A stretch of 64,000 nt of DNA from contig NZ_CP017774.1 of NCBI RefSeq assembly GCF_001857965.1, positions 2,480,001 through 2,544,000 on the forward strand, given 5' to 3'. This DNA comes from Flavobacterium commune (GTDB lineage Bacteria > Bacteroidota > Bacteroidia > Flavobacteriales > Flavobacteriaceae). Positions 1 to 64,000 of this stretch are shown in pieces. The notes under the pieces were generated by a model, which was not told where the DNA came from, did no database searches, and was given only the letters and a program-made list of their open reading frames with translations. A program made the translations under genes and the position numbers. The stretch's first letter is position 1. Each line of letters begins with the position of its first letter.

Positions 1-60
1 GTTGTTTCGTGAATTTTGAGAATCGAGGTTTTTAGAATTTTAGTTAGTGTGGTTTGTAGT

Positions 61-93
61 AAAGGCCGGGAATTGGTTACTCTCGGCTTTTTA
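61..93 (+). terminator. Rho-independent terminator of an upstream gene outside the window
   Basis: An 11-bp stem (61-71 with 81-91) closes only when two G-U wobbles are allowed in the plus-strand transcript, with a 9-nt loop and a short T run. It therefore most likely ends a plus-strand gene lying before the window. Nothing else recognisable is seen in 1-60. Confidence 0.6.
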
Positions 94-513
94 AGAGTCA
101 GTAACTATTTTTGCGATATATATAGAAGTTTTGATGTTGTATAAGAATTAAAAACGCTCGGAAAAATTGAAAAAAGAATGCAATCGGTTGTTTTACTTGT
201 TTAGGTAAGTAATTAGGTTGTGTTATAGAATACGGGAATTATTAATTATAACCAGTCTGATAAGGGTGTATGGAAAGATTCAAAAAAAAACTAAATAAAC
301 CAAACATAAACTATTAACTAACAATTAAAAAGACCAGCTCAAGCCTATGAAATAAAAGTTTTTTTTTAAAAAAAATTCACTGTATTTATGTAGTGTAATT
401 TAGCAACCATAAATTAGAATCATTTGAAGTGATTTTATTGATAATGAGGAAGAATATGGTTATTAAAGTTAAGTTCTAATTTTTAACAAATTAAAAAATG
501 TCAAAATATTAAT
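94..513 (+). promoter_or_regulatory. Long leader / control region of the PUL
   Basis: This 420-bp stretch has no convincing gene. It holds a possible -7 element TATTTTTG at 106-113, a LacI-type operator at 180-191 and an AT-rich leader before the first susC. The distance from operator to start codon (over 300 nt) suggests a long 5' untranslated region, which is an inference. Confidence 0.5.
180..191 (+). promoter_or_regulatory. LacI-family operator, copy 1 (upstream of susC1)
   Basis: GCAATCGGTTGT fits the CG-centred imperfect palindrome CAAnCGnTTG typical of LacI-family operators. The same 11-base core recurs at 11939-11950 (reverse orientation) and 38475-38486, each time in an intergenic region before a PUL gene. 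The LacI-family gene at 42948-43979 is the obvious candidate binder. Confidence 0.6.
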
Positions 514-3500
514 ATGAAAATACGATTAATTAAAATTCCACGAAAAACAAATATCGTGGTAATGGGAGTTTTATTTCAGTTTTTGTTTTCGAATGCATTG
601 CTGGCTAAAGGGGTTGGTGTTGATTCACCTTCTTTGGCAACAGAAAAAAAACCAGTCGCGCAACAAATTATCGTTTCTGGGACAATTACATCTTCTGAAG
701 ATAAATTACCTGTTCCGGGAGTTACTGTCGCAGTTAAAGGTAATCCAAAATTAGTGGTTGTTACTGATTTTGATGGAAATTATAAAATTAGTTTGCCTTC
801 CAGTGATGCAGTTTTGGTTTTTTCAAGTATTGGATTTAAAACCATTGAGAAAAAAGTAGGTTCGCAAACCATAATTAACATTGTCATGTCTAGTGATCAA
901 ACTAATCTTGAAGAAGTGGTGGTTGTAGGTTTTGGTACGCAAAAGAAAGCCAGTGTTATTGGAGCTATTTCTCAAACTACAGGTAAGGTTTTGCAGCGAA
1001 CGGGAGGTGTTTCCAGTTTAGGAGCTGCGTTGACAGGTAACCTGCCAGGGATTTCTACTTTACAGACAACTGGTAAGCCAGGAGAGGAAGATCCTCAAAT
1101 TATTATTAGGGGGGTTAGTTCTTGGAATAATAGTAGCCCGCTTATTCTTGTGGATGGTATTGAACGTGAAATTAGTAGTGTTGATATTACTTCTGTTGAA
1201 ACTGTTTCGGTTTTAAAGGATGCTTCGGCTACTGCTGTTTATGGTGTTCGAGGCGCAAATGGGGTAATTTTGATTACTACTAAAAGAGGGGTTGAAGGAA
1301 AAGCAAAAATTGACTTTGGTTTCAACTCTGTAATGAAAACAGCTTCTAAACTACCGGGTAAATATGATGCTTATGATGCTTTACTTATTAAAAATAGAGT
1401 AATTGAATACGAATTGAATCAGAGGCCAGACAGTTGGGCTTATATCAGACCACAATCTTTTATTGATAACTATCGCAATCAAACTACTCAGGAGCAAAGA
1501 GAGCGTTATCCTAATATTGATTGGCAGGATTTTATGTTTAAAGATTTTGCAATGACTCATAATGCAAACCTGAATATAACAGGAGGAACGGATAAGGTTA
1601 AATATTTTGCGGCTGTAGATTATTTACATGAAGGAGATTTAGTTGATTTAATTCCTAATGGGAAAGGTTTTGATTCTGGTTATGCTTTAAATAGATTGAA
1701 TTCTAGAGCGAATTTGGATTTTCAATTATCAAAAACTACAACTTTAAAAGTGAATTTAGCAGGTTCTTATTCTCAAAAGCAACAGCCATGGAGGGTAATT
1801 TCTGAAGGCTATTTGTGGCAAGGGGCTTATACCTTACCACCAGATGTTTATTATCCGAAATACTCCGATGGGGCATGGGGATACCATCCTTTAAATCAGG
1901 TTCAAGGGGCGAATTCTGCAATGAACTTGACAATGGGGGGAGCTGAATATATAACAACTACTCGTATTACCTCTGATTTTAATTTAAAACAAGATTTAGG
2001 GAAATTTATAAAAGGGCTTTCGGCAAATGTAACTTTTTCTTTGGATAATACTTTTCTTGAAAATCAAAGAGGCGCTAATAATCAAAATTTTACGGTTTAT
2101 GAAAAATGGATAGATCCGTTAACCGGTATTCCTGTTTTACGTAATGCCCCTGATGGCCTTACTGGTTTTGACTTTTATGAATCTTCTGATTGGACAATTA
2201 ATGGAGGTTTAATGGATAACGGACAAACCCGTCGTAACTTGACCTATCAGGCGCAATTATTCTATGGGCGTCAGTTTGGTGATCACAATGTTACAGCAAT
2301 GGGTAACCTTCAACGTCAGGAGTTAGGGATAGGGGCAGATATTCCTTCTTATCGTGAGGATTGGATTTTCCGTGCAACTTATGATTATAAGAGTAAATAT
2401 TTTGCTGAGTATAGCGGTGCTTATAATGGTACTGAAAAATTTGCTTCTGCAAACCGTTTCGGCTTTTTTAACTCTGGAACTGTAGGTTGGGTAATTTCAA
2501 AAGAGAAATTCATGAGTAAACTGACTTTTCTGGATAATCTAAAAGTAAGGGCTTCTTATGGAACAATTGGTGATGACAGTGCAAATGCACGTTTTTTATA
2601 CTTTGACCAGTATGGCAATGGGATTACCAGACCTAGATTGACTACTACAGAAGGAGAAACCAGTTCTGCTTATGGATGGTTTACTCAAACTTCGATTGGT
2701 AATCCTAATATCGGATGGGAGAATGTAACTAAAAAGAATTTTGGTGTGGAGTTCTCAATTTTTGATAAGTTGTTTTCAGGTAGTGTTGATATCTTTAATG
2801 ATTATAGAACGGATATCCTAATGGCTGGTAGTGATAGAGCGATGCCTTCTTATTTTGGATTTACTCCTCCAAGGGTAAATTTGGGAGCTATGGAGGTAAA
2901 TGGATATGAATTCGAATTGCACTTTAGTAAGAGAATTAATAATGATGTACGTTTATGGGCTGACTTTGCTTTAACTCATGCTAAAGATAGGGTCATATTT
3001 AGAGATGATCCGGGACTTTTACCTGACTATATGAAGAGAGAAGGTTATGCGCTCAGACAAGGTAGGTATATGATTGATCAAGGGTTTTATAATACCTGGG
3101 ATGAGTTGTATGGTAGTACAGCTTTTGAAACAAATGACTCTAAAATACCGGGTAATTATAGAATAATGGACTACAATGGAGATGGTATAATCAATCAGGA
3201 TACTGACAGAGTACGATATGGTTATCCTAGTAATCCACAGAATACTTACAACGCTACTCTTGGTGTGGATTGGAAAGGATTCTCAGCGATGGTTCAATTT
3301 TACGGTGTAAACAATGTGATGCGTTCTGTGCCAATTTCAACTTTCTCACTAGCGTATTTTAATAATGTTTTTGAAGAAGGAACATATTGGTCTAAAGATA
3401 ATACCAATGCTGATTCACCTGTACCAAGATTAAATAATACATTAAATGGTGATAGCTGGGGAACACGTTATGTATATGATGGTTCTTATATTCGTTTGAA

Positions 3501-3693
3501 GAATGCGGAAATTGCTTATAATTTCACTTCAAATTGGGTTAAGTCTATTGGTCTTGAATCCTTACGTGTTTATGCTAACGGTAATAATCTGTTTTTATGG
3601 ACTAAAACACCAGATGACAGAGAGGTTGATAATGGGGGTATAGCTTATCCTACGGTAAGACGTGTAAATTTAGGTTTTAGATTAACATTATAA
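514..3693 (+). CDS. SusC-like TonB-dependent outer-membrane transporter 1
   Basis: A 1059-residue outer-membrane transporter for glycan oligosaccharides, energised through TonB. A hydrophobic signal segment (about 12-32) is followed by a carboxypeptidase-regulatory-like beta-sandwich (about 50-125), then the plug domain starting near VVVVGFGTQKK and containing the SusC-type LVDGIE and YGVRGANGVILITTK motifs. The remainder is a 22-stranded beta-barrel ending in an aromatic/hydrophobic strand. There is no STN domain, so direct signalling to an ECF anti-sigma factor is not expected. The SusD-like partner starts 12 bp downstream, forming the usual SusCD pair. Family assignment is firm; the xylan substrate is inferred from the surrounding GH10, GH30, GH67, GH98 and GH115 genes. 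Confidence 0.95.
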   Translation: MKIRLIKIPRKTNIVVMGVLFQFLFSNALLAKGVGVDSPSLATEKKPVAQQIIVSGTITSSEDKLPVPGVTVAVKGNPKLVVVTDFDGNYKISLPSSDAVLVFSSIGFKTIEKKVGSQTIINIVMSSDQTNLEEVVVVGFGTQKKASVIGAISQTTGKVLQRTGGVSSLGAALTGNLPGISTLQTTGKPGEEDPQIIIRGVSSWNNSSPLILVDGIEREISSVDITSVETVSVLKDASATAVYGVRGANGVILITTKRGVEGKAKIDFGFNSVMKTASKLPGKYDAYDALLIKNRVIEYELNQRPDSWAYIRPQSFIDNYRNQTTQEQRERYPNIDWQDFMFKDFAMTHNANLNITGGTDKVKYFAAVDYLHEGDLVDLIPNGKGFDSGYALNRLNSRANLDFQLSKTTTLKVNLAGSYSQKQQPWRVISEGYLWQGAYTLPPDVYYPKYSDGAWGYHPLNQVQGANSAMNLTMGGAEYITTTRITSDFNLKQDLGKFIKGLSANVTFSLDNTFLENQRGANNQNFTVYEKWIDPLTGIPVLRNAPDGLTGFDFYESSDWTINGGLMDNGQTRRNLTYQAQLFYGRQFGDHNVTAMGNLQRQELGIGADIPSYREDWIFRATYDYKSKYFAEYSGAYNGTEKFASANRFGFFNSGTVGWVISKEKFMSKLTFLDNLKVRASYGTIGDDSANARFLYFDQYGNGITRPRLTTTEGETSSAYGWFTQTSIGNPNIGWENVTKKNFGVEFSIFDKLFSGSVDIFNDYRTDILMAGSDRAMPSYFGFTPPRVNLGAMEVNGYEFELHFSKRINNDVRLWADFALTHAKDRVIFRDDPGLLPDYMKREGYALRQGRYMIDQGFYNTWDELYGSTAFETNDSKIPGNYRIMDYNGDGIINQDTDRVRYGYPSNPQNTYNATLGVDWKGFSAMVQFYGVNNVMRSVPISTFSLAYFNNVFEEGTYWSKDNTNADSPVPRLNNTLNGDSWGTRYVYDGSYIRLKNAEIAYNFTSNWVKSIGLESLRVYANGNNLFLWTKTPDDREVDNGGIAYPTVRRVNLGFRLTL

Positions 3694-3705
3694 AATACAA
3701 TAAAA

Positions 3706-5679
3706 ATGAAAATATATAATAAGATAATTTTGTATTGTGGGCTTTTCTTTTTTCTTGCAGGCAGTACTTCTTCCTGTACAGATTATTTAGATGTTGCACC
3801 AGCATCTTTAGTTAATCCGGAGGATGCTTACAAAAATTTTGTGAATTTCCAAGGTTTTACAGAGGAGTTGTATAATTGTGTTCCCAGTTTTTGTAATCGT
3901 GACGATAACAATTTCTTTAATAATGGAGAAGAAGAAATGTGGCAGCAAAATGCAACCAATCAAGGCGCTTGGATTTGGCAAGTTGATTTAGGGAACTATT
4001 GGTCATGGCAAAGAGGAGGTTTTGGAAACGGAGGCTCTTTCTTGGATCAAAATACAGATAATTTTAGTACCGATAACAATAAGAGATCTAAATCATTATG
4101 GGTTGGTGCTTGGTACGGAATAAGAAGAGCAAACATAGGTCTAGCAAATATTGACAAAATGGTCGATGCTACGCCTGAGGAAAAAAATATAATTGCTGGT
4201 CAATTGTATTTTTTTAGAGCTTGGTTTCACATGCATTTAATTACCTATTGGGGCGGAATGCCTTATATAGATTATGTGCTTCCGTCTGATGAACCACTTA
4301 GATTGCCTAGGTTGACCTATCAGCAAACTGCTGACAAAATTGCTGAGGACTTTCAAAAAGCTTATGAATTATTACCAGGAAATTGGGATGCAGTACCAGC
4401 AGGACAAGCAACAGTTAATAAAAATGAGCTACGCATAAATAAATGGATGGCTATTGCCTATTTAGGTAAAAATTATTTGTATGCAGGGAGTCCATTAATG
4501 AATTTGTCTTCAGGTGGTGCTGATGCTTACAACGCTGAATATTGCAAAAAAGCTGCTGATGCTTTTGGTATTTTGTTACAAGCTTCTGAATCTGGTGCTT
4601 GTCAGTACAGTTTGATTCCTTGGAGTAAATATTCTGAAAATTATATGACTAATGGACAAGGAGGTAGAATGCCTGGTACAGCAACTGTTAACAATGTTGT
4701 TTACAATGAAGCGATTTTTAGAGGTCCTAACTGGGGCGGTACTGATCAATCTACTAACAAACAGTATTTATGTGCTGGGGGAGTTTTACAAGACAGAAGC
4801 TGGTCGCAGTATGCTACAGCTAATTATGTGAATTATTTTGGTATGGATACTGGTTTACCAATCAACAGTGTTAGTAAGGCTGATGTTCCAGGTGATCAGG
4901 GATCAACTTATGATGTTCATTATCCATGGAAAAATAGAGATCCTCGCTTTTATATCAATTTTGGTTTCGATACTCAAAAGATGGTAAACAGTACTGCTGC
5001 TGCTGCTAAAAATTTTGTTTATGCTAATCTTTATACAGGAGGAAATTACAGAGCTGCAAACACGGGTAGTAATACAGGATATCTGATGATGAAATTCAAT
5101 CCTCTTGGTTTTAATAAGTATGATAATGCATATAACAGACATCAGGTACATACGGCTTGGATGCGACTAGCTGATGTTTATTTGATGTATGCAGAATCAG
5201 TAGCTATGGGTTATAATAATATTAACGCTACTTCGACGACTTTTAGTCAGAATGCAGTCTATGCTATTAATAAAGTAAGAAATCGTGTGATATTACCAAA
5301 CGGAAATCCTCTACCTGGCGTTGCTCCAATATTTCTTACTTCTGTTGAGAGTTTTATGTCTGAGGTAAGACGTGAGCGTGCAGTTGAGTTGGCTTATGAA
5401 GGACATCGATTCAATGATTTGCGTCGTTGGCGTTTGTTAATTAAGTCGCCATATAATGTTAAAACAGGTATTAGTTTTGATCGAGCAATTCCTGAAACTA
5501 ACAATGCTACTCCAACATTTAATTTCCTTGATAAAAATGTTCCTCAAAACAATAGAATAGAAAATTTAAGAGAGTATGTAGTTTGGCAGCGTAATTTTAC
5601 AGAAAGACATTATTGGCTTCCTTTGAAAAGAGCTGATGCAAATTTGTATCCAGAATTTGCTCAAAATCCAGGTTGGTAA
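3706..5679 (+). CDS. SusD/RagB-like glycan-binding lipoprotein 1
   Basis: A 657-residue cell-surface lipoprotein that caps its SusC partner and delivers oligosaccharides to it. The signal peptide ends in a lipobox with Cys24 (sequence STSSC). The N-terminal part has the SusD helical TPR-like region (FFRAWFHMHLI motif, about 155-170). The C-terminal RagB/SusD domain carries the typical VRRERAVELAYEGHRFNDLRRW stretch (split here as VRRERAVELA and EGHRFNDLRRW), near residues 555-580. It lies 12 bp after susC1 and 32 bp before susC2, so all are probably co-transcribed. The length is at the large end for SusD proteins, in line with members from xylan loci. Confidence 0.93.
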   Translation: MKIYNKIILYCGLFFFLAGSTSSCTDYLDVAPASLVNPEDAYKNFVNFQGFTEELYNCVPSFCNRDDNNFFNNGEEEMWQQNATNQGAWIWQVDLGNYWSWQRGGFGNGGSFLDQNTDNFSTDNNKRSKSLWVGAWYGIRRANIGLANIDKMVDATPEEKNIIAGQLYFFRAWFHMHLITYWGGMPYIDYVLPSDEPLRLPRLTYQQTADKIAEDFQKAYELLPGNWDAVPAGQATVNKNELRINKWMAIAYLGKNYLYAGSPLMNLSSGGADAYNAEYCKKAADAFGILLQASESGACQYSLIPWSKYSENYMTNGQGGRMPGTATVNNVVYNEAIFRGPNWGGTDQSTNKQYLCAGGVLQDRSWSQYATANYVNYFGMDTGLPINSVSKADVPGDQGSTYDVHYPWKNRDPRFYINFGFDTQKMVNSTAAAAKNFVYANLYTGGNYRAANTGSNTGYLMMKFNPLGFNKYDNAYNRHQVHTAWMRLADVYLMYAESVAMGYNNINATSTTFSQNAVYAINKVRNRVILPNGNPLPGVAPIFLTSVESFMSEVRRERAVELAYEGHRFNDLRRWRLLIKSPYNVKTGISFDRAIPETNNATPTFNFLDKNVPQNNRIENLREYVVWQRNFTERHYWLPLKRADANLYPEFAQNPGW

Positions 5680-5711
5680 TTGCAATATATAATCGAAAAA
5701 AGTAAATAATA

Positions 5712-8700
5712 ATGAAATATATCAAAATAGTTTTTTTTATATGCGCAATACACACTCTTTTCTCATTGAAAATGAGTGCACAAGATAACAAGATTGTTGT
5801 TTCTGCTGTTGTGCTTGATACTAAAGGAGTACAGGTACCAGGCGCAATCATCACGGATAGTAATAATGTTACTACCATTGCTAATGAAGTTGGTGAGTTT
5901 GCATTAACTGTTGAAGCTAATAGTACTTTGTCTGTAAAAGCGTCTGGATATAAATTAAGTACTGTCCAGGCTAAGTCAGATTTGAAGACTATCGTATTAC
6001 AATTGGATAAATCCAATTTAGTAAATGTAGCCTTCAATAAAGTGGATAAGGTTGACATTCTTGGTGGTGTTTCTAACGTGAATATTGAAGGAATGCTACA
6101 TACTAACTATTCATTATTCAGTTTAGATAATTTATCTAGTTTTATTCCAGGTTACCATGGTAATATATGGGGGATGAATAGTAAGTTGGTTATTGTTGAT
6201 GGAGTGCCTCGTGACGAATTCAATGTGTTGCCATTTGAAATTGATGATATTACAGTCTTAAAAAGTGCTGCTGCTGTAGCCTTATATGGAAGCCGTGCTG
6301 CTAAAGGGGTAGTTTCTATTACTACTAAGAGAGGTACTGCTAAAAAGAGCAGATTTGACGTTCGTTTTAATAATACGCTTTATACCCCTAAACGTTATGC
6401 AGAATATTTGGGTTCAGCTGAATATATGACTCTTTTTAATGAGGCTTTAGTAAATGATGGTATTGCTCCTTTATACTCTAATGAAGAAATAGCTAATTAC
6501 GCATCAGGTTCCAATCCGTTTCGTTATCCAGATGTTGACTTTTATTCTTTTAAGAATATAAATAAATTTGCCAGACGTTCAGAAATTGTTACTGAGTATA
6601 ATGGAGGAACTGAAAGTGCACAATTCTATGTTAATGTTGGGAATTACAATACTACTTCATTACTAGATATAGGAAATGGTAAGAAAGAGGGAGAAAATCG
6701 TTTTAATGTTAGAGGTAATCTGGATATTAAAATAAATGATATGATTTCTACTAAGATTAATACCAATGTTACTTTTTATGACAATAATACAGCACAGGGT
6801 AATTTTTGGGGTGCAGCCGCAACCTTAAGACCTAATCTGATAGCTCCTTTAATACCCTTGAGTTATTTAGGAAATTTAGATGCGGGTTCTCAGGCACGTT
6901 TAAGTACTAATCCTTTTATTATTGATGGTCAATATATTCTAGGAGGTACTCAAACACAGGCAACCAATCCTTTCGCAGATATCTATACTAGAGGTACAAG
7001 ACAAGCTACAACTCGTAAATACCAGTTTGATGCTACTATCAATTTTGATTTAGCCAAAGTTTTAAAAGGTTTGTCTTTTGATACACAGTTTGCCATTGAT
7101 TACAATACTTCTTACGCACAGAATATTTCTGATAATACTTATGCTGTTTATGTACCAACATGGACAGGAGATAATATTACTTCATTATCTCAAATAGGTA
7201 ATAACGTTAACAATAATTCAAGAACTTTGGAGGCATCCTATCAGCGTCAAACCTTGTTTTTTTCAGGTGCTTTTAAGTATAAAAATACTTTTAACAAAGT
7301 TCACAATGTATCTAGTATGTTAGTAGCTCATGGTTACAAACTTGCTGAATCACAGGTGTATCATGCTATTGGTAGTGCTAACTTAGGTTTTCAAGCCGCT
7401 TATAACTTTAAGCAAAAATATTACCTTGATTTTACAGCAAACTATGTACATTCTGCTAGATTTGTAGAAGGTAATCGTGGAGCATTCTCACCAACCGCTT
7501 CGATTGGGTGGAGAATAAGTAATGAGGATTTTTTAGCTAATTCTAGTTTTATTGACGATTTAAAATTAACTGCAAGTGCAGGTATTTTGAATACGGATTT
7601 GGATTTTGAATCTCTTATTGCAAGCAATGGTGCTTACTTTTTAGAGCGTGATGTTTACAGTACAAATAATGGTGCTTATTTTTCATGGCAGGAAGGTCGT
7701 CAGTTGCGTGCTACAGACATTCAAAGGGTAGGTAATCCTGATTTAACTTACCAACAGAGGAGAGAAATCAGTTTTGGAATTGAAGGATCTTTGTTTAAAA
7801 ATAAGTTACAGTTTAATGCTTCATATTTTGCACATCAGTTGACAGGTATTCCTATTAATGATGTTAATCTTTATCCTAGCTTTTTGTCTGTTCAATTCCC
7901 TTCAGCTAGTTCTTTTGTTCCATATGTTAATTATAATGCAGATAACCGTCAAGGTTTTGATGTAGGTGTATCTTTCAATAAGAGAGTGAATAAAGTTGAT
8001 TTGAATGTAGGTATGGTAGCTACTTATTACACAGCAGATGCTGATATAAGAAACGACATAACTTTTGAAGAAGCGTATCAAAAACGTAAAGGAACGCCTA
8101 TTGATGCTATTTGGGGGTTAAAGAACGATGGCTTCTATACACAACAAGATATTATTGATAACGATTATCCAACTCCTGCTTTTGGAAATGTTAAGGCAGG
8201 GGACATTAAGTATGTTGATATAAATAATGATGGTTTGGTTGATAATAATGATCAGGTTTATCTTGGTAGAGGTGGCTGGGCTGGATCGCCATTAACATTA
8301 GGTCTTAATATGACAGCAAAATGGAAACATTTCTCTTTGTTTGTTTTAGCAAACCAAACTAGCGGTTCTGTTGGATTAAAAAACAGTTCATATTATTGGC
8401 CAACTGCTGGAGTGAACGCTAAATATTCTGCTGCACTTCGTGATCGTTGGACACCAGAAACGGCTGAAACTGCTACTTATCCAAGGTTGACAACTACAGC
8501 TGGAGCTAATAATTATAGAAATTCAGATTTTTGGTTATTCAAAAATGATCGATTTAATTTAGCTAGAATTCAATTCTCATTTGATTTGCCAAAAGAGTAT
8601 TTACCTAGTAGTGGTTTTATAAGAAATTTAGGTCTTTATGTTAATGGTAATGATTTATTATTAATTTCTAAAGAGAGAAAACATATGGAAACCAATATTG

Positions 8701-8753
8701 GTTCTATGCCACAGATGAGATCTTTTAATATGGGTTTAACGGCAACATTTTAA
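5712..8753 (+). CDS. SusC-like TonB-dependent outer-membrane transporter 2
   Basis: A second, clearly divergent SusC homologue of 1013 residues. It has a signal peptide (about 1-23, ending MSAQ) and a regulatory-like beta-sandwich (about 27-95). The plug lacks the standard VVVGYGT opening but keeps the LVIVDGVPRDEF and YGSRAAKGVVSITTKRG motifs. The barrel follows, with the usual late DINNDGLVDNNDQ calcium-loop-like stretch and a C-terminal beta strand. It probably imports a different size or decoration class of the same glycan as the first pair. Tandem SusCD pairs are known in Bacteroides complex-xylan loci. Specificity cannot be read from the sequence. Confidence 0.93.
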   Translation: MKYIKIVFFICAIHTLFSLKMSAQDNKIVVSAVVLDTKGVQVPGAIITDSNNVTTIANEVGEFALTVEANSTLSVKASGYKLSTVQAKSDLKTIVLQLDKSNLVNVAFNKVDKVDILGGVSNVNIEGMLHTNYSLFSLDNLSSFIPGYHGNIWGMNSKLVIVDGVPRDEFNVLPFEIDDITVLKSAAAVALYGSRAAKGVVSITTKRGTAKKSRFDVRFNNTLYTPKRYAEYLGSAEYMTLFNEALVNDGIAPLYSNEEIANYASGSNPFRYPDVDFYSFKNINKFARRSEIVTEYNGGTESAQFYVNVGNYNTTSLLDIGNGKKEGENRFNVRGNLDIKINDMISTKINTNVTFYDNNTAQGNFWGAAATLRPNLIAPLIPLSYLGNLDAGSQARLSTNPFIIDGQYILGGTQTQATNPFADIYTRGTRQATTRKYQFDATINFDLAKVLKGLSFDTQFAIDYNTSYAQNISDNTYAVYVPTWTGDNITSLSQIGNNVNNNSRTLEASYQRQTLFFSGAFKYKNTFNKVHNVSSMLVAHGYKLAESQVYHAIGSANLGFQAAYNFKQKYYLDFTANYVHSARFVEGNRGAFSPTASIGWRISNEDFLANSSFIDDLKLTASAGILNTDLDFESLIASNGAYFLERDVYSTNNGAYFSWQEGRQLRATDIQRVGNPDLTYQQRREISFGIEGSLFKNKLQFNASYFAHQLTGIPINDVNLYPSFLSVQFPSASSFVPYVNYNADNRQGFDVGVSFNKRVNKVDLNVGMVATYYTADADIRNDITFEEAYQKRKGTPIDAIWGLKNDGFYTQQDIIDNDYPTPAFGNVKAGDIKYVDINNDGLVDNNDQVYLGRGGWAGSPLTLGLNMTAKWKHFSLFVLANQTSGSVGLKNSSYYWPTAGVNAKYSAALRDRWTPETAETATYPRLTTTAGANNYRNSDFWLFKNDRFNLARIQFSFDLPKEYLPSSGFIRNLGLYVNGNDLLLISKERKHMETNIGSMPQMRSFNMGLTATF

Positions 8754-8770
8754 TTTAAAAAAATTGTATA

Positions 8771-10579
8771 ATGATTAAGAATAAAAACATATTTGTAATT
8801 TTAATTCTCTCTATTTTATTTGTTGGCTGTACAGATGTTATAGATCCAGCAGACGAGAATATTCGTGACCAAAATTCAACATACAATGAGCCAAATTTTG
8901 GTTTGGGCTTATTGACTCAAGGTTATACCAGGATTCCTACTAATGGCTACAATTTTAGTGAAGTAGCCACAGATGATGCAGTAAGTAATGATGTTAGTAA
9001 TGGTTTTTTGAGGTTAGCAACAGGGCAATGGACGGCATCTAATAATGCTGCTGATCGCTGGACATCTTGTTTTTCAGGAATACAATACATGAATATTGTT
9101 TTAACTGAAGCAGACAAAATGACGTTTGCAGAAGACCCAATTATTGATAAATTGTTTAAAGAGCGTATTAAAGGAGAGGCTTATGGTTTACGTGCTCTTT
9201 TTATGTTTAATTTGTTACAGTCACACGCAGGTTGGGTAAATGGAAAATTAATGGGGGTTCCGATTTATTCGGAGGTTTTAAATAAAGATTCTAACTTTAA
9301 TGTTCCTCGTCAGGATTTTAATACCTGTGTAGCACAAATTTATAAAGATGTGGATAGTGCAGCAGTTCGTTTGCCTCTTAACTATCGAGATATTGTTAAC
9401 GAAAGTGACATTCCTGCACGTTACCTAGCGATTAATGCTACAGTTGGTGCATATAATAGAACGATGGGTTTGCGCTATTTAGGTTTAGTAAGTGGGATTA
9501 TTGTAAAAGCAATACGTTCGCAAACATCTTTAATGGCAGCCAGTCCTGCTTTTGCTGATGGGACTGCCAATGGTTCAAACGAAACATGGGCAAATGCGGC
9601 TAAACATGCTGCTGAAGTTATTGCCTTCAAAGGTGGTTTAACTGGACTTCCAACTGATTTTAATAGTGGTGTTGCATGGTACAGAAATACATCACAAATT
9701 AATGGATTGACTGCGGGATCTAACCCTCCAGAGGTTCTATGGAGGGCAGGAACTTCAAATAATAATGATTTAGAACGTGAACATTTTCCTCCATCTTTGT
9801 TTGGTAATGGTCGTGTGAATCCAACCCAAAATTTTGTTGATGCTTTTTATGCAAATAATGGTTATCCAATAACACATCCTTCATCTAATTATAATCAAAA
9901 TAGTCCTTATGCAAACCGCGATCCTCGTTTAGCAGAGTTTGTTAATTATCATGGAAGAACAGCAGGAGTTACTAATGCTCAAATTAATATGGCAACGGGA
10001 ACTCAGGATCCAGTAAATAAGGTGTTAACTTCTACTCGTACAGGTTATTATATGAGAAAATTGTTAAGACAGGATGTGAATTATAATCCAAGCGGTAGAA
10101 ATACGCAGTTGCATTACAGACCACGTATTCGCTATACCGAAATGTATCTTAATTATGCTGAAGCTGCTAATGAAGCTTGGGGGGCAGTTTCCGATCCGGA
10201 AGGTTATGGTTACACTGCTTATGATATAATTAAGGTTATTCGTAAAAGAGCAATGAATTTGAATACGGATCCTTATTTAGAGTCTATTAAAAATGATAAG
10301 GATGCTATGCGTGAGTTAATTCGTAATGAGCGTCGTTTAGAATTGTCTTTTGAAGGATTCCGTTTTTGGGATTTACGACGATGGAAAGTTCCGTTTTCAA
10401 AGTTGACTGAAGATGCTAAAGGAATAACGGTATCTGGAACATTAAATGCTCCTGTTTACAGCACGCCTGCAACCGTTGAAAATAGAGCGTATCAAAATCA
10501 CATGTATTATGGACCAATTCCATATTTGGAAACTTTAAAATTTACTAATTTGCTTCAAAACGATCTTTGGAATAATTAG
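8771..10579 (+). CDS. SusD/RagB-like glycan-binding lipoprotein 2
   Basis: A 602-residue SusD-family lipoprotein paired with susC2, which ends 17 bp upstream. The lipobox is FVGC with Cys20. The family motif FEGFRFWDLRRWKVPF lies near residue 530, after RNERRLELS, and aromatic residues are frequent through the protein as expected for a glycan-binding surface. The next gene, a DUF1735-type lipoprotein, starts 24 bp downstream, so susC1-susD1-susC2-susD2-binding protein reads as one five-gene operon. Assignment to the family is secure; the bound glycan is inferred from context. Confidence 0.92.
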   Translation: MIKNKNIFVILILSILFVGCTDVIDPADENIRDQNSTYNEPNFGLGLLTQGYTRIPTNGYNFSEVATDDAVSNDVSNGFLRLATGQWTASNNAADRWTSCFSGIQYMNIVLTEADKMTFAEDPIIDKLFKERIKGEAYGLRALFMFNLLQSHAGWVNGKLMGVPIYSEVLNKDSNFNVPRQDFNTCVAQIYKDVDSAAVRLPLNYRDIVNESDIPARYLAINATVGAYNRTMGLRYLGLVSGIIVKAIRSQTSLMAASPAFADGTANGSNETWANAAKHAAEVIAFKGGLTGLPTDFNSGVAWYRNTSQINGLTAGSNPPEVLWRAGTSNNNDLEREHFPPSLFGNGRVNPTQNFVDAFYANNGYPITHPSSNYNQNSPYANRDPRLAEFVNYHGRTAGVTNAQINMATGTQDPVNKVLTSTRTGYYMRKLLRQDVNYNPSGRNTQLHYRPRIRYTEMYLNYAEAANEAWGAVSDPEGYGYTAYDIIKVIRKRAMNLNTDPYLESIKNDKDAMRELIRNERRLELSFEGFRFWDLRRWKVPFSKLTEDAKGITVSGTLNAPVYSTPATVENRAYQNHMYYGPIPYLETLKFTNLLQNDLWNN

Positions 10580-10602
10580 AAATATACTTAATAACAAAAA
10601 TT

Positions 10603-11658
10603 ATGAAAAAACTAATTTTATTTTTATTGATATTGATATCTGCTGCAGGATGTTCAAACGATCCAATATCATTTCCGGATTATGATTATTCTGCAGTATA
10701 TTTTCCTTACCAGTTCCCTGTGCGAACAATAACTTTTGGAGAAGATATTTTTGACAATACTTTAGATCTTCAGGGTAAGTGCGAAATTATGTGTGCTTTA
10801 GGTGGTGTTTATGAAAACAAACAAGACCGAATAATTAATATTGAAATAGCCGATACCATTCCTAGTGGTTATAATTTTACTGGAACCACTAGAGCCATAC
10901 GAGCTATGCCAAGAAATTACTATACACTAGCATCAAATCAAATCATTATTAAGAAAGGGAGTATTTCTGGAGGTGTACAAGTGCAATTAACGGATGCTTT
11001 TTTTGCTGATCCTTTAGCTACAGCTAATAATTATGTAATTCCTTTAATGATGACTACAGTTACTAATGCTGATACTATTTTGCAAGGGAAACCAATTGTT
11101 TTAGGTTCTAAACCTAGAAGGCTGAATGGAGCACTTTGGGATGTTCGCGCAAAAGATTATGTATTGTATGCAGTAAAATATATTAATACATGGCATGGTC
11201 AATATCTTAGAAGGGGGAGAGATATTTATTCTGGAAATAAAGTAGCTACTACAGTTAGACGCCCTGTGGATGTTGTAACCTATGATGCCTCAGCTGCTGA
11301 TTCTCAAAAATGGGTTTTTCCATTGACTACACAATCTTTAAATGTTTTGAGATTCCCAATAGTTTATCAGGATAATGCTTCGCAAAATTACAATTGTATT
11401 TTAAATTTAAACTTTGATCAAGAAAACAACTGTGTAATCACTTCTTCTGATCCGACAGCTTATACAGTTACTGGTACTGGAAAGTTTGTGAAAAAAGGTG
11501 AGAAGAAAAGTTTTGGAGGCCTTGACAGAGATGTTCTTTATTTAGATTATACAATAAATCATATAGGGAAAGGTATTACAACACAAACTAAGGATACTCT
11601 GGTAATGAGAAACAGAGGGGTTGTTATGGAACAATTTACTCCTGTTTTAGCTCCTTAA
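10603..11658 (+). CDS. DUF1735-type surface glycan-binding lipoprotein
   Basis: A 351-residue lipoprotein (lipobox AAGC, Cys17). The N-terminal half resembles the DUF1735 immunoglobulin-like domain found in surface glycan-binding proteins (SGBP) encoded after susD in Bacteroidota PULs. The C-terminal half resembles a DUF5627-like beta-sandwich of the kind found in similar proteins. It is the last gene of the susCD operon, followed by a strong terminator at 11786-11823. The likely role is an accessory binding protein holding xylan at the cell surface, inferred from position and domain type. No catalytic motif is visible. Confidence 0.75.
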   Translation: MKKLILFLLILISAAGCSNDPISFPDYDYSAVYFPYQFPVRTITFGEDIFDNTLDLQGKCEIMCALGGVYENKQDRIINIEIADTIPSGYNFTGTTRAIRAMPRNYYTLASNQIIIKKGSISGGVQVQLTDAFFADPLATANNYVIPLMMTTVTNADTILQGKPIVLGSKPRRLNGALWDVRAKDYVLYAVKYINTWHGQYLRRGRDIYSGNKVATTVRRPVDVVTYDASAADSQKWVFPLTTQSLNVLRFPIVYQDNASQNYNCILNLNFDQENNCVITSSDPTAYTVTGTGKFVKKGEKKSFGGLDRDVLYLDYTINHIGKGITTQTKDTLVMRNRGVVMEQFTPVLAP

Positions 11659-11785
11659 AATTAAATCATAAAGAAATATTTTTTTATATTATTGAAAAAG
11701 AATTATTAATTTAATTGATTTTGTTTTCATATATCTAATAGTAAAAACTTTTTTCTAGTTTAGATTTCTTTACTTAAATGTTTTT

Positions 11786-11830
11786 ATAAGAAACAATGAA
11801 GTAATTCCTTCATTGTTTCTTATTTTCTTT
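11786..11830 (+). terminator. Strong terminator at the end of the susCD operon
   Basis: A perfect 16-bp stem (11786-11801 with 11808-11823) and a 6-nt loop, followed by a T-rich run. It separates the susCD operon from the GH98 transcription unit. Confidence 0.85.
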
Positions 11831-12056
11831 TATTGGCATTTTACTACATATTTTAAAGAGAACATTTAGGTTCATTTTTTTATCGTCAAAAAAGCAGGTA
11901 TAATTATTTTTTGTCATAGTTGCAAAAAAAAAAAAAACACAACCGATTGCTTTTTTTGAAATATTATTGAGCCATTTTATAATTAATTCGCTCTGTGATA
12001 TTTCATACGTATTGTTTGCCATATAGTTATGTTGATTTTAATGAAATAATTTAATT
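11831..12056 (+). promoter_or_regulatory. Control region of the GH98 transcription unit
   Basis: No supported gene lies in this stretch. It contains a run of 14 A residues (11924-11937) immediately next to a LacI-type operator (11939-11950), and a further 106 nt of leader before the GH98 start codon. A 70-codon minus-strand ORF across it has no recognisable features and was not called. Confidence 0.5.
11939..11950 (-). promoter_or_regulatory. LacI-family operator, copy 2 (upstream of GH98 gene)
   Basis: ACAACCGATTGC is the exact reverse complement of the operator at 180-191. It lies in the intergenic region before the T9SS enzyme block and next to a 14-base A tract. Confidence 0.6.
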
Positions 12057-15000
12057 ATGAAAAAAAAAATACTTTTTTATAAAGAAAGTACTAAGAATAT
12101 TTTTTTGATAATATTTTTTTTGTCTTTCGTTCAATTGGTTAACGCTCAACAAAATGTGTCTTTAAGGCGACCTGTTTCACCTGACAAGCCAATGTGGTTA
12201 GTTCATATTGATACTTGGAATTATGCAGATCCACAAAAAATTATTGATTTAATCCCCGTAGATATTCGTCCTTATGTTGTGATGAATATTTCACTTTCTA
12301 TTAGTCATGATGTAGCAACTAGTCAGTTTAAAGTTGCTGAATATGGTTATGAAATAGCTAAGTCTTGGATTAGAACTTGCGCTCAGAATCGCATGTGGGC
12401 GATGATTCAACCTTCTAGTGGTGGATATTCCCAGTTTTCAGATTTTGATCTTTCGGTTTATGAAGAGTTTTATAAAGATTATCCAAACTTTATAGGATTC
12501 AATTATGCTGAACAATTCTGGGGATATGATGATGCCAGTGACCCGCTTTCCCCATCTTGGTCTAATCGAATGTCTCATTTTGCTAATTTATTAAAATTGA
12601 GCAACCAATATGGAGGTTATCTGTCAGTGAGTTGGTGTGGAAACCAATGGAGCCCTGCTATAAATCCTATTGGTATGATGAAACGAAATCCGGCTTTTGC
12701 TAAAGCTTGTCGGGATTATACAGAAAATTATATACTGTCCGAAAAATATACTCAAATTTCTTACCAGTCAGATATGGAGAGTATTTGTTTGGGATCTTAT
12801 CTTTCAGGATATAGTGGGAATTATGGTATTCGTTATGACGATACAGGGTGGACAAATGCCAGTGGAGTCCATGAAGGTTTTACAATGGCTACTGCAGCTG
12901 CGCCACATTTTGAACACATGATGCTTACAGGACAAACCGTAATAGATGGTCCGGAGCTTATATGGACACAGTGTTTCCGTGAAACAAACCGTATCACTTC
13001 ATCAAATGGTTATATGAGTCGAAATTGGGAAACTTTTCCTCAATTTGATAATACTTCTGTAGATATTTTCCGAAAAATATTAGATGGTACGGTCCGTATT
13101 CCAACCAGAACTGAAGTTATTGACCGAACTAAGGTCGTAATTGTTAATGATGTTCAATCGGGTACTCCTGATAATATTTATAGTACTCCTGAAACTTTGT
13201 TCGAAGGGCTTTACCGTATGGATGGTGATGGTAATTATAAAGATAATAAGAGTTTCTTTAAGAAAACGGGGCGATTTCCAACAATTCCAACGGTTTTTGA
13301 ATTGGATGATACTGAGGCGAAGTCATTTGATGTCCAGATTAATAAATCAAATTATGCCACTAAATGGCCAACTATAACTTCTAAACAGACTGAATTAAAT
13401 GCATTGTTTCCTGAAGAATATACCGGAGACTTATTTGTAGGGAGACATGAAAACGGATGGGTGACTTATAATCCATATAAAACAGTAGCTGGAAAAATTG
13501 CTAGTGCAAGTATCCCTTTTAAATACAATACATGTGAAAAGGTAGAGCTGACGTATTCACAATATTCTGCAGGAATTATTAAGGAATTTTCAAACAAAGT
13601 TAATTTCTATTTGACAAATTATAATGAGTATGATTCGAGTTTAAAGACAGATATTATCAAAATATTTGGAAGTAATTCAGAACCTACCTATTCTTATCTG
13701 GATAGAGCCAATCATCAGGCAAGTATTATTACAAAAAACTGGTCTGGAGGGGTACTTACTTTAACAATTCAGCATAATGGCCCTCTTGATTTAACTGTGA
13801 ATTGTTCGGGTGCAGCAACAGGACGTTTATCAGCTTATACAGAAGCCCGATTAATTGAACCAAATAAACCGTCAGTTTATATTGGGGCTCGTCAAAATGA
13901 AGCAGAACATTTTGATTATAAAAACATAAACAGCATTATTACCGGTGGTCAAAATGGTTCTATAAGAAATTATCAGGGTCAGGGATATTTAAATTTTGGA
14001 ACAAATGCTGCAGCAAGTATAAGAGATGTAATTAAAGCTTTAAGAAAAGGGACTTATCAACTTGAGATAAGATATTCAGCTCCTGTTTCAGCAGTTACAA
14101 CTATTGATTTATATGTAAACGGGATTAAAGTTGCGACTCCAATATTTAATAAAACCAATGATGAAAGCTCTTGGTTAACGATATCACAAAATATAGAATT
14201 GAATGAGGGAGATAATGAAATAAAATTAGAAGCCAATGCGGCAGGTTTGGCAACTATTTATTTTGACAATATTACATTTTCACAGAATGAAAATAATGGA
14301 GTTTATAATTTTACAAATGATGTAGCTACTACAAGTGCTAGTTTGCCTGCTGCTAATTTAATTACCGTAAAAAGTGGTAGTGCTGGTGTAATATCATATA
14401 AAGATGTAAATAATAATACCAGTAATGCTTTTAAGGCTTATTCTGTGGGGTCAATTAACGGAACAGCAGTGGCAGATTTGGATTTGTTCCAGACTGACGC
14501 AAAAGATTATTCTGTTACCTGGAAAGAATATTATTCTACTAATGGAGGTAAAAAAGGTGTTTTATTAAGAGCATCAGGTGCAAATGGTTCATGCACTTAT
14601 GCTGATGGAATGAAACAAGGATATTTGTTTATTGCTTTAAACAATTCAGATGGAACTATTACACTTATGCCTTATGTTGCTGGTACAGATGGTATTATAG
14701 CTAAACCAACTTATACAACCACAACTCTTAAAGTAATGCCGGGTCAACCTGTGTGGTTTAGGGCTTCTGCAATAGCTAATAAGTTAATTTTTGAATGTTC
14801 TGCAGACGGTATAAATTGGGAAGGTGCGCCGCAAACAACTTTCCAGGATGCCATTTATACTTCAGGAGCTTCAGAATTAGTCTGGGGATTAGGCTCAAAC
14901 AATTTGAATTGGGTAATGGACGATATTAAATTTTCTTCATCAAGCATCACCTTATCTAAGCTTGACATGGAAGGGTTTACTTATGTTCAGAGTTCAGGTC

Positions 15001-17456
15001 CATCAGCCAGTCAAATGTTTTCTGTGTCAGGCAACTCACTTGTAGGAGACATAAGTGTTGAAGCTCCAGTAAATTACGAACTCTCTTTGAGTGCTAATGG
15101 CACATATCAGCCTAAACTTATATTACCGCAAATTAATGGAGCAGTAGCCAGTACACCAATATTTGTTCGTATGACATCTGGATTGTCAACAGGTAAAAAG
15201 GTAGGTGTAATCACAATAAAAACTACCAATACAATAGACCGTCAAATAAGTTTGACCGGTAAAGTAGATCAAAGTCCAATATTTGTTAAATATGATTTTA
15301 CAAATGATGTGGCTACAACGTCTGCAACAACACCTGCGGCAATCAATGCAACTATTGGACAAGGGAATGCTGCAACAGCTGGCGTTGTATCTTATACAGA
15401 TGCCAATAGTTTGACAAGTAATGTTATTAAACCTTATGGTGTGGGGCAAAAAAACGCTACAGGTGTGATAGATTTGAATGCTTTTTCGAAAACAGCTACA
15501 AATTACTCTGTAACATGGAAACAATACATTGGATCTGATCCAACTCAATATAAAACAGGCGTTTTGTTAAGAGGTAATACTAGTAAAATAGGTAATGCAA
15601 CAACAGGATATGTTCAGGGTATTATGGAAGGTTATTTACTATTAGTGTATAATACAGGAACTGATTCACAATTTAGAATTTACCGCTCCACATCAAGTGG
15701 ATTAACAACCCTAATTAGTACAACTGTAAGTTTGGATCCAATTCCTAATAAGCCTATTTGGTATAGAGCATCTGCTTCAGGAAGTGGTAGTGTTGCATTA
15801 AAAATTGAGTATTCAACTGATGGAGTAAACTGGACTACAGGCGGCTCCACTACTGACGGTAGTTCAACTTATTCAGCTGGAGCTACGCAAATTGTATGGG
15901 GTTTAGCTGTTAACAGTTTAGACTTTTACATGGATGATATTGCTTTTTCAGGTTTAGATGAATCAGCAACATTAGAAATTGATGATGATAATGACGGTGT
16001 ACCAAATAATATAGACATTTGTCCAAATACACCAATAGGTCAAGCGGTAAATACCACTGGTTGTTCTCAGACTCAATTAGATGATGATGGGGATGGTATT
16101 AAAAACAATGTCGATCTTTGTTCAAATACACCAACTGGTCAAACTGTAAATGCTAATGGTTGCGCTCAGAGTCAATTAGATGATGATAATGATGGTGTTA
16201 AGAACAATGTTGATTTATGTCCAAATACACCAACAGCTCAGTCAGTAAGTGCTTCAGGTTGTGCCCAGAGTCAATTGGATGATGATAATGATGGTGTCAA
16301 AAATAGTCTGGATATCTGTCCAAACACACCAACAGGTCAGTCAGTAAATGCTTCAGGTTGTGCCCAGAGTCAATTAGATGATGATAATGATGGTGTTAAA
16401 AACAATGTTGATTTATGTCCAAATACACCAACAGGTCAGTCAGTAAATGCTTCGGGTTGTGCTTTGGGGCAATTAGATGATGACAATGATGGTGTGAAGA
16501 ATAATGTTGATTTATGTCCAAACACACCAACAGGTCAGACGGTAAATACCACAGGCTGTGCTCAGAGTCAATTAGATGATGACAATGATGGTGTTAAGAA
16601 CAATGTTGATTTATGTCCAAACACACCAACAGGTCAGTCAGTAAATGCTTCAGGTTGTGCTTTGGGGCAATTAGATGATGACGGCGACGGTGTTAAGAAC
16701 AGTGTTGATTTATGTCCAAGTACACCTGTTGGTCAGGCAGTCGATGCTAATGGTTGTATCGCCTTAGGCTCAACGAATTATTCTATTGAAGTTGTTGGAG
16801 AAAGTTGTCCAAATAAGAACAATGGTCAAATTACCATCACAGCCAGCCAGGCTTTGACATATTCTGCAACTGTTAATGGAACCCCTAAATCTTTTACAAA
16901 TAAAATTTTAGCCTTAACTAATCTTAATCCGGGTACTTATGATATATGTATTGATGCATCGGGGACGACTGCAAAACAATGCTATTCTATTGTAATTCCT
17001 GCAAGTGCGGCTATTACAGCAAAAACGACATCAACATCTGAAAAGTTAATGGTTGAAATTCAGTCAGGTACCGCTCCTTATCAGGTAAATGTTAATGGAG
17101 TACTACAATTTGAAACCAATAATTCCAATTTTGGTGTAGATGTAAGTAATGGGGATGTATTAGAAGTTACAACTTCAAAAGAATGTGAGGGGACTTATGC
17201 CAAAACGATTACTTTGTTTGATTTTGTTCAAGCCGTTCCAAATCCTACAACTGGTCCGTTTGATATTTATTTACCAACTAATGACAGCTCAGTAGAAATA
17301 GGAATTTATACTGTCACAGGAATGCTAATTTCTAAATCGGTTTACATTATTGAAAATGGTAAAGTACATTTAGATTTAGGAAAAGAACCTGCTGGAGTTT
17401 ATTTTGTTAGAATACAATCAAATCCTTTAGAAACAATTAAAATCATTAAAAAGTAG
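12057..17456 (+). CDS. GH98-family endo-acting glycosidase (probable xylanase), T9SS-secreted, with TSP3 repeats
   Basis: A 1799-residue secreted enzyme. After the signal peptide (ending VNAQ, about residue 31) comes a GH98 catalytic module opening MWLVHIDTWNYADPQKI (about 46-340), with candidate acidic residues Glu152 (NYAEQF), Asp239/Glu241 and Asp261. A GH98-associated beta domain follows, then a CBM6/35-like domain (about 612-746) and two copies of one roughly 220-residue beta domain starting at 749 and 1079. Eight 33-residue thrombospondin-type-3-like Ca-binding repeats (1309-1568), a small beta domain and a type A T9SS sorting domain (last ~75 residues) complete it. GH98 includes blood-group endo-beta-galactosidases and complex-xylan endoxylanases; the xylan neighbours favour the latter. 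The FN3 lipoprotein starts 7 bp later. Confidence 0.88.
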   Translation: MKKKILFYKESTKNIFLIIFFLSFVQLVNAQQNVSLRRPVSPDKPMWLVHIDTWNYADPQKIIDLIPVDIRPYVVMNISLSISHDVATSQFKVAEYGYEIAKSWIRTCAQNRMWAMIQPSSGGYSQFSDFDLSVYEEFYKDYPNFIGFNYAEQFWGYDDASDPLSPSWSNRMSHFANLLKLSNQYGGYLSVSWCGNQWSPAINPIGMMKRNPAFAKACRDYTENYILSEKYTQISYQSDMESICLGSYLSGYSGNYGIRYDDTGWTNASGVHEGFTMATAAAPHFEHMMLTGQTVIDGPELIWTQCFRETNRITSSNGYMSRNWETFPQFDNTSVDIFRKILDGTVRIPTRTEVIDRTKVVIVNDVQSGTPDNIYSTPETLFEGLYRMDGDGNYKDNKSFFKKTGRFPTIPTVFELDDTEAKSFDVQINKSNYATKWPTITSKQTELNALFPEEYTGDLFVGRHENGWVTYNPYKTVAGKIASASIPFKYNTCEKVELTYSQYSAGIIKEFSNKVNFYLTNYNEYDSSLKTDIIKIFGSNSEPTYSYLDRANHQASIITKNWSGGVLTLTIQHNGPLDLTVNCSGAATGRLSAYTEARLIEPNKPSVYIGARQNEAEHFDYKNINSIITGGQNGSIRNYQGQGYLNFGTNAAASIRDVIKALRKGTYQLEIRYSAPVSAVTTIDLYVNGIKVATPIFNKTNDESSWLTISQNIELNEGDNEIKLEANAAGLATIYFDNITFSQNENNGVYNFTNDVATTSASLPAANLITVKSGSAGVISYKDVNNNTSNAFKAYSVGSINGTAVADLDLFQTDAKDYSVTWKEYYSTNGGKKGVLLRASGANGSCTYADGMKQGYLFIALNNSDGTITLMPYVAGTDGIIAKPTYTTTTLKVMPGQPVWFRASAIANKLIFECSADGINWEGAPQTTFQDAIYTSGASELVWGLGSNNLNWVMDDIKFSSSSITLSKLDMEGFTYVQSSGPSASQMFSVSGNSLVGDISVEAPVNYELSLSANGTYQPKLILPQINGAVASTPIFVRMTSGLSTGKKVGVITIKTTNTIDRQISLTGKVDQSPIFVKYDFTNDVATTSATTPAAINATIGQGNAATAGVVSYTDANSLTSNVIKPYGVGQKNATGVIDLNAFSKTATNYSVTWKQYIGSDPTQYKTGVLLRGNTSKIGNATTGYVQGIMEGYLLLVYNTGTDSQFRIYRSTSSGLTTLISTTVSLDPIPNKPIWYRASASGSGSVALKIEYSTDGVNWTTGGSTTDGSSTYSAGATQIVWGLAVNSLDFYMDDIAFSGLDESATLEIDDDNDGVPNNIDICPNTPIGQAVNTTGCSQTQLDDDGDGIKNNVDLCSNTPTGQTVNANGCAQSQLDDDNDGVKNNVDLCPNTPTAQSVSASGCAQSQLDDDNDGVKNSLDICPNTPTGQSVNASGCAQSQLDDDNDGVKNNVDLCPNTPTGQSVNASGCALGQLDDDNDGVKNNVDLCPNTPTGQTVNTTGCAQSQLDDDNDGVKNNVDLCPNTPTGQSVNASGCALGQLDDDGDGVKNSVDLCPSTPVGQAVDANGCIALGSTNYSIEVVGESCPNKNNGQITITASQALTYSATVNGTPKSFTNKILALTNLNPGTYDICIDASGTTAKQCYSIVIPASAAITAKTTSTSEKLMVEIQSGTAPYQVNVNGVLQFETNNSNFGVDVSNGDVLEVTTSKECEGTYAKTITLFDFVQAVPNPTTGPFDIYLPTNDSSVEIGIYTVTGMLISKSVYIIENGKVHLDLGKEPAGVYFVRIQSNPLETIKIIKK
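15981..16760 (+). repeat. Tandem 99-bp coding repeats (8 TSP3-like units)
   Basis: Eight units of 33 codons, each of the form DDDxDGVxNxxDxCPxTPxGQxVxxxGC. The units are very similar at DNA level, several almost identical. The equivalent region of the GH30 gene holds three units, so copy number differs between the two genes. Acidic loops and paired cysteines are as in thrombospondin type 3 repeats, which bind calcium and form stiff spacers. Confidence 0.9.
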
Positions 17457-18147
17457 TTGCGATATGAAAAAAATAAGTTTATTTATATTGAGTTTGACAC
17501 TATTTTCTTCTTGTAGCAGTGGTGGAGATGAGGGCGATGCCCAAACTCCACCAACTATTCCAAGTTTAGTTTATCCAACAAATAATTTGGTTTGTATAGA
17601 CAATACAGTTGAATTTAAGTGGAATGCTTCATCTGATGCTCAAAATGATGTGATTACTTATCAACTAGATGTTGCTACAGATAATGCTTTCACTAAAAAT
17701 GTAGTTACTTCAACTACCACTTTGTTGAGTAAGTCATTGTCTTTAGAGAAGGGGAAGTTTTATTATTGGCGGGTAAAAGCAATTGATTCTAAAAATAAAG
17801 CAGATAAATATACTTCGGTATATACTTTTTTTACTGAAAATCAGGGAATAGTTAACCATTTACCATTTATACCAGAAATAAAATTACCTGTTTTACATTC
17901 GGATGTTTCCGGTAGTTCAATAACTTTAAGTTGGACAGCAGTAGATGCAGATAATGATAATTTGTTGTATGATGTGTATTTAGGAACGTCAAACTTTCCT
18001 ACTCAAAAAGTAGCATCGGATTTGTCGGCTGCTTCTTATACAGCATCTTCATTGACATCTTCAACAAAATATTACTGGAAAGTTGTTGTTAAAGATGATA
18101 AAGGAGGAAATACTATAGGTCCGGTTTGGGATTTTAATAAACAATAA
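16730..18147 (+). repeat. Direct repeat, copy 1 (1.42 kb; 3' end of GH98 gene plus FN3 lipoprotein)
   Basis: This segment is closely matched by 21170-22587 at a constant offset of 4440 bp. Stop codon, 7-bp spacer, next start codon and final stop codon all keep the same spacing, so there is no net insertion or deletion. It covers the last TSP3 unit, the small beta domain, the T9SS sorting domain and the whole FN3 lipoprotein gene. Confidence 0.88.
17464..18147 (+). CDS. Small two-FN3-domain surface lipoprotein, copy 1
   Basis: A 227-residue lipoprotein with lipobox FSSC (Cys17) followed by SSGGDEGD. The acidic run resembles the lipoprotein export signal that sends lipoproteins to the cell surface in Bacteroidota. 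Two fibronectin-type-III-like beta-sandwiches follow (about 33-125 and 130-227), each with the YYWRVKAID or YYWKVVVKD motif. No enzyme motif is seen. It begins 7 bp after the GH98 stop codon, so the two are translated from one message. The neighbouring GH30 gene has an equivalent partner with about 85% identical residues (counted by eye). A role as a surface anchor, receptor or chaperone for the secreted enzyme is a hypothesis from this pairing. Confidence 0.8.
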   Translation: MKKISLFILSLTLFSSCSSGGDEGDAQTPPTIPSLVYPTNNLVCIDNTVEFKWNASSDAQNDVITYQLDVATDNAFTKNVVTSTTTLLSKSLSLEKGKFYYWRVKAIDSKNKADKYTSVYTFFTENQGIVNHLPFIPEIKLPVLHSDVSGSSITLSWTAVDADNDNLLYDVYLGTSNFPTQKVASDLSAASYTASSLTSSTKYYWKVVVKDDKGGNTIGPVWDFNKQ

Positions 18148-18198
18148 GTTTTGCACACAGCAATTATCTTATAAATATCTTTTAAATAAAAGAAGTTT

Positions 18199-18236
18199 GA
18201 TATGAGACTATCTAAATTTTAGGACGGTCTCATATC
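18199..18236 (+). terminator. Hairpin after the GH98 / FN3 unit
   Basis: A perfect 10-bp inverted repeat, GATATGAGAC at 18199-18208 and GTCTCATATC at 18227-18236, with an 18-nt loop. It lies 50 nt after the FN3 lipoprotein gene. The T-run is weak, so it may be an attenuating or RNA-stabilising hairpin. Confidence 0.45.
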
Positions 18237-18443
18237 TCTCTTGATATAGAATCGAAAAAAATAAGTAAACAATTTTCAGGAGATATTCTTGATTTTCAAA
18301 TGATTAGTTTTTTATGAATTTATGATTTATAAAAAACTGAATGTTAATTGTTTGTTTTTTTAATAATCTATAAACTTGATTTATCACTTAATAAAAAAAA
18401 AACATCTATTAACTTTAATGATGTAACAATAATTCTACTATGT

Positions 18444-21400
18444 ATGAAAAGAAAAATTAAAATAAAATTTGCAATTATTGCGGGTATAATTTTTTGCGGT
18501 CTAGGGTTTGCACAAAATCCAAAAGTCAGAATTGACAAGAATACACCTTATCAAAAAATTACCGGATTTGGTGGATTTGTAAATAGTCCACAATTTGGTT
18601 ATAATCATATGTCAACAGCAGAAATTCAAAAAGTTTGGGGTGCAAATAGTGGGGCAGGTTATAATATTATGCGACTTTATATTCCTGAAAATAAGAGTAG
18701 TTGGAGTTCTGTGTTGGCTACTGCACAACTTGCAAAATCTATGGGACTTACCATTTTTGCAAGTCCTTGGACAATGCCTGCAGAATGGAAAACTAATAAT
18801 CATATTAATGCAGTGTACGTAGATGCTAATGGTGTACAACAGATAGGATATCTAAAGCCAGAACATTATCAGGATTATGCTTTATATCTGGATGATTTTG
18901 TGACGTATCTTAAAAATAATGGGATAGAACTGGATTATATTTCTGTACAAAATGAACCAGATGAGAAGGCATTGTATCATGGATGTATATGGACTCCAGA
19001 TCAGATTGCTACTTTTGTGAAAGACTATGGTCATCTTATCAATTGTAAAGTAATCGCACCCGAGAGTGTTGGTTTTTCAGATAATTATGCAAATGCTTTT
19101 TTGAAGCCTGAAGTAATGGCTAATTTTGAAGTATATGGAGGCCATCAGTATGGTGGAATGCAGTCTGTCTATAAGCAATTTCAGAATTATAACAAACAAA
19201 TCTGGCAGACAGAGTATCTTATCAATTGGAACTCTTCTAGTGGTACTACGCCAAGAGATTTTGATTGGAATACAGATGGTTTTTCTTTTGCTAAAAGTGT
19301 AAATGATGCGTTATTGGGTAATATAAATGCCTGGATTCATTATGCTACAAAGCGTTTTTATGGGTTAATGGGGGATGGAACTAATGGTTCTGTTGATGGT
19401 GAAATTACTAAAAGAGGATATGTTCTTCAGCAATTAGCTAAAAATGTTACCGGAAAGACCAGAATCAATGCTATATGGACAGATGAAGGTTTTTTAAAAG
19501 GATCTTCATATATTTCTGAAGATGGAAATAAAATCGTTTTATTTGTATATAATACTGCATCTACACCTTCAACTTTGACAGTAGATTTACCATTTTATAC
19601 CGTTTCAGGAACAAAAGCACTTACAAATGCTACAAGTGATTATACCATTTCTAATCTTACTTATAATGAACAAACTTTTCGTCCTGTTGTAACTGTAGAT
19701 GCTTCTAGTGTTATGACTTTTATTTTTAATAAAAATAGCGAGAGATTACAATCTAATATGATTGGGGAAGATATCCATTATAATAAAATTGATGTTCAGC
19801 AAACTTCTAGTGCTACTTTTGGAACGGCTTATAAAATTAGTGGACAAACTAAAACATGGTCTAATCCAAATCCTTTATTTAGTTCGAATACTAACGGAAC
19901 AAATGGTTATATTGCTTTGGATGACAGATATAGCAAATTGATAATGCATGTAAACAGTGCAACATCTGTTTCTAATCGCTATTCTGATAATACGACGCTT
20001 ATTTATGTAAATGCCGCCGGAACAGTAAAGAGTAAAAATTACGGGCGGGTGACTTTTCCCGCTGCTGGGAGTTTTGACATTGTTTTAGATATTTCCACAG
20101 CAACATTGACCGATGGTATTAAAGGAATTATTAGCCTTACAAATTCCAATTATAGTTCAGTACTCACCATGAATTTTGGAGATGTCTATCTGAATATCGG
20201 TAATGAAAAAACTTCGAAATTCTCCGGAGTTTATTTCGATGATGATAGTAACTTGCTGGATGCTTTGACAAGTAGCTATAGTACTTCTCTCGATCTTCGT
20301 AATGTAACAGCAATTCCCCAAAGTAAAAATTGGTATCAATCAGCAGCAAATAAAAACAGTATTTATTATGTGCCTCAAGGTTATACAGGTCTTACAACGA
20401 ATGTTATTGCAAACAACAATGCAAATTTACTTTCACTAGCTGATCAGAGTGGTGATTTTAGTGTACCTTTTAATTTTAATACCACTTCAGCTACTTATAC
20501 TGGAGTTTTTGCAGGGTATAGAACTTTGACATTGCCTTTTGAAGCATCAATTCCCACAGGAGTTACTGCTTATAATATGGTTTCATCATCTGCAAATGTT
20601 TCTTGTACATCAATCAAAAACGGAATTATTCCTGCGAATACGCCTGTTTTAATTAGTGCAAATGGCACCTTTACTTTTACGGGAAGTGGAGCTGTTTCTA
20701 CTCCTAAAAATCTCACAGTAAATAATTTTGTGCCTGTGTATATCAGCTACAAATCTCCTGTGAAAAGTTATGTTTTTAAAACAGTTAATGGTGTTTCGGG
20801 ATTTTATACTGTAACAACTTCTTCTCTTTCAGATATGAATCCATTTACGGCATATATTACTTCCGAAAATTTATATACAGCAGAAGTTCTTCCTCTAAAA
20901 TTTGATATATCAGATGATAATGATGCAGATGGTGTTCCAAATAATATAGATACATGTCCTAATACACCATCAGGTCAAACCGTAAATGCCAGCGGATGTG
21001 CTCAAAGTGAATTAGATGACGATGGAGATGGTGTTAAAAATAGTCTGGATATCTGTCCAAATACTCTATCAGGTCAAACTGTAAATTCTAGTGGATGTGC
21101 TCAGAGTCAATTGGATGATGATAGCGATGGTGTTAAAAATAGTATTGATATTTGTCCAAATACACCTAGCGGTCAGGCTGTTGATGCTAATGGGTGTATA
21201 GCTTTAGGATCAACAAATTATTCTATTGAAGTTGTTGGCGAAAGTTGTCCAAATAAAAATAATGGTCAAATTACAATTACTGCCAGTCAGAATTTGACTT
21301 ATTCAGCAACTGTTAACGGAACCTCTAAAGCTTTTACAAATAAGATTTTAGCGTTAAATAATCTTGCTCCGGGGACTTATGATATATGTGTTGAGGCTTC

Positions 21401-21896
21401 AGGTGCAGCTTCAAAACAATGCTACTCTATTGTAATTCCTGCAAGTGCAGCTATAACAGCAAAAACGAGTTCTTCGTCGGATAAATTACACGTTGAAATT
21501 GAATCAGGAACAGCACCTTACCAAGTAAATGTTAATGGAGTTTTACAATTTGAAACCAATAATTCAAATTTTGATGTAGCAGTAAATTCCGGAGATGTTT
21601 TGGAAGTTTCAACTTCAAAATTATGTGAAGGAACATTAGTTAAAACGATTACACTTTTTGATTTAGTGAGAGCAGTTCCTAATCCTACAACTGGTCCGTT
21701 TGATATTTATTTACCTACTAATGACACCTCAGTAGAAATAGGAATTTATACGGTAAATGGAATTTTAATTTCTAAATCGGTTTACACTATTGAAAATGGT
21801 AAAGTGCATTTAGATTTAGGAAAAGAACCAACAGGTGTTTATTTTGTCAAAATTCAATCAAATCCTATAGAGACAATTAAAATTATTAAAAAGTAA
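18444..21896 (+). CDS. GH30-family xylanase (probable glucuronoxylanase), T9SS-secreted, with TSP3 repeats
   Basis: The open frame extends upstream to 18348, but the start at 18444 is preferred because it is directly followed by a signal peptide (MKRKIKIKFAIIAG to GFAQ). The 1150-residue protein starts its GH30 barrel at KITGFGGFVNSPQFG. The acid/base is Glu171 in SVQNEPDE and the nucleophile Glu257 in IWQTEYL. A beta domain follows the barrel, then a long beta-rich region of unknown type, three TSP3 repeats (from codon 824), a small beta domain and a T9SS sorting domain, the last parts being paralogous to the GH98 protein. GH30 xylanases of this type often need glucuronic acid side chains, which would fit the GH67 and GH115 genes nearby; the exact subfamily is not proven. 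Confidence 0.87.
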   Translation: MKRKIKIKFAIIAGIIFCGLGFAQNPKVRIDKNTPYQKITGFGGFVNSPQFGYNHMSTAEIQKVWGANSGAGYNIMRLYIPENKSSWSSVLATAQLAKSMGLTIFASPWTMPAEWKTNNHINAVYVDANGVQQIGYLKPEHYQDYALYLDDFVTYLKNNGIELDYISVQNEPDEKALYHGCIWTPDQIATFVKDYGHLINCKVIAPESVGFSDNYANAFLKPEVMANFEVYGGHQYGGMQSVYKQFQNYNKQIWQTEYLINWNSSSGTTPRDFDWNTDGFSFAKSVNDALLGNINAWIHYATKRFYGLMGDGTNGSVDGEITKRGYVLQQLAKNVTGKTRINAIWTDEGFLKGSSYISEDGNKIVLFVYNTASTPSTLTVDLPFYTVSGTKALTNATSDYTISNLTYNEQTFRPVVTVDASSVMTFIFNKNSERLQSNMIGEDIHYNKIDVQQTSSATFGTAYKISGQTKTWSNPNPLFSSNTNGTNGYIALDDRYSKLIMHVNSATSVSNRYSDNTTLIYVNAAGTVKSKNYGRVTFPAAGSFDIVLDISTATLTDGIKGIISLTNSNYSSVLTMNFGDVYLNIGNEKTSKFSGVYFDDDSNLLDALTSSYSTSLDLRNVTAIPQSKNWYQSAANKNSIYYVPQGYTGLTTNVIANNNANLLSLADQSGDFSVPFNFNTTSATYTGVFAGYRTLTLPFEASIPTGVTAYNMVSSSANVSCTSIKNGIIPANTPVLISANGTFTFTGSGAVSTPKNLTVNNFVPVYISYKSPVKSYVFKTVNGVSGFYTVTTSSLSDMNPFTAYITSENLYTAEVLPLKFDISDDNDADGVPNNIDTCPNTPSGQTVNASGCAQSELDDDGDGVKNSLDICPNTLSGQTVNSSGCAQSQLDDDSDGVKNSIDICPNTPSGQAVDANGCIALGSTNYSIEVVGESCPNKNNGQITITASQNLTYSATVNGTSKAFTNKILALNNLAPGTYDICVEASGAASKQCYSIVIPASAAITAKTSSSSDKLHVEIESGTAPYQVNVNGVLQFETNNSNFDVAVNSGDVLEVSTSKLCEGTLVKTITLFDLVRAVPNPTTGPFDIYLPTNDTSVEIGIYTVNGILISKSVYTIENGKVHLDLGKEPTGVYFVKIQSNPIETIKIIKK
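20913..21190 (+). repeat. Tandem coding repeats (3 TSP3-like units) in the GH30 gene
   Basis: Three 33-34-codon units with the same DDDxDGVxNxxDxCPNT pattern as the eight in the GH98 gene. The last unit falls inside the 1.42-kb direct repeat. Confidence 0.85.
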
Positions 21897-22587
21897 TTGA
21901 GATATGAAAAAAACAAGTTTATTTATTTTGAGTTTGATACTATTGGTTTCATGTAGTAGTGGTGGAGATGAGGGCGATGCCCAAACTCCACCGACTATTC
22001 CAGGTTTAGTTTATCCAACAAATAATTTGGTTTGTATAGACAATACAGTTGAATTGAAGTGGAATGCTTCATCTGATGCTCAAAATGATGCTATTACATA
22101 TCAACTAGATGTTGCAACAGATAATGCTTTCACTAAAAATGTAGTTACTTCAACGACTACTATGCTGAGTAAGTCATTGTCTTTAGAGAAGGGTAAGTTT
22201 TATTATTGGCGGGTAAAAGCAATAGATTCTAACAATAAAGTTGGTAAATATTCTTCGGTATATACTTTTTTTACTGAAAATGAAGGAATAGTTAATCATT
22301 TACCGTTTATACCAGAAATAAAGACGCCGGTTTTGCATTCGAGTATTTCCGGTAGTACAACAACTTTAAGTTGGACAGCAGTAGATGCAGATAATGATAA
22401 TTTGTCGTATGATGTGTATTTAGGAACTTCAAATCCACCTACTCAGAAAGTAGCTTCAGACTTATCTACTGCTACTTATGAAGTATCTTCATTAACACCT
22501 GGAACAAAGTATTATTGGAATATTGTTGTTAAAGATGGAAAAGGTGGAACTACAATTGGTCAAGTTTGGAGTTTTTCTAAACAATAA
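21170..22587 (+). repeat. Direct repeat, copy 2 (3' end of GH30 gene plus FN3 lipoprotein)
   Basis: The partner of 16730-18147 at constant offset 4440 bp. Differences are scattered substitutions, many of them synonymous, with no net indel, which suggests duplication followed by divergence under coding constraint. Confidence 0.88.
21904..22587 (+). CDS. Small two-FN3-domain surface lipoprotein, copy 2
   Basis: A 227-residue paralogue of the 17464-18147 product with the same length, lipobox (VSC, Cys17), acidic SSGGDEGD start to the mature protein and two FN3-like domains. It starts 7 bp after the GH30 stop codon, exactly as copy 1 follows GH98. Most substitutions fall in the signal peptide and in the second FN3 domain (about 33 of 227 residues differ by eye). 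If the lipoproteins recognise their cognate enzymes, the second domain would be the place to look for specificity. Function is unknown; family and localisation are inferred from motifs. Confidence 0.8.
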   Translation: MKKTSLFILSLILLVSCSSGGDEGDAQTPPTIPGLVYPTNNLVCIDNTVELKWNASSDAQNDAITYQLDVATDNAFTKNVVTSTTTMLSKSLSLEKGKFYYWRVKAIDSNNKVGKYSSVYTFFTENEGIVNHLPFIPEIKTPVLHSSISGSTTTLSWTAVDADNDNLSYDVYLGTSNPPTQKVASDLSTATYEVSSLTPGTKYYWNIVVKDGKGGTTIGQVWSFSKQ

Positions 22588-22644
22588 GATGATTTTTGCA
22601 TAAAGGCTAAACATTCAGAAAAATAGACAACAATTGTAAAAAAA

Positions 22645-25600
22645 ATGAAAAAAAACGCTTTCTTATTATTGATTTTGGTATCAATATTTTTTATAAATGA
22701 TATTGAGGCTCAGACTACTGTAGCAGGAGCCTCAATTCCACCTGAAATAGAAAATCCCGAATTACTCGGCATAAACAAAGAACCCTATCACGCTACTTTG
22801 ATGCCTTATGGCAATTTGAAAGAAGCTTTAGTGGCCAAACGACATGCATCATCATTTTGTCAGAGCCTTAATGGTGAGTGGAGATTCAATTGGGTTTCAA
22901 CGCCTGAAAAACGTCCTGTCGATTTCTATAAGTCTGATTATGATGTTTCTGGTTGGAAAGAAATTGCTGTGCCTTCTAACTGGGAAGTAAAAGGATATGG
23001 TACACCTTTTTACAGAAATTTAGGTTATACTATCAAAAAAGATTTTCCACATGTAATGAGTGAACCAGAGAAATGGTACACATCATACAATGAGCGAAAT
23101 CCTGTGGGAAGTTACCGCAGAGAATTTACAGTTCCTGCAGAATGGGAAGGTCGTCGTAATTTCATCACTTTTGATGGGGTTGATAGTGCTTTCTTTTTGT
23201 GGGTAAACGGTAAAAAAGTAGGTTTTAGTGTAAATAGTCGTAATGCAGCCGAATTTGATCTTACCAAATATCTAAAACCAGGTAAAAACATGATTGCTGT
23301 TGAAGTATATCAATACAGCTCAGGAACCTGGCTAGAAGACCAGGATATGTGGCGTTTGCACGGAATTTTTCGTAATGTGACGCTTTGGAGTGCTCCTCAG
23401 GTACATATTCGTGACTTTTTTGTGAAAACAGATTTGGATAAAGATTATAAAGATGCAACATTAGATGTATCTGCCAAAATTAAAAATTACAGTGATAAAA
23501 CTGGAAAAGCGCAAACATTTACAGCTACACTTTACGACAAAGAGGGCAAAGAAATAGCCAAAGCAAGTGCAAATGGTTCTGCACTCAAATCCAATACAGA
23601 GCAGTTATTGAGTGTAAAAATTAAAGTAGCTAATCCATTAAAATGGACCGCTGAAACACCTAATCTATATACGGTTGTATTAACAAGTTCTGAAGGAGAA
23701 ATACTTTCATCGAAAATAGGTTTCCGTAAGGTAGAAATCAAAGGAAGGGTTTTTATGGCTAATGGTGTACCAATTAAATTGAAGGGGGTAAATCGTCACG
23801 AGCATTGGTCAGATGTGGGCCATGCGGTTACCGAAGAGCAAATGATACGTGATTTGGAAGTTATTAAGCAAGGAAATTGTAACCACATCCGTACGAGTCA
23901 TTATTCCAATGATCCACGCTGGTATGAATTGTGTGACGAGTGGGGAATCTGGTTGGTTGCTGAAGCTAATATGGAATACCATGGTTATGATACCCGATTT
24001 GATGAAGAACCAACAATAAAAGCAGCTATTATTGATCGTAATGTGGCTAATGTTGAAAATTTTAAAAATCATCCATCAGTAATCATCTGGTCATTAGGAA
24101 ATGAAGGTGGTGGAATTAGCACAAATTTAAAAGCTGCTATGACTGAGGTAAAAAAGATTGATGATACCCGATTTGTTCACTATGAAAGATTTGGCACTGG
24201 TAAAAATAATCCTTCTGATCTCGATGGGCGAATGTATGGAACTGCAGAAGATTATGCCCGCATTGCTCAGGACAAAAATCTTACTAAACCCTTTTATATT
24301 TGTGAATTTGTTCATGCTATGTTTAATTCTATGGGTTCTCTTGATGAATACTCTCGAGTTTTCGATGAAAATCCTGAAATTTTAGGCGGTGCTATTTGGG
24401 AATTCCAAGATCAGGCATTGTGGAATAGGCGTGATCCAAACCATCCAATTTTGGCTTATGGTGGTGGTTTTGGCGAAAATCCAAATGACCATTATTTTAT
24501 TCATAAAGGTGTGATTTCTTATGATCGTGCTACAGGAGGAAAAAATGTAAAACCACATTATCCTGAAATGAAGAAAGCATTCCAATGGATTGATACAAAA
24601 CTTGCTGATCCAGTTAGTGGAGGAATTCAAATTAAAAATAAATATCAGTTTATTTCTCTGGATGGTTTTGACGCCACGTGGAGCCTGACCGAAAACGGTC
24701 AAGAAATTGATAATGGCAAAATTAGAATACGCCCTACATGGGGGAAAGGGAATTTTACTGGTAATATCTCTTATAAAATAGAGCATCCAAAAGCAGGTGC
24801 TGAATATTACCTACGTGTTTCATATAAGCTAAAAGAAAAGACACTCTGGGCAGATAAAGGCTTTGAAGTTGCAACAGAACAGTTTAAACTTCCTGTTAAT
24901 ACGCCACCAGCGGAAGAAATAAAAGTTACTCAACCCGTAAAACTGGTACAGAATTCTCAATCGGCAATTGTTTCAGGAAAAGATTTCTCTGTAAGTTTTG
25001 ATAAGAAAACCGGCTTCATGAGTCAGTTAACTAAAAATGGTATTAATTTATTAACAGTTGATGGTGCTCCTAAATTGCATTTATGGCGTGCTTCTCACCG
25101 AAATGACGATGACTGGGCTTATAGACAATGGGAAAAGTATGGTGTAACTGCGCTCCAATATAAATTGGTGGATTTTAAAGTAGAAATTATTGACAAAGTT
25201 TCAGTGAAAATAACAGCTACAACAAAGGCAGATGGTAAAGAAGGTTTTGGAGTGTATCATACCGCAACTTATCTAGTTAAAGGAGATGGTTTGATAAAAG
25301 TGGATAATGATGTTCAATTTGTAGGTTTCCGAATTAATTTGGCTCGAATAGGTGTACGTATGTTACTTGATAAAAAACTGGATCGCATGTCATTTTTTGG
25401 TAGAGGACCATTCGAAAATTATTCGGATAGAAAAAGTTCTGCTGAAGTAGGTCTTTATGAATTAGGCGTAAATGAACAATACGAATACGAAAAACCGATG
25501 GAACGTGGAAATCATGAAGATGTCAGTTGGGCAAAATTAAGTGGTAAAGACATGCCTTCATTGATAGTAAAATCAGATGATAAATTAATGCAAGTGGCGG

Positions 25601-25794
25601 CGCTTCCTCATACTGATGAGCAAATGCATCCGGTGGAATATAAGATTGATTTACCAGCAAGTACTTCGACTGTATTTTGTCTTTCAACCAAAACACTTGG
25701 TGTAGGATCGGCTAGTTGTGGACCTAAACCACTTGAAGAATACCAGGTTTTTGCAGTGCCTACTTCATTTACTTACACTATTAACTTGTTTTAA
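22645..25794 (+). CDS. GH2 beta-galactosidase (LacZ-like), exported
   Basis: A 1049-residue glycosidase with an N-terminal signal peptide (about 1-22, ending DIEAQ). Domain order is LacZ-like: sugar-binding jelly roll (about 50-225), immunoglobulin-like domain, (beta/alpha)8 barrel with acid/base Glu487 in WSLGNEGG and nucleophile Glu554 in ICEFVHAM, then the Bgal small-chain domain at the C-terminus (from about 770). The motif NRHEHW and the HIRTSHYSNDP stretch are standard for the family. It probably removes terminal beta-galactose from xylan side chains in the periplasm. It begins 57 bp after the second FN3 lipoprotein and may be read through from the GH30 unit. Confidence 0.9.
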   Translation: MKKNAFLLLILVSIFFINDIEAQTTVAGASIPPEIENPELLGINKEPYHATLMPYGNLKEALVAKRHASSFCQSLNGEWRFNWVSTPEKRPVDFYKSDYDVSGWKEIAVPSNWEVKGYGTPFYRNLGYTIKKDFPHVMSEPEKWYTSYNERNPVGSYRREFTVPAEWEGRRNFITFDGVDSAFFLWVNGKKVGFSVNSRNAAEFDLTKYLKPGKNMIAVEVYQYSSGTWLEDQDMWRLHGIFRNVTLWSAPQVHIRDFFVKTDLDKDYKDATLDVSAKIKNYSDKTGKAQTFTATLYDKEGKEIAKASANGSALKSNTEQLLSVKIKVANPLKWTAETPNLYTVVLTSSEGEILSSKIGFRKVEIKGRVFMANGVPIKLKGVNRHEHWSDVGHAVTEEQMIRDLEVIKQGNCNHIRTSHYSNDPRWYELCDEWGIWLVAEANMEYHGYDTRFDEEPTIKAAIIDRNVANVENFKNHPSVIIWSLGNEGGGISTNLKAAMTEVKKIDDTRFVHYERFGTGKNNPSDLDGRMYGTAEDYARIAQDKNLTKPFYICEFVHAMFNSMGSLDEYSRVFDENPEILGGAIWEFQDQALWNRRDPNHPILAYGGGFGENPNDHYFIHKGVISYDRATGGKNVKPHYPEMKKAFQWIDTKLADPVSGGIQIKNKYQFISLDGFDATWSLTENGQEIDNGKIRIRPTWGKGNFTGNISYKIEHPKAGAEYYLRVSYKLKEKTLWADKGFEVATEQFKLPVNTPPAEEIKVTQPVKLVQNSQSAIVSGKDFSVSFDKKTGFMSQLTKNGINLLTVDGAPKLHLWRASHRNDDDWAYRQWEKYGVTALQYKLVDFKVEIIDKVSVKITATTKADGKEGFGVYHTATYLVKGDGLIKVDNDVQFVGFRINLARIGVRMLLDKKLDRMSFFGRGPFENYSDRKSSAEVGLYELGVNEQYEYEKPMERGNHEDVSWAKLSGKDMPSLIVKSDDKLMQVAALPHTDEQMHPVEYKIDLPASTSTVFCLSTKTLGVGSASCGPKPLEEYQVFAVPTSFTYTINLF

Positions 25795-25807
25795 TTAAAT
25801 ATTAAAT

Positions 25808-25960
25808 ATGAAGAAGTACTTTTCAAGTTTTTTTACAATAAGTTGCATTTTTTTAGGAAGTTCAAATTTGAATGTCTAAAATAAGCTCTATTCAAATGAA
25901 TTTTTTCTAGGCAACGTAAAGTTGCTGGATAATCTATCCAATTATTTGCAATCATCATAA
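25808..25960 (+). pseudogene. Decayed exported-enzyme gene, possibly GH127 N-terminus
   Basis: ATG at 25808 opens a signal-peptide-like stretch (MKKYFSSFFTISCIFLGSSN) that stops at 25877-25879. The same frame continues after the stop with NKLYSNEFFLGNVKLLDN to a second stop at 25958-25960. The second part resembles, from memory, the N-terminal FPLGDVKLLD region of GH127 (DUF1680) beta-L-arabinofuranosidases, which would fit a xylan locus. Only about 50 codons remain; the body of the gene is gone. The assignment is tentative. Confidence 0.4.
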
Positions 25961-25977
25961 ATAACTAGTTTGAGTTT

Positions 25978-26018
25978 ACCCTTTGGGCGTACTTATTTTT
26001 TAATTACGTTCAAAGGGT
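25978..26018 (+). other. Hairpin just before the GH5 gene
   Basis: ACCCTTTG (25978-25985) pairs with CAAAGGGT (26011-26018), extended inside by CGTA/TACG, 24 nt before the GH5 start codon. It could be a weak terminator of the upstream unit or a leader structure. Confidence 0.35.
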
Positions 26019-26042
26019 TTATTAATTTTAAAATCAGTCAGA

Positions 26043-27284
26043 ATGAAATTATATAAATTATTTAGCATACAATTTGCTTTTTTGTTTTTGTTTTCCTGTT
26101 CAAAGGATGATACTCCAACCAAAACAGAACCTGTAAAAGAAGTCCCGGTTGAAGAAACCATTGCCTGGCCATTAGCAACTCCTAAATTAAAAGTAGTTGG
26201 TAAATATCTAAAAGATCCTTGTGGTAATATAATTAATATGCATGGTGTTGCCATGACTCCAAGTCCTTGGTTCAATGGGGGAGCTGTTGGCGAATGGCGT
26301 TGGAATAATTATGACGTAGCGGCATGTTTATCCTATAATAAAGCTGTAATGAATAAGTTATCTGATGCCAAACAAGGTTGGTATCTAAACTATGTGCGCT
26401 TGCATATAGACCCTTATTGGACAAACAATTTAGGGGTTTCAGGTATTCAGGAAAATGATATTTCTCAATTTAATGTTGAAAGATTTAAATCGGCAATTGA
26501 TAATGTTATTCTTCCGCTTATTGCACATGCAAAAACCAGAGGAATGTATATCATTTTGCGTCCACCTGGTGTTTGTCCTGAGCATATAGCAGTAGGTGAT
26601 GCTTATCATGATTATTTAAAAGTAATTTGGGATTATATATCGAAACATCCTTCTTTAAAAAATTCAGATCACGTGATGTTTGAATTAGCAAATGAACCTA
26701 TAAGAATAAAACTTCCCGATGGTACTTATGGAGCCAATACCCAAGCTCACTTTGATCAGTTGAAATTGTTTTTTCAACCCATTGTCGATATGATTAGAAC
26801 GAATGGTGCCAATAATATTCTTTGGATTCCAGGTTCTGGTTGGCAATCACAATATAAAGGCTATGCAGTTAATCCTATTGCAGGAGAGAATATAGGCTAT
26901 GCTGTACATATCTATCCGGGATATTGGGGAAAAGACAATAATAGCCCTTCATTGTTTAGAGCCAATTGGAATGAAAACATAAAACCTGTTGCAGATATAG
27001 CGCCAATCGCTATTACAGAAATTGATTGGGGACCAGAGAAATATGCAGTTTGGGGAAAAGGAGGAGTAACTGGAACCGCAGGAGGATGGGGTTTTGGTGC
27101 TAATTTTAAAGTGCTGACTGATGAATCTGGCAACGTAAGCTGGAATGTTTTATCCCCGGAAAATCTTATCGATAAAGGATCTGTCAACGGAGGTATTGCT
27201 TATGATAATGATCCACAGGCATGTGCAAATCCAGTGAATAAATGGTTTAAAGAATATGCTAAAAAGATGGTTATTTGCAATTAA
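26043..27284 (+). CDS. GH5-family glycosidase lipoprotein
   Basis: A 413-residue lipoprotein (lipobox LFSC, Cys19, followed by acidic SKDDTP, suggesting surface exposure). The GH5 barrel begins at HGVAMTPSPW. The acid/base is Glu218 in FELANEP and the nucleophile Glu326 in ITEIDWG, with the conserved HIYPGYWG stretch between. The C-terminal part is rich in Gly and Trp. The subfamily and substrate are not clear from motifs; GH5 contains endoxylanases, mannanases, glucanases and arabinoxylanases. Its place between GH2 and the catabolic genes suggests a xylan- or hemicellulose-cleaving enzyme. A terminator follows at 27337-27364. Confidence 0.85.
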   Translation: MKLYKLFSIQFAFLFLFSCSKDDTPTKTEPVKEVPVEETIAWPLATPKLKVVGKYLKDPCGNIINMHGVAMTPSPWFNGGAVGEWRWNNYDVAACLSYNKAVMNKLSDAKQGWYLNYVRLHIDPYWTNNLGVSGIQENDISQFNVERFKSAIDNVILPLIAHAKTRGMYIILRPPGVCPEHIAVGDAYHDYLKVIWDYISKHPSLKNSDHVMFELANEPIRIKLPDGTYGANTQAHFDQLKLFFQPIVDMIRTNGANNILWIPGSGWQSQYKGYAVNPIAGENIGYAVHIYPGYWGKDNNSPSLFRANWNENIKPVADIAPIAITEIDWGPEKYAVWGKGGVTGTAGGWGFGANFKVLTDESGNVSWNVLSPENLIDKGSVNGGIAYDNDPQACANPVNKWFKEYAKKMVICN

Positions 27285-27336
27285 TGTTAAATTGTAGTGT
27301 AGTGAATCTTGTAGTAAAAGAGAATCTATCTTTATT

Positions 27337-27364
27337 AAGGCTGCCCTTTCGGGCAGCCTTTTTT
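27337..27364 (+). terminator. Terminator after the GH5 gene
   Basis: A perfect 10-bp stem, AAGGCTGCCC and GGGCAGCCTT, with a TTTC loop and a T run. Confidence 0.9.
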
Positions 27365-27398
27365 AGGCTTATGTAGTACCTTATAATTTATCCATAAA

Positions 27399-27436
27399 AA
27401 AACCGTCAAATTTTACTTTTGACGGTTTCGTTTTTT
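27399..27436 (-). terminator. Terminator of the transketolase operon
   Basis: AACCGTCAAA (27401-27410) pairs with TTTGACGGTT (27418-27427). On the minus strand it is followed by a T run, so it ends the convergent transketolase transcript. It may act in both directions. Confidence 0.75.
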
Positions 27437-27451
27437 ATTTCAGTCCCGAAA

Positions 27452-27472
27452 GTCCCGATAGCTATCGGAATC
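27452..27472. repeat. CCCGATAGCTATCGGG-type palindrome
   Basis: The 14-bp palindrome CCGATAGCTATCGG sits at 27455-27468, about 12 bp from the transketolase stop codon. Related palindromes are at 46463-46480, 49791-49812 and, in variant form, 46305-46320. Confidence 0.7.
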
Positions 27473-27480
27473 GGGGCGAA

Positions 27481-28434
27481 TTATTTTCTTTTAATAACTC
27501 TTTCTACAGCTTCAACAATCGCTTGATTGTTTAATTTGTATTTTTCCATTAATTGTTCAGGAGTACCTGATTCACCAAAACTATCTCTAACAGCTACAAA
27601 TTCTTGTGGAGTAGGATGGTGTAAAGCTAATACACCTGCAATACTTTCTCCAAGACCACCAAGGTAGTTGTGCTCTTCAGCAGTTACGATACATTTTGTT
27701 TTAGCTACCGATTTCAAAATAGCTTCAGCGTCTAATGGTTTAATGGTGTGGATGTTGATTACTTCGGCAGAAATTCCTTTTTCTTCTAGTTTTTCAGCAG
27801 CAATTAAAGCCTCCCAAACCAAGTGACCTGTAGCAACAATAGTTACATCAGTGCCTTCGTTTAACATGATTGCTTTTCCAATTACGAATGGCTCGTCGGC
27901 AGGAGTAAAGTTAGGTACAACCGGACGTCCAAAACGCAGGTAAGCAGGACCGTGGTGATCAGCAAGTGCAATTGTAGCCGCTTTTGTTTGGTTGTGGTCA
28001 CAAGTGTTGATAACAGTCATTCCAGGTAACATTTTCATCAAACCGATATCTTCAAGGATTTGGTGCGTAGCTCCATCTTCTCCTAAAGTTAATCCGGCGT
28101 GAGAAGCACAGATTTTTACGTTTTTATCAGAGTAAGCAACCGATTGACGAATTTGGTCATAAACCCTTCCTGTAGAGAAGTTAGCGAAAGTTCCTGTAAA
28201 AGGAATTTTTCCACCAATAGTTAATCCTGCAGCAATTCCAATCATGTTTGCCTCAGCAATACCGATTTGGAAAAAACGCTCTGGGTGATTTTTCTTGAAA
28301 TCATCAAATTTTAACGATCCAATTAAATCTGCACAAAGTGCTACTACATTTTCATTTTTCTGACCTAATTCAGTCATACCCACTCCAAAACCTGAACGGG
28401 TATCTTTACTTCCTGTATTTATATATTTTTTCAT
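27481..28434 (-). CDS. Transketolase, C-terminal subunit
   Basis: A 317-residue protein equal to the pyrimidine-binding and C-terminal domains of transketolase. It carries the TPP-interacting GIAEANMIGIAAGL motif near residues 56-70 and a FRFGRP-like loop (LRFGRP). Together with the product of 28542-29396 it forms a split transketolase that moves two-carbon units in the pentose phosphate pathway, the route by which xylose enters central metabolism. The two genes are in the right order for co-transcription but are separated by a 107-bp hairpin-rich element. No signal peptide; cytoplasmic. Confidence 0.92.
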   Translation of the reverse strand: MKKYINTGSKDTRSGFGVGMTELGQKNENVVALCADLIGSLKFDDFKKNHPERFFQIGIAEANMIGIAAGLTIGGKIPFTGTFANFSTGRVYDQIRQSVAYSDKNVKICASHAGLTLGEDGATHQILEDIGLMKMLPGMTVINTCDHNQTKAATIALADHHGPAYLRFGRPVVPNFTPADEPFVIGKAIMLNEGTDVTIVATGHLVWEALIAAEKLEEKGISAEVINIHTIKPLDAEAILKSVAKTKCIVTAEEHNYLGGLGESIAGVLALHHPTPQEFVAVRDSFGESGTPEQLMEKYKLNNQAIVEAVERVIKRK

Positions 28435-28437
28435 TTT

Positions 28438-28540
28438 CCTCCCCCAACCCCTCCGAAGGAGGGGAGTTCCTATTGGGGTAATAGGGTTTATGTTATTTAT
28501 TAATTTTGATATTCCTCCCCTTTGGGGAGGTTAGGAGGGG
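28438..28540. repeat. Hairpin-forming intergenic repeat between transketolase subunit genes
   Basis: Two G/C-rich hairpins, CCCCTCC-GAA-GGAGGGG (28448-28464) and CCTCCCC-TTT-GGGGAGG (28514-28530), also form an imperfect larger inverted repeat with each other. It fills the whole spacer from just after the N-subunit stop codon to a few bases before the C-subunit start. G/C content is far above that of the surroundings, which suggests an interspersed repeat family. Confidence 0.75.
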
Positions 28541-28541
28541 A

Positions 28542-29396
28542 TTAGTAATCTGAATTGCCTCCAGTATTATAATTTTGTCCTAACGCGTTTTCAAGTTGAG
28601 CATCGTTAGGTGCTTTACCGTGCCAAGCATGACTGTACATCATGTAATCAACTCCATTACCCATTTCAGTGTGTAGTAATACACAAACTGGTTTCCCTTT
28701 TCCAGTTCTTGCTTTTGCTTCAGCCATTCCTCCAATGATAGCTTCAACATCATTTCCTTTAGTGATTTCAACCACTTCCCAGTCAAAAGCTTCAAATTTA
28801 GCACGAAGACTTCCCATTGCTAAAACTTCGTCAGTAGTACCGTCAATTTGTTTTCCGTTAAGGTCAACAGTTGCAATTAAGTTATCTACTCCTTTAGCAG
28901 AAGCATACATAATAGCTTCCCAGTTTTGACCTTCCTGTAATTCACCATCACCGTGAAGTGTGTAAATAATATGTTTGTCGTTGTTTAGTTTTTTAGCTTG
29001 CGCTGCTCCAATTGCTACTGATAATCCTTGACCTAGAGAACCAGATGCAATACGTACTCCCGGCAAGTTGTCATGAGTAGTTGGGTGTCCTTGCAATCTT
29101 GAATTTAACAAACGGAAAGTTGCCAATTCTGAAACTGGAAAATAACCGCTTCTTGCCAGAACACTATAAAAAACAGGAGAGATGTGTCCGTTTGATAAGA
29201 AGAATAAATCTTCACCAATACCGTCCATATCCCAACCTTCTTTGCGGTCCATTATGTTTTGATATAAGGCTACCAAAAATTCAGTACAGCCTAGAGAGCC
29301 TCCCGGGTGACCTGAATTAACAGCGTGAACCATTCGAAGGATGTCTCTTCTTACTTGGATAATTAAATCGTTTAATTGTTGAGTGTTAGGTTTCAT
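28542..29396 (-). CDS. Transketolase, N-terminal (TPP-binding) subunit
   Basis: A 284-residue protein matching the N-terminal half of transketolase. It has the HPGGSLGCTEFLVALY motif near residue 30 and the TPP pyrophosphate-binding GDGELQEGQNWEA motif followed by DLNGKQ (about 148-182). It pairs with the C-terminal subunit encoded next. In Flavobacteriia this split form is common. Lying between GH43 and GH5 genes of the PUL, it may be induced with xylan use, though a separate control region (29397-29611) precedes it. Confidence 0.92.
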   Translation of the reverse strand: MKPNTQQLNDLIIQVRRDILRMVHAVNSGHPGGSLGCTEFLVALYQNIMDRKEGWDMDGIGEDLFFLSNGHISPVFYSVLARSGYFPVSELATFRLLNSRLQGHPTTHDNLPGVRIASGSLGQGLSVAIGAAQAKKLNNDKHIIYTLHGDGELQEGQNWEAIMYASAKGVDNLIATVDLNGKQIDGTTDEVLAMGSLRAKFEAFDWEVVEITKGNDVEAIIGGMAEAKARTGKGKPVCVLLHTEMGNGVDYMMYSHAWHGKAPNDAQLENALGQNYNTGGNSDY

Positions 29397-29611
29397 TTTA
29401 TTTTTTTAGGATTAATCTCTTTAGATTTATTTTACCCAAACGCTACTTTTTTGCAATAGAAAGTCTCCAACACCAATTTTTTTATAAATTGATGTTTAAT
29501 GGAATCCATATATATTAAGATTATTTACTTTGAGAAAGTAGTGATACAAAAAAAGGGTAAAACAATAATAAACAGAAAACTAGTGTTTTTATTTTTTTGA
29601 AATTTAGAAGT

Positions 29612-30631
29612 TTATTCCAGATACGGATTTATTGGAATTATTGTATCGTCTTCATTGTACGTAATTTCAGTTACTTTAATAGATCTCAAATGAGTTACTC
29701 CTTTAGAAAGGCTGGAATCATGATAAAATAAATACCATTTTCCTTCCACTTCGCAAATAGAGTGATGTGAGGTCCATCCAATTACGGGTTTAAGAATTAT
29801 TCCTTGGTAGGTAAAAGGACCGTAAGGATTATCACCGGTTGCATAACAAATAAAATGAGTGTCACCGGTAGAGTAGGAGAAGTAATATTTTCCATTGTAT
29901 TTATGTACCCATGAAGCTTCAAAAAAACGTCTTTCATTATCTCCTGCTAAAATTTCTTCGCCGTTTTCATCCAGAATTTTGATTTCTTTAGGTTCTTCGG
30001 CAAATTCCTTCATGTCATCTGTTAATAAGGCAACAATTGGTCCCAGAGCAGCTTCATCGGCTGAAGGTTCTTCGTTTTCTTCAGCATATTTGTTGTTTCT
30101 GTATTTTTGAAGTTGACCTCCCCAAATTCCGCCAAAATACATGTAATATTTACCATCTTCGTCTTCAAAAACGGCTGGATCAATAGAGTAACTTCTATTG
30201 ATGGCTTCGGGTTCTGGTAAAAAAGGACCTATTGGTGAATCACTAATAGCTACTCCAATTTGGAAAATTCCATTGGCACGTTTGGCTGGGAAATACAAAT
30301 AGTATTTTCCGTTTTTATGAGCAGCATCAGGAGCCCACATCTGTCTTTCCGCCCAAGGGACATCGTCTACATGCAATGCTAATCCGTTATCTACAGCTTC
30401 GGAAGTAACACTTTCCATTGATATAACGTGATAGTCTTCCATTCCAAAATGATCTCCATTATCATTGAAAGGTATTCCTGCATCAATATCATGGGATGGG
30501 TAAATATAAATTTTACCATTAAATACATGAGCCGAAGGATCTGCGGTGTATATATTGGATACTAATGGTTGTGATATAGCTGTTTTTGCTAATTCATTAA
30601 AGTCTATATGTTTTATACTTTCTTCTGGCAT
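29612..30631 (-). CDS. GH43-family beta-xylosidase / alpha-L-arabinofuranosidase
   Basis: A 339-residue five-bladed beta-propeller enzyme without a signal peptide, so cytoplasmic. The family catalytic triad can be placed: general base Asp31 in YTADPSAH, pKa-modulating Asp in YSIDPAVFED and general acid Glu in RRFFEASWVHK. The length is that of single-domain GH43 enzymes. It is the last gene of the minus-strand operon and follows the sugar symporter by 30 bp, so it probably hydrolyses imported xylo- or arabinoxylo-oligosaccharides. Whether xylose or arabinose is released cannot be decided from sequence alone. Confidence 0.88.
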   Translation of the reverse strand: MPEESIKHIDFNELAKTAISQPLVSNIYTADPSAHVFNGKIYIYPSHDIDAGIPFNDNGDHFGMEDYHVISMESVTSEAVDNGLALHVDDVPWAERQMWAPDAAHKNGKYYLYFPAKRANGIFQIGVAISDSPIGPFLPEPEAINRSYSIDPAVFEDEDGKYYMYFGGIWGGQLQKYRNNKYAEENEEPSADEAALGPIVALLTDDMKEFAEEPKEIKILDENGEEILAGDNERRFFEASWVHKYNGKYYFSYSTGDTHFICYATGDNPYGPFTYQGIILKPVIGWTSHHSICEVEGKWYLFYHDSSLSKGVTHLRSIKVTEITYNEDDTIIPINPYLE

Positions 30632-30661
30632 TTTATTTAATTTTATTGTGATGCAAAATGA

Positions 30662-32095
30662 TTAAGCTCTTCTTCCTTTTAAATCCGATTCTATTTGAAC
30701 TTCCATTTTTTTATTGATTTCATAGAAAAACAATAGTCCAACTCCTATCATAAAAGGAATGGCAGGAAATACGCTTACTAATAATTTTATTCCGTTTATA
30801 GCCGTTGCGGATTGTTCTAATGAGTTTGGGGTATAGTTAAAATAACCCAATAATGAAGTTGTTAAGGCTCCGCCAATGCTCAATCCCGCTTTTAACCCAA
30901 CCATCATTGCTGAAAATATAATAGCAGTAGCACGACGATTGTTTTTCCATTCTGAATAATCGGCAACATCAGCAATCATGGCCCAAAGAAGCGGTATGGT
31001 AATACCGTAGAAAAATCCGTGAAAAATTTGGGAAATAAACATCAGGGAAACCGATTGCGGAGAGAAAAAATAAAAAGCAATAATGAATAAGGTTGAGATA
31101 AAAAGGAAAAATCCAAAAATGTCTCTTTTGCCATATTTATCGGCTAATCTTTTTGACAAAGTAATTCCAACAATCATAAAAATGATACCACCGGCATTGA
31201 ACAATCCGAAACCGGCAGAAATAGGATCTTCACCAAATTGATTCAATCCAATGGAGTTTAAAACGTCCAAAATAGGTTGGATGACAATGGCTAATTCTTG
31301 TTTATCTACATAATTTTCAAAATAATAAACATAAGCTCCACCTTTCATCGCGAGTGTGATAAATACTAACGTGGTTAGTGATAGCATAATTAACCATGGC
31401 TTATTTTTTACTAAATCGGCTAAGTCTTCACCAACACTTGATTTTTGTTCTGGTTTAGGAATAATTCGTTCTTTGGTAGTAAAAAATGTAATTAAAAGCA
31501 TGATGGTTCCCACAATAGCTAACACAGTCATTACTTTTTCGATACCAATGGCTTTATCACCATTTCCTGCACTTTTAATGATTCCGAGCATGAAAACCTG
31601 CACGAAAAACTGAGCAAACATAACAGCAACAAAACGATAAGACGAAAGACTGTTGCGATCTCCCATATCACCAGTGATAACACCACTTAAAGCGGAATAG
31701 GGAAGGTTGTTACCTGCATAAAATAAGAGTAATAAAGTATAAGTTATAACAGCATAAATCACTTTGCCTTTGTATGAAAAATCAGGAGTAGTAAAAGCCA
31801 GTAAAGCAATGACTCCTAAAGGAACTGCAGTCCATAAAATCCAAGGGCGAAATTTCCCCCATTTGGAATTCGTTCTGTCAGCTATGGCGCCTATAATTGG
31901 ATTAAAGATAAAAGCAGCTACTAATCCAACGCTTAACATAATTATTGACGAATCGGAAGGAGACAGACCGTATATATCCGTATAAAAGTAAGCAAGATAA
32001 GTCATCAAGGTTTGGAAAACCAAGTTGGCAGCAAGGTCTCCCAAGCTGTATCCAATTTTTTCTTTTATGGATAATTTTTGTGAAATAGATGTCAT
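30662..32095 (-). CDS. GPH-family (MFS) sugar:cation symporter
   Basis: A 477-residue inner-membrane protein with about 12 hydrophobic segments. The N-terminus (KIGYSLGDLAANLVFQ) and the GAIADRTNSKWGKFRPW loop are hallmarks of the glycoside-pentoside-hexuronide symporters (MelB, XylP, UidB type). It sits between the GH10 and GH43 genes with gaps under 35 bp. The expected role is import of xylosides or xylo-oligosaccharides (or glucuronides released by GH67/GH115) across the inner membrane with Na+ or H+. The substrate is inferred from the operon. Confidence 0.9.
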   Translation of the reverse strand: MTSISQKLSIKEKIGYSLGDLAANLVFQTLMTYLAYFYTDIYGLSPSDSSIIMLSVGLVAAFIFNPIIGAIADRTNSKWGKFRPWILWTAVPLGVIALLAFTTPDFSYKGKVIYAVITYTLLLLFYAGNNLPYSALSGVITGDMGDRNSLSSYRFVAVMFAQFFVQVFMLGIIKSAGNGDKAIGIEKVMTVLAIVGTIMLLITFFTTKERIIPKPEQKSSVGEDLADLVKNKPWLIMLSLTTLVFITLAMKGGAYVYYFENYVDKQELAIVIQPILDVLNSIGLNQFGEDPISAGFGLFNAGGIIFMIVGITLSKRLADKYGKRDIFGFFLFISTLFIIAFYFFSPQSVSLMFISQIFHGFFYGITIPLLWAMIADVADYSEWKNNRRATAIIFSAMMVGLKAGLSIGGALTTSLLGYFNYTPNSLEQSATAINGIKLLVSVFPAIPFMIGVGLLFFYEINKKMEVQIESDLKGRRA

Positions 32096-32121
32096 TTAAT
32101 TTTTTGTTTTAGTAGGTGGAT

Positions 32122-33246
32122 TTATTTTTTTGCTTTCAAAGAGATAACGCTTTCATAGGCTTTCTTAGGTTGTAAATTCGTATCGAATAATAATGGATAA
32201 TCTGTTCTTCCTTTAATAGGAAAATCGTTTAACCAGGATTGAGTATCATTAACTCCCCAAAATGTAACTCTGCTTATTTTGTCTTTGTGTTTTAAAAATA
32301 ATTTAAAGATGTCGTTATAGCGTTGAGCAAGTTTAACCTGCATAGAATCGGGTAAGCTTTTAGGATAGGGATTCATTTTTTCGTTATTCTCAAATCTTTG
32401 GCTTATTTCAGCACCTTGTAATCCATAAGGGCTTGGAAGTACAGAAATATCTAATTCAGAGAAAGATACTTTTACTCCAAGAGTAGAAAAATCTAAAATA
32501 GTTTGTTCAATTTCTTCAAGAGTGGGTGTGTCTAAATGCCAATGACCTTGTTCTCCAACTCCGTCAATTTTAACTCCGTTTTTTTGAAGATTTTTTACCA
32601 ATTCAACAGCTCCTTGTCTTTTTTTAGCATTGCATAGATTGTAATCATTATAATATAATTCTACTTTTGAGTCTATTTCAGCTGCTGTTTTAAAGGCATG
32701 AGTAATAAAATCTTTTCCGTAAGTTTTTAAAAAGACTGATTTTCTTAATGAACCATCCTCATTAAGTGCTTCATTAACAACATCCCAGGAGTCAATTTTT
32801 CCTTTGTATTTTTTTACTACAGTAGTAATATGATTGGTTAGCATTTTAGCCATACTTGCGCTGTCTTTTATTTTTGACATCCAGGGAGCTAATTGACTAT
32901 GCCATACCAAGGTATGACCATGAATAAACATTTTGTGTTTTTGTCCAAAAGCGACATACTTATCACTTACATCAAAATCAAACTTATTTTCTTCGGGTTG
33001 AAGAAACATTGATTTCATAATGTTTTCGGGAGTGATACTGTTGAATTCTTTTGAAATTAGATTAGTTACTTTAGGATTCTTTTCTTCAATTTGATTAATA
33101 TCTAAGGCTGTTCCAATGTAAAAATCACCCTTGTATGCATTTTTAAGAGAATTTTTTGCTGCAGATTGGCTATTGATTTTATTGTTACAACTACTTAACG
33201 CAAGTATTGCCGAGAAGAAGAATAAAAAGGATTTGGTTGGTTTCAT
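32122..33246 (-). CDS. GH10 endo-1,4-beta-xylanase lipoprotein
   Basis: A 374-residue GH10 enzyme with a lipoprotein signal (LSSC, Cys20). Acid/base Glu159 lies in DSWDVVNEALNEDG and nucleophile Glu264 in SFSELDIS; the substrate-binding HGHTLVWHSQ motif and the late FWGVNDTQSWLND motif are intact. There is no extra binding module. It cleaves the xylan backbone, probably on the outer membrane facing the periplasm, since the residues after Cys (NNKINSQ) lack the acidic surface-export signature. It is co-transcribed with GH115 (25 bp) and the symporter (26 bp). Confidence 0.93.
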   Translation of the reverse strand: MKPTKSFLFFFSAILALSSCNNKINSQSAAKNSLKNAYKGDFYIGTALDINQIEEKNPKVTNLISKEFNSITPENIMKSMFLQPEENKFDFDVSDKYVAFGQKHKMFIHGHTLVWHSQLAPWMSKIKDSASMAKMLTNHITTVVKKYKGKIDSWDVVNEALNEDGSLRKSVFLKTYGKDFITHAFKTAAEIDSKVELYYNDYNLCNAKKRQGAVELVKNLQKNGVKIDGVGEQGHWHLDTPTLEEIEQTILDFSTLGVKVSFSELDISVLPSPYGLQGAEISQRFENNEKMNPYPKSLPDSMQVKLAQRYNDIFKLFLKHKDKISRVTFWGVNDTQSWLNDFPIKGRTDYPLLFDTNLQPKKAYESVISLKAKK

Positions 33247-33271
33247 ATTTTTTGATTTTATATTTTTTTGA

Positions 33272-36163
33272 TTAATTTTTTATGTTTGAACTCTCAGAAG
33301 GACAGAGAAGGGTTGGTTTTAATTCGCTTTTTTCTGTTTCGATAATAATTTTTTGAAGTACTAAACCTTCATCCATTCGATAATAATTTAAGGTATGATT
33401 TCCTGCTTTATCTATTTTAAATTCAGTTGTAATAATTTTGATGTTGTTAGTAACATTTTTGTCCCAATTCTTTGTCACTTTTCCATTATAATCAAAAATA
33501 ATTGGGTCTGAAGCATAGTTTACTTTGGTTGGACTTTCGTTGTCAAATGATAATCCATAATACATGCCTTCTCTTGTAGAATAATTGATTGTAGGAGAAA
33601 AATGCATTTGAACTTTTACTATTCCTGTATTCTTAAGATGAACATTATAAGATAGTTTTGGAGAATTTTCATTCAGTTCTACCCGTCCTTTTTTGATAGG
33701 TGATGAAATTACAGCTCCATCGGTTTTTCCTAAATTAGGAACTATTTTCCATTTAAAAGATTCCGGTTCGTATTTATTGGAAAAATTTACCGCTTTGATA
33801 ACGATGTATCCATTATTTTCAACAAAACCTTTAGCATTATCTGTTTTAGTATTGTTTATTTTGATATTGATTGGAATTTCTTTTCCAGCTCCTGATATCA
33901 CTGCAGCAGCTGTTTGACTGCCTTGAGGTGCTTTTTTCCAGTCTATTTCTACAAATATTCTTTCCTGTTTGCCAATGTTTCCTTTGGTTTTAGAAAATTT
34001 TATCCAATTTGATTTTGATGTAATTTTAAAGTCAAAAGGCGTCGTACCTCTGTTGAAAATATCAATGTAAGAAGTGCTGTTTTCAGAAGAATTAAAGCTT
34101 GGCAATACTGCTTTTTCTGTTGCATTTGGCCACCAATTTGTTGAACCTTCAATGGCAACTCCTAATTCAGCTTTAACAGGGACTTCAATAGTTTTAGTGT
34201 TAGGAATAATATTTGTTTTTGGGTCCTGCCAATTTTTATATCCAATATGCGTTTGGGACATCATGTGATTCCATTTTCCATTCGCCATTGTTTTATGATA
34301 ATAGCTCGAAAGTTCAGCATCTTTATCAAATAACGTTTTTACTTTCTCAGCATATTCATTGGTTGCTGCTCTACCTTGACTAGCATACAAATTGTTCTTT
34401 GCTGTGGTAACATACAATTCATTTAAATTGGCGCTGGCCAAAACAGGATATAAAATCAATTGGTAAAAAGCATCTTTGTATTCCGGTTTAAGCTGTGCAT
34501 TGATTTCTTGTGCTTTTTGAGCCAATTTATTATAGTCTGAAACTACATTTTCAGCTTCATTATAATGGATTAAACTATAGCTGGAAGGATCTAATAGTTC
34601 TGGTTTTCTATTGGCATTGTATTTAGAATACATCTTTAATAGATTGGCAATTTCTTCGGTATTTTGTCCTCCAAAATTATCCTTTGACCATTGCAAATAA
34701 TAGTCATTTAAATTGGTTTCATTCCAGTATTCCGGATTCCACGCATAATCTAAGAAGAATTCGATAGGGAATTCCATTGGTTTTATATCTCCCACATTTA
34801 CAATCCAGACTTTATCAACACCATGTTCATATGCCAGATGCATTTGTTCCCAGGTACGTTCTATTTGGTTAGAATTAATCCATTTGTAACTTCTTGGACC
34901 TCCCACGTAATCAAAATGATAGTAAATTCCATAGCCACCTTTTCTAGGTTTTGCATCCAGTGCAGTTAATTTTCTTAGGTTTCCCCAGTTGTCGTCACAC
35001 AACAATAAAGTAACGTCATCAGGCACTTTCATTCCTTTGTCATAATACTCCTGAACTTCTTTGTACAAAGCCCAGATTTGAGGTGTTTCTTCCGCTGGTT
35101 TTTTAGTGACATTGGTTATAATTTCACGTTGAGTCTTAACAATGTTTTCTAATAAATCAATAGCGGTTCCTTCAGTCATGGGTTCGTCACCATCGCCACG
35201 CATACCAATAGTTACCAAGGTTTCCTTATTTCCCATTCGCTCCATTCCAGCAGTCCAGAATTTCTTTAAACCTTCTGGATTTTTATTAAAATCCCATACT
35301 CCATTAACAGACTTATTCCATTCTTGATGCGCTTTTGCTAAAGGTTCGTGATGAGAAGTTCCCATAACAATTCCATATTCGTCAGCCAGAATTCCGTTTT
35401 GAGGATCATCGGCATAAAATTTTTCGCCCCACATGGCTGGCCACAAATAATTTCCTTTCATTCTAAGGATTAATTCAAAAACCTTATCGTAGAATTTAGC
35501 ATTAAATTTTCCGTAATTCTGACGAACCCAACCCGTAAGGGCAGGAGCTTCATCATTGATAAAAATACCGCGGTATTTTACTTTTGGTTCTCCCAAAGTA
35601 TGAACGCCAGGAAGTACGTGTAATTCCGATTGTTTTTTTGAAGGAACATCAGCCCAAAATCCCCAAGGCGAAACGCCAATTTGATTAGAAAGATCATAAA
35701 TTCCATAGATAGTTCCTCTTTTGTCTGAACCAGCAATCACTAATGCTTTTTGAACTCCCGCAATAGGATTATTGACAACTTGAGTGGTGAATTTTTCCCA
35801 TTTTCCTTGCAGTTGACTGGTATCAATTTTGCCTTCTCGGGCTAGTTGATCAATGATAGGACTTTTACCTAAAGTACCAATAATTACAACGTAGTTTTCG
35901 GTACTGCTTTTATTGATAATATTTGGTGAAATACTAGTTACTAAACGAATGTCATTTTGAAGATGATTCACCACACGCAATACTCCCGGGAAATCTACAT
36001 CACTTACTAGTAGAGAAGCTACTTTTCCATTCGAAGCCAAAGGAAAACTTTCTTTAGAAGCTTTATTGGTTACATATTTATTTGGATTAATGGCATAGCC
36101 AATGTTCATTATTGAAAACAATAATAGCGCTAGAAATGTATTTTTTTGAATTGAAAATCTCAT
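33272..36163 (-). CDS. GH115 xylan alpha-1,2-glucuronidase
   Basis: A 963-residue exported protein (signal peptide about 1-24, ending GYA). The family signature region FINDEAPALTGW through KGNYLWPAMWGEKFYADD and MGTSHHEPLAKAHQEW lies at about 200-280. The C-terminal third is beta-rich, as in known GH115 proteins, which carry an extra C-terminal beta domain. GH115 enzymes remove (4-O-methyl-)glucuronic acid from internal as well as terminal xylose residues, thus complementing the adjacent GH67. It lies 20 bp after GH67 and 25 bp before GH10 in one minus-strand operon. Confidence 0.93.
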   Translation of the reverse strand: MRFSIQKNTFLALLLFSIMNIGYAINPNKYVTNKASKESFPLASNGKVASLLVSDVDFPGVLRVVNHLQNDIRLVTSISPNIINKSSTENYVVIIGTLGKSPIIDQLAREGKIDTSQLQGKWEKFTTQVVNNPIAGVQKALVIAGSDKRGTIYGIYDLSNQIGVSPWGFWADVPSKKQSELHVLPGVHTLGEPKVKYRGIFINDEAPALTGWVRQNYGKFNAKFYDKVFELILRMKGNYLWPAMWGEKFYADDPQNGILADEYGIVMGTSHHEPLAKAHQEWNKSVNGVWDFNKNPEGLKKFWTAGMERMGNKETLVTIGMRGDGDEPMTEGTAIDLLENIVKTQREIITNVTKKPAEETPQIWALYKEVQEYYDKGMKVPDDVTLLLCDDNWGNLRKLTALDAKPRKGGYGIYYHFDYVGGPRSYKWINSNQIERTWEQMHLAYEHGVDKVWIVNVGDIKPMEFPIEFFLDYAWNPEYWNETNLNDYYLQWSKDNFGGQNTEEIANLLKMYSKYNANRKPELLDPSSYSLIHYNEAENVVSDYNKLAQKAQEINAQLKPEYKDAFYQLILYPVLASANLNELYVTTAKNNLYASQGRAATNEYAEKVKTLFDKDAELSSYYHKTMANGKWNHMMSQTHIGYKNWQDPKTNIIPNTKTIEVPVKAELGVAIEGSTNWWPNATEKAVLPSFNSSENSTSYIDIFNRGTTPFDFKITSKSNWIKFSKTKGNIGKQERIFVEIDWKKAPQGSQTAAAVISGAGKEIPINIKINNTKTDNAKGFVENNGYIVIKAVNFSNKYEPESFKWKIVPNLGKTDGAVISSPIKKGRVELNENSPKLSYNVHLKNTGIVKVQMHFSPTINYSTREGMYYGLSFDNESPTKVNYASDPIIFDYNGKVTKNWDKNVTNNIKIITTEFKIDKAGNHTLNYYRMDEGLVLQKIIIETEKSELKPTLLCPSESSNIKN

Positions 36164-36183
36164 TATTTATGCTGTTTTCTTTA

Positions 36184-38349
36184 TTAATTCCCTGGTGCAA
36201 ATGGAAATTTTAATGATTTAAAATAATTTAATGTTTGGGTTGGTTTTTCAACTGATTTAGGTAATTCTTTTCCAGAGTATTGTTGAAAATACAACAGGCA
36301 GGCATCACGCCACCATTTGGCTTCTTTATGCTGAATATTGAGCAACATTTGAACTTCTTTAAATCTCACTTGGTCAACATACTGTTCCATTTTATTCCAG
36401 GTTGTATTCATTGATTCCACTTGATTTACACCTTCCTGGTATTTTAATGCTAAAGAATTCCAAAGCGTTTCACCATTTTTCAATTTATAATCCCAGGATA
36501 TATGATGAAACCACAACAGATCTTTTTCTGGACAGTTTGCTACATCATCAAATATTTTAGCCACTTCAGGACTATACTGTGCGGTTGCATTGCTTCCTGT
36601 TTTAGAACGGTCAAATCCGATTCCTTTGGTATCAGCTTTGTGATAATAAGTAGGATTCCAATCGGGTCTGGATAAATTACTTACCCAAGGTCCTGGACCA
36701 TAATGATGACCAGTATCCATAATATGATGTAAGCCCAAAGGAGTCATATAATTTACTACAGCTTCTCTGGATTCTAGCATCATTTCTTTTACAGGTTTTA
36801 TAAATTTTTCGTCGTTCGAAAAAGTCATTCGCAACCAGTCTTCAGCGATAGTTTCCGAGTCTTGATACGGATTCCAGGCCAGTCGTCCAAATCCATACCA
36901 ATTAGCTTGTGCAAAAGGATGTCCTGTCCAGTTAATATCATTTCCAATATTAGCCACTCCAGCTATTCCTGAAATTTTATGGTTGTCTACTGTTCCGTCA
37001 ATTATTTTGGCAACAGTAGAGCCTTTGCCTTTACTATACGTATCAGATTCTAAGACTTCCTGGTATAATTTCGGCAGATATACTAAATGCGTACTGAATC
37101 CTAAATATTCCTGAGTGATTTGGAATTCCATCATCAAAGGAGTTTTAGGCATTGCGCCAAACATTGGATGAAAAGGTTCTCTGGGTTGAAAATCAATCGC
37201 TCCATTTTTTACCTGAACAATTACGTTATTTCTGAATTGACCATCATAAGGAACAAATTCGCTATAAGCCTGTTTTGCTCTGTCGTTAACATCGTGTTCT
37301 GAATAAACAAAGGCTCTCCACATTACAATTCCTCCAAACGGAGCAACAGCATCAGCAAGCATATTTGCACCATCAACGTGATTTCGACCATAATTTTGTG
37401 GACCAGGTTGCCCTTCAGAATTTGCTTTTACCAAGAATCCACCAAAATCGGGAATTCTAGCATAAATTTCTGCTGCTTTTTCTTTCCACCAATTTTTAAC
37501 GGCAGCATCAAATGGATCAGCAGTTTTTAATCCTCCAATTTCTATTGGTGCCGAAAAACGAGCCGTTAAATATACCTTTATTCCATAAGGTCTGAACACT
37601 TTGGCTAAAGCCTCGACTTTTTCCAAATATTGAGGTGTTAATATCAAAGCATTGGCATTTACATTATTAATAACTGTGCCGTTGATCCCGATAGAAGCAT
37701 TGGCGCGGGCATAATCAATATAACGTTGGTCAATAAAATCAGGCAGTTTTTGCCAGTTCCAAAGCGAAAATCCAGCATAACCTCTTTCGACTGTTCGATC
37801 TAAATTATCCCAATGATTCAGCATTCGGATGTTTATTCGAGGAGAATCAGTAATTGCTAGATTTTCAATCTGTTGATTGGTTTGAAGTAATTTTAAAAAA
37901 TTAAAAACTCCGTATAAAACTCCTATATCTGTTTTTGCCGTAATTAGGATATGTTTTTTATTTTTTAATTGAATGGTTTTTATAATATATCCTTCATTAT
38001 TAATCAAGTCAAACTCACTTTTTACATTTTTAAGCACAGCTTCATCTAAAGAAGATTGATTGCCTAAAATCAACATGTTTTCAGTATTCGTGTTTTTTTG
38101 AAGAGTAATTTGATGACCTATTAAACCAGAAAGACCCAATTGTATTTCTTTTATTGCAGTCTGAATAGTTTCAGAATTACCTAAGGCAACAATTCCATTA
38201 ATTTTTGAATGATAATTTGTTGCTATTTTAGTGTCTTGCACTTTTTTGTACTGAAGCCACAATTTATAATCCTCCTGTGCAGACATATTAAATGGAGCTA
38301 TCAAAAAAGATAGTTGCAATAGGATATATAGAAATAATGGCTGATTCAT
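36184..38349 (-). CDS. GH67 alpha-glucuronidase
   Basis: A 721-residue enzyme, usual GH67 length, with a signal peptide (about 1-24, ending MSAQ) and therefore probably periplasmic. After an N-terminal beta-alpha domain the barrel starts at MLNHWDNLDRTVERGYAG. The probable acid Glu312 lies in KANSEGQPGP and further catalytic carboxylates lie in the IDFQPREPF stretch. GH67 removes 4-O-methyl-glucuronic acid from the non-reducing terminal xylose of xylo-oligosaccharides. It is the first gene of the minus-strand operon and diverges from the GH3 gene across a shared region that contains a LacI-type operator. Confidence 0.94.
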   Translation of the reverse strand: MNQPLFLYILLQLSFLIAPFNMSAQEDYKLWLQYKKVQDTKIATNYHSKINGIVALGNSETIQTAIKEIQLGLSGLIGHQITLQKNTNTENMLILGNQSSLDEAVLKNVKSEFDLINNEGYIIKTIQLKNKKHILITAKTDIGVLYGVFNFLKLLQTNQQIENLAITDSPRINIRMLNHWDNLDRTVERGYAGFSLWNWQKLPDFIDQRYIDYARANASIGINGTVINNVNANALILTPQYLEKVEALAKVFRPYGIKVYLTARFSAPIEIGGLKTADPFDAAVKNWWKEKAAEIYARIPDFGGFLVKANSEGQPGPQNYGRNHVDGANMLADAVAPFGGIVMWRAFVYSEHDVNDRAKQAYSEFVPYDGQFRNNVIVQVKNGAIDFQPREPFHPMFGAMPKTPLMMEFQITQEYLGFSTHLVYLPKLYQEVLESDTYSKGKGSTVAKIIDGTVDNHKISGIAGVANIGNDINWTGHPFAQANWYGFGRLAWNPYQDSETIAEDWLRMTFSNDEKFIKPVKEMMLESREAVVNYMTPLGLHHIMDTGHHYGPGPWVSNLSRPDWNPTYYHKADTKGIGFDRSKTGSNATAQYSPEVAKIFDDVANCPEKDLLWFHHISWDYKLKNGETLWNSLALKYQEGVNQVESMNTTWNKMEQYVDQVRFKEVQMLLNIQHKEAKWWRDACLLYFQQYSGKELPKSVEKPTQTLNYFKSLKFPFAPGN

Positions 38350-38467
38350 TTAGTATTGATTTTATATAACGATTTTTTTAACACATCAGTTGAATTTACT
38401 CTCTGTTTGAGTTATGAGTACATGTTATAATTTTTTTACAGTCTTAATCTTTGTATCGTTTTTTATT

Positions 38468-38475
38468 TATATTTG
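38468..38475 (+). promoter_or_regulatory. -7 promoter element of the GH3 gene
   Basis: TATATTTG matches the Bacteroidota -7 consensus TAnnTTTG. A TTTG at 38450-38453 lies upstream at a shorter than usual 14-nt gap. The operator begins on its last base, so a bound repressor would cover the transcription start. This also argues that translation starts at 38582 rather than 38414. Confidence 0.5.
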
Positions 38476-38486
38476 CAATCGGTTGC
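38475..38486 (+). promoter_or_regulatory. LacI-family operator, copy 3 (GH67-GH3 divergent region)
   Basis: GCAATCGGTTGC is the most symmetrical of the three copies and overlaps the end of the -7 element at 38468-38475. It lies between divergent genes and could repress both. Confidence 0.65.
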
Positions 38487-38581
38487 GTAAAAGTAAAACA
38501 TTGTATGATATAAAAAAAAAAAATCTCATATTTTTTTTATATTCATTGAAAAAAGAGATAATAACTAACAAAAATCTACTT

Positions 38582-40798
38582 ATGAGTGTTAATTTTAAAA
38601 AATCAGGCATGTTGTTAATGGTGCTTGTTGCTCTTCATTGTCAGAGTCAGACATTACCTTTTTATAATACAAAATTACCGATTGATCAAAGGGTTCAGGA
38701 TTTGATTTCCAGACTTACTTTAGAGGAAAAAGTAGAGCAAATGATGAATGCTACCCCGGAAATAAAGAGATTAAATATTGCACCTTATGATTATTGGAAT
38801 GAAGCGCTTCATGGTGTGGGACGTTCGGGCACTGCTACAGTTTTCCCCCAAGCTATAGGTTTAGGGGCTACTTTTGATACCGATTTAGCACTTAAGGTTT
38901 CTACTGCCATTTCAGATGAAGCCAGAGCAATGTATAATGTTGCAAAAGCCAAAGGCTATAATAAACAATACGGAGGTCTGACTTTCTGGACACCTAATAT
39001 TAATATTTTTAGAGATCCTCGTTGGGGTCGTGGGCAGGAAACTTATGGAGAAGATCCTTTTTTGACGGCTATGATAGGTACTGAATTTGTAAAAGGATTG
39101 CAGGGGGATAATCCTATTTATTTAAAAACAGCTGCTTGTGCTAAACATTTTGCTGTGCATAGTGGTCCGGAAAAAGTAAGACATGAATTTAATGCCGAAG
39201 TTACTCCAAAAGATTTATGGGAAACCTATTTACCTGCTTTTCAGGCATTGGTAGAAGCTAAGGTTGAATCCGTAATGTGTGCTTATAACAGTACCGATGG
39301 CGAACCTTGTTGTGCTAATAAATATTTAATTACTGATGTTTTAAGGAAACAATGGGGGTTTAAAGGTCATGTGGTAACCGATTGCGGAGCTATTGATGAT
39401 TTTTATGTTCCCAAAGATAAAGGAGGGCATGGGATTGTGAAAACCCAATCCGAAGCCGCTGCATTAGTTTTAAAAAGCGGGGTAAGTTTGAATTGTGGAG
39501 ATTCTTATAAATCACTTCCTCAGGCTGTTAAGGATGGATTGATAACTGAAAAAGATATTGATAAGCAATTGGCAATTTTGTTGCAAACCAGATTCAAACT
39601 GGGCTTGTTTGACCCTATGGGAAGTAATCCTTATGATGCTATTGCACCTGAAGTTGTTAATAGTAAAGCACATCGGGAATTAGCAAGGGAAGTGGCTCAA
39701 AAGAGTATGGTTTTGTTAAAAAATAATGGGATTTTACCATTAAAAAATGACCTTTCTAAATATTTTGTAACAGGGCCAAATGCAGCTAGTATCGAAGTCC
39801 TTTTAGGAAATTATTATGGTATAAATCCTAATATGGTAACTATTTTAGAGGGAATTACTGCTTCTATAAGTCCGGCAAGTCAGTTGCAATATCGTTTAGG
39901 AGCAATGCTCAATAAAGAATCTATAAATCCTATTAATTATGCTACCGGCAATGCAGGGGATAGTGATGTAACAATTGTTGTGTTGGGTGTTTCGAGTACT
40001 ATAGAAGGAGAGGAGGGAGATTCATTAGATTCTTCCACAGCAGGAGATAGACTGGATTATAATTTATCTCAAAATCAAATAGATTATTTAAAAGAATTAA
40101 GAAAAACAGCAGATAAAAATCCGAATGATAAAAATCCAATTGTAACTGTAATTACAGGAGGAAGTCCAATGAATCTTGCCGAAGTACAGGAGTTGTCAGA
40201 TGCAGTATTATTGGCTTGGTATCCGGGAGAAGAAGGAGGGACTGCTGTAGCTGATATTCTTTTTGGAAGAACTGCGCCATCAGGAAAATTACCAATAACA
40301 TTTCCAAAATCCTTAGATCAATTGCCTCCATTTGAAGATTATTCGATGAAAGGCAGAACGTATCGATACATGAACGAAGATCCGATGTATCCGTTTGGTT
40401 TTGGATTAAGTTACACCACTTTTTCTTATGGAGACATAAAAGTGTTTTCAGATAAAATTTCGAGAAAGGACAATCTTCGCATTTTCGTAAAAGTAACTAA
40501 TACAGGTAAAGTGAAAGCAGATGAAGTAGTACAATTGTATATTTCGGATTTGGTTGCATCAGTAGATGTGCCTAATTTTCAGCTTGCCAATATGAAAAGA
40601 ATTACTTTGGAACCCGGCGAAGTAAAAGAGGTTGAATTCACTTTGACTCCTGAAGCATTCGAAATGGTTAATAATAAAGGTAATCGGGTTATGGAAGCAG
40701 GAGATTTCAAAATTTATGTGGGAGGATCCAGTCCAATGAAAAGAAGTTTTGAATTAGGTGCGCCTAAAATGTCTGAAGTTATAATTAATGTGAAATAG
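38582..40798 (+). CDS. GH3 beta-xylosidase
   Basis: The open frame reaches back to 38414, but that part contains the promoter and operator. ATG at 38582 is followed by a short signal peptide (MSVNFKKSGMLLMVLVALHCQSQ), giving 738 residues. The nucleophile is Asp267 in VVTDCGAIDDF; the KHFAVHSGPEKVRHEF motif and the C-terminal GH3 and FN3-like domains (YPFGFGLSYTTF) are present. This form with the SGPE motif is typical of exported beta-xylosidases that trim xylo-oligosaccharides to xylose in the periplasm. It is followed by a hairpin element and then the esterase gene on the same strand. Confidence 0.92.
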   Translation: MSVNFKKSGMLLMVLVALHCQSQTLPFYNTKLPIDQRVQDLISRLTLEEKVEQMMNATPEIKRLNIAPYDYWNEALHGVGRSGTATVFPQAIGLGATFDTDLALKVSTAISDEARAMYNVAKAKGYNKQYGGLTFWTPNINIFRDPRWGRGQETYGEDPFLTAMIGTEFVKGLQGDNPIYLKTAACAKHFAVHSGPEKVRHEFNAEVTPKDLWETYLPAFQALVEAKVESVMCAYNSTDGEPCCANKYLITDVLRKQWGFKGHVVTDCGAIDDFYVPKDKGGHGIVKTQSEAAALVLKSGVSLNCGDSYKSLPQAVKDGLITEKDIDKQLAILLQTRFKLGLFDPMGSNPYDAIAPEVVNSKAHRELAREVAQKSMVLLKNNGILPLKNDLSKYFVTGPNAASIEVLLGNYYGINPNMVTILEGITASISPASQLQYRLGAMLNKESINPINYATGNAGDSDVTIVVLGVSSTIEGEEGDSLDSSTAGDRLDYNLSQNQIDYLKELRKTADKNPNDKNPIVTVITGGSPMNLAEVQELSDAVLLAWYPGEEGGTAVADILFGRTAPSGKLPITFPKSLDQLPPFEDYSMKGRTYRYMNEDPMYPFGFGLSYTTFSYGDIKVFSDKISRKDNLRIFVKVTNTGKVKADEVVQLYISDLVASVDVPNFQLANMKRITLEPGEVKEVEFTLTPEAFEMVNNKGNRVMEAGDFKIYVGGSSPMKRSFELGAPKMSEVIINVK

Positions 40799-40806
40799 TA
40801 AATAGG

Positions 40807-40947
40807 GCTTTGAATTGCCTCCAGCTTTAGTTGGAGTAAAATAAATATGAAATCGGCTTTAGCTAAAAGAAAAATAATTTTGGCTAAAGCCAATGAATTC
40901 AATTCTTAATTCTATTTCTCCAGCTAAAGCTGGAGGCAATTCAAAGC
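40807..40947. repeat. Large nested inverted repeat between GH3 and esterase genes
   Basis: Outer 30-nt arms at 40807-40836 and 40918-40947 differ at one position. Inner 14-nt arms at 40855-40868 and 40878-40891 also differ at one position. The element fills most of the 174-bp spacer and would fold into one long hairpin in RNA. No ORF with recognisable content lies inside. Confidence 0.85.
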
Positions 40948-40972
40948 TTTTATAAAAATAAAAACATACAAA

Positions 40973-42901
40973 ATGAATAAATTAAAAAATGCATTAATTG
41001 TTCTGCTTTTCATTCCATCTAATATGATTCTTTCTCAAATTAAACTTCCTAAACTAATTAGTGATGGGGTTGTTTTGCAAAGAAATGAAAAAGTAAAAAT
41101 TTGGGGATGGGCTTCACCAAAGGAAAAAATCAAGTTAGAATTCAAATCCAAAGTGTATTTTACAGAAGCGGATCAAGAAGGAAATTGGAATATTATTTTG
41201 CAGGCTGAAAAAGCAGGAGGACCTTACCAAATGGCTCTTAAGGCTAGTAATGAAATTGTAATCAAAGATATTCTATTTGGCGATGTTTGGATTTGTTCGG
41301 GACAGTCAAATATGGAACTTCCTATGGAACGCCTCAAAGAAAAGTATGGAGAGGTGATTAAAAACGCAAAAAATGCCAATATTAGACATTTTTTAGTGCC
41401 AGATAAATACAATTTTCAAAAAGAGCAAGCCGATTTAGATTCGGGAAATTGGATTTCTGCAAGTCCTGAAACGGTGCTTAATTTTTCAGGAGTAGCCTAT
41501 TTTTTTGCTAAAAATATTTATGAGAAACATCAGGTTCCTATTGGGTTAATTAATTCAGCATTAGGAGGTTCTCCTATAGAAGCTTGGTTGAGTGACACTG
41601 CACTCACTGCTTTTCCGGAGGCTTACAACGAAGCTCAAAAATTCAAGAGCAATGATTATATCAAGGAAATTGAAACCGCCGATAAAAAACGAAATGAAGA
41701 ATGGTATCAATTATTGAATGCAAATGATGAAGGGGTAAAGAATAACTGGAATTTAGCAGGAATAGATGATGGAAACTGGGAACAAATGTCTATTCCTGGA
41801 TTCTGGAATCGTCAGTCTATTGGAAATGTCAATGGGGCAGTTTGGTTTAGAAAAGAAATACAAATCCCTAAATCGATGGTAGGAAAGCCAGCTAAATTGT
41901 TCATGGGATGTATTGTTGATCAGGATTTTGTTTATGTCAATGATGAATTAGTAGGTACTACTGGTTATCAATATCCGCCACGCAGATATACCGTAAAACC
42001 AACTGTTTTGAAAGAAGGAAAGAATGTTATTTCGATAAGAGTGATTAATAATTCCGGACAGGGAGGATTTGTATTGGACAAACCTTATTATTTGGCGGTA
42101 GATAAAGATACTATCGATTTAAAAGGATTGTGGAAATACAAATTGGGAGCAACAATGAAGCCGTTAAGAGGAGAGACCTTTATTCGCTGGAAACCAGAAG
42201 GTTTGTTTAATGCTATGATTGCTCCCTTAACTAATTTAAAAATTAAAGGGGTTTTATGGTATCAAGGCGAATCAAATTCAGGAAATCCTAAATTATATGC
42301 TAAAGCTTTACCAGCATTAATACAGGATTGGAGAACAAAATGGGGACAGGGTAATTTTCCTTTTCTTTTTGTTCAATTGCCTAATTATATGGAAACTTTT
42401 TCAGAACCTAGAGAAAGCAATTGGGCGGCTTTAAGACAAGCTCAGTTAGAAACATTAAGCGTGCCTAATACAGCTATGGCAGTAACGATTGATTTGGGAG
42501 AGTGGAACGATATTCATCCTTTAAATAAAGAAGATGTGGGGAAACGCTTGTCTTTATTGGCTCGAAAGTTAGCCTATGGAGAGCGTAAATTACAAGCTTC
42601 AAGCCCGATGCCAAATACTTCTGTTTTTGAAAAAGATAAAGCTATTATTTCTTTCAAAAATAGTGGAGGAGGACTAATTGTAAAAAAAGGAACTGAATTA
42701 AAATCTTTTGCTATTTCAGATGATGGCAAAAATTTTGTCTGGGCAAAGGCTAAAATAATTGGTAATAACGTAGAAGTCTGGAATGAAAAAATAAGCAATC
42801 CCACAATCGTTCGATATGCCTGGGATAACAATCCAGAAGATGCTAATTTATTTTCGAAAGAAGGATTACCGGCTACACCTTTTGAAGTGAAAAAGAAATA
42901 A
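40973..42901 (+). CDS. Exported SGNH / sialate O-acetylesterase-like carbohydrate esterase
   Basis: A 642-residue exported protein (signal about 1-21). It has the family motif DVWICSGQSNMELPM with nucleophile Ser112, the GVLWYQGESNSG motif, and a D-x-x-H pair Asp513/His515 in EWNDIHP that can complete the triad. A jelly-roll insert (about 255-390) splits the catalytic domain, as in known members. Homologues in xylan loci deacetylate xylan or its oligosaccharides, so acetylxylan esterase is the probable role here; the older name sialate O-acetylesterase is misleading in this context. It ends at a bidirectional terminator facing the LacI gene. Confidence 0.85.
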   Translation: MNKLKNALIVLLFIPSNMILSQIKLPKLISDGVVLQRNEKVKIWGWASPKEKIKLEFKSKVYFTEADQEGNWNIILQAEKAGGPYQMALKASNEIVIKDILFGDVWICSGQSNMELPMERLKEKYGEVIKNAKNANIRHFLVPDKYNFQKEQADLDSGNWISASPETVLNFSGVAYFFAKNIYEKHQVPIGLINSALGGSPIEAWLSDTALTAFPEAYNEAQKFKSNDYIKEIETADKKRNEEWYQLLNANDEGVKNNWNLAGIDDGNWEQMSIPGFWNRQSIGNVNGAVWFRKEIQIPKSMVGKPAKLFMGCIVDQDFVYVNDELVGTTGYQYPPRRYTVKPTVLKEGKNVISIRVINNSGQGGFVLDKPYYLAVDKDTIDLKGLWKYKLGATMKPLRGETFIRWKPEGLFNAMIAPLTNLKIKGVLWYQGESNSGNPKLYAKALPALIQDWRTKWGQGNFPFLFVQLPNYMETFSEPRESNWAALRQAQLETLSVPNTAMAVTIDLGEWNDIHPLNKEDVGKRLSLLARKLAYGERKLQASSPMPNTSVFEKDKAIISFKNSGGGLIVKKGTELKSFAISDDGKNFVWAKAKIIGNNVEVWNEKISNPTIVRYAWDNNPEDANLFSKEGLPATPFEVKKK

Positions 42902-42907
42902 TCAAAA

Positions 42908-42955
42908 AACCACGTTAGCAGACATTATGCTTAACGTGGTTTCTTTTTTAGATTC
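42908..42955. terminator. Terminator between the esterase and LacI genes
   Basis: A 10-bp stem AACCACGTTA (42908-42917) with TAACGTGGTT (42932-42941), flanked by A and T runs, lying between convergent genes. It can serve both strands. Confidence 0.85.
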
Positions 42956-43979
42956 TTTTAGAAGATTCCCGAACCAGTACTTCGGTATTTAGAAAAGTGA
43001 TTTCTTTGACTTCATCTTTTTTATTCGATTTTATGTTTTTTAGTATAATCTCAGCTGATGCTTTTCCCATTTTGGCAGCGGGATGCGTAATGGTGGATAA
43101 ATTAGGATCTATAATTTGTGAGATAGGGTCATTATTAAAACCGATTATAGCTAATTCTTCAGGGATTTTAATGCCTCTTTTTTTTGCTGTTTGAATAGCA
43201 CTAACAGCTATAATATCTCCGGAAGCAAAAATTCCATCCGGACGAAGTTCTAAATCAAATAATTTGTTACTGGCTTTAGCTCCTTCTTCGTAGGTAACTG
43301 TTTTTAGATTGACTATTAATTCTTCGATTAAAGGTAAATTGTGGTCTTTTAAAGCATCAAGATAACCTCTTTTTCTTTCGCTGTACAAATTACCAAATTC
43401 AGATCCGGCGGTAAGATGGGCAATACGGGTGCAACCTTGTTCAATAAGATGTTTTGTAGCCTTGTAACCGGCTGCATAGTTATCAATGATAACCCGGAAC
43501 GTATTAAAATCTTTGGGTACACGGTCAACAAAAACTAAAGGAATATTGTTGCTCACAAATTGTTGAAAGTGCGAAGTGTCACGTGTTTCCATTGCAAGTG
43601 AGCTAATTACACCACTTACTCTACTGCTGTATAAAGACTTTGCTAAACTGACTTCTTCTTCGTAAGAGTCATGTGATTGCATAATAATTACGTTGTATCC
43701 TGATTTTTGAGCCGTAATTTCAATACCACTAATTAATGAAGAAAGGAAAGGTTGGGTAACGGTGGGTATTAGAACACCAATTGTATTGGTTTTGTTACCA
43801 CGAAGTCCTGCTGCCAAAGTATTGGGGACATAACCCATTTCTTCGGCGGTTTTTTTTACTTTCTTTATCGTTTTATCGCTAATTGACGGATGATCTTTTA
43901 ACGCTCTCGAAATGGTAGAGGTTGCAAGATTCAGTTTTTCAGCGATATCATAAATGGTAATATCTTTATTTTCTTCCAT
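42948..43979 (-). CDS. LacI-family transcriptional regulator of the PUL
   Basis: A 343-residue regulator. The N-terminal helix-turn-helix ITIYDIAEKLNLATSTISRAL (about 7-27; recognition helix TSTISRAL) and the hinge region are those of the LacI/GalR family. From about residue 63 a periplasmic-binding-protein-like effector domain follows (TIGVLIPTVTQPFLSSLISGIE). It is the only transcription factor in the window's PUL, and three CG-centred palindromes suited to this family lie before PUL genes. Probable role: repressor released by a xylan-derived sugar. The effector is unknown. Its promoter element TATATTTG lies at 44000-44007. Confidence 0.92.
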   Translation of the reverse strand: MEENKDITIYDIAEKLNLATSTISRALKDHPSISDKTIKKVKKTAEEMGYVPNTLAAGLRGNKTNTIGVLIPTVTQPFLSSLISGIEITAQKSGYNVIIMQSHDSYEEEVSLAKSLYSSRVSGVISSLAMETRDTSHFQQFVSNNIPLVFVDRVPKDFNTFRVIIDNYAAGYKATKHLIEQGCTRIAHLTAGSEFGNLYSERKRGYLDALKDHNLPLIEELIVNLKTVTYEEGAKASNKLFDLELRPDGIFASGDIIAVSAIQTAKKRGIKIPEELAIIGFNNDPISQIIDPNLSTITHPAAKMGKASAEIILKNIKSNKKDEVKEITFLNTEVLVRESSKRI

Positions 43980-43999
43980 AAACTAAAACGTGTGAATCA

Positions 44000-44007
44000 C
44001 AAATATA
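44000..44007 (-). promoter_or_regulatory. -7 promoter element of the LacI gene
   Basis: TATATTTG on the minus strand, 21 nt before the start codon, matching TAnnTTTG. No clear -33 TTTG is seen. Confidence 0.45.
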
Positions 44008-44202
44008 TACATTTTCGAGTAATTGTCTTTGTCGTTTTTTAGGAATATTTCTAGCTTGTGACAATGTTAGCCTGAGGTGAATACAAATAGTAATTTAAAC
44101 AAAAATATTTTGATGCGTTTGGATAGGTTCAAAAAGAGCTAAGAATAAGTGATTTGTTTTAAGGTGTGGAAAAAATGTTCTATTTATGTTAAGCTGTTCT
44201 GG

Positions 44203-44262
44203 TAGTCAGCCGCGGAGGAGACTCGAACCTGTGTCTGCCGTGGCGGATATGAGCTTGACGAA
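44203..44262 (-). pseudogene. Degraded tRNA-Met fragment C
   Basis: The 3' half of the tRNA-Met found at 44946-45018 is recognisable (T arm ACTCGAACCTGTG on the plus strand, anticodon ATGAGC, GACGA of the anticodon/D region). The acceptor arm is altered and the variable arm is replaced by the palindrome-like TCTGCCGTGGCGGA (44234-44247). The 5' half is missing; the broken GIY-YIG gene abuts it. Confidence 0.65.
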
Positions 44263-44518
44263 TTATAAGTTTTTGATAATGTTTTTAATAAATTCTCGTC
44301 CTATTCCTGTTTTAAAATATTTTTCTCTTTTCATTGCCTCAGATTTAGAATTGAAAAATTCAATATGAATTATAATCCATGGTCTGTATTTGATGGTATG
44401 TCCTTTTGTTGCTAAATGATTGTGAGATTTGAAACGTTCAATAATGTTGGAAGTGTATCCAGTGTAGTGCTGATTAAATTTTCCAGAATTATAGAATTTA
44501 GACTACGAATTCATCCAT
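44263..44518 (-). pseudogene. Broken GIY-YIG nuclease gene copy
   Basis: This is nearly identical in sequence to the intact gene at 44633-44887 over its 3' two thirds. The reading frame starts MDEFVV and then meets a stop at codon 7; a one-base insertion within the next 40 nt shifts the frame. Length is 256 bp against 255 for the intact copy. It is therefore a decayed second copy in a unit repeated at about 370-bp offset. Confidence 0.8.
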
Positions 44519-44540
44519 ATAGATATTTTTTAAACAAAAA

Positions 44541-44567
44541 AAAACACCAGCTTTTCAGTGGTGTTTT
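44541..44567 (-). terminator. Terminator-like hairpin in the repeat unit
   Basis: AAAACACCA (44541-44549) pairs with TGGTGTTTT (44559-44567). It stands at the 3' side of tRNA fragment D, as the hairpin at 44913-44942 stands after the intact tRNA. Confidence 0.65.
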
Positions 44568-44572
44568 CTTAG

Positions 44573-44632
44573 TAGTCAGCCGCGGCGGAGACTCGAAGCT
44601 GTGTCCGCCGTGGCGGATATGAGCTTGACGAG
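44573..44632 (-). pseudogene. Degraded tRNA-Met fragment D
   Basis: The same structure as fragment C: altered acceptor arm, recognisable T arm, palindrome TCCGCCGTGGCGGA (44604-44617) in place of the variable arm, intact CAT anticodon region, and an end within GACGAG. The stop codon of the intact GIY-YIG gene begins at the next base. Confidence 0.65.
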
Positions 44633-44887
44633 TTATAAGTTTTTGATAATGTTTTTAATAAATTCTCGTCCTATTCCTGTTTTAAAATATTTTTCTCTTT
44701 TCATTGCCTCAGATTTAGAATTGAAAAATTCAATATGAATTATAATCCATGGTCTGTATTTGATGGTATGTCCTTTTGTTGCTAAATGATTGTGAGATTT
44801 GAAGCGGTCGATAACATTGGAAGTGTATCCAGTGTAGTGCTGATTGAAGTTTTCAGAAAACAGAATATAAACTACAAATTCATCCAT
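44633..44887 (-). CDS. Small single-domain GIY-YIG nuclease
   Basis: An 84-residue protein consisting of a GIY-YIG fold alone: the VVYILFS and HYTGYTSN segments correspond to the two name motifs, followed by the conserved Arg in DRFKSH and the catalytic-type Glu in SKSEAMKREKYFK. Such UPF0213-like proteins are a widespread family of uncertain role. Unusual here are its position, with the stop codon abutting a tRNA-Met fragment and the start facing an intact tRNA-Met gene, and the broken second copy 370 bp away. This suggests a small mobile cassette tied to tRNA sequence, which is an inference. Confidence 0.8.
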   Translation of the reverse strand: MDEFVVYILFSENFNQHYTGYTSNVIDRFKSHNHLATKGHTIKYRPWIIIHIEFFNSKSEAMKREKYFKTGIGREFIKNIIKNL

Positions 44888-44912
44888 ATGTTTTTATTGA
44901 TAAATATAAATA

Positions 44913-44942
44913 AAAAAGCCTCATATTTCTATGAAGCTTTTC
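44913..44942 (-). terminator. Terminator after tRNA-Met 1
   Basis: AAAGCCTCAT and ATGAAGCTTT form a stem that is fully paired (one G-U) only in the minus-strand transcript. It lies directly after the 3' end of the tRNA. Confidence 0.7.
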
Positions 44943-44945
44943 TAG

Positions 44946-45018
44946 TAGCGGGAACAGGACTCGAACCTGTGACCTTCGGGTTATGAGCCCGACGAGCTGC
45001 CTACTGCTCTATCCCGCG
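44946..45018 (-). tRNA. tRNA-fMet(CAT), copy 1
   Basis: A cloverleaf folds on the minus strand with D arm GAGC/GCTC (A11-T24 pair), anticodon CAT in loop CTCATAA, and three consecutive G-C pairs at the end of the anticodon stem (GGG/CCC). Together with an unpaired first acceptor position (C1 opposite T72), these are initiator hallmarks. The T arm is ACAGG/CCTGT. Encoded 3' bases are CTA rather than CCA, so CCA must be added after transcription. Confidence 0.93.
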
Positions 45019-45040
45019 ATGTATTTTCAATATATTTTTA

Positions 45041-45100
45041 GAACCTGTGTCCGCCTTGGCGGATATGAGCTCTTTGATTTGCCTACTGCTCTATCCCGCG
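45041..45100 (-). pseudogene. Degraded tRNA-Met fragment A
   Basis: It keeps the tRNA 5' part (acceptor strand and D arm up to AGGCA), the ATGAGC anticodon region and the start of the T arm. It lacks the 3' acceptor strand and has the TCCGCCTTGGCGGA element (45050-45063) instead of the variable arm. The D-arm 3' strand and the anticodon stem are lost, so it cannot fold as a tRNA. Confidence 0.7.
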
Positions 45101-45135
45101 ATGTGCGTTTTGTAATCTCAATAAGGCTATCTTAG

Positions 45136-45208
45136 TAGCGGGAACAGGACTCGAACCTGTGACCTTCGGGTTATGAGCCCGACGAGCTGCCTACTGCTCT
45201 ATCCCGCG
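45136..45208 (-). tRNA. tRNA-fMet(CAT), copy 2
   Basis: Identical over the whole cloverleaf to the gene at 44946-45018, with the same initiator features. It lies between the two fragments A and B. Confidence 0.93.
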
Positions 45209-45233
45209 ATATATTTTCAATTTGTCAATTTCT

Positions 45234-45293
45234 GAACCTGTGTCCGCCATGGCGGATATGAGCCATCTGATTTGGATAATGTTTTATCCCGCG
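45234..45293 (-). pseudogene. Degraded tRNA-Met fragment B
   Basis: The same architecture as fragment A but more decayed. The palindrome here is perfect, TCCGCCATGGCGGA (45243-45256). The acceptor 5' strand CGCGGGAT survives at 45286-45293, while the D arm is largely lost. Confidence 0.65.
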
Positions 45294-45383
45294 ATGTTTC
45301 GGGTGCAAATATACAAATAAATTCGACATATACAATGCCGAATTTTAAAAAATGTTTTATTTCGTCTATTGGCTTGATATGAC

Positions 45384-45391
45384 TACCTTTG
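45384..45391 (+). promoter_or_regulatory. -7 promoter element of era
   Basis: TACCTTTG matches TAnnTTTG. It lies within the upstream extension of the era reading frame and supports the start at 45412. Confidence 0.5.
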
Positions 45392-45411
45392 CAGCATTAA
45401 ATTATAAGAAA

Positions 45412-46293
45412 ATGACACATAAAGCTGGTTTTGTAAATATTATAGGGAATCCAAATGTAGGGAAATCAACCTTGATGAATGCCTTTGTAGGAGAGCGATT
45501 GTCTATTATAACGTCAAAAGCGCAAACTACCCGTCATAGAATTCTGGGGATTGTAAACGGTGACGATTTTCAAATGGTACTTTCGGATACGCCCGGAATT
45601 ATCAAACCTGCTTATGAAATGCAGGAATCGATGATGGATTTTGTGAAATCGGCTTTTGAAGATGCTGATGTGTTGATTTATATGGTCGAAATAGGAGAGC
45701 AGGAATTGAAAGATGAAGCTTTTTTTAATAAAATTATTCATTCTAAGATTCCGGTTTTGTTGTTGTTGAATAAGATTGATAATTCTAATCAGGAGCAATT
45801 AGAGCAGCAAGTGGCTTTCTGGACTGAGAAAGTGCCGAATGCAGAAATTTACCCCATTTCGGCTTTACAAAACTTTAATGTACCGGAAGTTTTTCAAAGA
45901 ATTATTTCGTTATTACCGGATTCACCGCCTTATTATCCAAAAGACCAATTGACCGATAAACCGGAACGTTTTTTTGTGAATGAGATTATTCGCGAAAAAA
46001 TCTTGTTGAATTACAGCAAAGAAATTCCGTATGCTGTAGAAATTGTAACGGAAGAGTTTGTTGAAACGGATACTATTATTCGTATTCGTTCGCTGATTAT
46101 GGTCGAAAGAGATACTCAAAAAGGTATTGTTATTGGTCATAAAGGAGCGGCTTTGAAGAAAGTAGGAATGGATGCCCGTGTGGATTTAGAGAAATTTTTC
46201 GGAAAACAAATTCACATTGAATTGTATGTGAAGGTCAATAAAAACTGGAGAAGCAACGCTAATATGTTGAAGCGTTTTGGTTATAACCAGTAA
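45412..46293 (+). CDS. era: GTPase Era
   Basis: A 293-residue GTPase needed for 30S ribosome assembly, binding near the 3' end of 16S rRNA. The GTPase motifs are GNPNVGKST (G1), DTPG (G3) and NKID (G4), and a KH RNA-binding domain occupies the C-terminal third, with the VIGHKGAALKKVGMDAR loop. The open frame extends 20 codons upstream, but those cover the promoter element; ATG at 45412 gives the usual MTHKAGFVNIIG start. It is followed by der after about 200 bp of repeats and a separate promoter. Confidence 0.96.
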   Translation: MTHKAGFVNIIGNPNVGKSTLMNAFVGERLSIITSKAQTTRHRILGIVNGDDFQMVLSDTPGIIKPAYEMQESMMDFVKSAFEDADVLIYMVEIGEQELKDEAFFNKIIHSKIPVLLLLNKIDNSNQEQLEQQVAFWTEKVPNAEIYPISALQNFNVPEVFQRIISLLPDSPPYYPKDQLTDKPERFFVNEIIREKILLNYSKEIPYAVEIVTEEFVETDTIIRIRSLIMVERDTQKGIVIGHKGAALKKVGMDARVDLEKFFGKQIHIELYVKVNKNWRSNANMLKRFGYNQ

Positions 46294-46304
46294 TCAGTGG
46301 TCAG

Positions 46305-46320
46305 TCCCGAAGCTTCGGGA
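46305..46320. repeat. Palindrome TCCCGAAGCTTCGGGA
   Basis: A perfect 16-bp palindrome just after era, preceded by CAG as in the related TCCCGATAGCTATCGGGA elements. It may double as an era terminator, although no T run follows. Confidence 0.6.
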
Positions 46321-46384
46321 GTAGTAATCAGTTTTCGCATTTTAATAACTGAATACTTAATGCTGAATACTGCAAACTAAAGTG

Positions 46385-46392
46385 TACCTTTG
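46385..46392 (+). promoter_or_regulatory. -7 promoter element of der
   Basis: TACCTTTG matches TAnnTTTG and lies 110 bp before der. No clear -33 element is seen. Confidence 0.45.
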
Positions 46393-46462
46393 CAAAAAAT
46401 TAAAACACCGCATTTTGGATTTGTTAAACTAATGTGATTTAGTCTGCAAAATCTAAAATATA

Positions 46463-46480
46463 TCCCGATAGCTATCGGGA
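46463..46480. repeat. Palindrome TCCCGATAGCTATCGGGA
   Basis: A perfect 18-bp palindrome in the der leader, 22 bp before the start codon. It is a member of the same short-palindrome family as 27452-27472 and 49791-49812. Confidence 0.7.
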
Positions 46481-46502
46481 CTGAAATTTAAAATTCAAAA
46501 AA

Positions 46503-47813
46503 ATGAATAACATTGTTGCGATAGTAGGAAGACCTAATGTAGGGAAATCAACCCTTTTTAATAGGCTGATACAAAGAAGAGAAGCTATTGTAGATTCAGT
46601 ATCTGGGGTTACCCGTGATAGAAACTATGGTAAAAGCGAGTGGAACGGAAAAGAGTTTTCTGTAATTGATACCGGAGGATACGTTCGCGGATCAGATGAC
46701 GTATTTGAAGGGGAAATTCGCAAACAAGTCGAATTGGCTATCGATGAAGCCGATGTTATCATTTTTGTGGTGGATGTAGAAGAGGGGATTACCCCAATGG
46801 ATGAAACGGTGGCTAAATTGTTGCGTAAAGTAACTAAGCCGGTTTTGTTAGCAGTAAATAAGGTTGATAACGCTATGCGTGAGAAGGATGCTGTGGAATT
46901 TTACAACCTTGGTTTAGGAGATTATTACACTTTTGCCAGTATTTCCGGAAGTGGAACTGGGGATTTATTGGATGCTTTAATCGATGCTTTTCCTGAAAAA
47001 CCGGAACCTGTTCAGGAAGAAGTGATTTTACCACGTTTTGCAGTTGTAGGACGTCCTAATGCTGGTAAATCTAGTTTTATAAACGCACTTATTGGCAAAG
47101 ACCGTTTTATGGTTACGGATATTGCAGGAACAACCCGTGATGCTATTGATACTAAATTTGATCGTTTTGGTTTCGAATTTAACTTAGTGGATACAGCGGG
47201 AATTCGTAGAAAAGCGAAGGTTAAGGAAGATTTAGAATTTTACTCGGTAATGCGTTCGGTACGTGCTATTGAGCATGCTGATATTTGTATTCTGGTTATT
47301 GATGCGACTCGTGGATTTGAAGGACAAGATCAAAGTATTTTTTGGTTGGCTGAAAAAAACCGTAAAGGAGTCGTGATCTTAGTAAATAAATGGGATTTGG
47401 TTGAAAAAGATACCATGTCAACCCGTGATTACGAAGAGAAGATTAAGAAAGAATTAATGCCTTTTACAGATGTGCCTATTCTTTTTGTTTCTGCATTGAC
47501 TAAACAACGTTTGTTGAAAGCACTAGAAGCTACGGTAAAAGTGTATGAAAACAGACAACAACGTATTCCAACTTCAAAATTCAACGAATTCATGTTGAAA
47601 GTAATTGAAGCTTATCCGCCACCAGCGACTAAAGGAAAATATGTGAAAATTAAATATTGCATGCAGTTGCCATCGCCAACGCCTCAGTTTGTGTTTTTTG
47701 CTAACTTGCCGCAGTATGTAAAAGAACCGTACAAGCGTTACCTTGAAAATAAAATTAGAGAAAATTGGGATTTCTCAGGTGTTCCAATAGATATCTATAT
47801 TAGAGAGAAATAA
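46503..47813 (+). CDS. der: Ribosome-assembly GTPase Der (EngA)
   Basis: A 436-residue protein with two GTPase domains in tandem: G1 GRPNVGKST near residue 9 and GRPNAGKSS near 182, DTGG and DTAG G3 motifs, and NKVD and NKWD G4 motifs. A KH-like C-terminal domain (about 355-436) follows. It acts in 50S subunit maturation. The start codon gives the standard [14 protein letters not shown] opening. A terminator follows at 47817-47857. Era and der being close together is an uncommon but sensible pairing of ribosome biogenesis GTPases. Confidence 0.97.
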
Positions 47814-47816
47814 TAG

Positions 47817-47857
47817 AAAAGTCCCGTTCCGAACAATCGGAATTGGGACTTTTTTTT
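47817..47857 (+). terminator. Terminator after der
   Basis: AAAGTCCC and GGGACTTT, with an inner CCG/CGG pairing, form an imperfect stem followed by eight T residues. Confidence 0.8.
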
Positions 47858-47877
47858 GGAATAAAATGATTAAGAAT

Positions 47878-48117
47878 TTAATTGTCTTCTTCGTCTTCCA
47901 GCGTGTCCATAGGATAATCTTCGTACCAATCTTTAAATGTTTTATTGGTTTTGTATTTATCCGTGAGTACGCAGTACGTCATGTAAGGGATCAAAATTAC
48001 ACCTATAAGATGTAAAGTCATTATAATTCTCAAATCAACATTAGTTTGATTGAGACCAGCAAATACAAATACATAAGCCGTTGTAAACCATACCAGTTTG
48101 ATAGCAAAATTTTTCAT
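47878..48117 (-). CDS. Small two-helix membrane protein of unknown function
   Basis: The frame is open from 48183, but ATG at 48117 (MKNFAIKLVWF) gives a better start because it leads straight into a hydrophobic helix; 79 residues result. Two membrane segments are visible (about 4-22 and 30-52), followed by an acidic C-terminal tail (EDYPMDTLEDEEDN). I do not recognise a family with confidence. It lies between der and folA, in the same direction as folA, 176 bp beyond folA. Confidence 0.65.
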   Translation of the reverse strand: MKNFAIKLVWFTTAYVFVFAGLNQTNVDLRIIMTLHLIGVILIPYMTYCVLTDKYKTNKTFKDWYEDYPMDTLEDEEDN

Positions 48118-48359
48118 AGCCCCATTTTCTCTTAAAGTTACGATTTTTAAATGGAAAAAAAGGGTTAAATATCTATTAATCAAACACTTGGTTTTGTTGT
48201 TTGGGGTTGTGAAATCTTGAAATCAAAATTTATAGCAAATATTGCATCACTCAAATTTGTATTAAGCATATCTAAAAGGATAAGGTACAAACTTACATCA
48301 GTAGATCTTTTTAATACTTTGAAAAATTCACATAAAAACAATAAGAGGATGTTTGGGAA

Positions 48360-48863
48360 TTACTTTTCAGACGGTATTTTTTGTTTTCGGATATAAGTAT
48401 CAAAGCTGTAATCGTAGAGGTGTTTTTCGTCTTTGGGCTGAAAATCACTATTGATTAATTCCCAGTCTTCCAATTTAATTTCTGGGAAAAAAGCATCGGC
48501 TTCAAAGTTGTGATGCACTACCGTAAGTTCGATTTTATCTGAAAAAGGCATGGCTAGCTGATAAATCTCGCCTCCGCCAATAATGAAAGATTCTTCTCCT
48601 TCCGGGCATTTTTCAATGGCTTTTTCGATACTATCTACAATAATACAACCTTCGGCTTTGTAATTCGTCTGACGTGTAATTATAATGTGTGTGCGATTAG
48701 GTAATGGTTTTGGGAAGCTTTCAAAAGTTTTTCTTCCCATGATAATATGATGTCCTGTTGTCAGGCTTTTGAATCTTTTAAAATCGTTAGGTAAATGCCA
48801 AATCAATTGGTTGTCTTTTCCCAATGCCTTGTTTTGGGCAGCGGCAGCAATCATTGTAATCAT
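48360..48863 (-). CDS. folA: Dihydrofolate reductase
   Basis: A 167-residue enzyme reducing dihydrofolate to tetrahydrofolate with NADPH. It starts MITMIAAAAQNKALGKDNQLIWHLPNDFKRF, with the WHLPxDFKRF substrate-binding helix; GRKTFESFPKPLPNR binds NADPH and FIIGGGEIY is the late family motif. Length is normal. It overlaps no gene but starts only 6 bp after the 2TM protein gene, so the two are probably co-transcribed. Thymidylate synthase, its metabolic partner, lies about 1 kb away on the same strand. Confidence 0.96.
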   Translation of the reverse strand: MITMIAAAAQNKALGKDNQLIWHLPNDFKRFKSLTTGHHIIMGRKTFESFPKPLPNRTHIIITRQTNYKAEGCIIVDSIEKAIEKCPEGEESFIIGGGEIYQLAMPFSDKIELTVVHHNFEADAFFPEIKLEDWELINSDFQPKDEKHLYDYSFDTYIRKQKIPSEK

Positions 48864-48869
48864 TAGTTT

Positions 48870-49205
48870 TTATTTTGTAGAGGATTCTTCGTTGATTTGG
48901 TCGTTTAATTCGGCTATCTTTTTTTCCTGTAGGGCAATTAATCGGTCAATTTGTTCTTTTTCCCAATTTTTACTCATAAAACGATCGGTTATAAAAACTT
49001 TGATAAAGTGTAATATAAAAAGAAATAACCAGACTGTAATTAACCAAATGTGCCAATTTGCATCTTCGTTAAAGTGAAAAACTTCGGTAGATACAAATAA
49101 AAACAGGCTGGCTAAAAACAATACAACAAAATGAAAATAGACTCTTTTTTTTTGTGTTATACGTTTTCTGGCGTATTCGTACAATTCATATTGTTCGGTT
49201 TTCAT
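48870..49205 (-). CDS. 2TM-domain membrane protein
   Basis: A 111-residue protein with the 2TM domain common in Bacteroidota: a short cytoplasmic helix (YELYEYARKRITQKK), two hydrophobic segments (about 22-42 and 53-73) and a charged coiled-coil-like tail (EKEQIDRLIALQEKKIAELNDQINEE). The domain is also found attached to LytTR and histidine kinase proteins, but here it stands alone. Its function is not known. It is directly upstream of folA with a 6-bp gap. Confidence 0.75.
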   Translation of the reverse strand: MKTEQYELYEYARKRITQKKRVYFHFVVLFLASLFLFVSTEVFHFNEDANWHIWLITVWLFLFILHFIKVFITDRFMSKNWEKEQIDRLIALQEKKIAELNDQINEESSTK

Positions 49206-49443
49206 AGGCTGTTTTTTTTGACTATAAAGATAAAATTTAATTTGGAAATGCCGATTTGTACTATAGAATATTTAGCTTTTAGTCTCTTGCTTTTTTGTAT
49301 TTTGAAAATATAAAGCTTTTAAATTTGATGAATTGGTTTGTTTTTAACAGTTTATTGAGCATTATCCTAAAACTTACTTTTGGGTATTTATACTTCGATT
49401 AAATTGACTTACTTTGTCTCATAAATCTAAAAATGAAATAGTT

Positions 49444-49740
49444 ATGCCAATTAAAAAACAATTTGTAAAGTCAAAACCAGTTTGTAAAGTTACATTTTCT
49501 ATAGAAGCTAAAGAAGCGACTCAAGTTTCGGTTATTGGTGATTTTAATAATTGGAATCCTGAAGAAGGTGCTTTAAGCAAATTAAAAAACGGAACTTTTA
49601 AAGGAGCTTTTGATTTGAATAAAGATGCCGCTTACGAATTCAAATATTTAGTTGACGGAGAATATATCAACGAAACAGAAGCAGATTCTTTTAAATGGAA
49701 TGAATTTGCAGGAACAGAAAATAGCGTTTTAGAGGTTTAA
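49444..49740 (+). CDS. Stand-alone CBM48 / isoamylase N-terminal-like domain protein
   Basis: A 98-residue cytoplasmic protein (start at ATG 49444, giving MPIKKQFVKSK; the longer frame from 49414 has no support). It is a single early-set beta-sandwich of the isoamylase-N / AMPK glycogen-binding type, with the motifs VSVIGDFNNWNP and YEFKYLVDGEYINE, including the Trp and Lys positions used to bind alpha-glucans. No catalytic domain is attached. It may bind glycogen or act as a regulatory partner. The last codons form one arm of its own terminator (49724-49759). Confidence 0.8.
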   Translation: MPIKKQFVKSKPVCKVTFSIEAKEATQVSVIGDFNNWNPEEGALSKLKNGTFKGAFDLNKDAAYEFKYLVDGEYINETEADSFKWNEFAGTENSVLEV

Positions 49741-49759
49741 TCTAAAACGCTTTTTTTTT
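49724..49759 (+). terminator. Terminator overlapping the CBM48 gene 3' end
   Basis: GCGTTTTAGA (49724-49733, inside the coding region) pairs with TCTAAAACGC (49741-49750), followed by nine T residues. Confidence 0.88.
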
Positions 49760-49763
49760 ATTC

Positions 49764-49838
49764 TAATAAAAAATTCCAAATTCTAATTTTATCCCGATAA
49801 CTATATCGGGATTGGAATTTGGAATTTAAAATTTGGAA
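49764..49838. repeat. Inverted repeat with central TATCGGGAT palindrome
   Basis: An AAATTCCAAATT-type arm and its complement (AATTTGGAATTT) flank ATCCCGATA ... TATCGGGAT (49791-49812). It stands between convergent CBM48 and thyA genes and belongs with the other ATCGGGA palindromes of this window. Confidence 0.65.
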
Positions 49839-49849
49839 TTTCTATAATT

Positions 49850-50674
49850 TTAAACCGCTACGCTCCCTTTTATGGTTTCGTGTGGTTCATAACCTACGAG
49901 GGTAAAATCACTGTAATCAAAATCAAAGATATTTTTAATCTCCGGATTTAAAATCATTTTTGGTAATGGTTTTGGTTCGCGTGATAATTGCAATTCCAAT
50001 TGCTCAAAATGATTGTTATAGATGTGTGCGTCACCAAAAGTGTGGATGAATTCTCCTGGTTCTAAGTCGCATACCTGTGCAATCATCATGGTTAATAGTG
50101 CATAAGAAGCAATGTTGAATGGAACTCCCAGAAAGATGTCGGCACTTCTTTGATAAAGTTGGCAGGACAGTTTTCCATCGGCAACATAAAACTGAAAGAA
50201 CGCATGACACGGAGGTAAAGCCGCTTTGTTATTGGCTACGTTTTCTTCAAATGATTTTGTTGTATCGGGTAAAACCGAAGGATTCCATGCCGAAACCAGC
50301 ATTCTGCGGCTATTAGGATTGGTTTTTAATTCTTGGATTAAATCGGAAATCTGATCGATTTCTTCACTGTTCCAGTTGCGCCATTGATGTCCGTAAACTG
50401 GACCTAAATCGCCATTTTGATCTGCCCAGGCATCCCATATTTTTACATTATGTTCTTTAAGATAACCAATGTTGGTTTCGCCTTTTAAGAACCAAAGCAA
50501 TTCGTAAATAATCGATTTAAGATGTAGTTTTTTGGTGGTAACCATTGGAAAACCTTCGCTTAAATCAAAACGCATTTGGTAGCCAAATACACTTTTAGTT
50601 CCGGTGCCGGTTCGGTCGCCTTTTTGGCAGCCGTTTTCCATAACATGTTTTACTAAATCTAAATATTGCTTCAT
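49850..50674 (-). CDS. thyA: Thymidylate synthase
   Basis: A 274-residue enzyme methylating dUMP to dTMP with methylene-tetrahydrofolate. Catalytic Cys156 lies in [13 protein letters not shown], followed by the [18 protein letters not shown] and [12 protein letters not shown] motifs. The N-terminal GDRTGTGT phosphate-binding loop and the C-terminal KGSVAV are intact. Length and motifs are those of the classic ThyA, so no ThyX is needed. It is close to folA on the same strand. Confidence 0.97.
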
Positions 50675-50725
50675 TGCTTTGAATTTGCTTATTTGTTGAT
50701 TTGAATGATCGAATTGACGTTTAAA

Positions 50726-51346
50726 TTAGGATTCTCTTTTTGAAATTTCGTCTCTTATTTTTGCTGCTTTTTCATAATCTTCCTGTTCTACAGCCTGAAT
50801 TAATAAGTCGTTTAATTCCTGAAGACTGTATTTGATGTAAGCGCGACCGCTTTCGGCTTCGGCGGTAAAAGATTCCGGATTTGAAATCACATCATCCATT
50901 GGCTGATTTTCCTTGTCGGAATCAGTAGGATTCGTTTTTAAATAAATTCCCGCTTTGTCAAGAATGTTTTTATAGGTAAAAATAGGAGCATTAAAACGCA
51001 AGGCTAATGCGATAGCATCAGATGTTCTGGCGTCTATAATTTCTTCTATTTTGTCTCTTTCGCAAATAATACTGGAGTAAAACACACCGTCAACGAGTTT
51101 GTGAATAATAACTTGTTTGACAACAATATCAAATCGTTCTGCAAAATTTTTAAACAAATCATGAGTTAATGGACGTGGCGGCTTGATTTCTTTTTCTAAA
51201 GCAATAGCGATAGATTGTGCTTCGAAAGCTCCTATTACGATAGGTAGTTTTCTTTCGCCATCTACTTCATTCAAAATCAAAGCGTAGGCTCCATTTTGTG
51301 TTTGGCTATATGAAATTCCTTTTATGGATAATTTGACTAAGCTCAT
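50726..51346 (-). CDS. Bifunctional nuclease (DUF151) family protein with UVR motif
   Basis: A 206-residue protein. Residues 1-135 are the bifunctional nuclease domain, with the ERKLPIVIGAFEAQSIA start and the IDARTSDAIALALRFNAPIF motif. The C-terminus (about 165-206) is a UvrB/UvrC-type UVR helix pair, LIQAVEQEDYEKAAKIRDEI. This combination is common in Bacteroidota. The biochemical role in bacteria is poorly known. A promoter element TATCTTTG lies upstream at 51426-51433. Confidence 0.88.
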   Translation of the reverse strand: MSLVKLSIKGISYSQTQNGAYALILNEVDGERKLPIVIGAFEAQSIAIALEKEIKPPRPLTHDLFKNFAERFDIVVKQVIIHKLVDGVFYSSIICERDKIEEIIDARTSDAIALALRFNAPIFTYKNILDKAGIYLKTNPTDSDKENQPMDDVISNPESFTAEAESGRAYIKYSLQELNDLLIQAVEQEDYEKAAKIRDEISKRES

Positions 51347-51425
51347 AATTGTTGAAATGAAAAAGTATTTTAGTTTTGTTGGCTAGTTTTAGGTTACAAT
51401 ATTAATTAAAAATTCTGCCAATAAG

Positions 51426-51433
51426 CAAAGATA
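51426..51433 (-). promoter_or_regulatory. -7 promoter element of the bifunctional nuclease gene
   Basis: TATCTTTG on the minus strand matches TAnnTTTG. It is bracketed by a 9-bp inverted repeat, AATTCTGCC (51411-51419) and GGCAGAATT (51453-51461), which could be a regulator site or the etfA terminator. Confidence 0.55.
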
Positions 51434-51483
51434 CGATTATCTTATTTTATTAGGCAGAATTATTTTAATAAGGAGTTAGGGTA

Positions 51484-52452
51484 TTAAGCGTTTTGCGCCT
51501 TAAAAGCCTTTAGTTTTTCGATTAATCTGGGAACAACATCAAAAGCATCCCCTACAATTCCGTAGTCGGCAACTTTAAAGAAAGGTGCTTCGGCATCAGT
51601 ATTGATAACTACTTTTACCTTAGAAGCATTGATTCCGGCAATGTGCTGGATAGCACCCGAAATTCCAACTGCAATGTATAAATTAGTTGCTACCGGTTTT
51701 CCTGTTTGTCCTACGTGTTCAGCGTGTGGTCTCCATCCTAAGTCGGAAACGGGTTTAGAACAGGCTGTTGCAGCTCCTAAAACAGCAGCTAAATCTTCAA
51801 TTAAGTTCCAGTTTTCTGGTCCTTTTAATCCGCGTCCGCCGGAAACTACAATGTCAGCATCGGCAATAGATACTTTTCCTGATGATTTTTCAATTGATGC
51901 TACTTTTATTCCAAAATCATTATCTCCAATGCTTGGATTGAAAGCTTCTTCTGTTAATGTTGAGGCATTTTCGAAAATACCATAAGAGTTTTTAGCCAGA
52001 CCAATAACTTTTACCTCGGTATTGATTTCTGTTATGTTGAATGCTTTGTTTGAAAAAGCATTTCTTTTTACCTGAAAAGGAGCAGTGCTTACCGGTAATC
52101 CTACTACGTTTGAAGCAAAACCTGCTTCCAGATTTACGGCTACCAATGAAGAAAGATAGATGCTGTCAGTGCTGGAAGAAAGAATAACTAATTTTGTGTT
52201 TTCTTGTTGAGCTGCTTGTTTGATAACGTCAGCATAAGCTTTGGCGTTAAAACCGGCTAATTTGTCGTTGTTTACTTTTAATACTTTGTCAACCCCGTAT
52301 TTTGCTAATTCGGCAACGTTTTCAGTATTGATAGTTAAGGCAGTTACTGTAGTTCCTAAAGATTCAGCTACTTTTTTTGCGTAAGAAGCGATTTCGAATG
52401 CTACTTTTTTAAATTTTCCTTCTGCAGATTCTGCATATATTAATATTGACAT
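51484..52452 (-). CDS. etfA: Electron transfer flavoprotein subunit alpha
   Basis: A 322-residue FAD-binding subunit. The N-terminal domain is EtfAB-like, and the C-terminal FAD domain shows SGGRGLKGPENW, GATACSKPVSDLGW and the GVSGAIQH-type GISGAIQHIAGI motif followed by INTDAEAPFF. With EtfB it takes electrons from acyl-CoA dehydrogenases to the quinone pool. It lies downstream of etfB on the same strand, separated by a 107-bp spacer that holds an inverted repeat. Confidence 0.95.
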   Translation of the reverse strand: MSILIYAESAEGKFKKVAFEIASYAKKVAESLGTTVTALTINTENVAELAKYGVDKVLKVNNDKLAGFNAKAYADVIKQAAQQENTKLVILSSSTDSIYLSSLVAVNLEAGFASNVVGLPVSTAPFQVKRNAFSNKAFNITEINTEVKVIGLAKNSYGIFENASTLTEEAFNPSIGDNDFGIKVASIEKSSGKVSIADADIVVSGGRGLKGPENWNLIEDLAAVLGAATACSKPVSDLGWRPHAEHVGQTGKPVATNLYIAVGISGAIQHIAGINASKVKVVINTDAEAPFFKVADYGIVGDAFDVVPRLIEKLKAFKAQNA

Positions 52453-52457
52453 ATGAT

Positions 52458-52549
52458 TTTAGATTTTAGATTAACGATTTTAGATTTTAGAGGTGAATCA
52501 AATGGTGATTTTTAGATTTCGTATTGCAATCAGCAATCTAAAATCTAAA
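52458..52549. repeat. Inverted repeat in the etfB-etfA spacer
   Basis: The 15-nt arm TTTAGATTTTAGATT (52458-52472) is the exact complement of 52535-52549. A second similar arm (GATTTTAGATTTTAGA) lies between, so several alternative hairpins are possible. Confidence 0.8.
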
Positions 52550-52559
52550 CTCTACAATC

Positions 52560-53306
52560 TTAAATCACTTTCGCTTCGTTGTGTAATAAGTCGATTAACT
52601 CGTCTAAATTATCTGGGGAAACCATTTTTATTGCCGATTTTGGAGCCGGTTTTTCAAATTTTACCGCTTTGGTGTTTATGGCAGCGTCAACCGGTTCAAC
52701 AACATTTAATGTTTTTGTTCTGGCAGTCATGATTCCTCTCATGTTGGGGATACGCAAATCTTTTTCTTCAACGATTCCTTTTTGTCCGCCAATGATTAAA
52801 GGTAAAGAAGTGGTAACAGTTTCTTTTCCTCCGTCAATTTCGCGAACCGCTTTTACATTTGTACCATCAACTGCTATGTCAATACAGGCGTTTAAGAAAT
52901 TGTATCCTAAAATACCGGCAATCATCCCGGGAACCATTCCTCCATTATAATCAAGAGATTCTTTTCCGGCAATAACTAAATCGTAAGCTCCTGATTTGAT
53001 AACTTCAGCTAATTGTTTGGCAACAAAAAATCCGTCAGTAGGAGTAGCATTGATACGAATGGCTTCGTTAGCTCCGATTGCTAATGCTTTTCTTAATGTA
53101 GGTTCGGTTTCAGGACCGCCCACGTTTACTACAGTTACGGTAGCTCCTTGTTGTTCTTGAAACCAAATAGCACGTGTTAATCCAAATTCGTCATTAGGAT
53201 TGATTACATATTGTACGCCGTTAGTATCAAATTCGGTATCAGCGTTTGTAAAGTTGATTTTTGAGGTAGTATCAGGAACATGACTGATGCAAACTAGTAT
53301 TTTCAT
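52560..53306 (-). CDS. etfB: Electron transfer flavoprotein subunit beta
   Basis: A 248-residue subunit carrying the AMP site of the ETF heterodimer. The MKILVCISHVPDTTSKI start, NPNDEFGLTRAI, the DLVIAGKESLDYNGGMVPGMIAGIL stretch (recognition loop region) and a C-terminal helix reaching the alpha subunit are visible. It is the first gene of the etfBA operon; a -7 element TAATTTTG is at 53342-53349. Confidence 0.95.
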   Translation of the reverse strand: MKILVCISHVPDTTSKINFTNADTEFDTNGVQYVINPNDEFGLTRAIWFQEQQGATVTVVNVGGPETEPTLRKALAIGANEAIRINATPTDGFFVAKQLAEVIKSGAYDLVIAGKESLDYNGGMVPGMIAGILGYNFLNACIDIAVDGTNVKAVREIDGGKETVTTSLPLIIGGQKGIVEEKDLRIPNMRGIMTARTKTLNVVEPVDAAINTKAVKFEKPAPKSAIKMVSPDNLDELIDLLHNEAKVI

Positions 53307-53341
53307 GTTGGGATATTTTATAAATTTCGTAGATTGAGTTA

Positions 53342-53349
53342 CAAAATTA
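53342..53349 (-). promoter_or_regulatory. -7 promoter element of etfB
   Basis: TAATTTTG on the minus strand matches TAnnTTTG, 36 nt before the start codon. Confidence 0.45.
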
Positions 53350-53531
53350 GAATAATATTTCGAATAATTTAGTATGAATAAAGACTAAGCATTGTTGCAA
53401 TAATATTTTTATTTGTTTGATTCGTGTAAAATAGCAGAATAAATGCGAGATATTCACATACCTAATCTAAGATGTTAGAATTTATGGAGGATTATTTAAG
53501 TTAATTTGTGTTTTAAATGGTTTAAAATATT

Positions 53532-53539
53532 TATTTTTG
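53532..53539 (+). promoter_or_regulatory. -7 promoter element of pdhB
   Basis: TATTTTTG matches TAnnTTTG, with a TTTG at 53505-53508 upstream (23-nt gap). It covers the beginning of the longer reading frame and supports the start at 53570. Confidence 0.5.
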
Positions 53540-53569
53540 CTCTTCAGAAAATTCAACATACAATATAAT

Positions 53570-54547
53570 ATGAGAACAATACAATTTAGAGAGGCCATTT
53601 GCGAAGCGATGAGCGAAGAAATGCGTCACGATGAATCCATATATTTAATGGGCGAAGAAGTTGCAGAATACAACGGAGCATACAAAGCTTCAAAAGGAAT
53701 GCTGGCTGAATTTGGCGAAAAAAGAGTAATTGATACTCCAATTGCTGAGCTTGGTTTTACAGGAATTGCAGTAGGATCTGCTATGAACGGTTGTCGTCCT
53801 ATTGTAGAATACATGACTTTCAACTTCTGTTTAGTTGGTATTGATCAAATTATAAATAATGCTGCTAAAATGCGTCAAATGACAGGAGGACAATTTAATG
53901 TGCCTATCGTTTTTCGTGGACCAACTGCTTCTGCAGGTCAATTAGGAGCTACTCACTCACAGGCTTTAGAAAACTGGTTTGCTAATACTCCAGGATTAAA
54001 AGTGATTGTACCTTCTACTCCTTATGATGCTAAAGGACTTTTGAAATCAGCTATTCGCGATAATGATCCTGTAATTTTCATGGAATCTGAGCAAATGTAT
54101 GGTGATAAAGGTGAAGTGCCAGACGGAGAATATGTAATTCCTATTGGAGTTGCTGATGTTAAAAGAGAAGGAACTGATGTAACAATTGTTTCTTTTGGAA
54201 AAATCATCAAAGAAGCTTTTATTGCTGCTGATGAATTAGCTAAGGAAGGAATTTCTTGTGAAGTTATCGATTTAAGAACGGTTCGTCCAATGGATAACGA
54301 AGCGATTTTAAAATCAGTTAAGAAAACAAATCGTTTGGTAATTCTTGAAGAAGCTTGGCCATTTGCAAGTATTTCTTCTGAGATTACTTATATTGTACAA
54401 GAACAAGCTTTTGATTTCCTTGATGCACCAATTCAAAGAATTACAACTGCCGATGCTCCGGCACCTTACTCTCCGGTATTGTTGAAAGATTGGTTGCCAA
54501 ACGCAGCTGATGTTGTGAAAGCAGTAAAGAAAGTAATGTATAAATAA
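53570..54547 (+). CDS. pdhB: Pyruvate dehydrogenase E1 component, beta subunit
   Basis: A 325-residue TPP-dependent E1 beta subunit. ATG at 53570 gives the standard MRTIQFREAICEAMSEEM opening. Family features are GEEVAEYNGAYKASKGM, the DTPIAELGFTGIAVG loop with the Glu that activates TPP, and the C-terminal LEEAWPFASISSEI. The beta subunit pairs with an E1 alpha encoded elsewhere; no alpha or E2 gene is in this window. A branched-chain 2-oxoacid dehydrogenase beta subunit is the main alternative, but the sequence resembles PdhB more closely. A terminator follows at 54568-54606. Confidence 0.92.
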   Translation: MRTIQFREAICEAMSEEMRHDESIYLMGEEVAEYNGAYKASKGMLAEFGEKRVIDTPIAELGFTGIAVGSAMNGCRPIVEYMTFNFCLVGIDQIINNAAKMRQMTGGQFNVPIVFRGPTASAGQLGATHSQALENWFANTPGLKVIVPSTPYDAKGLLKSAIRDNDPVIFMESEQMYGDKGEVPDGEYVIPIGVADVKREGTDVTIVSFGKIIKEAFIAADELAKEGISCEVIDLRTVRPMDNEAILKSVKKTNRLVILEEAWPFASISSEITYIVQEQAFDFLDAPIQRITTADAPAPYSPVLLKDWLPNAADVVKAVKKVMYK

Positions 54548-54567
54548 TACATTAGTAAATACTATTA

Positions 54568-54606
54568 AGGCTTCATCTTACGTTAGTTTGATGAAGCTTT
54601 TTTTTT
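54568..54606 (+). terminator. Terminator after pdhB
   Basis: GCTTCATC (54570-54577) and GATGAAGC (54590-54597) with a run of nine T. Confidence 0.88.
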
Positions 54607-54666
54607 AATTTTAATGGGAGTTTGTTGCAAACAAACCTCAATAAAAAGCAATAAATGTCAACCTGT

Positions 54667-57156
54667 ATGAATAAGAAGTACCTATTTCTAGCTCTGTTTT
54701 TTGTATTGTCTGTTTTCTCAACACTTTTTGCCCAAACAAAAGTGAGCGGTATAGTGGTAGATAAATCCAATCAACCCGTTCCTTTTGCAAATGTTGTTTT
54801 TAAAGGTTCGAATATGGGAGTTATGTCTAATGAAGACGGACGTTTTTATATCGAATCGCCTGCTACTTATACTGTTTTGATAGTGACTTCTGTAGGGTTT
54901 TCAGATACGGAAATTACTTTGGACAAAGCCGTAAATTATAATTTTAAGGTATTACTAAAAGATGTCGAGGAATTAAAAGAGGTGGTTATTTACTCTGGAA
55001 AAACTTCTAAAAAGAACAATCCGGCATTAGATATTCTTAGGAAAATTTGGGAAAGAAAGCGAAAAAATGGTTTGTACCAATTTGATCAGTACCAAATGGA
55101 GAAGTACGAAAAAGTAGAGTTTGATATGAATACTATTGATAGTGCTTTTATGAAAAACAAAATCTTCAAAGGAATGGAATTTGTTTTTAATCATATTGAT
55201 ACTTCGAGAGTTACCGGGAAAACGTATCTGCCTATTTTTATCAATGAATCGTTAATGGATGTTTATGGGAATAATAAAATAAATAAGGTAAAAGAAAAAT
55301 TAAAGGCTAATAAAAATTCTGGATTTAGTGATAATCAGCAAATTTTATCTTTTATTAAGGATTTGTATTCGAATTACGATATTTACAACAACCACCTTAC
55401 TTTTTTTGACAAAAGTTTCACCAGTCCATTGTCTAAAACGGGTATAGATGTCTATAGTTATGTTCTTAGAGACAGTGCTTTTATTGATAAAAAATGGTGT
55501 TACAACATTTTGTTTTATCCAAGACGTAAAAATGAGCTGACTTTTAAAGGCGATTTTTGGGTGAACGATACCACTTTTGCCATCAAAAAAATCAATATGG
55601 CAGTGACTAAAAGTGCCAATATTAACTGGGTAAAAGATATTTATATCGAACAGGAATTTGAAGTGCAAAACGATTCGGTCTTTTTGTTGACCCGCGATCA
55701 CATGATGTCAGATTTTGCTTTGAATAAAAAAGATGAGTCTAAAGGGGTGTATGGAAAACGTACTACCTTGTATCAAAATCATCAATTCAATATCGAAAAA
55801 CCGGCTGCTTTTTATAGAGATGAGGTTAATTATATTGATAATGAGGTTTATAATCGATCGGAGAAGTATTGGGATGACAATCGTTTTGAAAACTTAAATA
55901 AAGACGAGAAAGGAATTTATAAAATGCTGGATACCTTGCAAACAGTCAAGAAATTCAGGCAATTGTATAATTTGGTCTCTATTTTAGGTAGTGGATATGT
56001 ACAGTTTGGGCATTTTGATTACGGGCCTATTTTTTCCACTTTTGGTTACAATGAAGTAGAAGGAATCCGAATTAGAACAGGGGGAAGAACTTATTTTGGT
56101 CCTAATGACACCTGGCGTTTACAAGGATATACAGCCTATGGTTTTGATGATAATAAATTCAAATACGGTTTGTCAGGAAAATGGATGGTGGATAAGAAGA
56201 ACCGAATTATCATTTCAGGTGGAAATAGACGGGATGTGGAGCAAATAGGTGCCAGTTTAACAACTACTAACGATGTTTTGGGCAGAAGTTTTGCTTCTTC
56301 TTCATTGGTTTCAACAGGAAATAATGGAAAGTTGACTAATATTAATTTGTCTAATTTGTCGGTTGAAATGGAGCCTGTAAAAAACTTAATGTTTCAAATG
56401 GGATTTTCGTACAGGACATTAGAATCGGCATCGGATACTTTTAAGTTGGATTATTATACTGATGCAAGCCAAACCACCACAAGAAGTGATGTTAAGCAAT
56501 CAGAGGTTAATTTGCAGTTAGAGTTAACTCCTAACCGAAAAATGATAGGTTACGGAGTAGAAAGAAGTACTGTAGATAGTCCTTTTAGCCGTTTTTATGT
56601 TAATTATAGTCATGGTTTTAAAGGCCTGTTTGATAGTGATTTTAAGTATGATAAATTACAGTTGTATTATAGACAGCCTATTATTATTGGACCATTAGGA
56701 CGTACTAATCTTACTTTGGAATTAGGAAAAACTTTTGGAACAATTCCGTTAGGATTGATGAGTGTAATTCCCGGAAACCAGTCATATTCTACTATCGAAA
56801 ACACTTTTAATAACCTTAATTTTTACGAATTTGTTGCCGATCAATACAGTACGTTGCAATGGGAACATAATTTTGGAGGACGTGTGTTTTCAAGAATTCC
56901 ATTTATGAGAAAGCTAAATTGGCGAGAAATAATTGGGGCAAAAGCAGTTTACGGAACAATTTCAGATGCCAGCAGAGCCATTAATGCTTCGGGCTTAGTG
57001 TATGCCGCTCCCGAAGATGTGTATTGGGAATACAGTGCAGGAATAGGCAATATTTTTAAAGTATTTCGAATTGATTTTACCTGGAGAGGAAATTATTTGA
57101 ATACACCTGATACGCAGAAGTTTTCTGTAAAAGGTTCGTTTGGATTTTATTTCTAA
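54667..57156 (+). CDS. DUF5686 / carboxypeptidase-regulatory-like outer-membrane protein
   Basis: An 829-residue outer-membrane protein. ATG at 54667 (MNKKYLFLALFFVLSVFSTLFAQ) gives a clean signal peptide, better than 54655. A carboxypeptidase-regulatory-like domain follows (about 24-105, with GIVVDKSNQPVPFANVVFKG). A DUF5686-type region with the IWERKRKNGLYQFDQYQMEKYEKVEFD motif comes next, and the C-terminal half is beta-barrel-like and ends in an aromatic strand (GSFGFYF). Such proteins are abundant in Bacteroidota and may be barrels related to surface assembly; their function is not settled. It lies alone between pdhB and ppa. Confidence 0.85.
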   Translation: MNKKYLFLALFFVLSVFSTLFAQTKVSGIVVDKSNQPVPFANVVFKGSNMGVMSNEDGRFYIESPATYTVLIVTSVGFSDTEITLDKAVNYNFKVLLKDVEELKEVVIYSGKTSKKNNPALDILRKIWERKRKNGLYQFDQYQMEKYEKVEFDMNTIDSAFMKNKIFKGMEFVFNHIDTSRVTGKTYLPIFINESLMDVYGNNKINKVKEKLKANKNSGFSDNQQILSFIKDLYSNYDIYNNHLTFFDKSFTSPLSKTGIDVYSYVLRDSAFIDKKWCYNILFYPRRKNELTFKGDFWVNDTTFAIKKINMAVTKSANINWVKDIYIEQEFEVQNDSVFLLTRDHMMSDFALNKKDESKGVYGKRTTLYQNHQFNIEKPAAFYRDEVNYIDNEVYNRSEKYWDDNRFENLNKDEKGIYKMLDTLQTVKKFRQLYNLVSILGSGYVQFGHFDYGPIFSTFGYNEVEGIRIRTGGRTYFGPNDTWRLQGYTAYGFDDNKFKYGLSGKWMVDKKNRIIISGGNRRDVEQIGASLTTTNDVLGRSFASSSLVSTGNNGKLTNINLSNLSVEMEPVKNLMFQMGFSYRTLESASDTFKLDYYTDASQTTTRSDVKQSEVNLQLELTPNRKMIGYGVERSTVDSPFSRFYVNYSHGFKGLFDSDFKYDKLQLYYRQPIIIGPLGRTNLTLELGKTFGTIPLGLMSVIPGNQSYSTIENTFNNLNFYEFVADQYSTLQWEHNFGGRVFSRIPFMRKLNWREIIGAKAVYGTISDASRAINASGLVYAAPEDVYWEYSAGIGNIFKVFRIDFTWRGNYLNTPDTQKFSVKGSFGFYF

Positions 57157-57205
57157 AAATCACGAAATCTAAAGCAAATGTTTTGTTATAAATAAGGATT
57201 TGAGT

Positions 57206-57213
57206 TACTTTTG
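57206..57213 (+). promoter_or_regulatory. Promoter of ppa (-7 element)
   Basis: TACTTTTG matches TAnnTTTG, and a TTTG at 57182-57185 lies 20 nt upstream, the expected spacing for a Flavobacterium housekeeping promoter. Confidence 0.6.
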
Positions 57214-57248
57214 TGCCCAGATAAAATCAACTTAAGACAATAAATAAA

Positions 57249-57779
57249 ATGACTGCAGACAAAATAAACACTTTCGATGTGTTAATCGAAATTCCAAGAG
57301 GAAGTAGAAACAAATACGAATACGATTTTGAAATCAAAAGAATGCGTTTTGACAGAATGTTATTCTCTTCAATGATGTATCCTGCTGATTACGGATTTAT
57401 TCCTGAAACTTTAGCTCTTGACGGAGATCCATTGGACGTATTGGTTTTAGTAAACGAACCAACTTTCCCTGGATGTGTTATGGAAGTAAAACCAATTGGT
57501 GTTTTCCACATGGCAGATGATAAAGGACCGGATGAGAAAATTGTTTGTGTACCGGTTTCTGATCCAATTTGGAATAAATTAAATGATTTATCAGACGTTA
57601 ATCCACACTTATTAAAAGAAATCGAGCATTTCTTCCAGGTTTACAAAGATCTTGAAAACAAACAAGTAGATGTTGAAGGATGGGGAGATTTGAGTGAAGC
57701 AAAAGCAATCATCAAAGAGTGTACTGATCGTTTTAATGCCATTGAAAACAAGCCTGAAGGGTTATTTAGCATTAAATAA
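57249..57779 (+). CDS. ppa: Soluble inorganic pyrophosphatase (family I)
   Basis: A 176-residue cytoplasmic enzyme hydrolysing PPi to phosphate. The family signature DGDPLDVLVL holds the metal-binding aspartates (about 60-69); RGSRNKYEYD near the N-terminus binds substrate and the YPADYGFIPET loop is intact. It is followed by a terminator and then, on the same strand, the gene for a membrane pyrophosphatase, so two PPi-using enzymes are neighbours. Confidence 0.96.
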   Translation: MTADKINTFDVLIEIPRGSRNKYEYDFEIKRMRFDRMLFSSMMYPADYGFIPETLALDGDPLDVLVLVNEPTFPGCVMEVKPIGVFHMADDKGPDEKIVCVPVSDPIWNKLNDLSDVNPHLLKEIEHFFQVYKDLENKQVDVEGWGDLSEAKAIIKECTDRFNAIENKPEGLFSIK

Positions 57780-57800
57780 TTTTCAGGTTATAAATTTGTA

Positions 57801-57838
57801 AAAAAAGCAATACTTCGTCAGGAGTATTGCTTTTTTGT
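57801..57838 (+). terminator. Terminator after ppa
   Basis: A perfect 14-bp stem, 57801-57814 with 57823-57836, and an 8-nt loop. Confidence 0.9.
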
Positions 57839-57889
57839 TTAAATTCGTTTGTATGCTGTTGATTATTAACCTTAACCAAAAACGAATTT

Positions 57890-60373
57890 ATGAATACAAT
57901 TATGATTTGGGTGCCTGTTTTTATGGCATTAGTTGGACTTGCTTTTATGTTTTTAAAAAGAGCCTGGGTTTTAAAACAAGACGCCGGCGATGGTAAAATG
58001 GCCTCAATTTCCGATTTTATTTACGAGGGTGCTCTGGCATTTTTAAAAGCGGAATACCGATTACTGGCCGTTTTTGTTTTTTTTGCCAGTATTGTTTTGG
58101 CGGGAATTACTTTTTTACCAGGTGTTAAAACACATTTATTAATTGTTGTAGCCTTTGTTATTGGTGCTTTATTTTCTGCTCTGGCAGGAAATATGGGGAT
58201 GAAAATAGCAACTAAAACCAATGTAAGAACCACTCAGGCTGCTCGCAGTAGTTTGCCTCAGGCCTTAAAGGTTTCTTTTGGAGGTGGAACCGTAATGGGG
58301 TTAGGCGTTGCCGGTTTAGCCGTTTTAGGATTGACTTCCTTTTTTATTTTTTTCTATCATTTTTTTATGGGCGGGACATGGACTTCTATTGATGACATGA
58401 CCGTAGTATTAGAAACCTTAGCAGGTTTTTCTTTAGGAGCCGAATCGATTGCTTTGTTTGCCCGTGTTGGAGGCGGAATTTATACAAAAGCTGCCGATGT
58501 AGGTGCCGATTTAGTAGGGAAAGTGGAAGCCGGAATCCCAGAAGATGATCCTCGAAATCCTGCAACCATTGCAGATAACGTAGGAGATAATGTGGGCGAT
58601 GTGGCAGGAATGGGAGCCGATTTATTTGGGTCTTATGTAGCAACAGTTTTGGCAGCTATGGTTTTGGGGAATTATGTTATCAAAGATATGGGCGGAAGCA
58701 TTCAGGATGCTTTTGGCGGAATTGGACCTATTTTGTTGCCAATGTCCATTGCTGGTTTTGGAATTTTATTTTCCATCATTGGAACAATGTTAGTAAAAAT
58801 AACCGATGATAATGCTAAAGAAGCTCAGGTACAAAAAGCATTGAATATAGGGAATTGGGTTGCCATAGTTCTAACGGCTATTAGCTGTTTCTTTTTAGTG
58901 CAATACATGTTACCACCAATGATGAGAATGGAATTTTTTGGTGAGGGAAGTCAGGAAATTTCTTCGATGCGTGTTTTTTATGCTACCATTATCGGATTAA
59001 TAGTTGGTGGAGTGATTTCTTCGGTAACTGAATATTATACAGGTCTTGGGACAAAACCGGTAATGGCTATTGTTCAAAAATCGAGTACAGGAGCCGGGAC
59101 AAATGTTATTGCAGGATTGGCAACTGGAATGATTTCTACTTTTCCAACGGTTTTATTGTTTGCAGCTGCAATTTGGACATCGTATGCTTTAGCGGGTTTT
59201 TATGGTGTAGCCTTGGCAGCTTCAGCTATGATGGCTACTACGGCAATGCAATTAGCCATTGATGCTTTCGGACCCATTTCAGACAATGCGGGAGGAATTG
59301 CCGAAATGAGTGAATTGCCTAAAGAAGTACGTACCCGAACCGATATTTTAGATTCTGTTGGAAACACAACTGCAGCAACCGGAAAAGGATTTGCAATTGC
59401 TTCGGCAGCATTGACTTCATTGGCTCTGTTTGCGGCTTATGTTACTTTTACAGGAATTGACGGAATTAATATTTTTAAAGCACCCGTTTTAGCAATGTTG
59501 TTTGTGGGCGGAATGATTCCTGTGGTTTTTTCAGCATTAGCAATGAATTCCGTTGGGAAAGCAGCTATGGACATGGTATATGAAGTACGTCGTCAGTTTA
59601 AAGAAATTCCGGGAATTATGGAAGGAACAGCCAAACCGGAATATGCTAAATGTGTGGATATTTCAACAAAAGCCGCTTTACGCGAAATGATGTTGCCGGG
59701 TGTTTTGACCATTGGTTTTCCTATTGCGATTGTGTTGCTTGGTAAATTGGTTTATGGCGACAATAATCAGTTAATTGCCGAAATGTTGGGAGGTTATATG
59801 GCTGGAGTTACAGTTTCGGGTGTGCTTTGGGCGGTTTTTCAAAACAATGCCGGAGGTGCCTGGGACAATGCTAAAAAATCTTTTGAAGCTGGTGTAATGA
59901 TTAATGGCGAAATGACCTATAAGGGTTCTGATGCGCATAAAGCTGCTGTAACCGGAGATACTGTTGGAGATCCATTCAAAGATACTTCCGGACCTTCGAT
60001 GAATATTTTAATCAAATTAACATGTTTAATAGGTTTAGTTATTGCTCCGATTTTAGGTAATGGAAGTCATACTATTGGAACTGCGGCTTCTTGTTGTGTT
60101 TCAACTGCTAAATGTACTTCGATGTCTAAAGAAGAATGTATCGCCAAAGGTTGTACGAATAAAAATTGCGAGCATCATAATGCTGCTATGATGGGGCATT
60201 GCGACATGTCCAAAATGGCAACAATGTCCAAAGAAGAATGTGCAAAAATGTGCGATAGTTTAAAATGTTCGCCAGCGCAAAAAGAAGCCTGCCTGTCTCA
60301 TTATGATGCGAATGGAAAGTTTGTTATACCTTCAGGAACTTCTAAGGGAAGTTGTTGTGCTCACAAAAAATAA
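57890..60373 (+). CDS. hppA: Membrane-bound cation-pumping pyrophosphatase with Cys-rich C-terminal tail
   Basis: An 827-residue inner-membrane pump with about 16 hydrophobic segments. The substrate site is intact: [35 protein letters not shown] (given here only by its key DVGADLVGK and DNVGDNVGD motifs, about 202-245) and the later [19 protein letters not shown] motif. In [10 protein letters not shown] an Ala stands where potassium-independent members have Lys, which suggests a K+-dependent enzyme, either Na+ or H+ pumping. After the last helix comes an unusual tail (735-827) with 13 Cys, several His and two MSKEEC repeats, resembling a metal-binding module. A terminator follows at 60393-60422. 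Confidence 0.95.
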
Positions 60374-60392
60374 ATTTTGCTATAAAAAAACT

Positions 60393-60424
60393 AAAAATGC
60401 CTCGCAATTGTGAGGCATTTTTTT
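60393..60424 (+). terminator. Terminator after hppA
   Basis: AAAAATGCCTC (60393-60403) pairs with GAGGCATTTTT (60412-60422); a T run follows. Confidence 0.9.
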
Positions 60425-60434
60425 ACGTTAACAA

Positions 60435-60831
60435 TTAATAACCGCTATCGCCAATATTAAAATCTGGAGCGAAATTAACAGTACTGATTATTAATATTGT
60501 TCCAAATGTAGTCAGAACAATAACAAGATTACCTATATAATGATGAAGGTTTGTCCAGAATTCGAATACTTTTAATTTCTTCTTCCGATAAAAGTATGGT
60601 TTCAATTTTGCCTTTTGTTTTTACTTCACCATAATAACGATCATTAATTTTTATGATTCTCGAATAACGATGTTTTTACATTATCATTAAAAATTACTAA
60701 GGTTTTTAGATTTGCTTTTTCAGCTTCACTTAAGCTTACGCTGCTTTTTCATAAATACTACAACTTTGAAAAGTTAGCATGAAAACAAGAAATAGACAAA
60801 TAAATCTTTTTCGTAGGCTAGATATTCCCAT
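60435..60831 (-). pseudogene. Decayed small lipoprotein gene
   Basis: On the minus strand ATG at 60829-60831 opens MGISSLRKRFICLFLVFML followed by a lipobox-like TFQSC and SIYEKAA, then a stop. A neighbouring frame continues sensibly (VSLSEAEKANLKTLVIFND), another frame gives INDRYYGEVKTKGKIETILL, and a last one gives TNLHHYIGNLVIVLTTFGTI to a stop at 60435. At least three frameshifts are needed, so the gene is dead. The original was a lipoprotein with a C-terminal membrane segment. Family not recognised. Confidence 0.65.
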
Positions 60832-60839
60832 GGTTTTTT

Positions 60840-61090
60840 GATTTAAGTTACTAATCAGTATATCATTTTTAGAGGAATCATTAAAGGTAAATCTGGGGAT
60901 AGAAGCGAAAATGGATACATTAAGTTACGTCAAAAACGGATTGATTTTGTCGTTATTAATGGTCGCAAAATTTTATTTGTTCTCCTATAGTTGTTGTGTT
61001 ATTAAAAGCACCTAATCATAAAATTTAAATATGAAGCAATTGTATAACAATCTTGGAGAACTGTGTAAGATGTTAGTTGTGGTAGTGTAA
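60840..61090. other. Intergenic region without supported gene
   Basis: About 250 bp between the decayed lipoprotein gene and the dps promoter. A 34-codon ORF at 60911-61015 is too short and has no family features. Nothing else is recognised. Confidence 0.4.
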
Positions 61091-61098
61091 TATATTTG
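61091..61098 (+). promoter_or_regulatory. -7 promoter element of dps
   Basis: TATATTTG matches TAnnTTTG, 22 nt before the dps start codon. No convincing -33 element at normal spacing. Confidence 0.5.
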
Positions 61099-61120
61099 TA
61101 AATAACAAAAAGAAAATATA

Positions 61121-61594
61121 ATGGAGCCAAAAATTGGAATCACAAAAAAAGAGCTCGAGTCAAGTATTAATTGTTTGACGACGGTTTTAGCAAACGAAAT
61201 GTTGCTGTACACAAAGACAAGAAAATTTCATTGGAATGTTTCAGGGAATAGCTTTATGGAGTTGCATAAACTGTTTGAAAGTCAGTATACGGCATTAGAA
61301 CAAGAAATAGATGAAATAGCCGAACGTATTAGTAAACTAGGTGGGAATGCCATAGGTACTATGAAAGAGTTTATTGATAATTCTATTTTAAAAGAAAATC
61401 TAAAAACTGTAGATCAAAGAGAAATGCTTCATGAGCTTTTAACAGATCATGAAACGGTATTAAAGCAGTTGAGAGATTTTGTTAAAACAGTTGAAGAAAC
61501 GCAAGATTATGGCACAACAGATTTTCTAACGGCTTTAATTCAAAAACATGAAGAACAGTCGTGGATGCTGCGTAAATATATAGATCAAAAATAA
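61121..61594 (+). CDS. dps: Dps-family DNA-protecting ferritin-like protein
   Basis: A 157-residue four-helix-bundle protein of the Dps family, which forms 12-subunit shells that oxidise and store iron and protect DNA under starvation or oxidative stress. The ferroxidase His and acidic residues are in KTRKFHWNVSG and in the EQEIDEIAERI helix. Length is normal. It is followed 25 bp later by a csbD-like stress gene in the same direction, supporting a stress-induced unit. Confidence 0.93.
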   Translation: MEPKIGITKKELESSINCLTTVLANEMLLYTKTRKFHWNVSGNSFMELHKLFESQYTALEQEIDEIAERISKLGGNAIGTMKEFIDNSILKENLKTVDQREMLHELLTDHETVLKQLRDFVKTVEETQDYGTTDFLTALIQKHEEQSWMLRKYIDQK

Positions 61595-61619
61595 ATAGTA
61601 ATATTAAAATTTAGAAATT

Positions 61620-61809
61620 ATGAATAGTACAGAGCTTAAAGGAAATTGGAACGAAATTAAAGGAAAACTAAAACAAAAGTATGCCGAACTTACAGAAGAC
61701 GACTTGTTGTATGAAGAAGGGAAAGAAGATGAAATGTTTGGGAAAATTCAACAAAAAAATAGGTAAGACTAAAGAGGAAATTGCCAAGTGGTATAATGAA
61801 GAATTCTAA
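61620..61809 (+). pseudogene. CsbD-like stress protein gene with a frameshift
   Basis: ATG at 61620 opens MNSTELKGNWNEIKGKLKQK, typical of CsbD-family stress proteins, continuing YAELTEDDLLYEEGKEDEMFGKIQQ. At a run of seven A (61753-61759) the frame is lost and stops at 61764-61766 after 48 codons. Removing one A restores the usual end, KIGKTKEEIAKWYNEEF, to the stop at 61807-61809. It is either a real frameshift, a sequencing error in the homopolymer, or a slippage site. It is probably co-transcribed with dps. Confidence 0.75.
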
Positions 61810-61820
61810 TGCCAAGGTTA

Positions 61821-61864
61821 AAAAAGAAACCGCTTCAAATTTTTGAAGCGGTTTCTTTTTTTAA
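61821..61864. terminator. Bidirectional terminator between csbD-like gene and deoxynucleoside kinase gene
   Basis: A long stem, AAAGAAACCGCTTCAAA paired with its complement across a very short loop, flanked by A and T runs on either side, between convergent genes. Confidence 0.92.
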
Positions 61865-62475
61865 AACAATCCGTTTAATTCGGCATTAATTCGTTCGATG
61901 ATGTTTCCTAAATCTTCAGGGTTGTCCACAAAGTTAATTTTATCCACATCAATAATCAGTAATTTTCCTTTTGTATAGGTGTGAATCCATGCTTCGTAGC
62001 GTTCGTTCAAACGACTCAAATAATCGATAGAAATAGAGTTTTCGTATTCGCGTCCGCGTTTGTGGATTTGTCCCACTAAATTCGGAATTGAACTTCTTAG
62101 GTAAATTAATAAATCGGGAGCTTTAACCGTAGATTCCATCAATTCAAAAAGGGTAGCATAATTTTGAAAATCACGATTGGTCATCAATCCCATGGCGTGA
62201 AGGTTAGGGGCAAAAATATGAGCATCTTCATAAATGGTTCTGTCCTGAATTACTTTTTTTCCGCTTTCGCGAATTTGCATAACCTGGCGGAAACGACTGT
62301 TCAAGAAATAAATTTGAAGATTGAAAGACCAACGCTCCATTTGGTGATAAAAATCATCCAGATACGGATTGTCAACTACGTCTTCGTAATGAGGTTCCCA
62401 TTTAAAATGTTTGGATAGTAAAGCGGTTAATGTTGTTTTTCCTGAGCCTATATTTCCTGCTACTGCTATGTGCAT
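61861..62475 (-). CDS. Deoxynucleoside kinase
   Basis: A 204-residue kinase of the dNK family (deoxyadenosine/deoxyguanosine/thymidine kinase 2-like), which phosphorylates deoxynucleosides for salvage. The P-loop AGNIGSGKTTL is at about 5-15, the DRTIYEDAHIFAPNL motif corresponds to the DRS/ERS substrate motif, and the lid region RGREYENSISIDYLSRLNERYEAW follows (about 137-160). It stands alone and ends at a shared terminator. The exact nucleoside preference cannot be told. Confidence 0.92.
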   Translation of the reverse strand: MHIAVAGNIGSGKTTLTALLSKHFKWEPHYEDVVDNPYLDDFYHQMERWSFNLQIYFLNSRFRQVMQIRESGKKVIQDRTIYEDAHIFAPNLHAMGLMTNRDFQNYATLFELMESTVKAPDLLIYLRSSIPNLVGQIHKRGREYENSISIDYLSRLNERYEAWIHTYTKGKLLIIDVDKINFVDNPEDLGNIIERINAELNGLF

Positions 62476-62620
62476 TATGATGTTACAGTTTTATGATTTG
62501 TATTTTACTAAAGATGTAAAAATAGAAAAAAAATAGTCTTTATTGTAAGTGATTTGAATGATTTTAAATTTTGTTTGAACTGCTGTTTTTTTGCGTTTTC
62601 TAATATTGGATTAAATAAAG

Positions 62621-62656
62621 AAGCCGCCTCAATACAATTTTTGAGACGGCTTCCTT
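62621..62656 (-). terminator. Terminator of the TonB-dependent receptor gene
   Basis: GAAGCCG-CTCA and TGAG-CGGCTTC arms pair fully only in the minus-strand transcript (one U-G), marking it as the end of the receptor gene. Confidence 0.8.
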
Positions 62657-62674
62657 TAGTTAGAAAATTGAATT

Positions 62675-64000
62675 TTATAGCGAATATTTCAATGTAATTC
62701 CATACGTTCTCTGATCTCCTAATACTCCGGCATAGTGACCGGCATTACCACCGGCAGGTAATAATTGTTCAAAATAATCTTTATTTAAAAGGTTGCGTCC
62801 CCAGAAGTTGATTGATAAACCTTCAGTAGCTCTAAATCCTAAACGACCATTAAAGATTGCATAGCCGTCAACAACCAAGTATTTTGAGGCCGATGGACTT
62901 GAAGAAAATTCTGAACGGGCATAAGAATCTACAGCTACAAAGAATTTACCTAAATTTCCAAAGAATTTTGCATCTGTTGTGTATTCACCACCTAAACTTC
63001 CGGCCCATTTTGAAACTCCTGGTAAACTGCTTCCTGAAACATCTTTAAAAGATACTGAAGATCCTGTTTCTTCTAATGGTAGTGGTGCATTTGTAAATTT
63101 AATGTATTTTCCATCCGTATAAGTTGCAGCTCCATTTATAGTAAAATTTTTGTTGATAACAAAACTGGCATCCAATTCGGCACCTCTTACACGTACTTTA
63201 TCAGCATTGGCTAAATAACCACGATTGACACCTAATTCAGCAGCCTGAACATTAGTTTGGTAATCCGTAATATCGGTATTAAAGAAAGTTAGGTTCAAGA
63301 TAGTATTATTAAATGGAGATGTTTTAACACCTGCTTCGTAGTGCTGTACTTTTTCGGGTTTGATTACTGCCAAATCAAGAGCTGGTTGACCGGAAACAGT
63401 TGGAAGTCCGGCAACATTTACCCCAACAGGCTTGTAGCTTTTTGCATAAGTTGCGTAAGCATTAATTCGGTCAGATGCCTTGAAAGATAGCGTTAAGTTT
63501 CCTGAAAAGTCAGTTGCATCCGTGTTTTTGCTAAAACTTTGGTCAGTATAAACTAATCTTTTTAGAGCGATTAATTCAGGATCTGTCGTTTGTAAACCTC
63601 CGTAAGTGGCACGGTCGTAATCGGCATCCTTTTTATCATAATTGTATCTTAAACCTGGTAAAATATGTAATTTATCAGTAATAGCCCAGTCTAATTGACC
63701 AAATACAGCAGCACTAACTGAATGGATACCTGCATTTGTTCTTATACCATATCCTTCAAAAAGACCTGGTGTTTGCCATTTGGTGCTAGTAGTACTTTGA
63801 GAGAAACGCCATTGTGCACTTCCTGATTCTTCTGTTCCATATGTATTAACTTCCTGGTCAATAAAGAATATTCCTCCAACTCCCGATAATTTTGGGCTGA
63901 TTTCTCCAGCATAACGCACTTCTTGGGTGAATTGCTCATGTCTGTTTGGATTTTGTGATTTTGCTAAAACTTGTAATCCTGTAAAATCCCTGTCATTTGA
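62675..64000 (-). CDS. TonB-dependent receptor, C-terminal part (gene runs off the window)
   Basis: The frame is open to the last base of the window, so only the C-terminal ~440 residues are seen. The text FTQEVRYAGEISPKLSGVGG, the NLTLSFKASDRINAYATYAKSYKPVGVN barrel strands and the end FWGRNLLNKDYFEQLL...GDQRTYGITLKYSL are typical of TonB-dependent receptors of the siderophore/metal-complex type rather than SusC. Ligand unknown. The plug, TonB box and signal peptide lie beyond 64000. An internal GTG near 63919 is not the real start. Confidence 0.88.
   Translation of the reverse strand, partial: SNDRDFTGLQVLAKSQNPNRHEQFTQEVRYAGEISPKLSGVGGIFFIDQEVNTYGTEESGSAQWRFSQSTTSTKWQTPGLFEGYGIRTNAGIHSVSAAVFGQLDWAITDKLHILPGLRYNYDKKDADYDRATYGGLQTTDPELIALKRLVYTDQSFSKNTDATDFSGNLTLSFKASDRINAYATYAKSYKPVGVNVAGLPTVSGQPALDLAVIKPEKVQHYEAGVKTSPFNNTILNLTFFNTDITDYQTNVQAAELGVNRGYLANADKVRVRGAELDASFVINKNFTINGAATYTDGKYIKFTNAPLPLEETGSSVSFKDVSGSSLPGVSKWAGSLGGEYTTDAKFFGNLGKFFVAVDSYARSEFSSSPSASKYLVVDGYAIFNGRLGFRATEGLSINFWGRNLLNKDYFEQLLPAGGNAGHYAGVLGDQRTYGITLKYSL

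Follow-up and report, generated by a model that had tools for sequence, protein, structure and literature searches.

Small GIY-YIG nuclease genes beside tRNA genes in Flavobacterium commune and other Bacteroidota: a possible family of homing-like cassettes

Why do the initiator tRNA genes of Flavobacterium commune lie among broken copies of themselves, next to a gene for a very small nuclease? Genes for tRNAs are well-known docking sites for mobile DNA, and the elements known to dock there bring integrases. The locus lies in a 64,000-nt stretch of contig NZ_CP017774.1 (assembly GCF_001857965.1), referred to here as ‘the window’. Coordinates are positions in this window, and every tRNA and nuclease feature of the locus is on the minus strand.

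ARAGORN called a pair of intact tRNA-Met(CAT) genes, at 44945–45018 and 45135–45208. Both have C1 opposite U72 and a GGG/CCC anticodon stem, which we take to be the hallmarks of initiator tRNAs. When one fMet gene was searched against the genome together with its flanking sequence, two full-length copies were found, both in the window. Around them lie four broken copies; the original prediction had counted two intact and four broken genes, and ARAGORN and the sequence confirm this. The two upstream copies are pseudo-tRNAs-fMet that keep the 5' acceptor strand: one at about 45036–45104, with no nuclease gene and with a palindrome (45050–45063) at the anticodon arm, the other at about 45229–45297, with a palindrome at 45243–45256. 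The two downstream copies begin in the D-loop region and run to the tRNA 3' end. The first (44572–44632) follows an intact, fMet-type GIY-YIG gene of 84 codons (44633–44887), and the stop codon of this gene directly adjoins it, just as had been claimed. In this copy a palindrome (44604–44617) replaces the 3' half of the anticodon arm, and a second, imperfect palindrome occupies the T-arm/acceptor part. The second (44202–44262) follows another GIY-YIG copy (44263–44511), which sequence comparison identifies as a pseudogene with a frameshift and a stop near its start. TCCGCCNNGGCGGA is present at the anticodon arm in three of the four broken copies, the one at 44202–44262 carrying a form with one mismatch; the ten bases 3' of CATA are ACCCGAAGGT in the intact tRNA and TCCGCCNNGGCGGA in the broken copies.

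Two details of the original prediction need amending. The intact and broken tRNAs do not strictly alternate; in minus-strand order the locus reads broken, intact, broken, intact, GIY-YIG gene, broken, GIY-YIG pseudogene, broken. And the 370-bp unit of tRNA fragment, hairpin and nuclease gene, which is indeed present twice (a 287-bp repeat of 96% identity at 370-bp spacing), has only one nuclease gene intact; the frameshift rules out the other as a second intact gene. Two terminator-like hairpins were recognized by eye. One, with a T-run, separates the first tRNA from the GIY-YIG gene (44905–44943), and a nearly identical sequence, again by eye, lies 3' of the tRNA at an empty-site locus (L120). 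The other, of the CACCAC..GTGGTG type, lies between the partial tRNA copy and the pseudogene (44535–44571), and hairpins of this type also occur 5' of the nuclease gene at L030, L032–L034 and L040. No further ORF of at least 50 aa was found on the coding strand inside the unit, which thus has no integrase of its own.

The 84-aa protein matches Pfam PF01541 over residues 4–69 (E = 3.8e-16). GIY-YIG was the sole family that the Pfam search returned; neither a separate DNA-binding module nor a Y1 (HUH) transposase appeared. Y, Y-x-G, R, H, T, E and K are invariant across 17 diverse sequences, and we take these to match the catalytic residues of the domain, which is presumably present with its catalytic residues in place. 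Among solved structures, UPF0213 proteins and Slx1 (PDB 1zg2, 1ywl and 7wme) come nearest, with a sequence match over the domain (1zg2, E = 1.4e-16; Slx1 entries, E = 3.4e-6 to 6.8e-4); among NCBIfam models TIGR01453 alone was hit, under its cut-off. Median dN/dS (NG86) is 0.15 over 1116 same-isotype pairs that passed the saturation filter, 0.12 for the fMet type, and 0.14 when the 129 pairs of dS under 0.8 are taken alone. These ratios indicate purifying selection, so the ORF is being kept as a protein.

With the window protein as query, matches occur in 67 of the 101 sampled genomes of the genus, frequently in tandem arrays with a spacing of about 350–390 bp. Among the matches listed, 92 genus loci were examined, 32 from the searches and 60 fetched, and 71 of these have a tRNA on the same strand within 900 nt, with a conserved junction between the nuclease gene and a fragment of the same tRNA. 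Homologues lying mainly away from tRNAs, with no conserved junction, had been named beforehand as the outcome that would speak against the original prediction; the outcome was the opposite. The 21 loci that lack such a tRNA comprise nine of a stand-alone clade (L108, L109 and L111–L117), which has no tRNA neighbour, and 12 that are array interiors, contig ends or unexplained. By subfamily, the isotypes in the genus are fMet, Val-TAC, Ala-GGC, Arg-TCG, Arg-TCT, Leu-CAA, Pro-TGG, Asn-GTT, Asp-GTC and Phe-GAA; fMet-type units are lacking in 85 of the 101 genomes. Beyond the genus, a 17-sequence profile matches 141 of 199 sampled genomes of the family and 192 of 296 of the phylum, counts in which some matches would be of the stand-alone kind and the genomes are phylogenetically non-independent. 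A same-strand tRNA lies within 900 nt at 52 of the 58 best-scoring loci of these profile searches. When named genomes were scanned using a Val-type alignment, the best 79 loci of 158 relatives were kept; they came from Flavobacterium, Pedobacter, Mucilaginibacter, Chitinophaga-named bins, Echinicola, Salegentibacter and others. These loci had a tRNA-Val(TAC) call on the same strand within 900 nt in 60 cases, no tRNA in 12 and no ORF call in one, Val types being over-represented as a result of the query. No opposite-strand tRNA lies within 300 nt of a mapped ORF in the genus, family/phylum or named-genome sets.

Two loci are recorded as observations in their own right. The first, L274 (CP034120.1), is a Bacteroidota-type unit filed under the name Glaciecola amylolytica, perhaps in error; its promoter looks to us Bacteroidota-like. 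Since the label is doubtful, transfer to Proteobacteria is not claimed. The second, L301 (G273:C34:6985-9772), from another genus, has eight fMet-type nuclease ORFs in one tandem array, with a TCCGCC hairpin 3' of each of the five ORFs within the locus, and no tRNA in the locus.

How strictly are nuclease and isotype paired? Among 246 non-identical homologues of 72 aa or more, with distances taken from the start of the profile match, 131 have an intact same-strand tRNA within 75 nt upstream, and 16 end within −25 to +15 nt of an intact tRNA start (the ‘mirror’ form). For a further 44, mostly in arrays, such a tRNA lies no more than 900 nt upstream; the remaining 55, nine of them from the stand-alone clade, show none in the stretch examined. 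On the protein tree, 191 isotype labels in 15 states require 24 changes, against a mean of 93 and a minimum of 88 in 100 shuffles, so that protein clades hold largely to one isotype while the same design recurs at about a dozen tRNA types. Before this count, 24 ARAGORN calls beside ORFs (e.g. Lys(ttt), Stop and SeC) were discarded as pseudo-tRNAs on the basis of their palindrome or label. The tree of fMet-type proteins gives no clear sign of horizontal transfer, copies from one genome group together on it, and one Val-type query found no match in phage and plasmid collections.

Of 285 distinct ORFs, 195 lie downstream of a same-strand tRNA at a distance of 900 nt or less, and the partial copy was followed in these. 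A lenient score detects a copy of the T-arm side of that tRNA 3' of the stop codon in 172 of the 195, where some matches may be due to chance; a stricter score leaves 136. In many units the copied sequence contains the stop codon or adjoins it. A D-side match is present as well in 131 ORFs, with a perfect hairpin of at least 6 bp in between in 115 of them. Altogether 130 ORFs have such a hairpin before the T-arm copy, and the exact anticodon arm survives in that stretch in just two, Arg-TCG and Leu-CAA, whose palindromes are in other arms. For fMet units the hairpin count (3 of 20) is too low, as the alignment took in part of the palindrome. A consensus, T-[CT]-C-C-G-A..T-C-G-G-[GA]-A, is common to 116 of the 130 hairpins, the two arms changing in step, mainly at positions 2, 6 and 7. 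The hairpin is usually at the anticodon arm; its usual form is TCCCGA..TCGGGA, and TCCGCC..GGCGGA for fMet. Mirror-form units have a broken 5' part with its palindrome, then the ORF, then the intact tRNA, and the upstream partial copy beats 20 shuffles in 15 of 16 units; L205 and L172 give weak signals, and L262, a doubtful case, is probably a normal Val unit whose pseudo-tRNA was miscalled.

Hairpin class follows the nuclease. It changes five times over 160 leaves of the protein tree, against a shuffled mean of 37, so that nuclease genes are flanked by a palindrome of their own class; 86 of the 246 homologues have no classifiable hairpin, and three Pro-type leaves (L097) were placed in the CCTGCC class by a loose pattern. 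Compared with different tails of the same isotype, the tail of the fragment is nearer to its own tRNA in 83 of 96 comparisons, farther in nine and tied in four, and when the 45 nt that follow the tRNA are compared with those that follow the fragment, the score is 0.70 for pairs from one locus and 0.49 for pairs from different loci. These similarities point to recent duplication or gene conversion.

Occupied and empty alleles of one site, as expected of homing endonucleases, are present in two pairs, both of them comparisons between species. In the first (L039, occupied; L123, empty), homology runs through the tRNA and terminator, is broken by a 260-nt insertion containing the ORF, and resumes from tRNA position 21, with an 89-nt duplication. 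The second (L034, occupied; L138, empty) has a 308-nt insertion, comprising a terminator-like hairpin and the ORF, between the tRNA 3' end and a copy that starts from tRNA position 23; the duplication is 53 nt and the host terminator remains downstream. Part of the tRNA is thus duplicated at the ends of the unit in both pairs. Pseudo-tRNAs also occur alone, with no ORF, at L126, L133 and L144, and at L146 the start of the ORF is degraded; from their sequence, these four look like relics of the unit. In arrays, the intact tRNA usually occurs once or twice, and the multiplied part is the nuclease gene with the non-functional tRNA copy. Many fMet loci have two intact tRNAs, and duplicate intact fMet genes occur also where there is no nuclease.

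The palindromes extend beyond the units. The fMet-type palindrome occurs 22 times in the 3.85-Mb F. commune genome, against none for a reversed-pattern control, a difference that, with the recurrence of the same anatomy in many genomes, rules out chance or artefact. The pattern TCCCGAN{0,8}TCGGGA occurs 69 times against two for its control. Three dispersed palindromes, listed without strand, lie in the window itself: TCCCGAAGCTTCGGGA (46305–46320), of the class of most non-fMet units, TCCCGATAGCTATCGGGA (46463–46480) and TCCCGATAACTATATCGGGA (49792–49811). Outside units, TCCGCCNNGGCGGA has a median of 2.5 copies (mean 5.0) in the 16 genus genomes with fMet-type ORFs and of 0 (mean 0.46) in the 85 others (P = 7.6e-8), where G051 was scored positive on a partial ORF and local palindromes were not excluded for the second G082 unit and for partial units in G042 and G090. 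Three or more such copies are present in eight of the 16 and in three of the 85; one of these three, G033, has relics at its fMet genes. Over the 296 phylum genomes, the TCCCGA palindrome has a median of 10.5 copies with the nuclease family and 3 without, counts that include each unit's own palindrome. Permutation within 17 mixed family/genus groups (174 genomes), which controls relatedness in part, gives P = 0.004; taken one genus at a time, the contrast is clear for g241 (P = 0.009) and weak for g236, one large genus (P = 0.22). Palindrome abundance was also tried as a predictor of the nuclease: a strong fMet-type match was found in six of 13 palindrome-rich genomes of the family (four of them new) and in none of 30 palindrome-free ones. 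We give this no weight, since the unit itself carries the palindrome, and so could scarcely turn up in a palindrome-free genome, and seven of the 13 rich genomes have no match.

Several individual occurrences deserve mention. Six dispersed repeats of F. commune (L006, L011, L015, L016, L018 and L019), roughly 180–200 bp long and 92–96% identical to the L011 copy, appear to form a long imperfect inverted repeat around TCCGCCGCGGCGGA and are MITE- or REPIN-like. At L012:1351-1970 (C1:1475605-1476224), two intact tRNA-Asn(GTT) genes lie among three solo pseudo-tRNA-Asn 3' ends that bear the fMet-type palindrome, and no nuclease gene was seen in this interval. The TCCGCC palindrome lies within a SAM riboswitch match at L010:1490-1595 and just 5' of the 16S rRNA gene at L005; at L007 and L008 its 45-nt flanks are identical. 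In another genome of the same family, one of the palindrome-rich ones, 20 of 25 listed TCCGCC-NNN-GGCGGA-like sites fall within 38 kb (G201:C1:73533-111376), perhaps an integron-like array.

How, then, might the locus be understood? Belief and doubt are about evenly balanced in our minds over the reading that we favour: that the F. commune unit is one of a Bacteroidota-wide family of isotype-specific, homing-like, free-standing GIY-YIG cassettes that dwell in tRNA genes. The nuclease would cut its cognate tRNA gene at or near the anticodon arm, and repair from a cassette-bearing chromosome or unit would copy the ORF and a tRNA segment into the gap. One intact tRNA would be left after repair, so that the host survives, and the hairpin-bearing copy would serve both as a resistant target and as a homology arm. 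As rounds of cutting went on and tRNA copies recombined, arrays and hairpin-converted spare copies could arise, and decay of the ORF could leave solo relics. The original prediction supposed an element of this kind, homing or repeat-spreading, with tRNA sequence as its target; the empty and occupied sites, relics and arrays fit it, and its cutting and movement we infer, as we do copying by repair, the protection that the swapped copy would enjoy and any part played by the nuclease in hairpin spread. Against a homing reading stand the intact tRNA beside the nuclease, a self-target unless protected, and also the want of any domain beyond GIY-YIG or of any phage or plasmid match to the one Val-type query, an fMet-type tree with no clear horizontal transfer, the weak palindrome association in g236, and the 55 of 246 homologues with no tRNA in view.

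Integrative elements that target tRNAs insert beside the tRNA, duplicate part of it and keep an intact tRNA. The cassettes are like them in all three respects and unlike them in having no integrase, the 84-aa ORF standing alone on the unit's coding strand. The closest worked example is SegB of phages T6/T4, described in the accessible text of its report as a free-standing GIY-YIG homing endonuclease that cuts tRNA-containing DNA and drives tandem tRNA–segB amplification (PMC13096335). Common to the two are a GIY-YIG nuclease beside tRNA genes, tandem amplification of the tRNA–nuclease unit, and microhomology between the tRNA 5' end and the nuclease gene 3' end (PMC13096335). SegB, however, is phage-borne and has no isotype preference, and neither a hairpin-swapped pseudo-tRNA nor a dispersed palindrome is found in that text (PMC13096335), whereas the cassettes are chromosomal and isotype-specific, belong to Bacteroidota, encode mostly 80–95 aa and have both of these features. 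The UPF0213/Slx1-like domains have no tRNA linkage in the accessible part of the 2006 superfamily survey (PMC1564403), and our stand-alone clade has none either.

In RAYT/REP systems, as in the cassettes, the nuclease gene goes with one class of palindrome, further copies of which are scattered over the genome; as far as the available text of the RAYT reports goes, RAYTs are tyrosine transposases (PMC2817692, PMC3116915), whereas the cassettes are GIY-YIG and anchored in tRNA copies. The original comparison with RAYT/REP has gained in support: hairpin class tracks nuclease clade, the fMet palindrome is enriched off-locus where the fMet nuclease is present, and dispersal of the same palindrome with the gene, weak in g236, was found. 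Much as REPs relate to RAYTs, the palindrome probably belongs to the sequence that a nuclease lineage recognises or to the trace that it leaves, and the best reading of our comparisons would make the family SegB-like in position and RAYT/REP-like in its tie to a palindrome. A bolder formulation, which we advance tentatively and with more doubt than belief, is that these are a new class of genome parasite: tRNA-dwelling, isotype-specialised GIY-YIG nucleases with a clade-specific palindrome, overwriting spare anticodon arms and seeding the genome, RAYT/REP-like with unrelated chemistry.

Could mobilising the palindrome be the whole of what the nuclease does? A RAYT-like GIY-YIG protein might recognise, nick and spread its clade's palindrome into hairpins (tRNA arms, the riboswitch, stem–loops), with tRNA genes favoured as hairpins and as travelling partners of the nuclease gene. 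We think this unlikely. The clade-tracking hairpins and the off-locus TCCGCC enrichment in fMet-type genomes agree with it, as do the pseudo-tRNA-Asn 3' ends and the six dispersed repeats, which have the TCCGCC palindrome at their centre; so does the TCCCGA difference (median 10.5 against 3, stratified P = 0.004), but that comparison counts each unit's own palindrome, and within g236 there is hardly any difference. GIY-YIG is, moreover, the only Pfam match, and to our knowledge no GIY-YIG enzyme moves REPs.

Two other roles strike us as improbable, and equally so. One is that the nuclease benefits its host, raising tRNA copy number by cut-induced tandem duplication in the manner of SegB (e.g. 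against anticodon nucleases), the pseudo-tRNAs being by-products or decoys. Tandem arrays, duplicate intact tRNAs at many fMet loci, the SegB precedent and purifying selection all suit such an amplifier; the arrays, however, multiply the nuclease and a non-functional copy while the intact tRNA is usually there once or twice, intact fMet genes are duplicated without a nuclease too, and most genomes of the genus sample (85 of 101) do without fMet-type units. The other is an ancient, vertically inherited and often lost gene of the tRNA operon that acts on RNA, either in tRNA processing or as an anticodon nuclease checked by the pseudo-tRNA. Insertions with target duplication and solo relics tell against this, and so do the nearest solved relatives, UPF0213 and Slx1, the latter named a structure-specific endonuclease; we know of no RNase with the GIY-YIG fold. 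Its merits are that it fits the isotype fidelity, the same-strand position within 75 nt of the tRNA, and the pseudo-tRNAs that still fold well enough for ARAGORN (the 24 discarded calls). Finally, the idea that tandem duplications arise around tRNAs without selection and simply carry the nuclease along matches the direct repeats of the arrays and the clustering of same-genome copies on the tree, and is already disfavoured, to the point of being barely credible, by a dN/dS of 0.15, recurrent clade-specific hairpins and the same design at about a dozen tRNA types.

Among the matches listed in the open-access literature, titles and the starts of abstracts mention neither chromosomal GIY-YIG genes at tRNAs in Bacteroidota nor hairpin-swapped tRNA copies, and the terms ‘bacteroid’, ‘flavobact’ and ‘cytophaga’ are absent from the accessible text of the 2006 superfamily survey (PMC1564403). 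On the evidence above, a very small nuclease gene appears, throughout a phylum, to keep to one tRNA isotype, clade by clade, and time and again the neighbouring tRNA copy has a hairpin in place of its anticodon arm. Dispersed palindromes and tRNA pseudogenes of these genomes may have arisen in this way, and the family may be a chromosomal counterpart to phage SegB. The cassettes may also be a compact model in which to test how so small a nuclease locates a tRNA gene while sparing its host.
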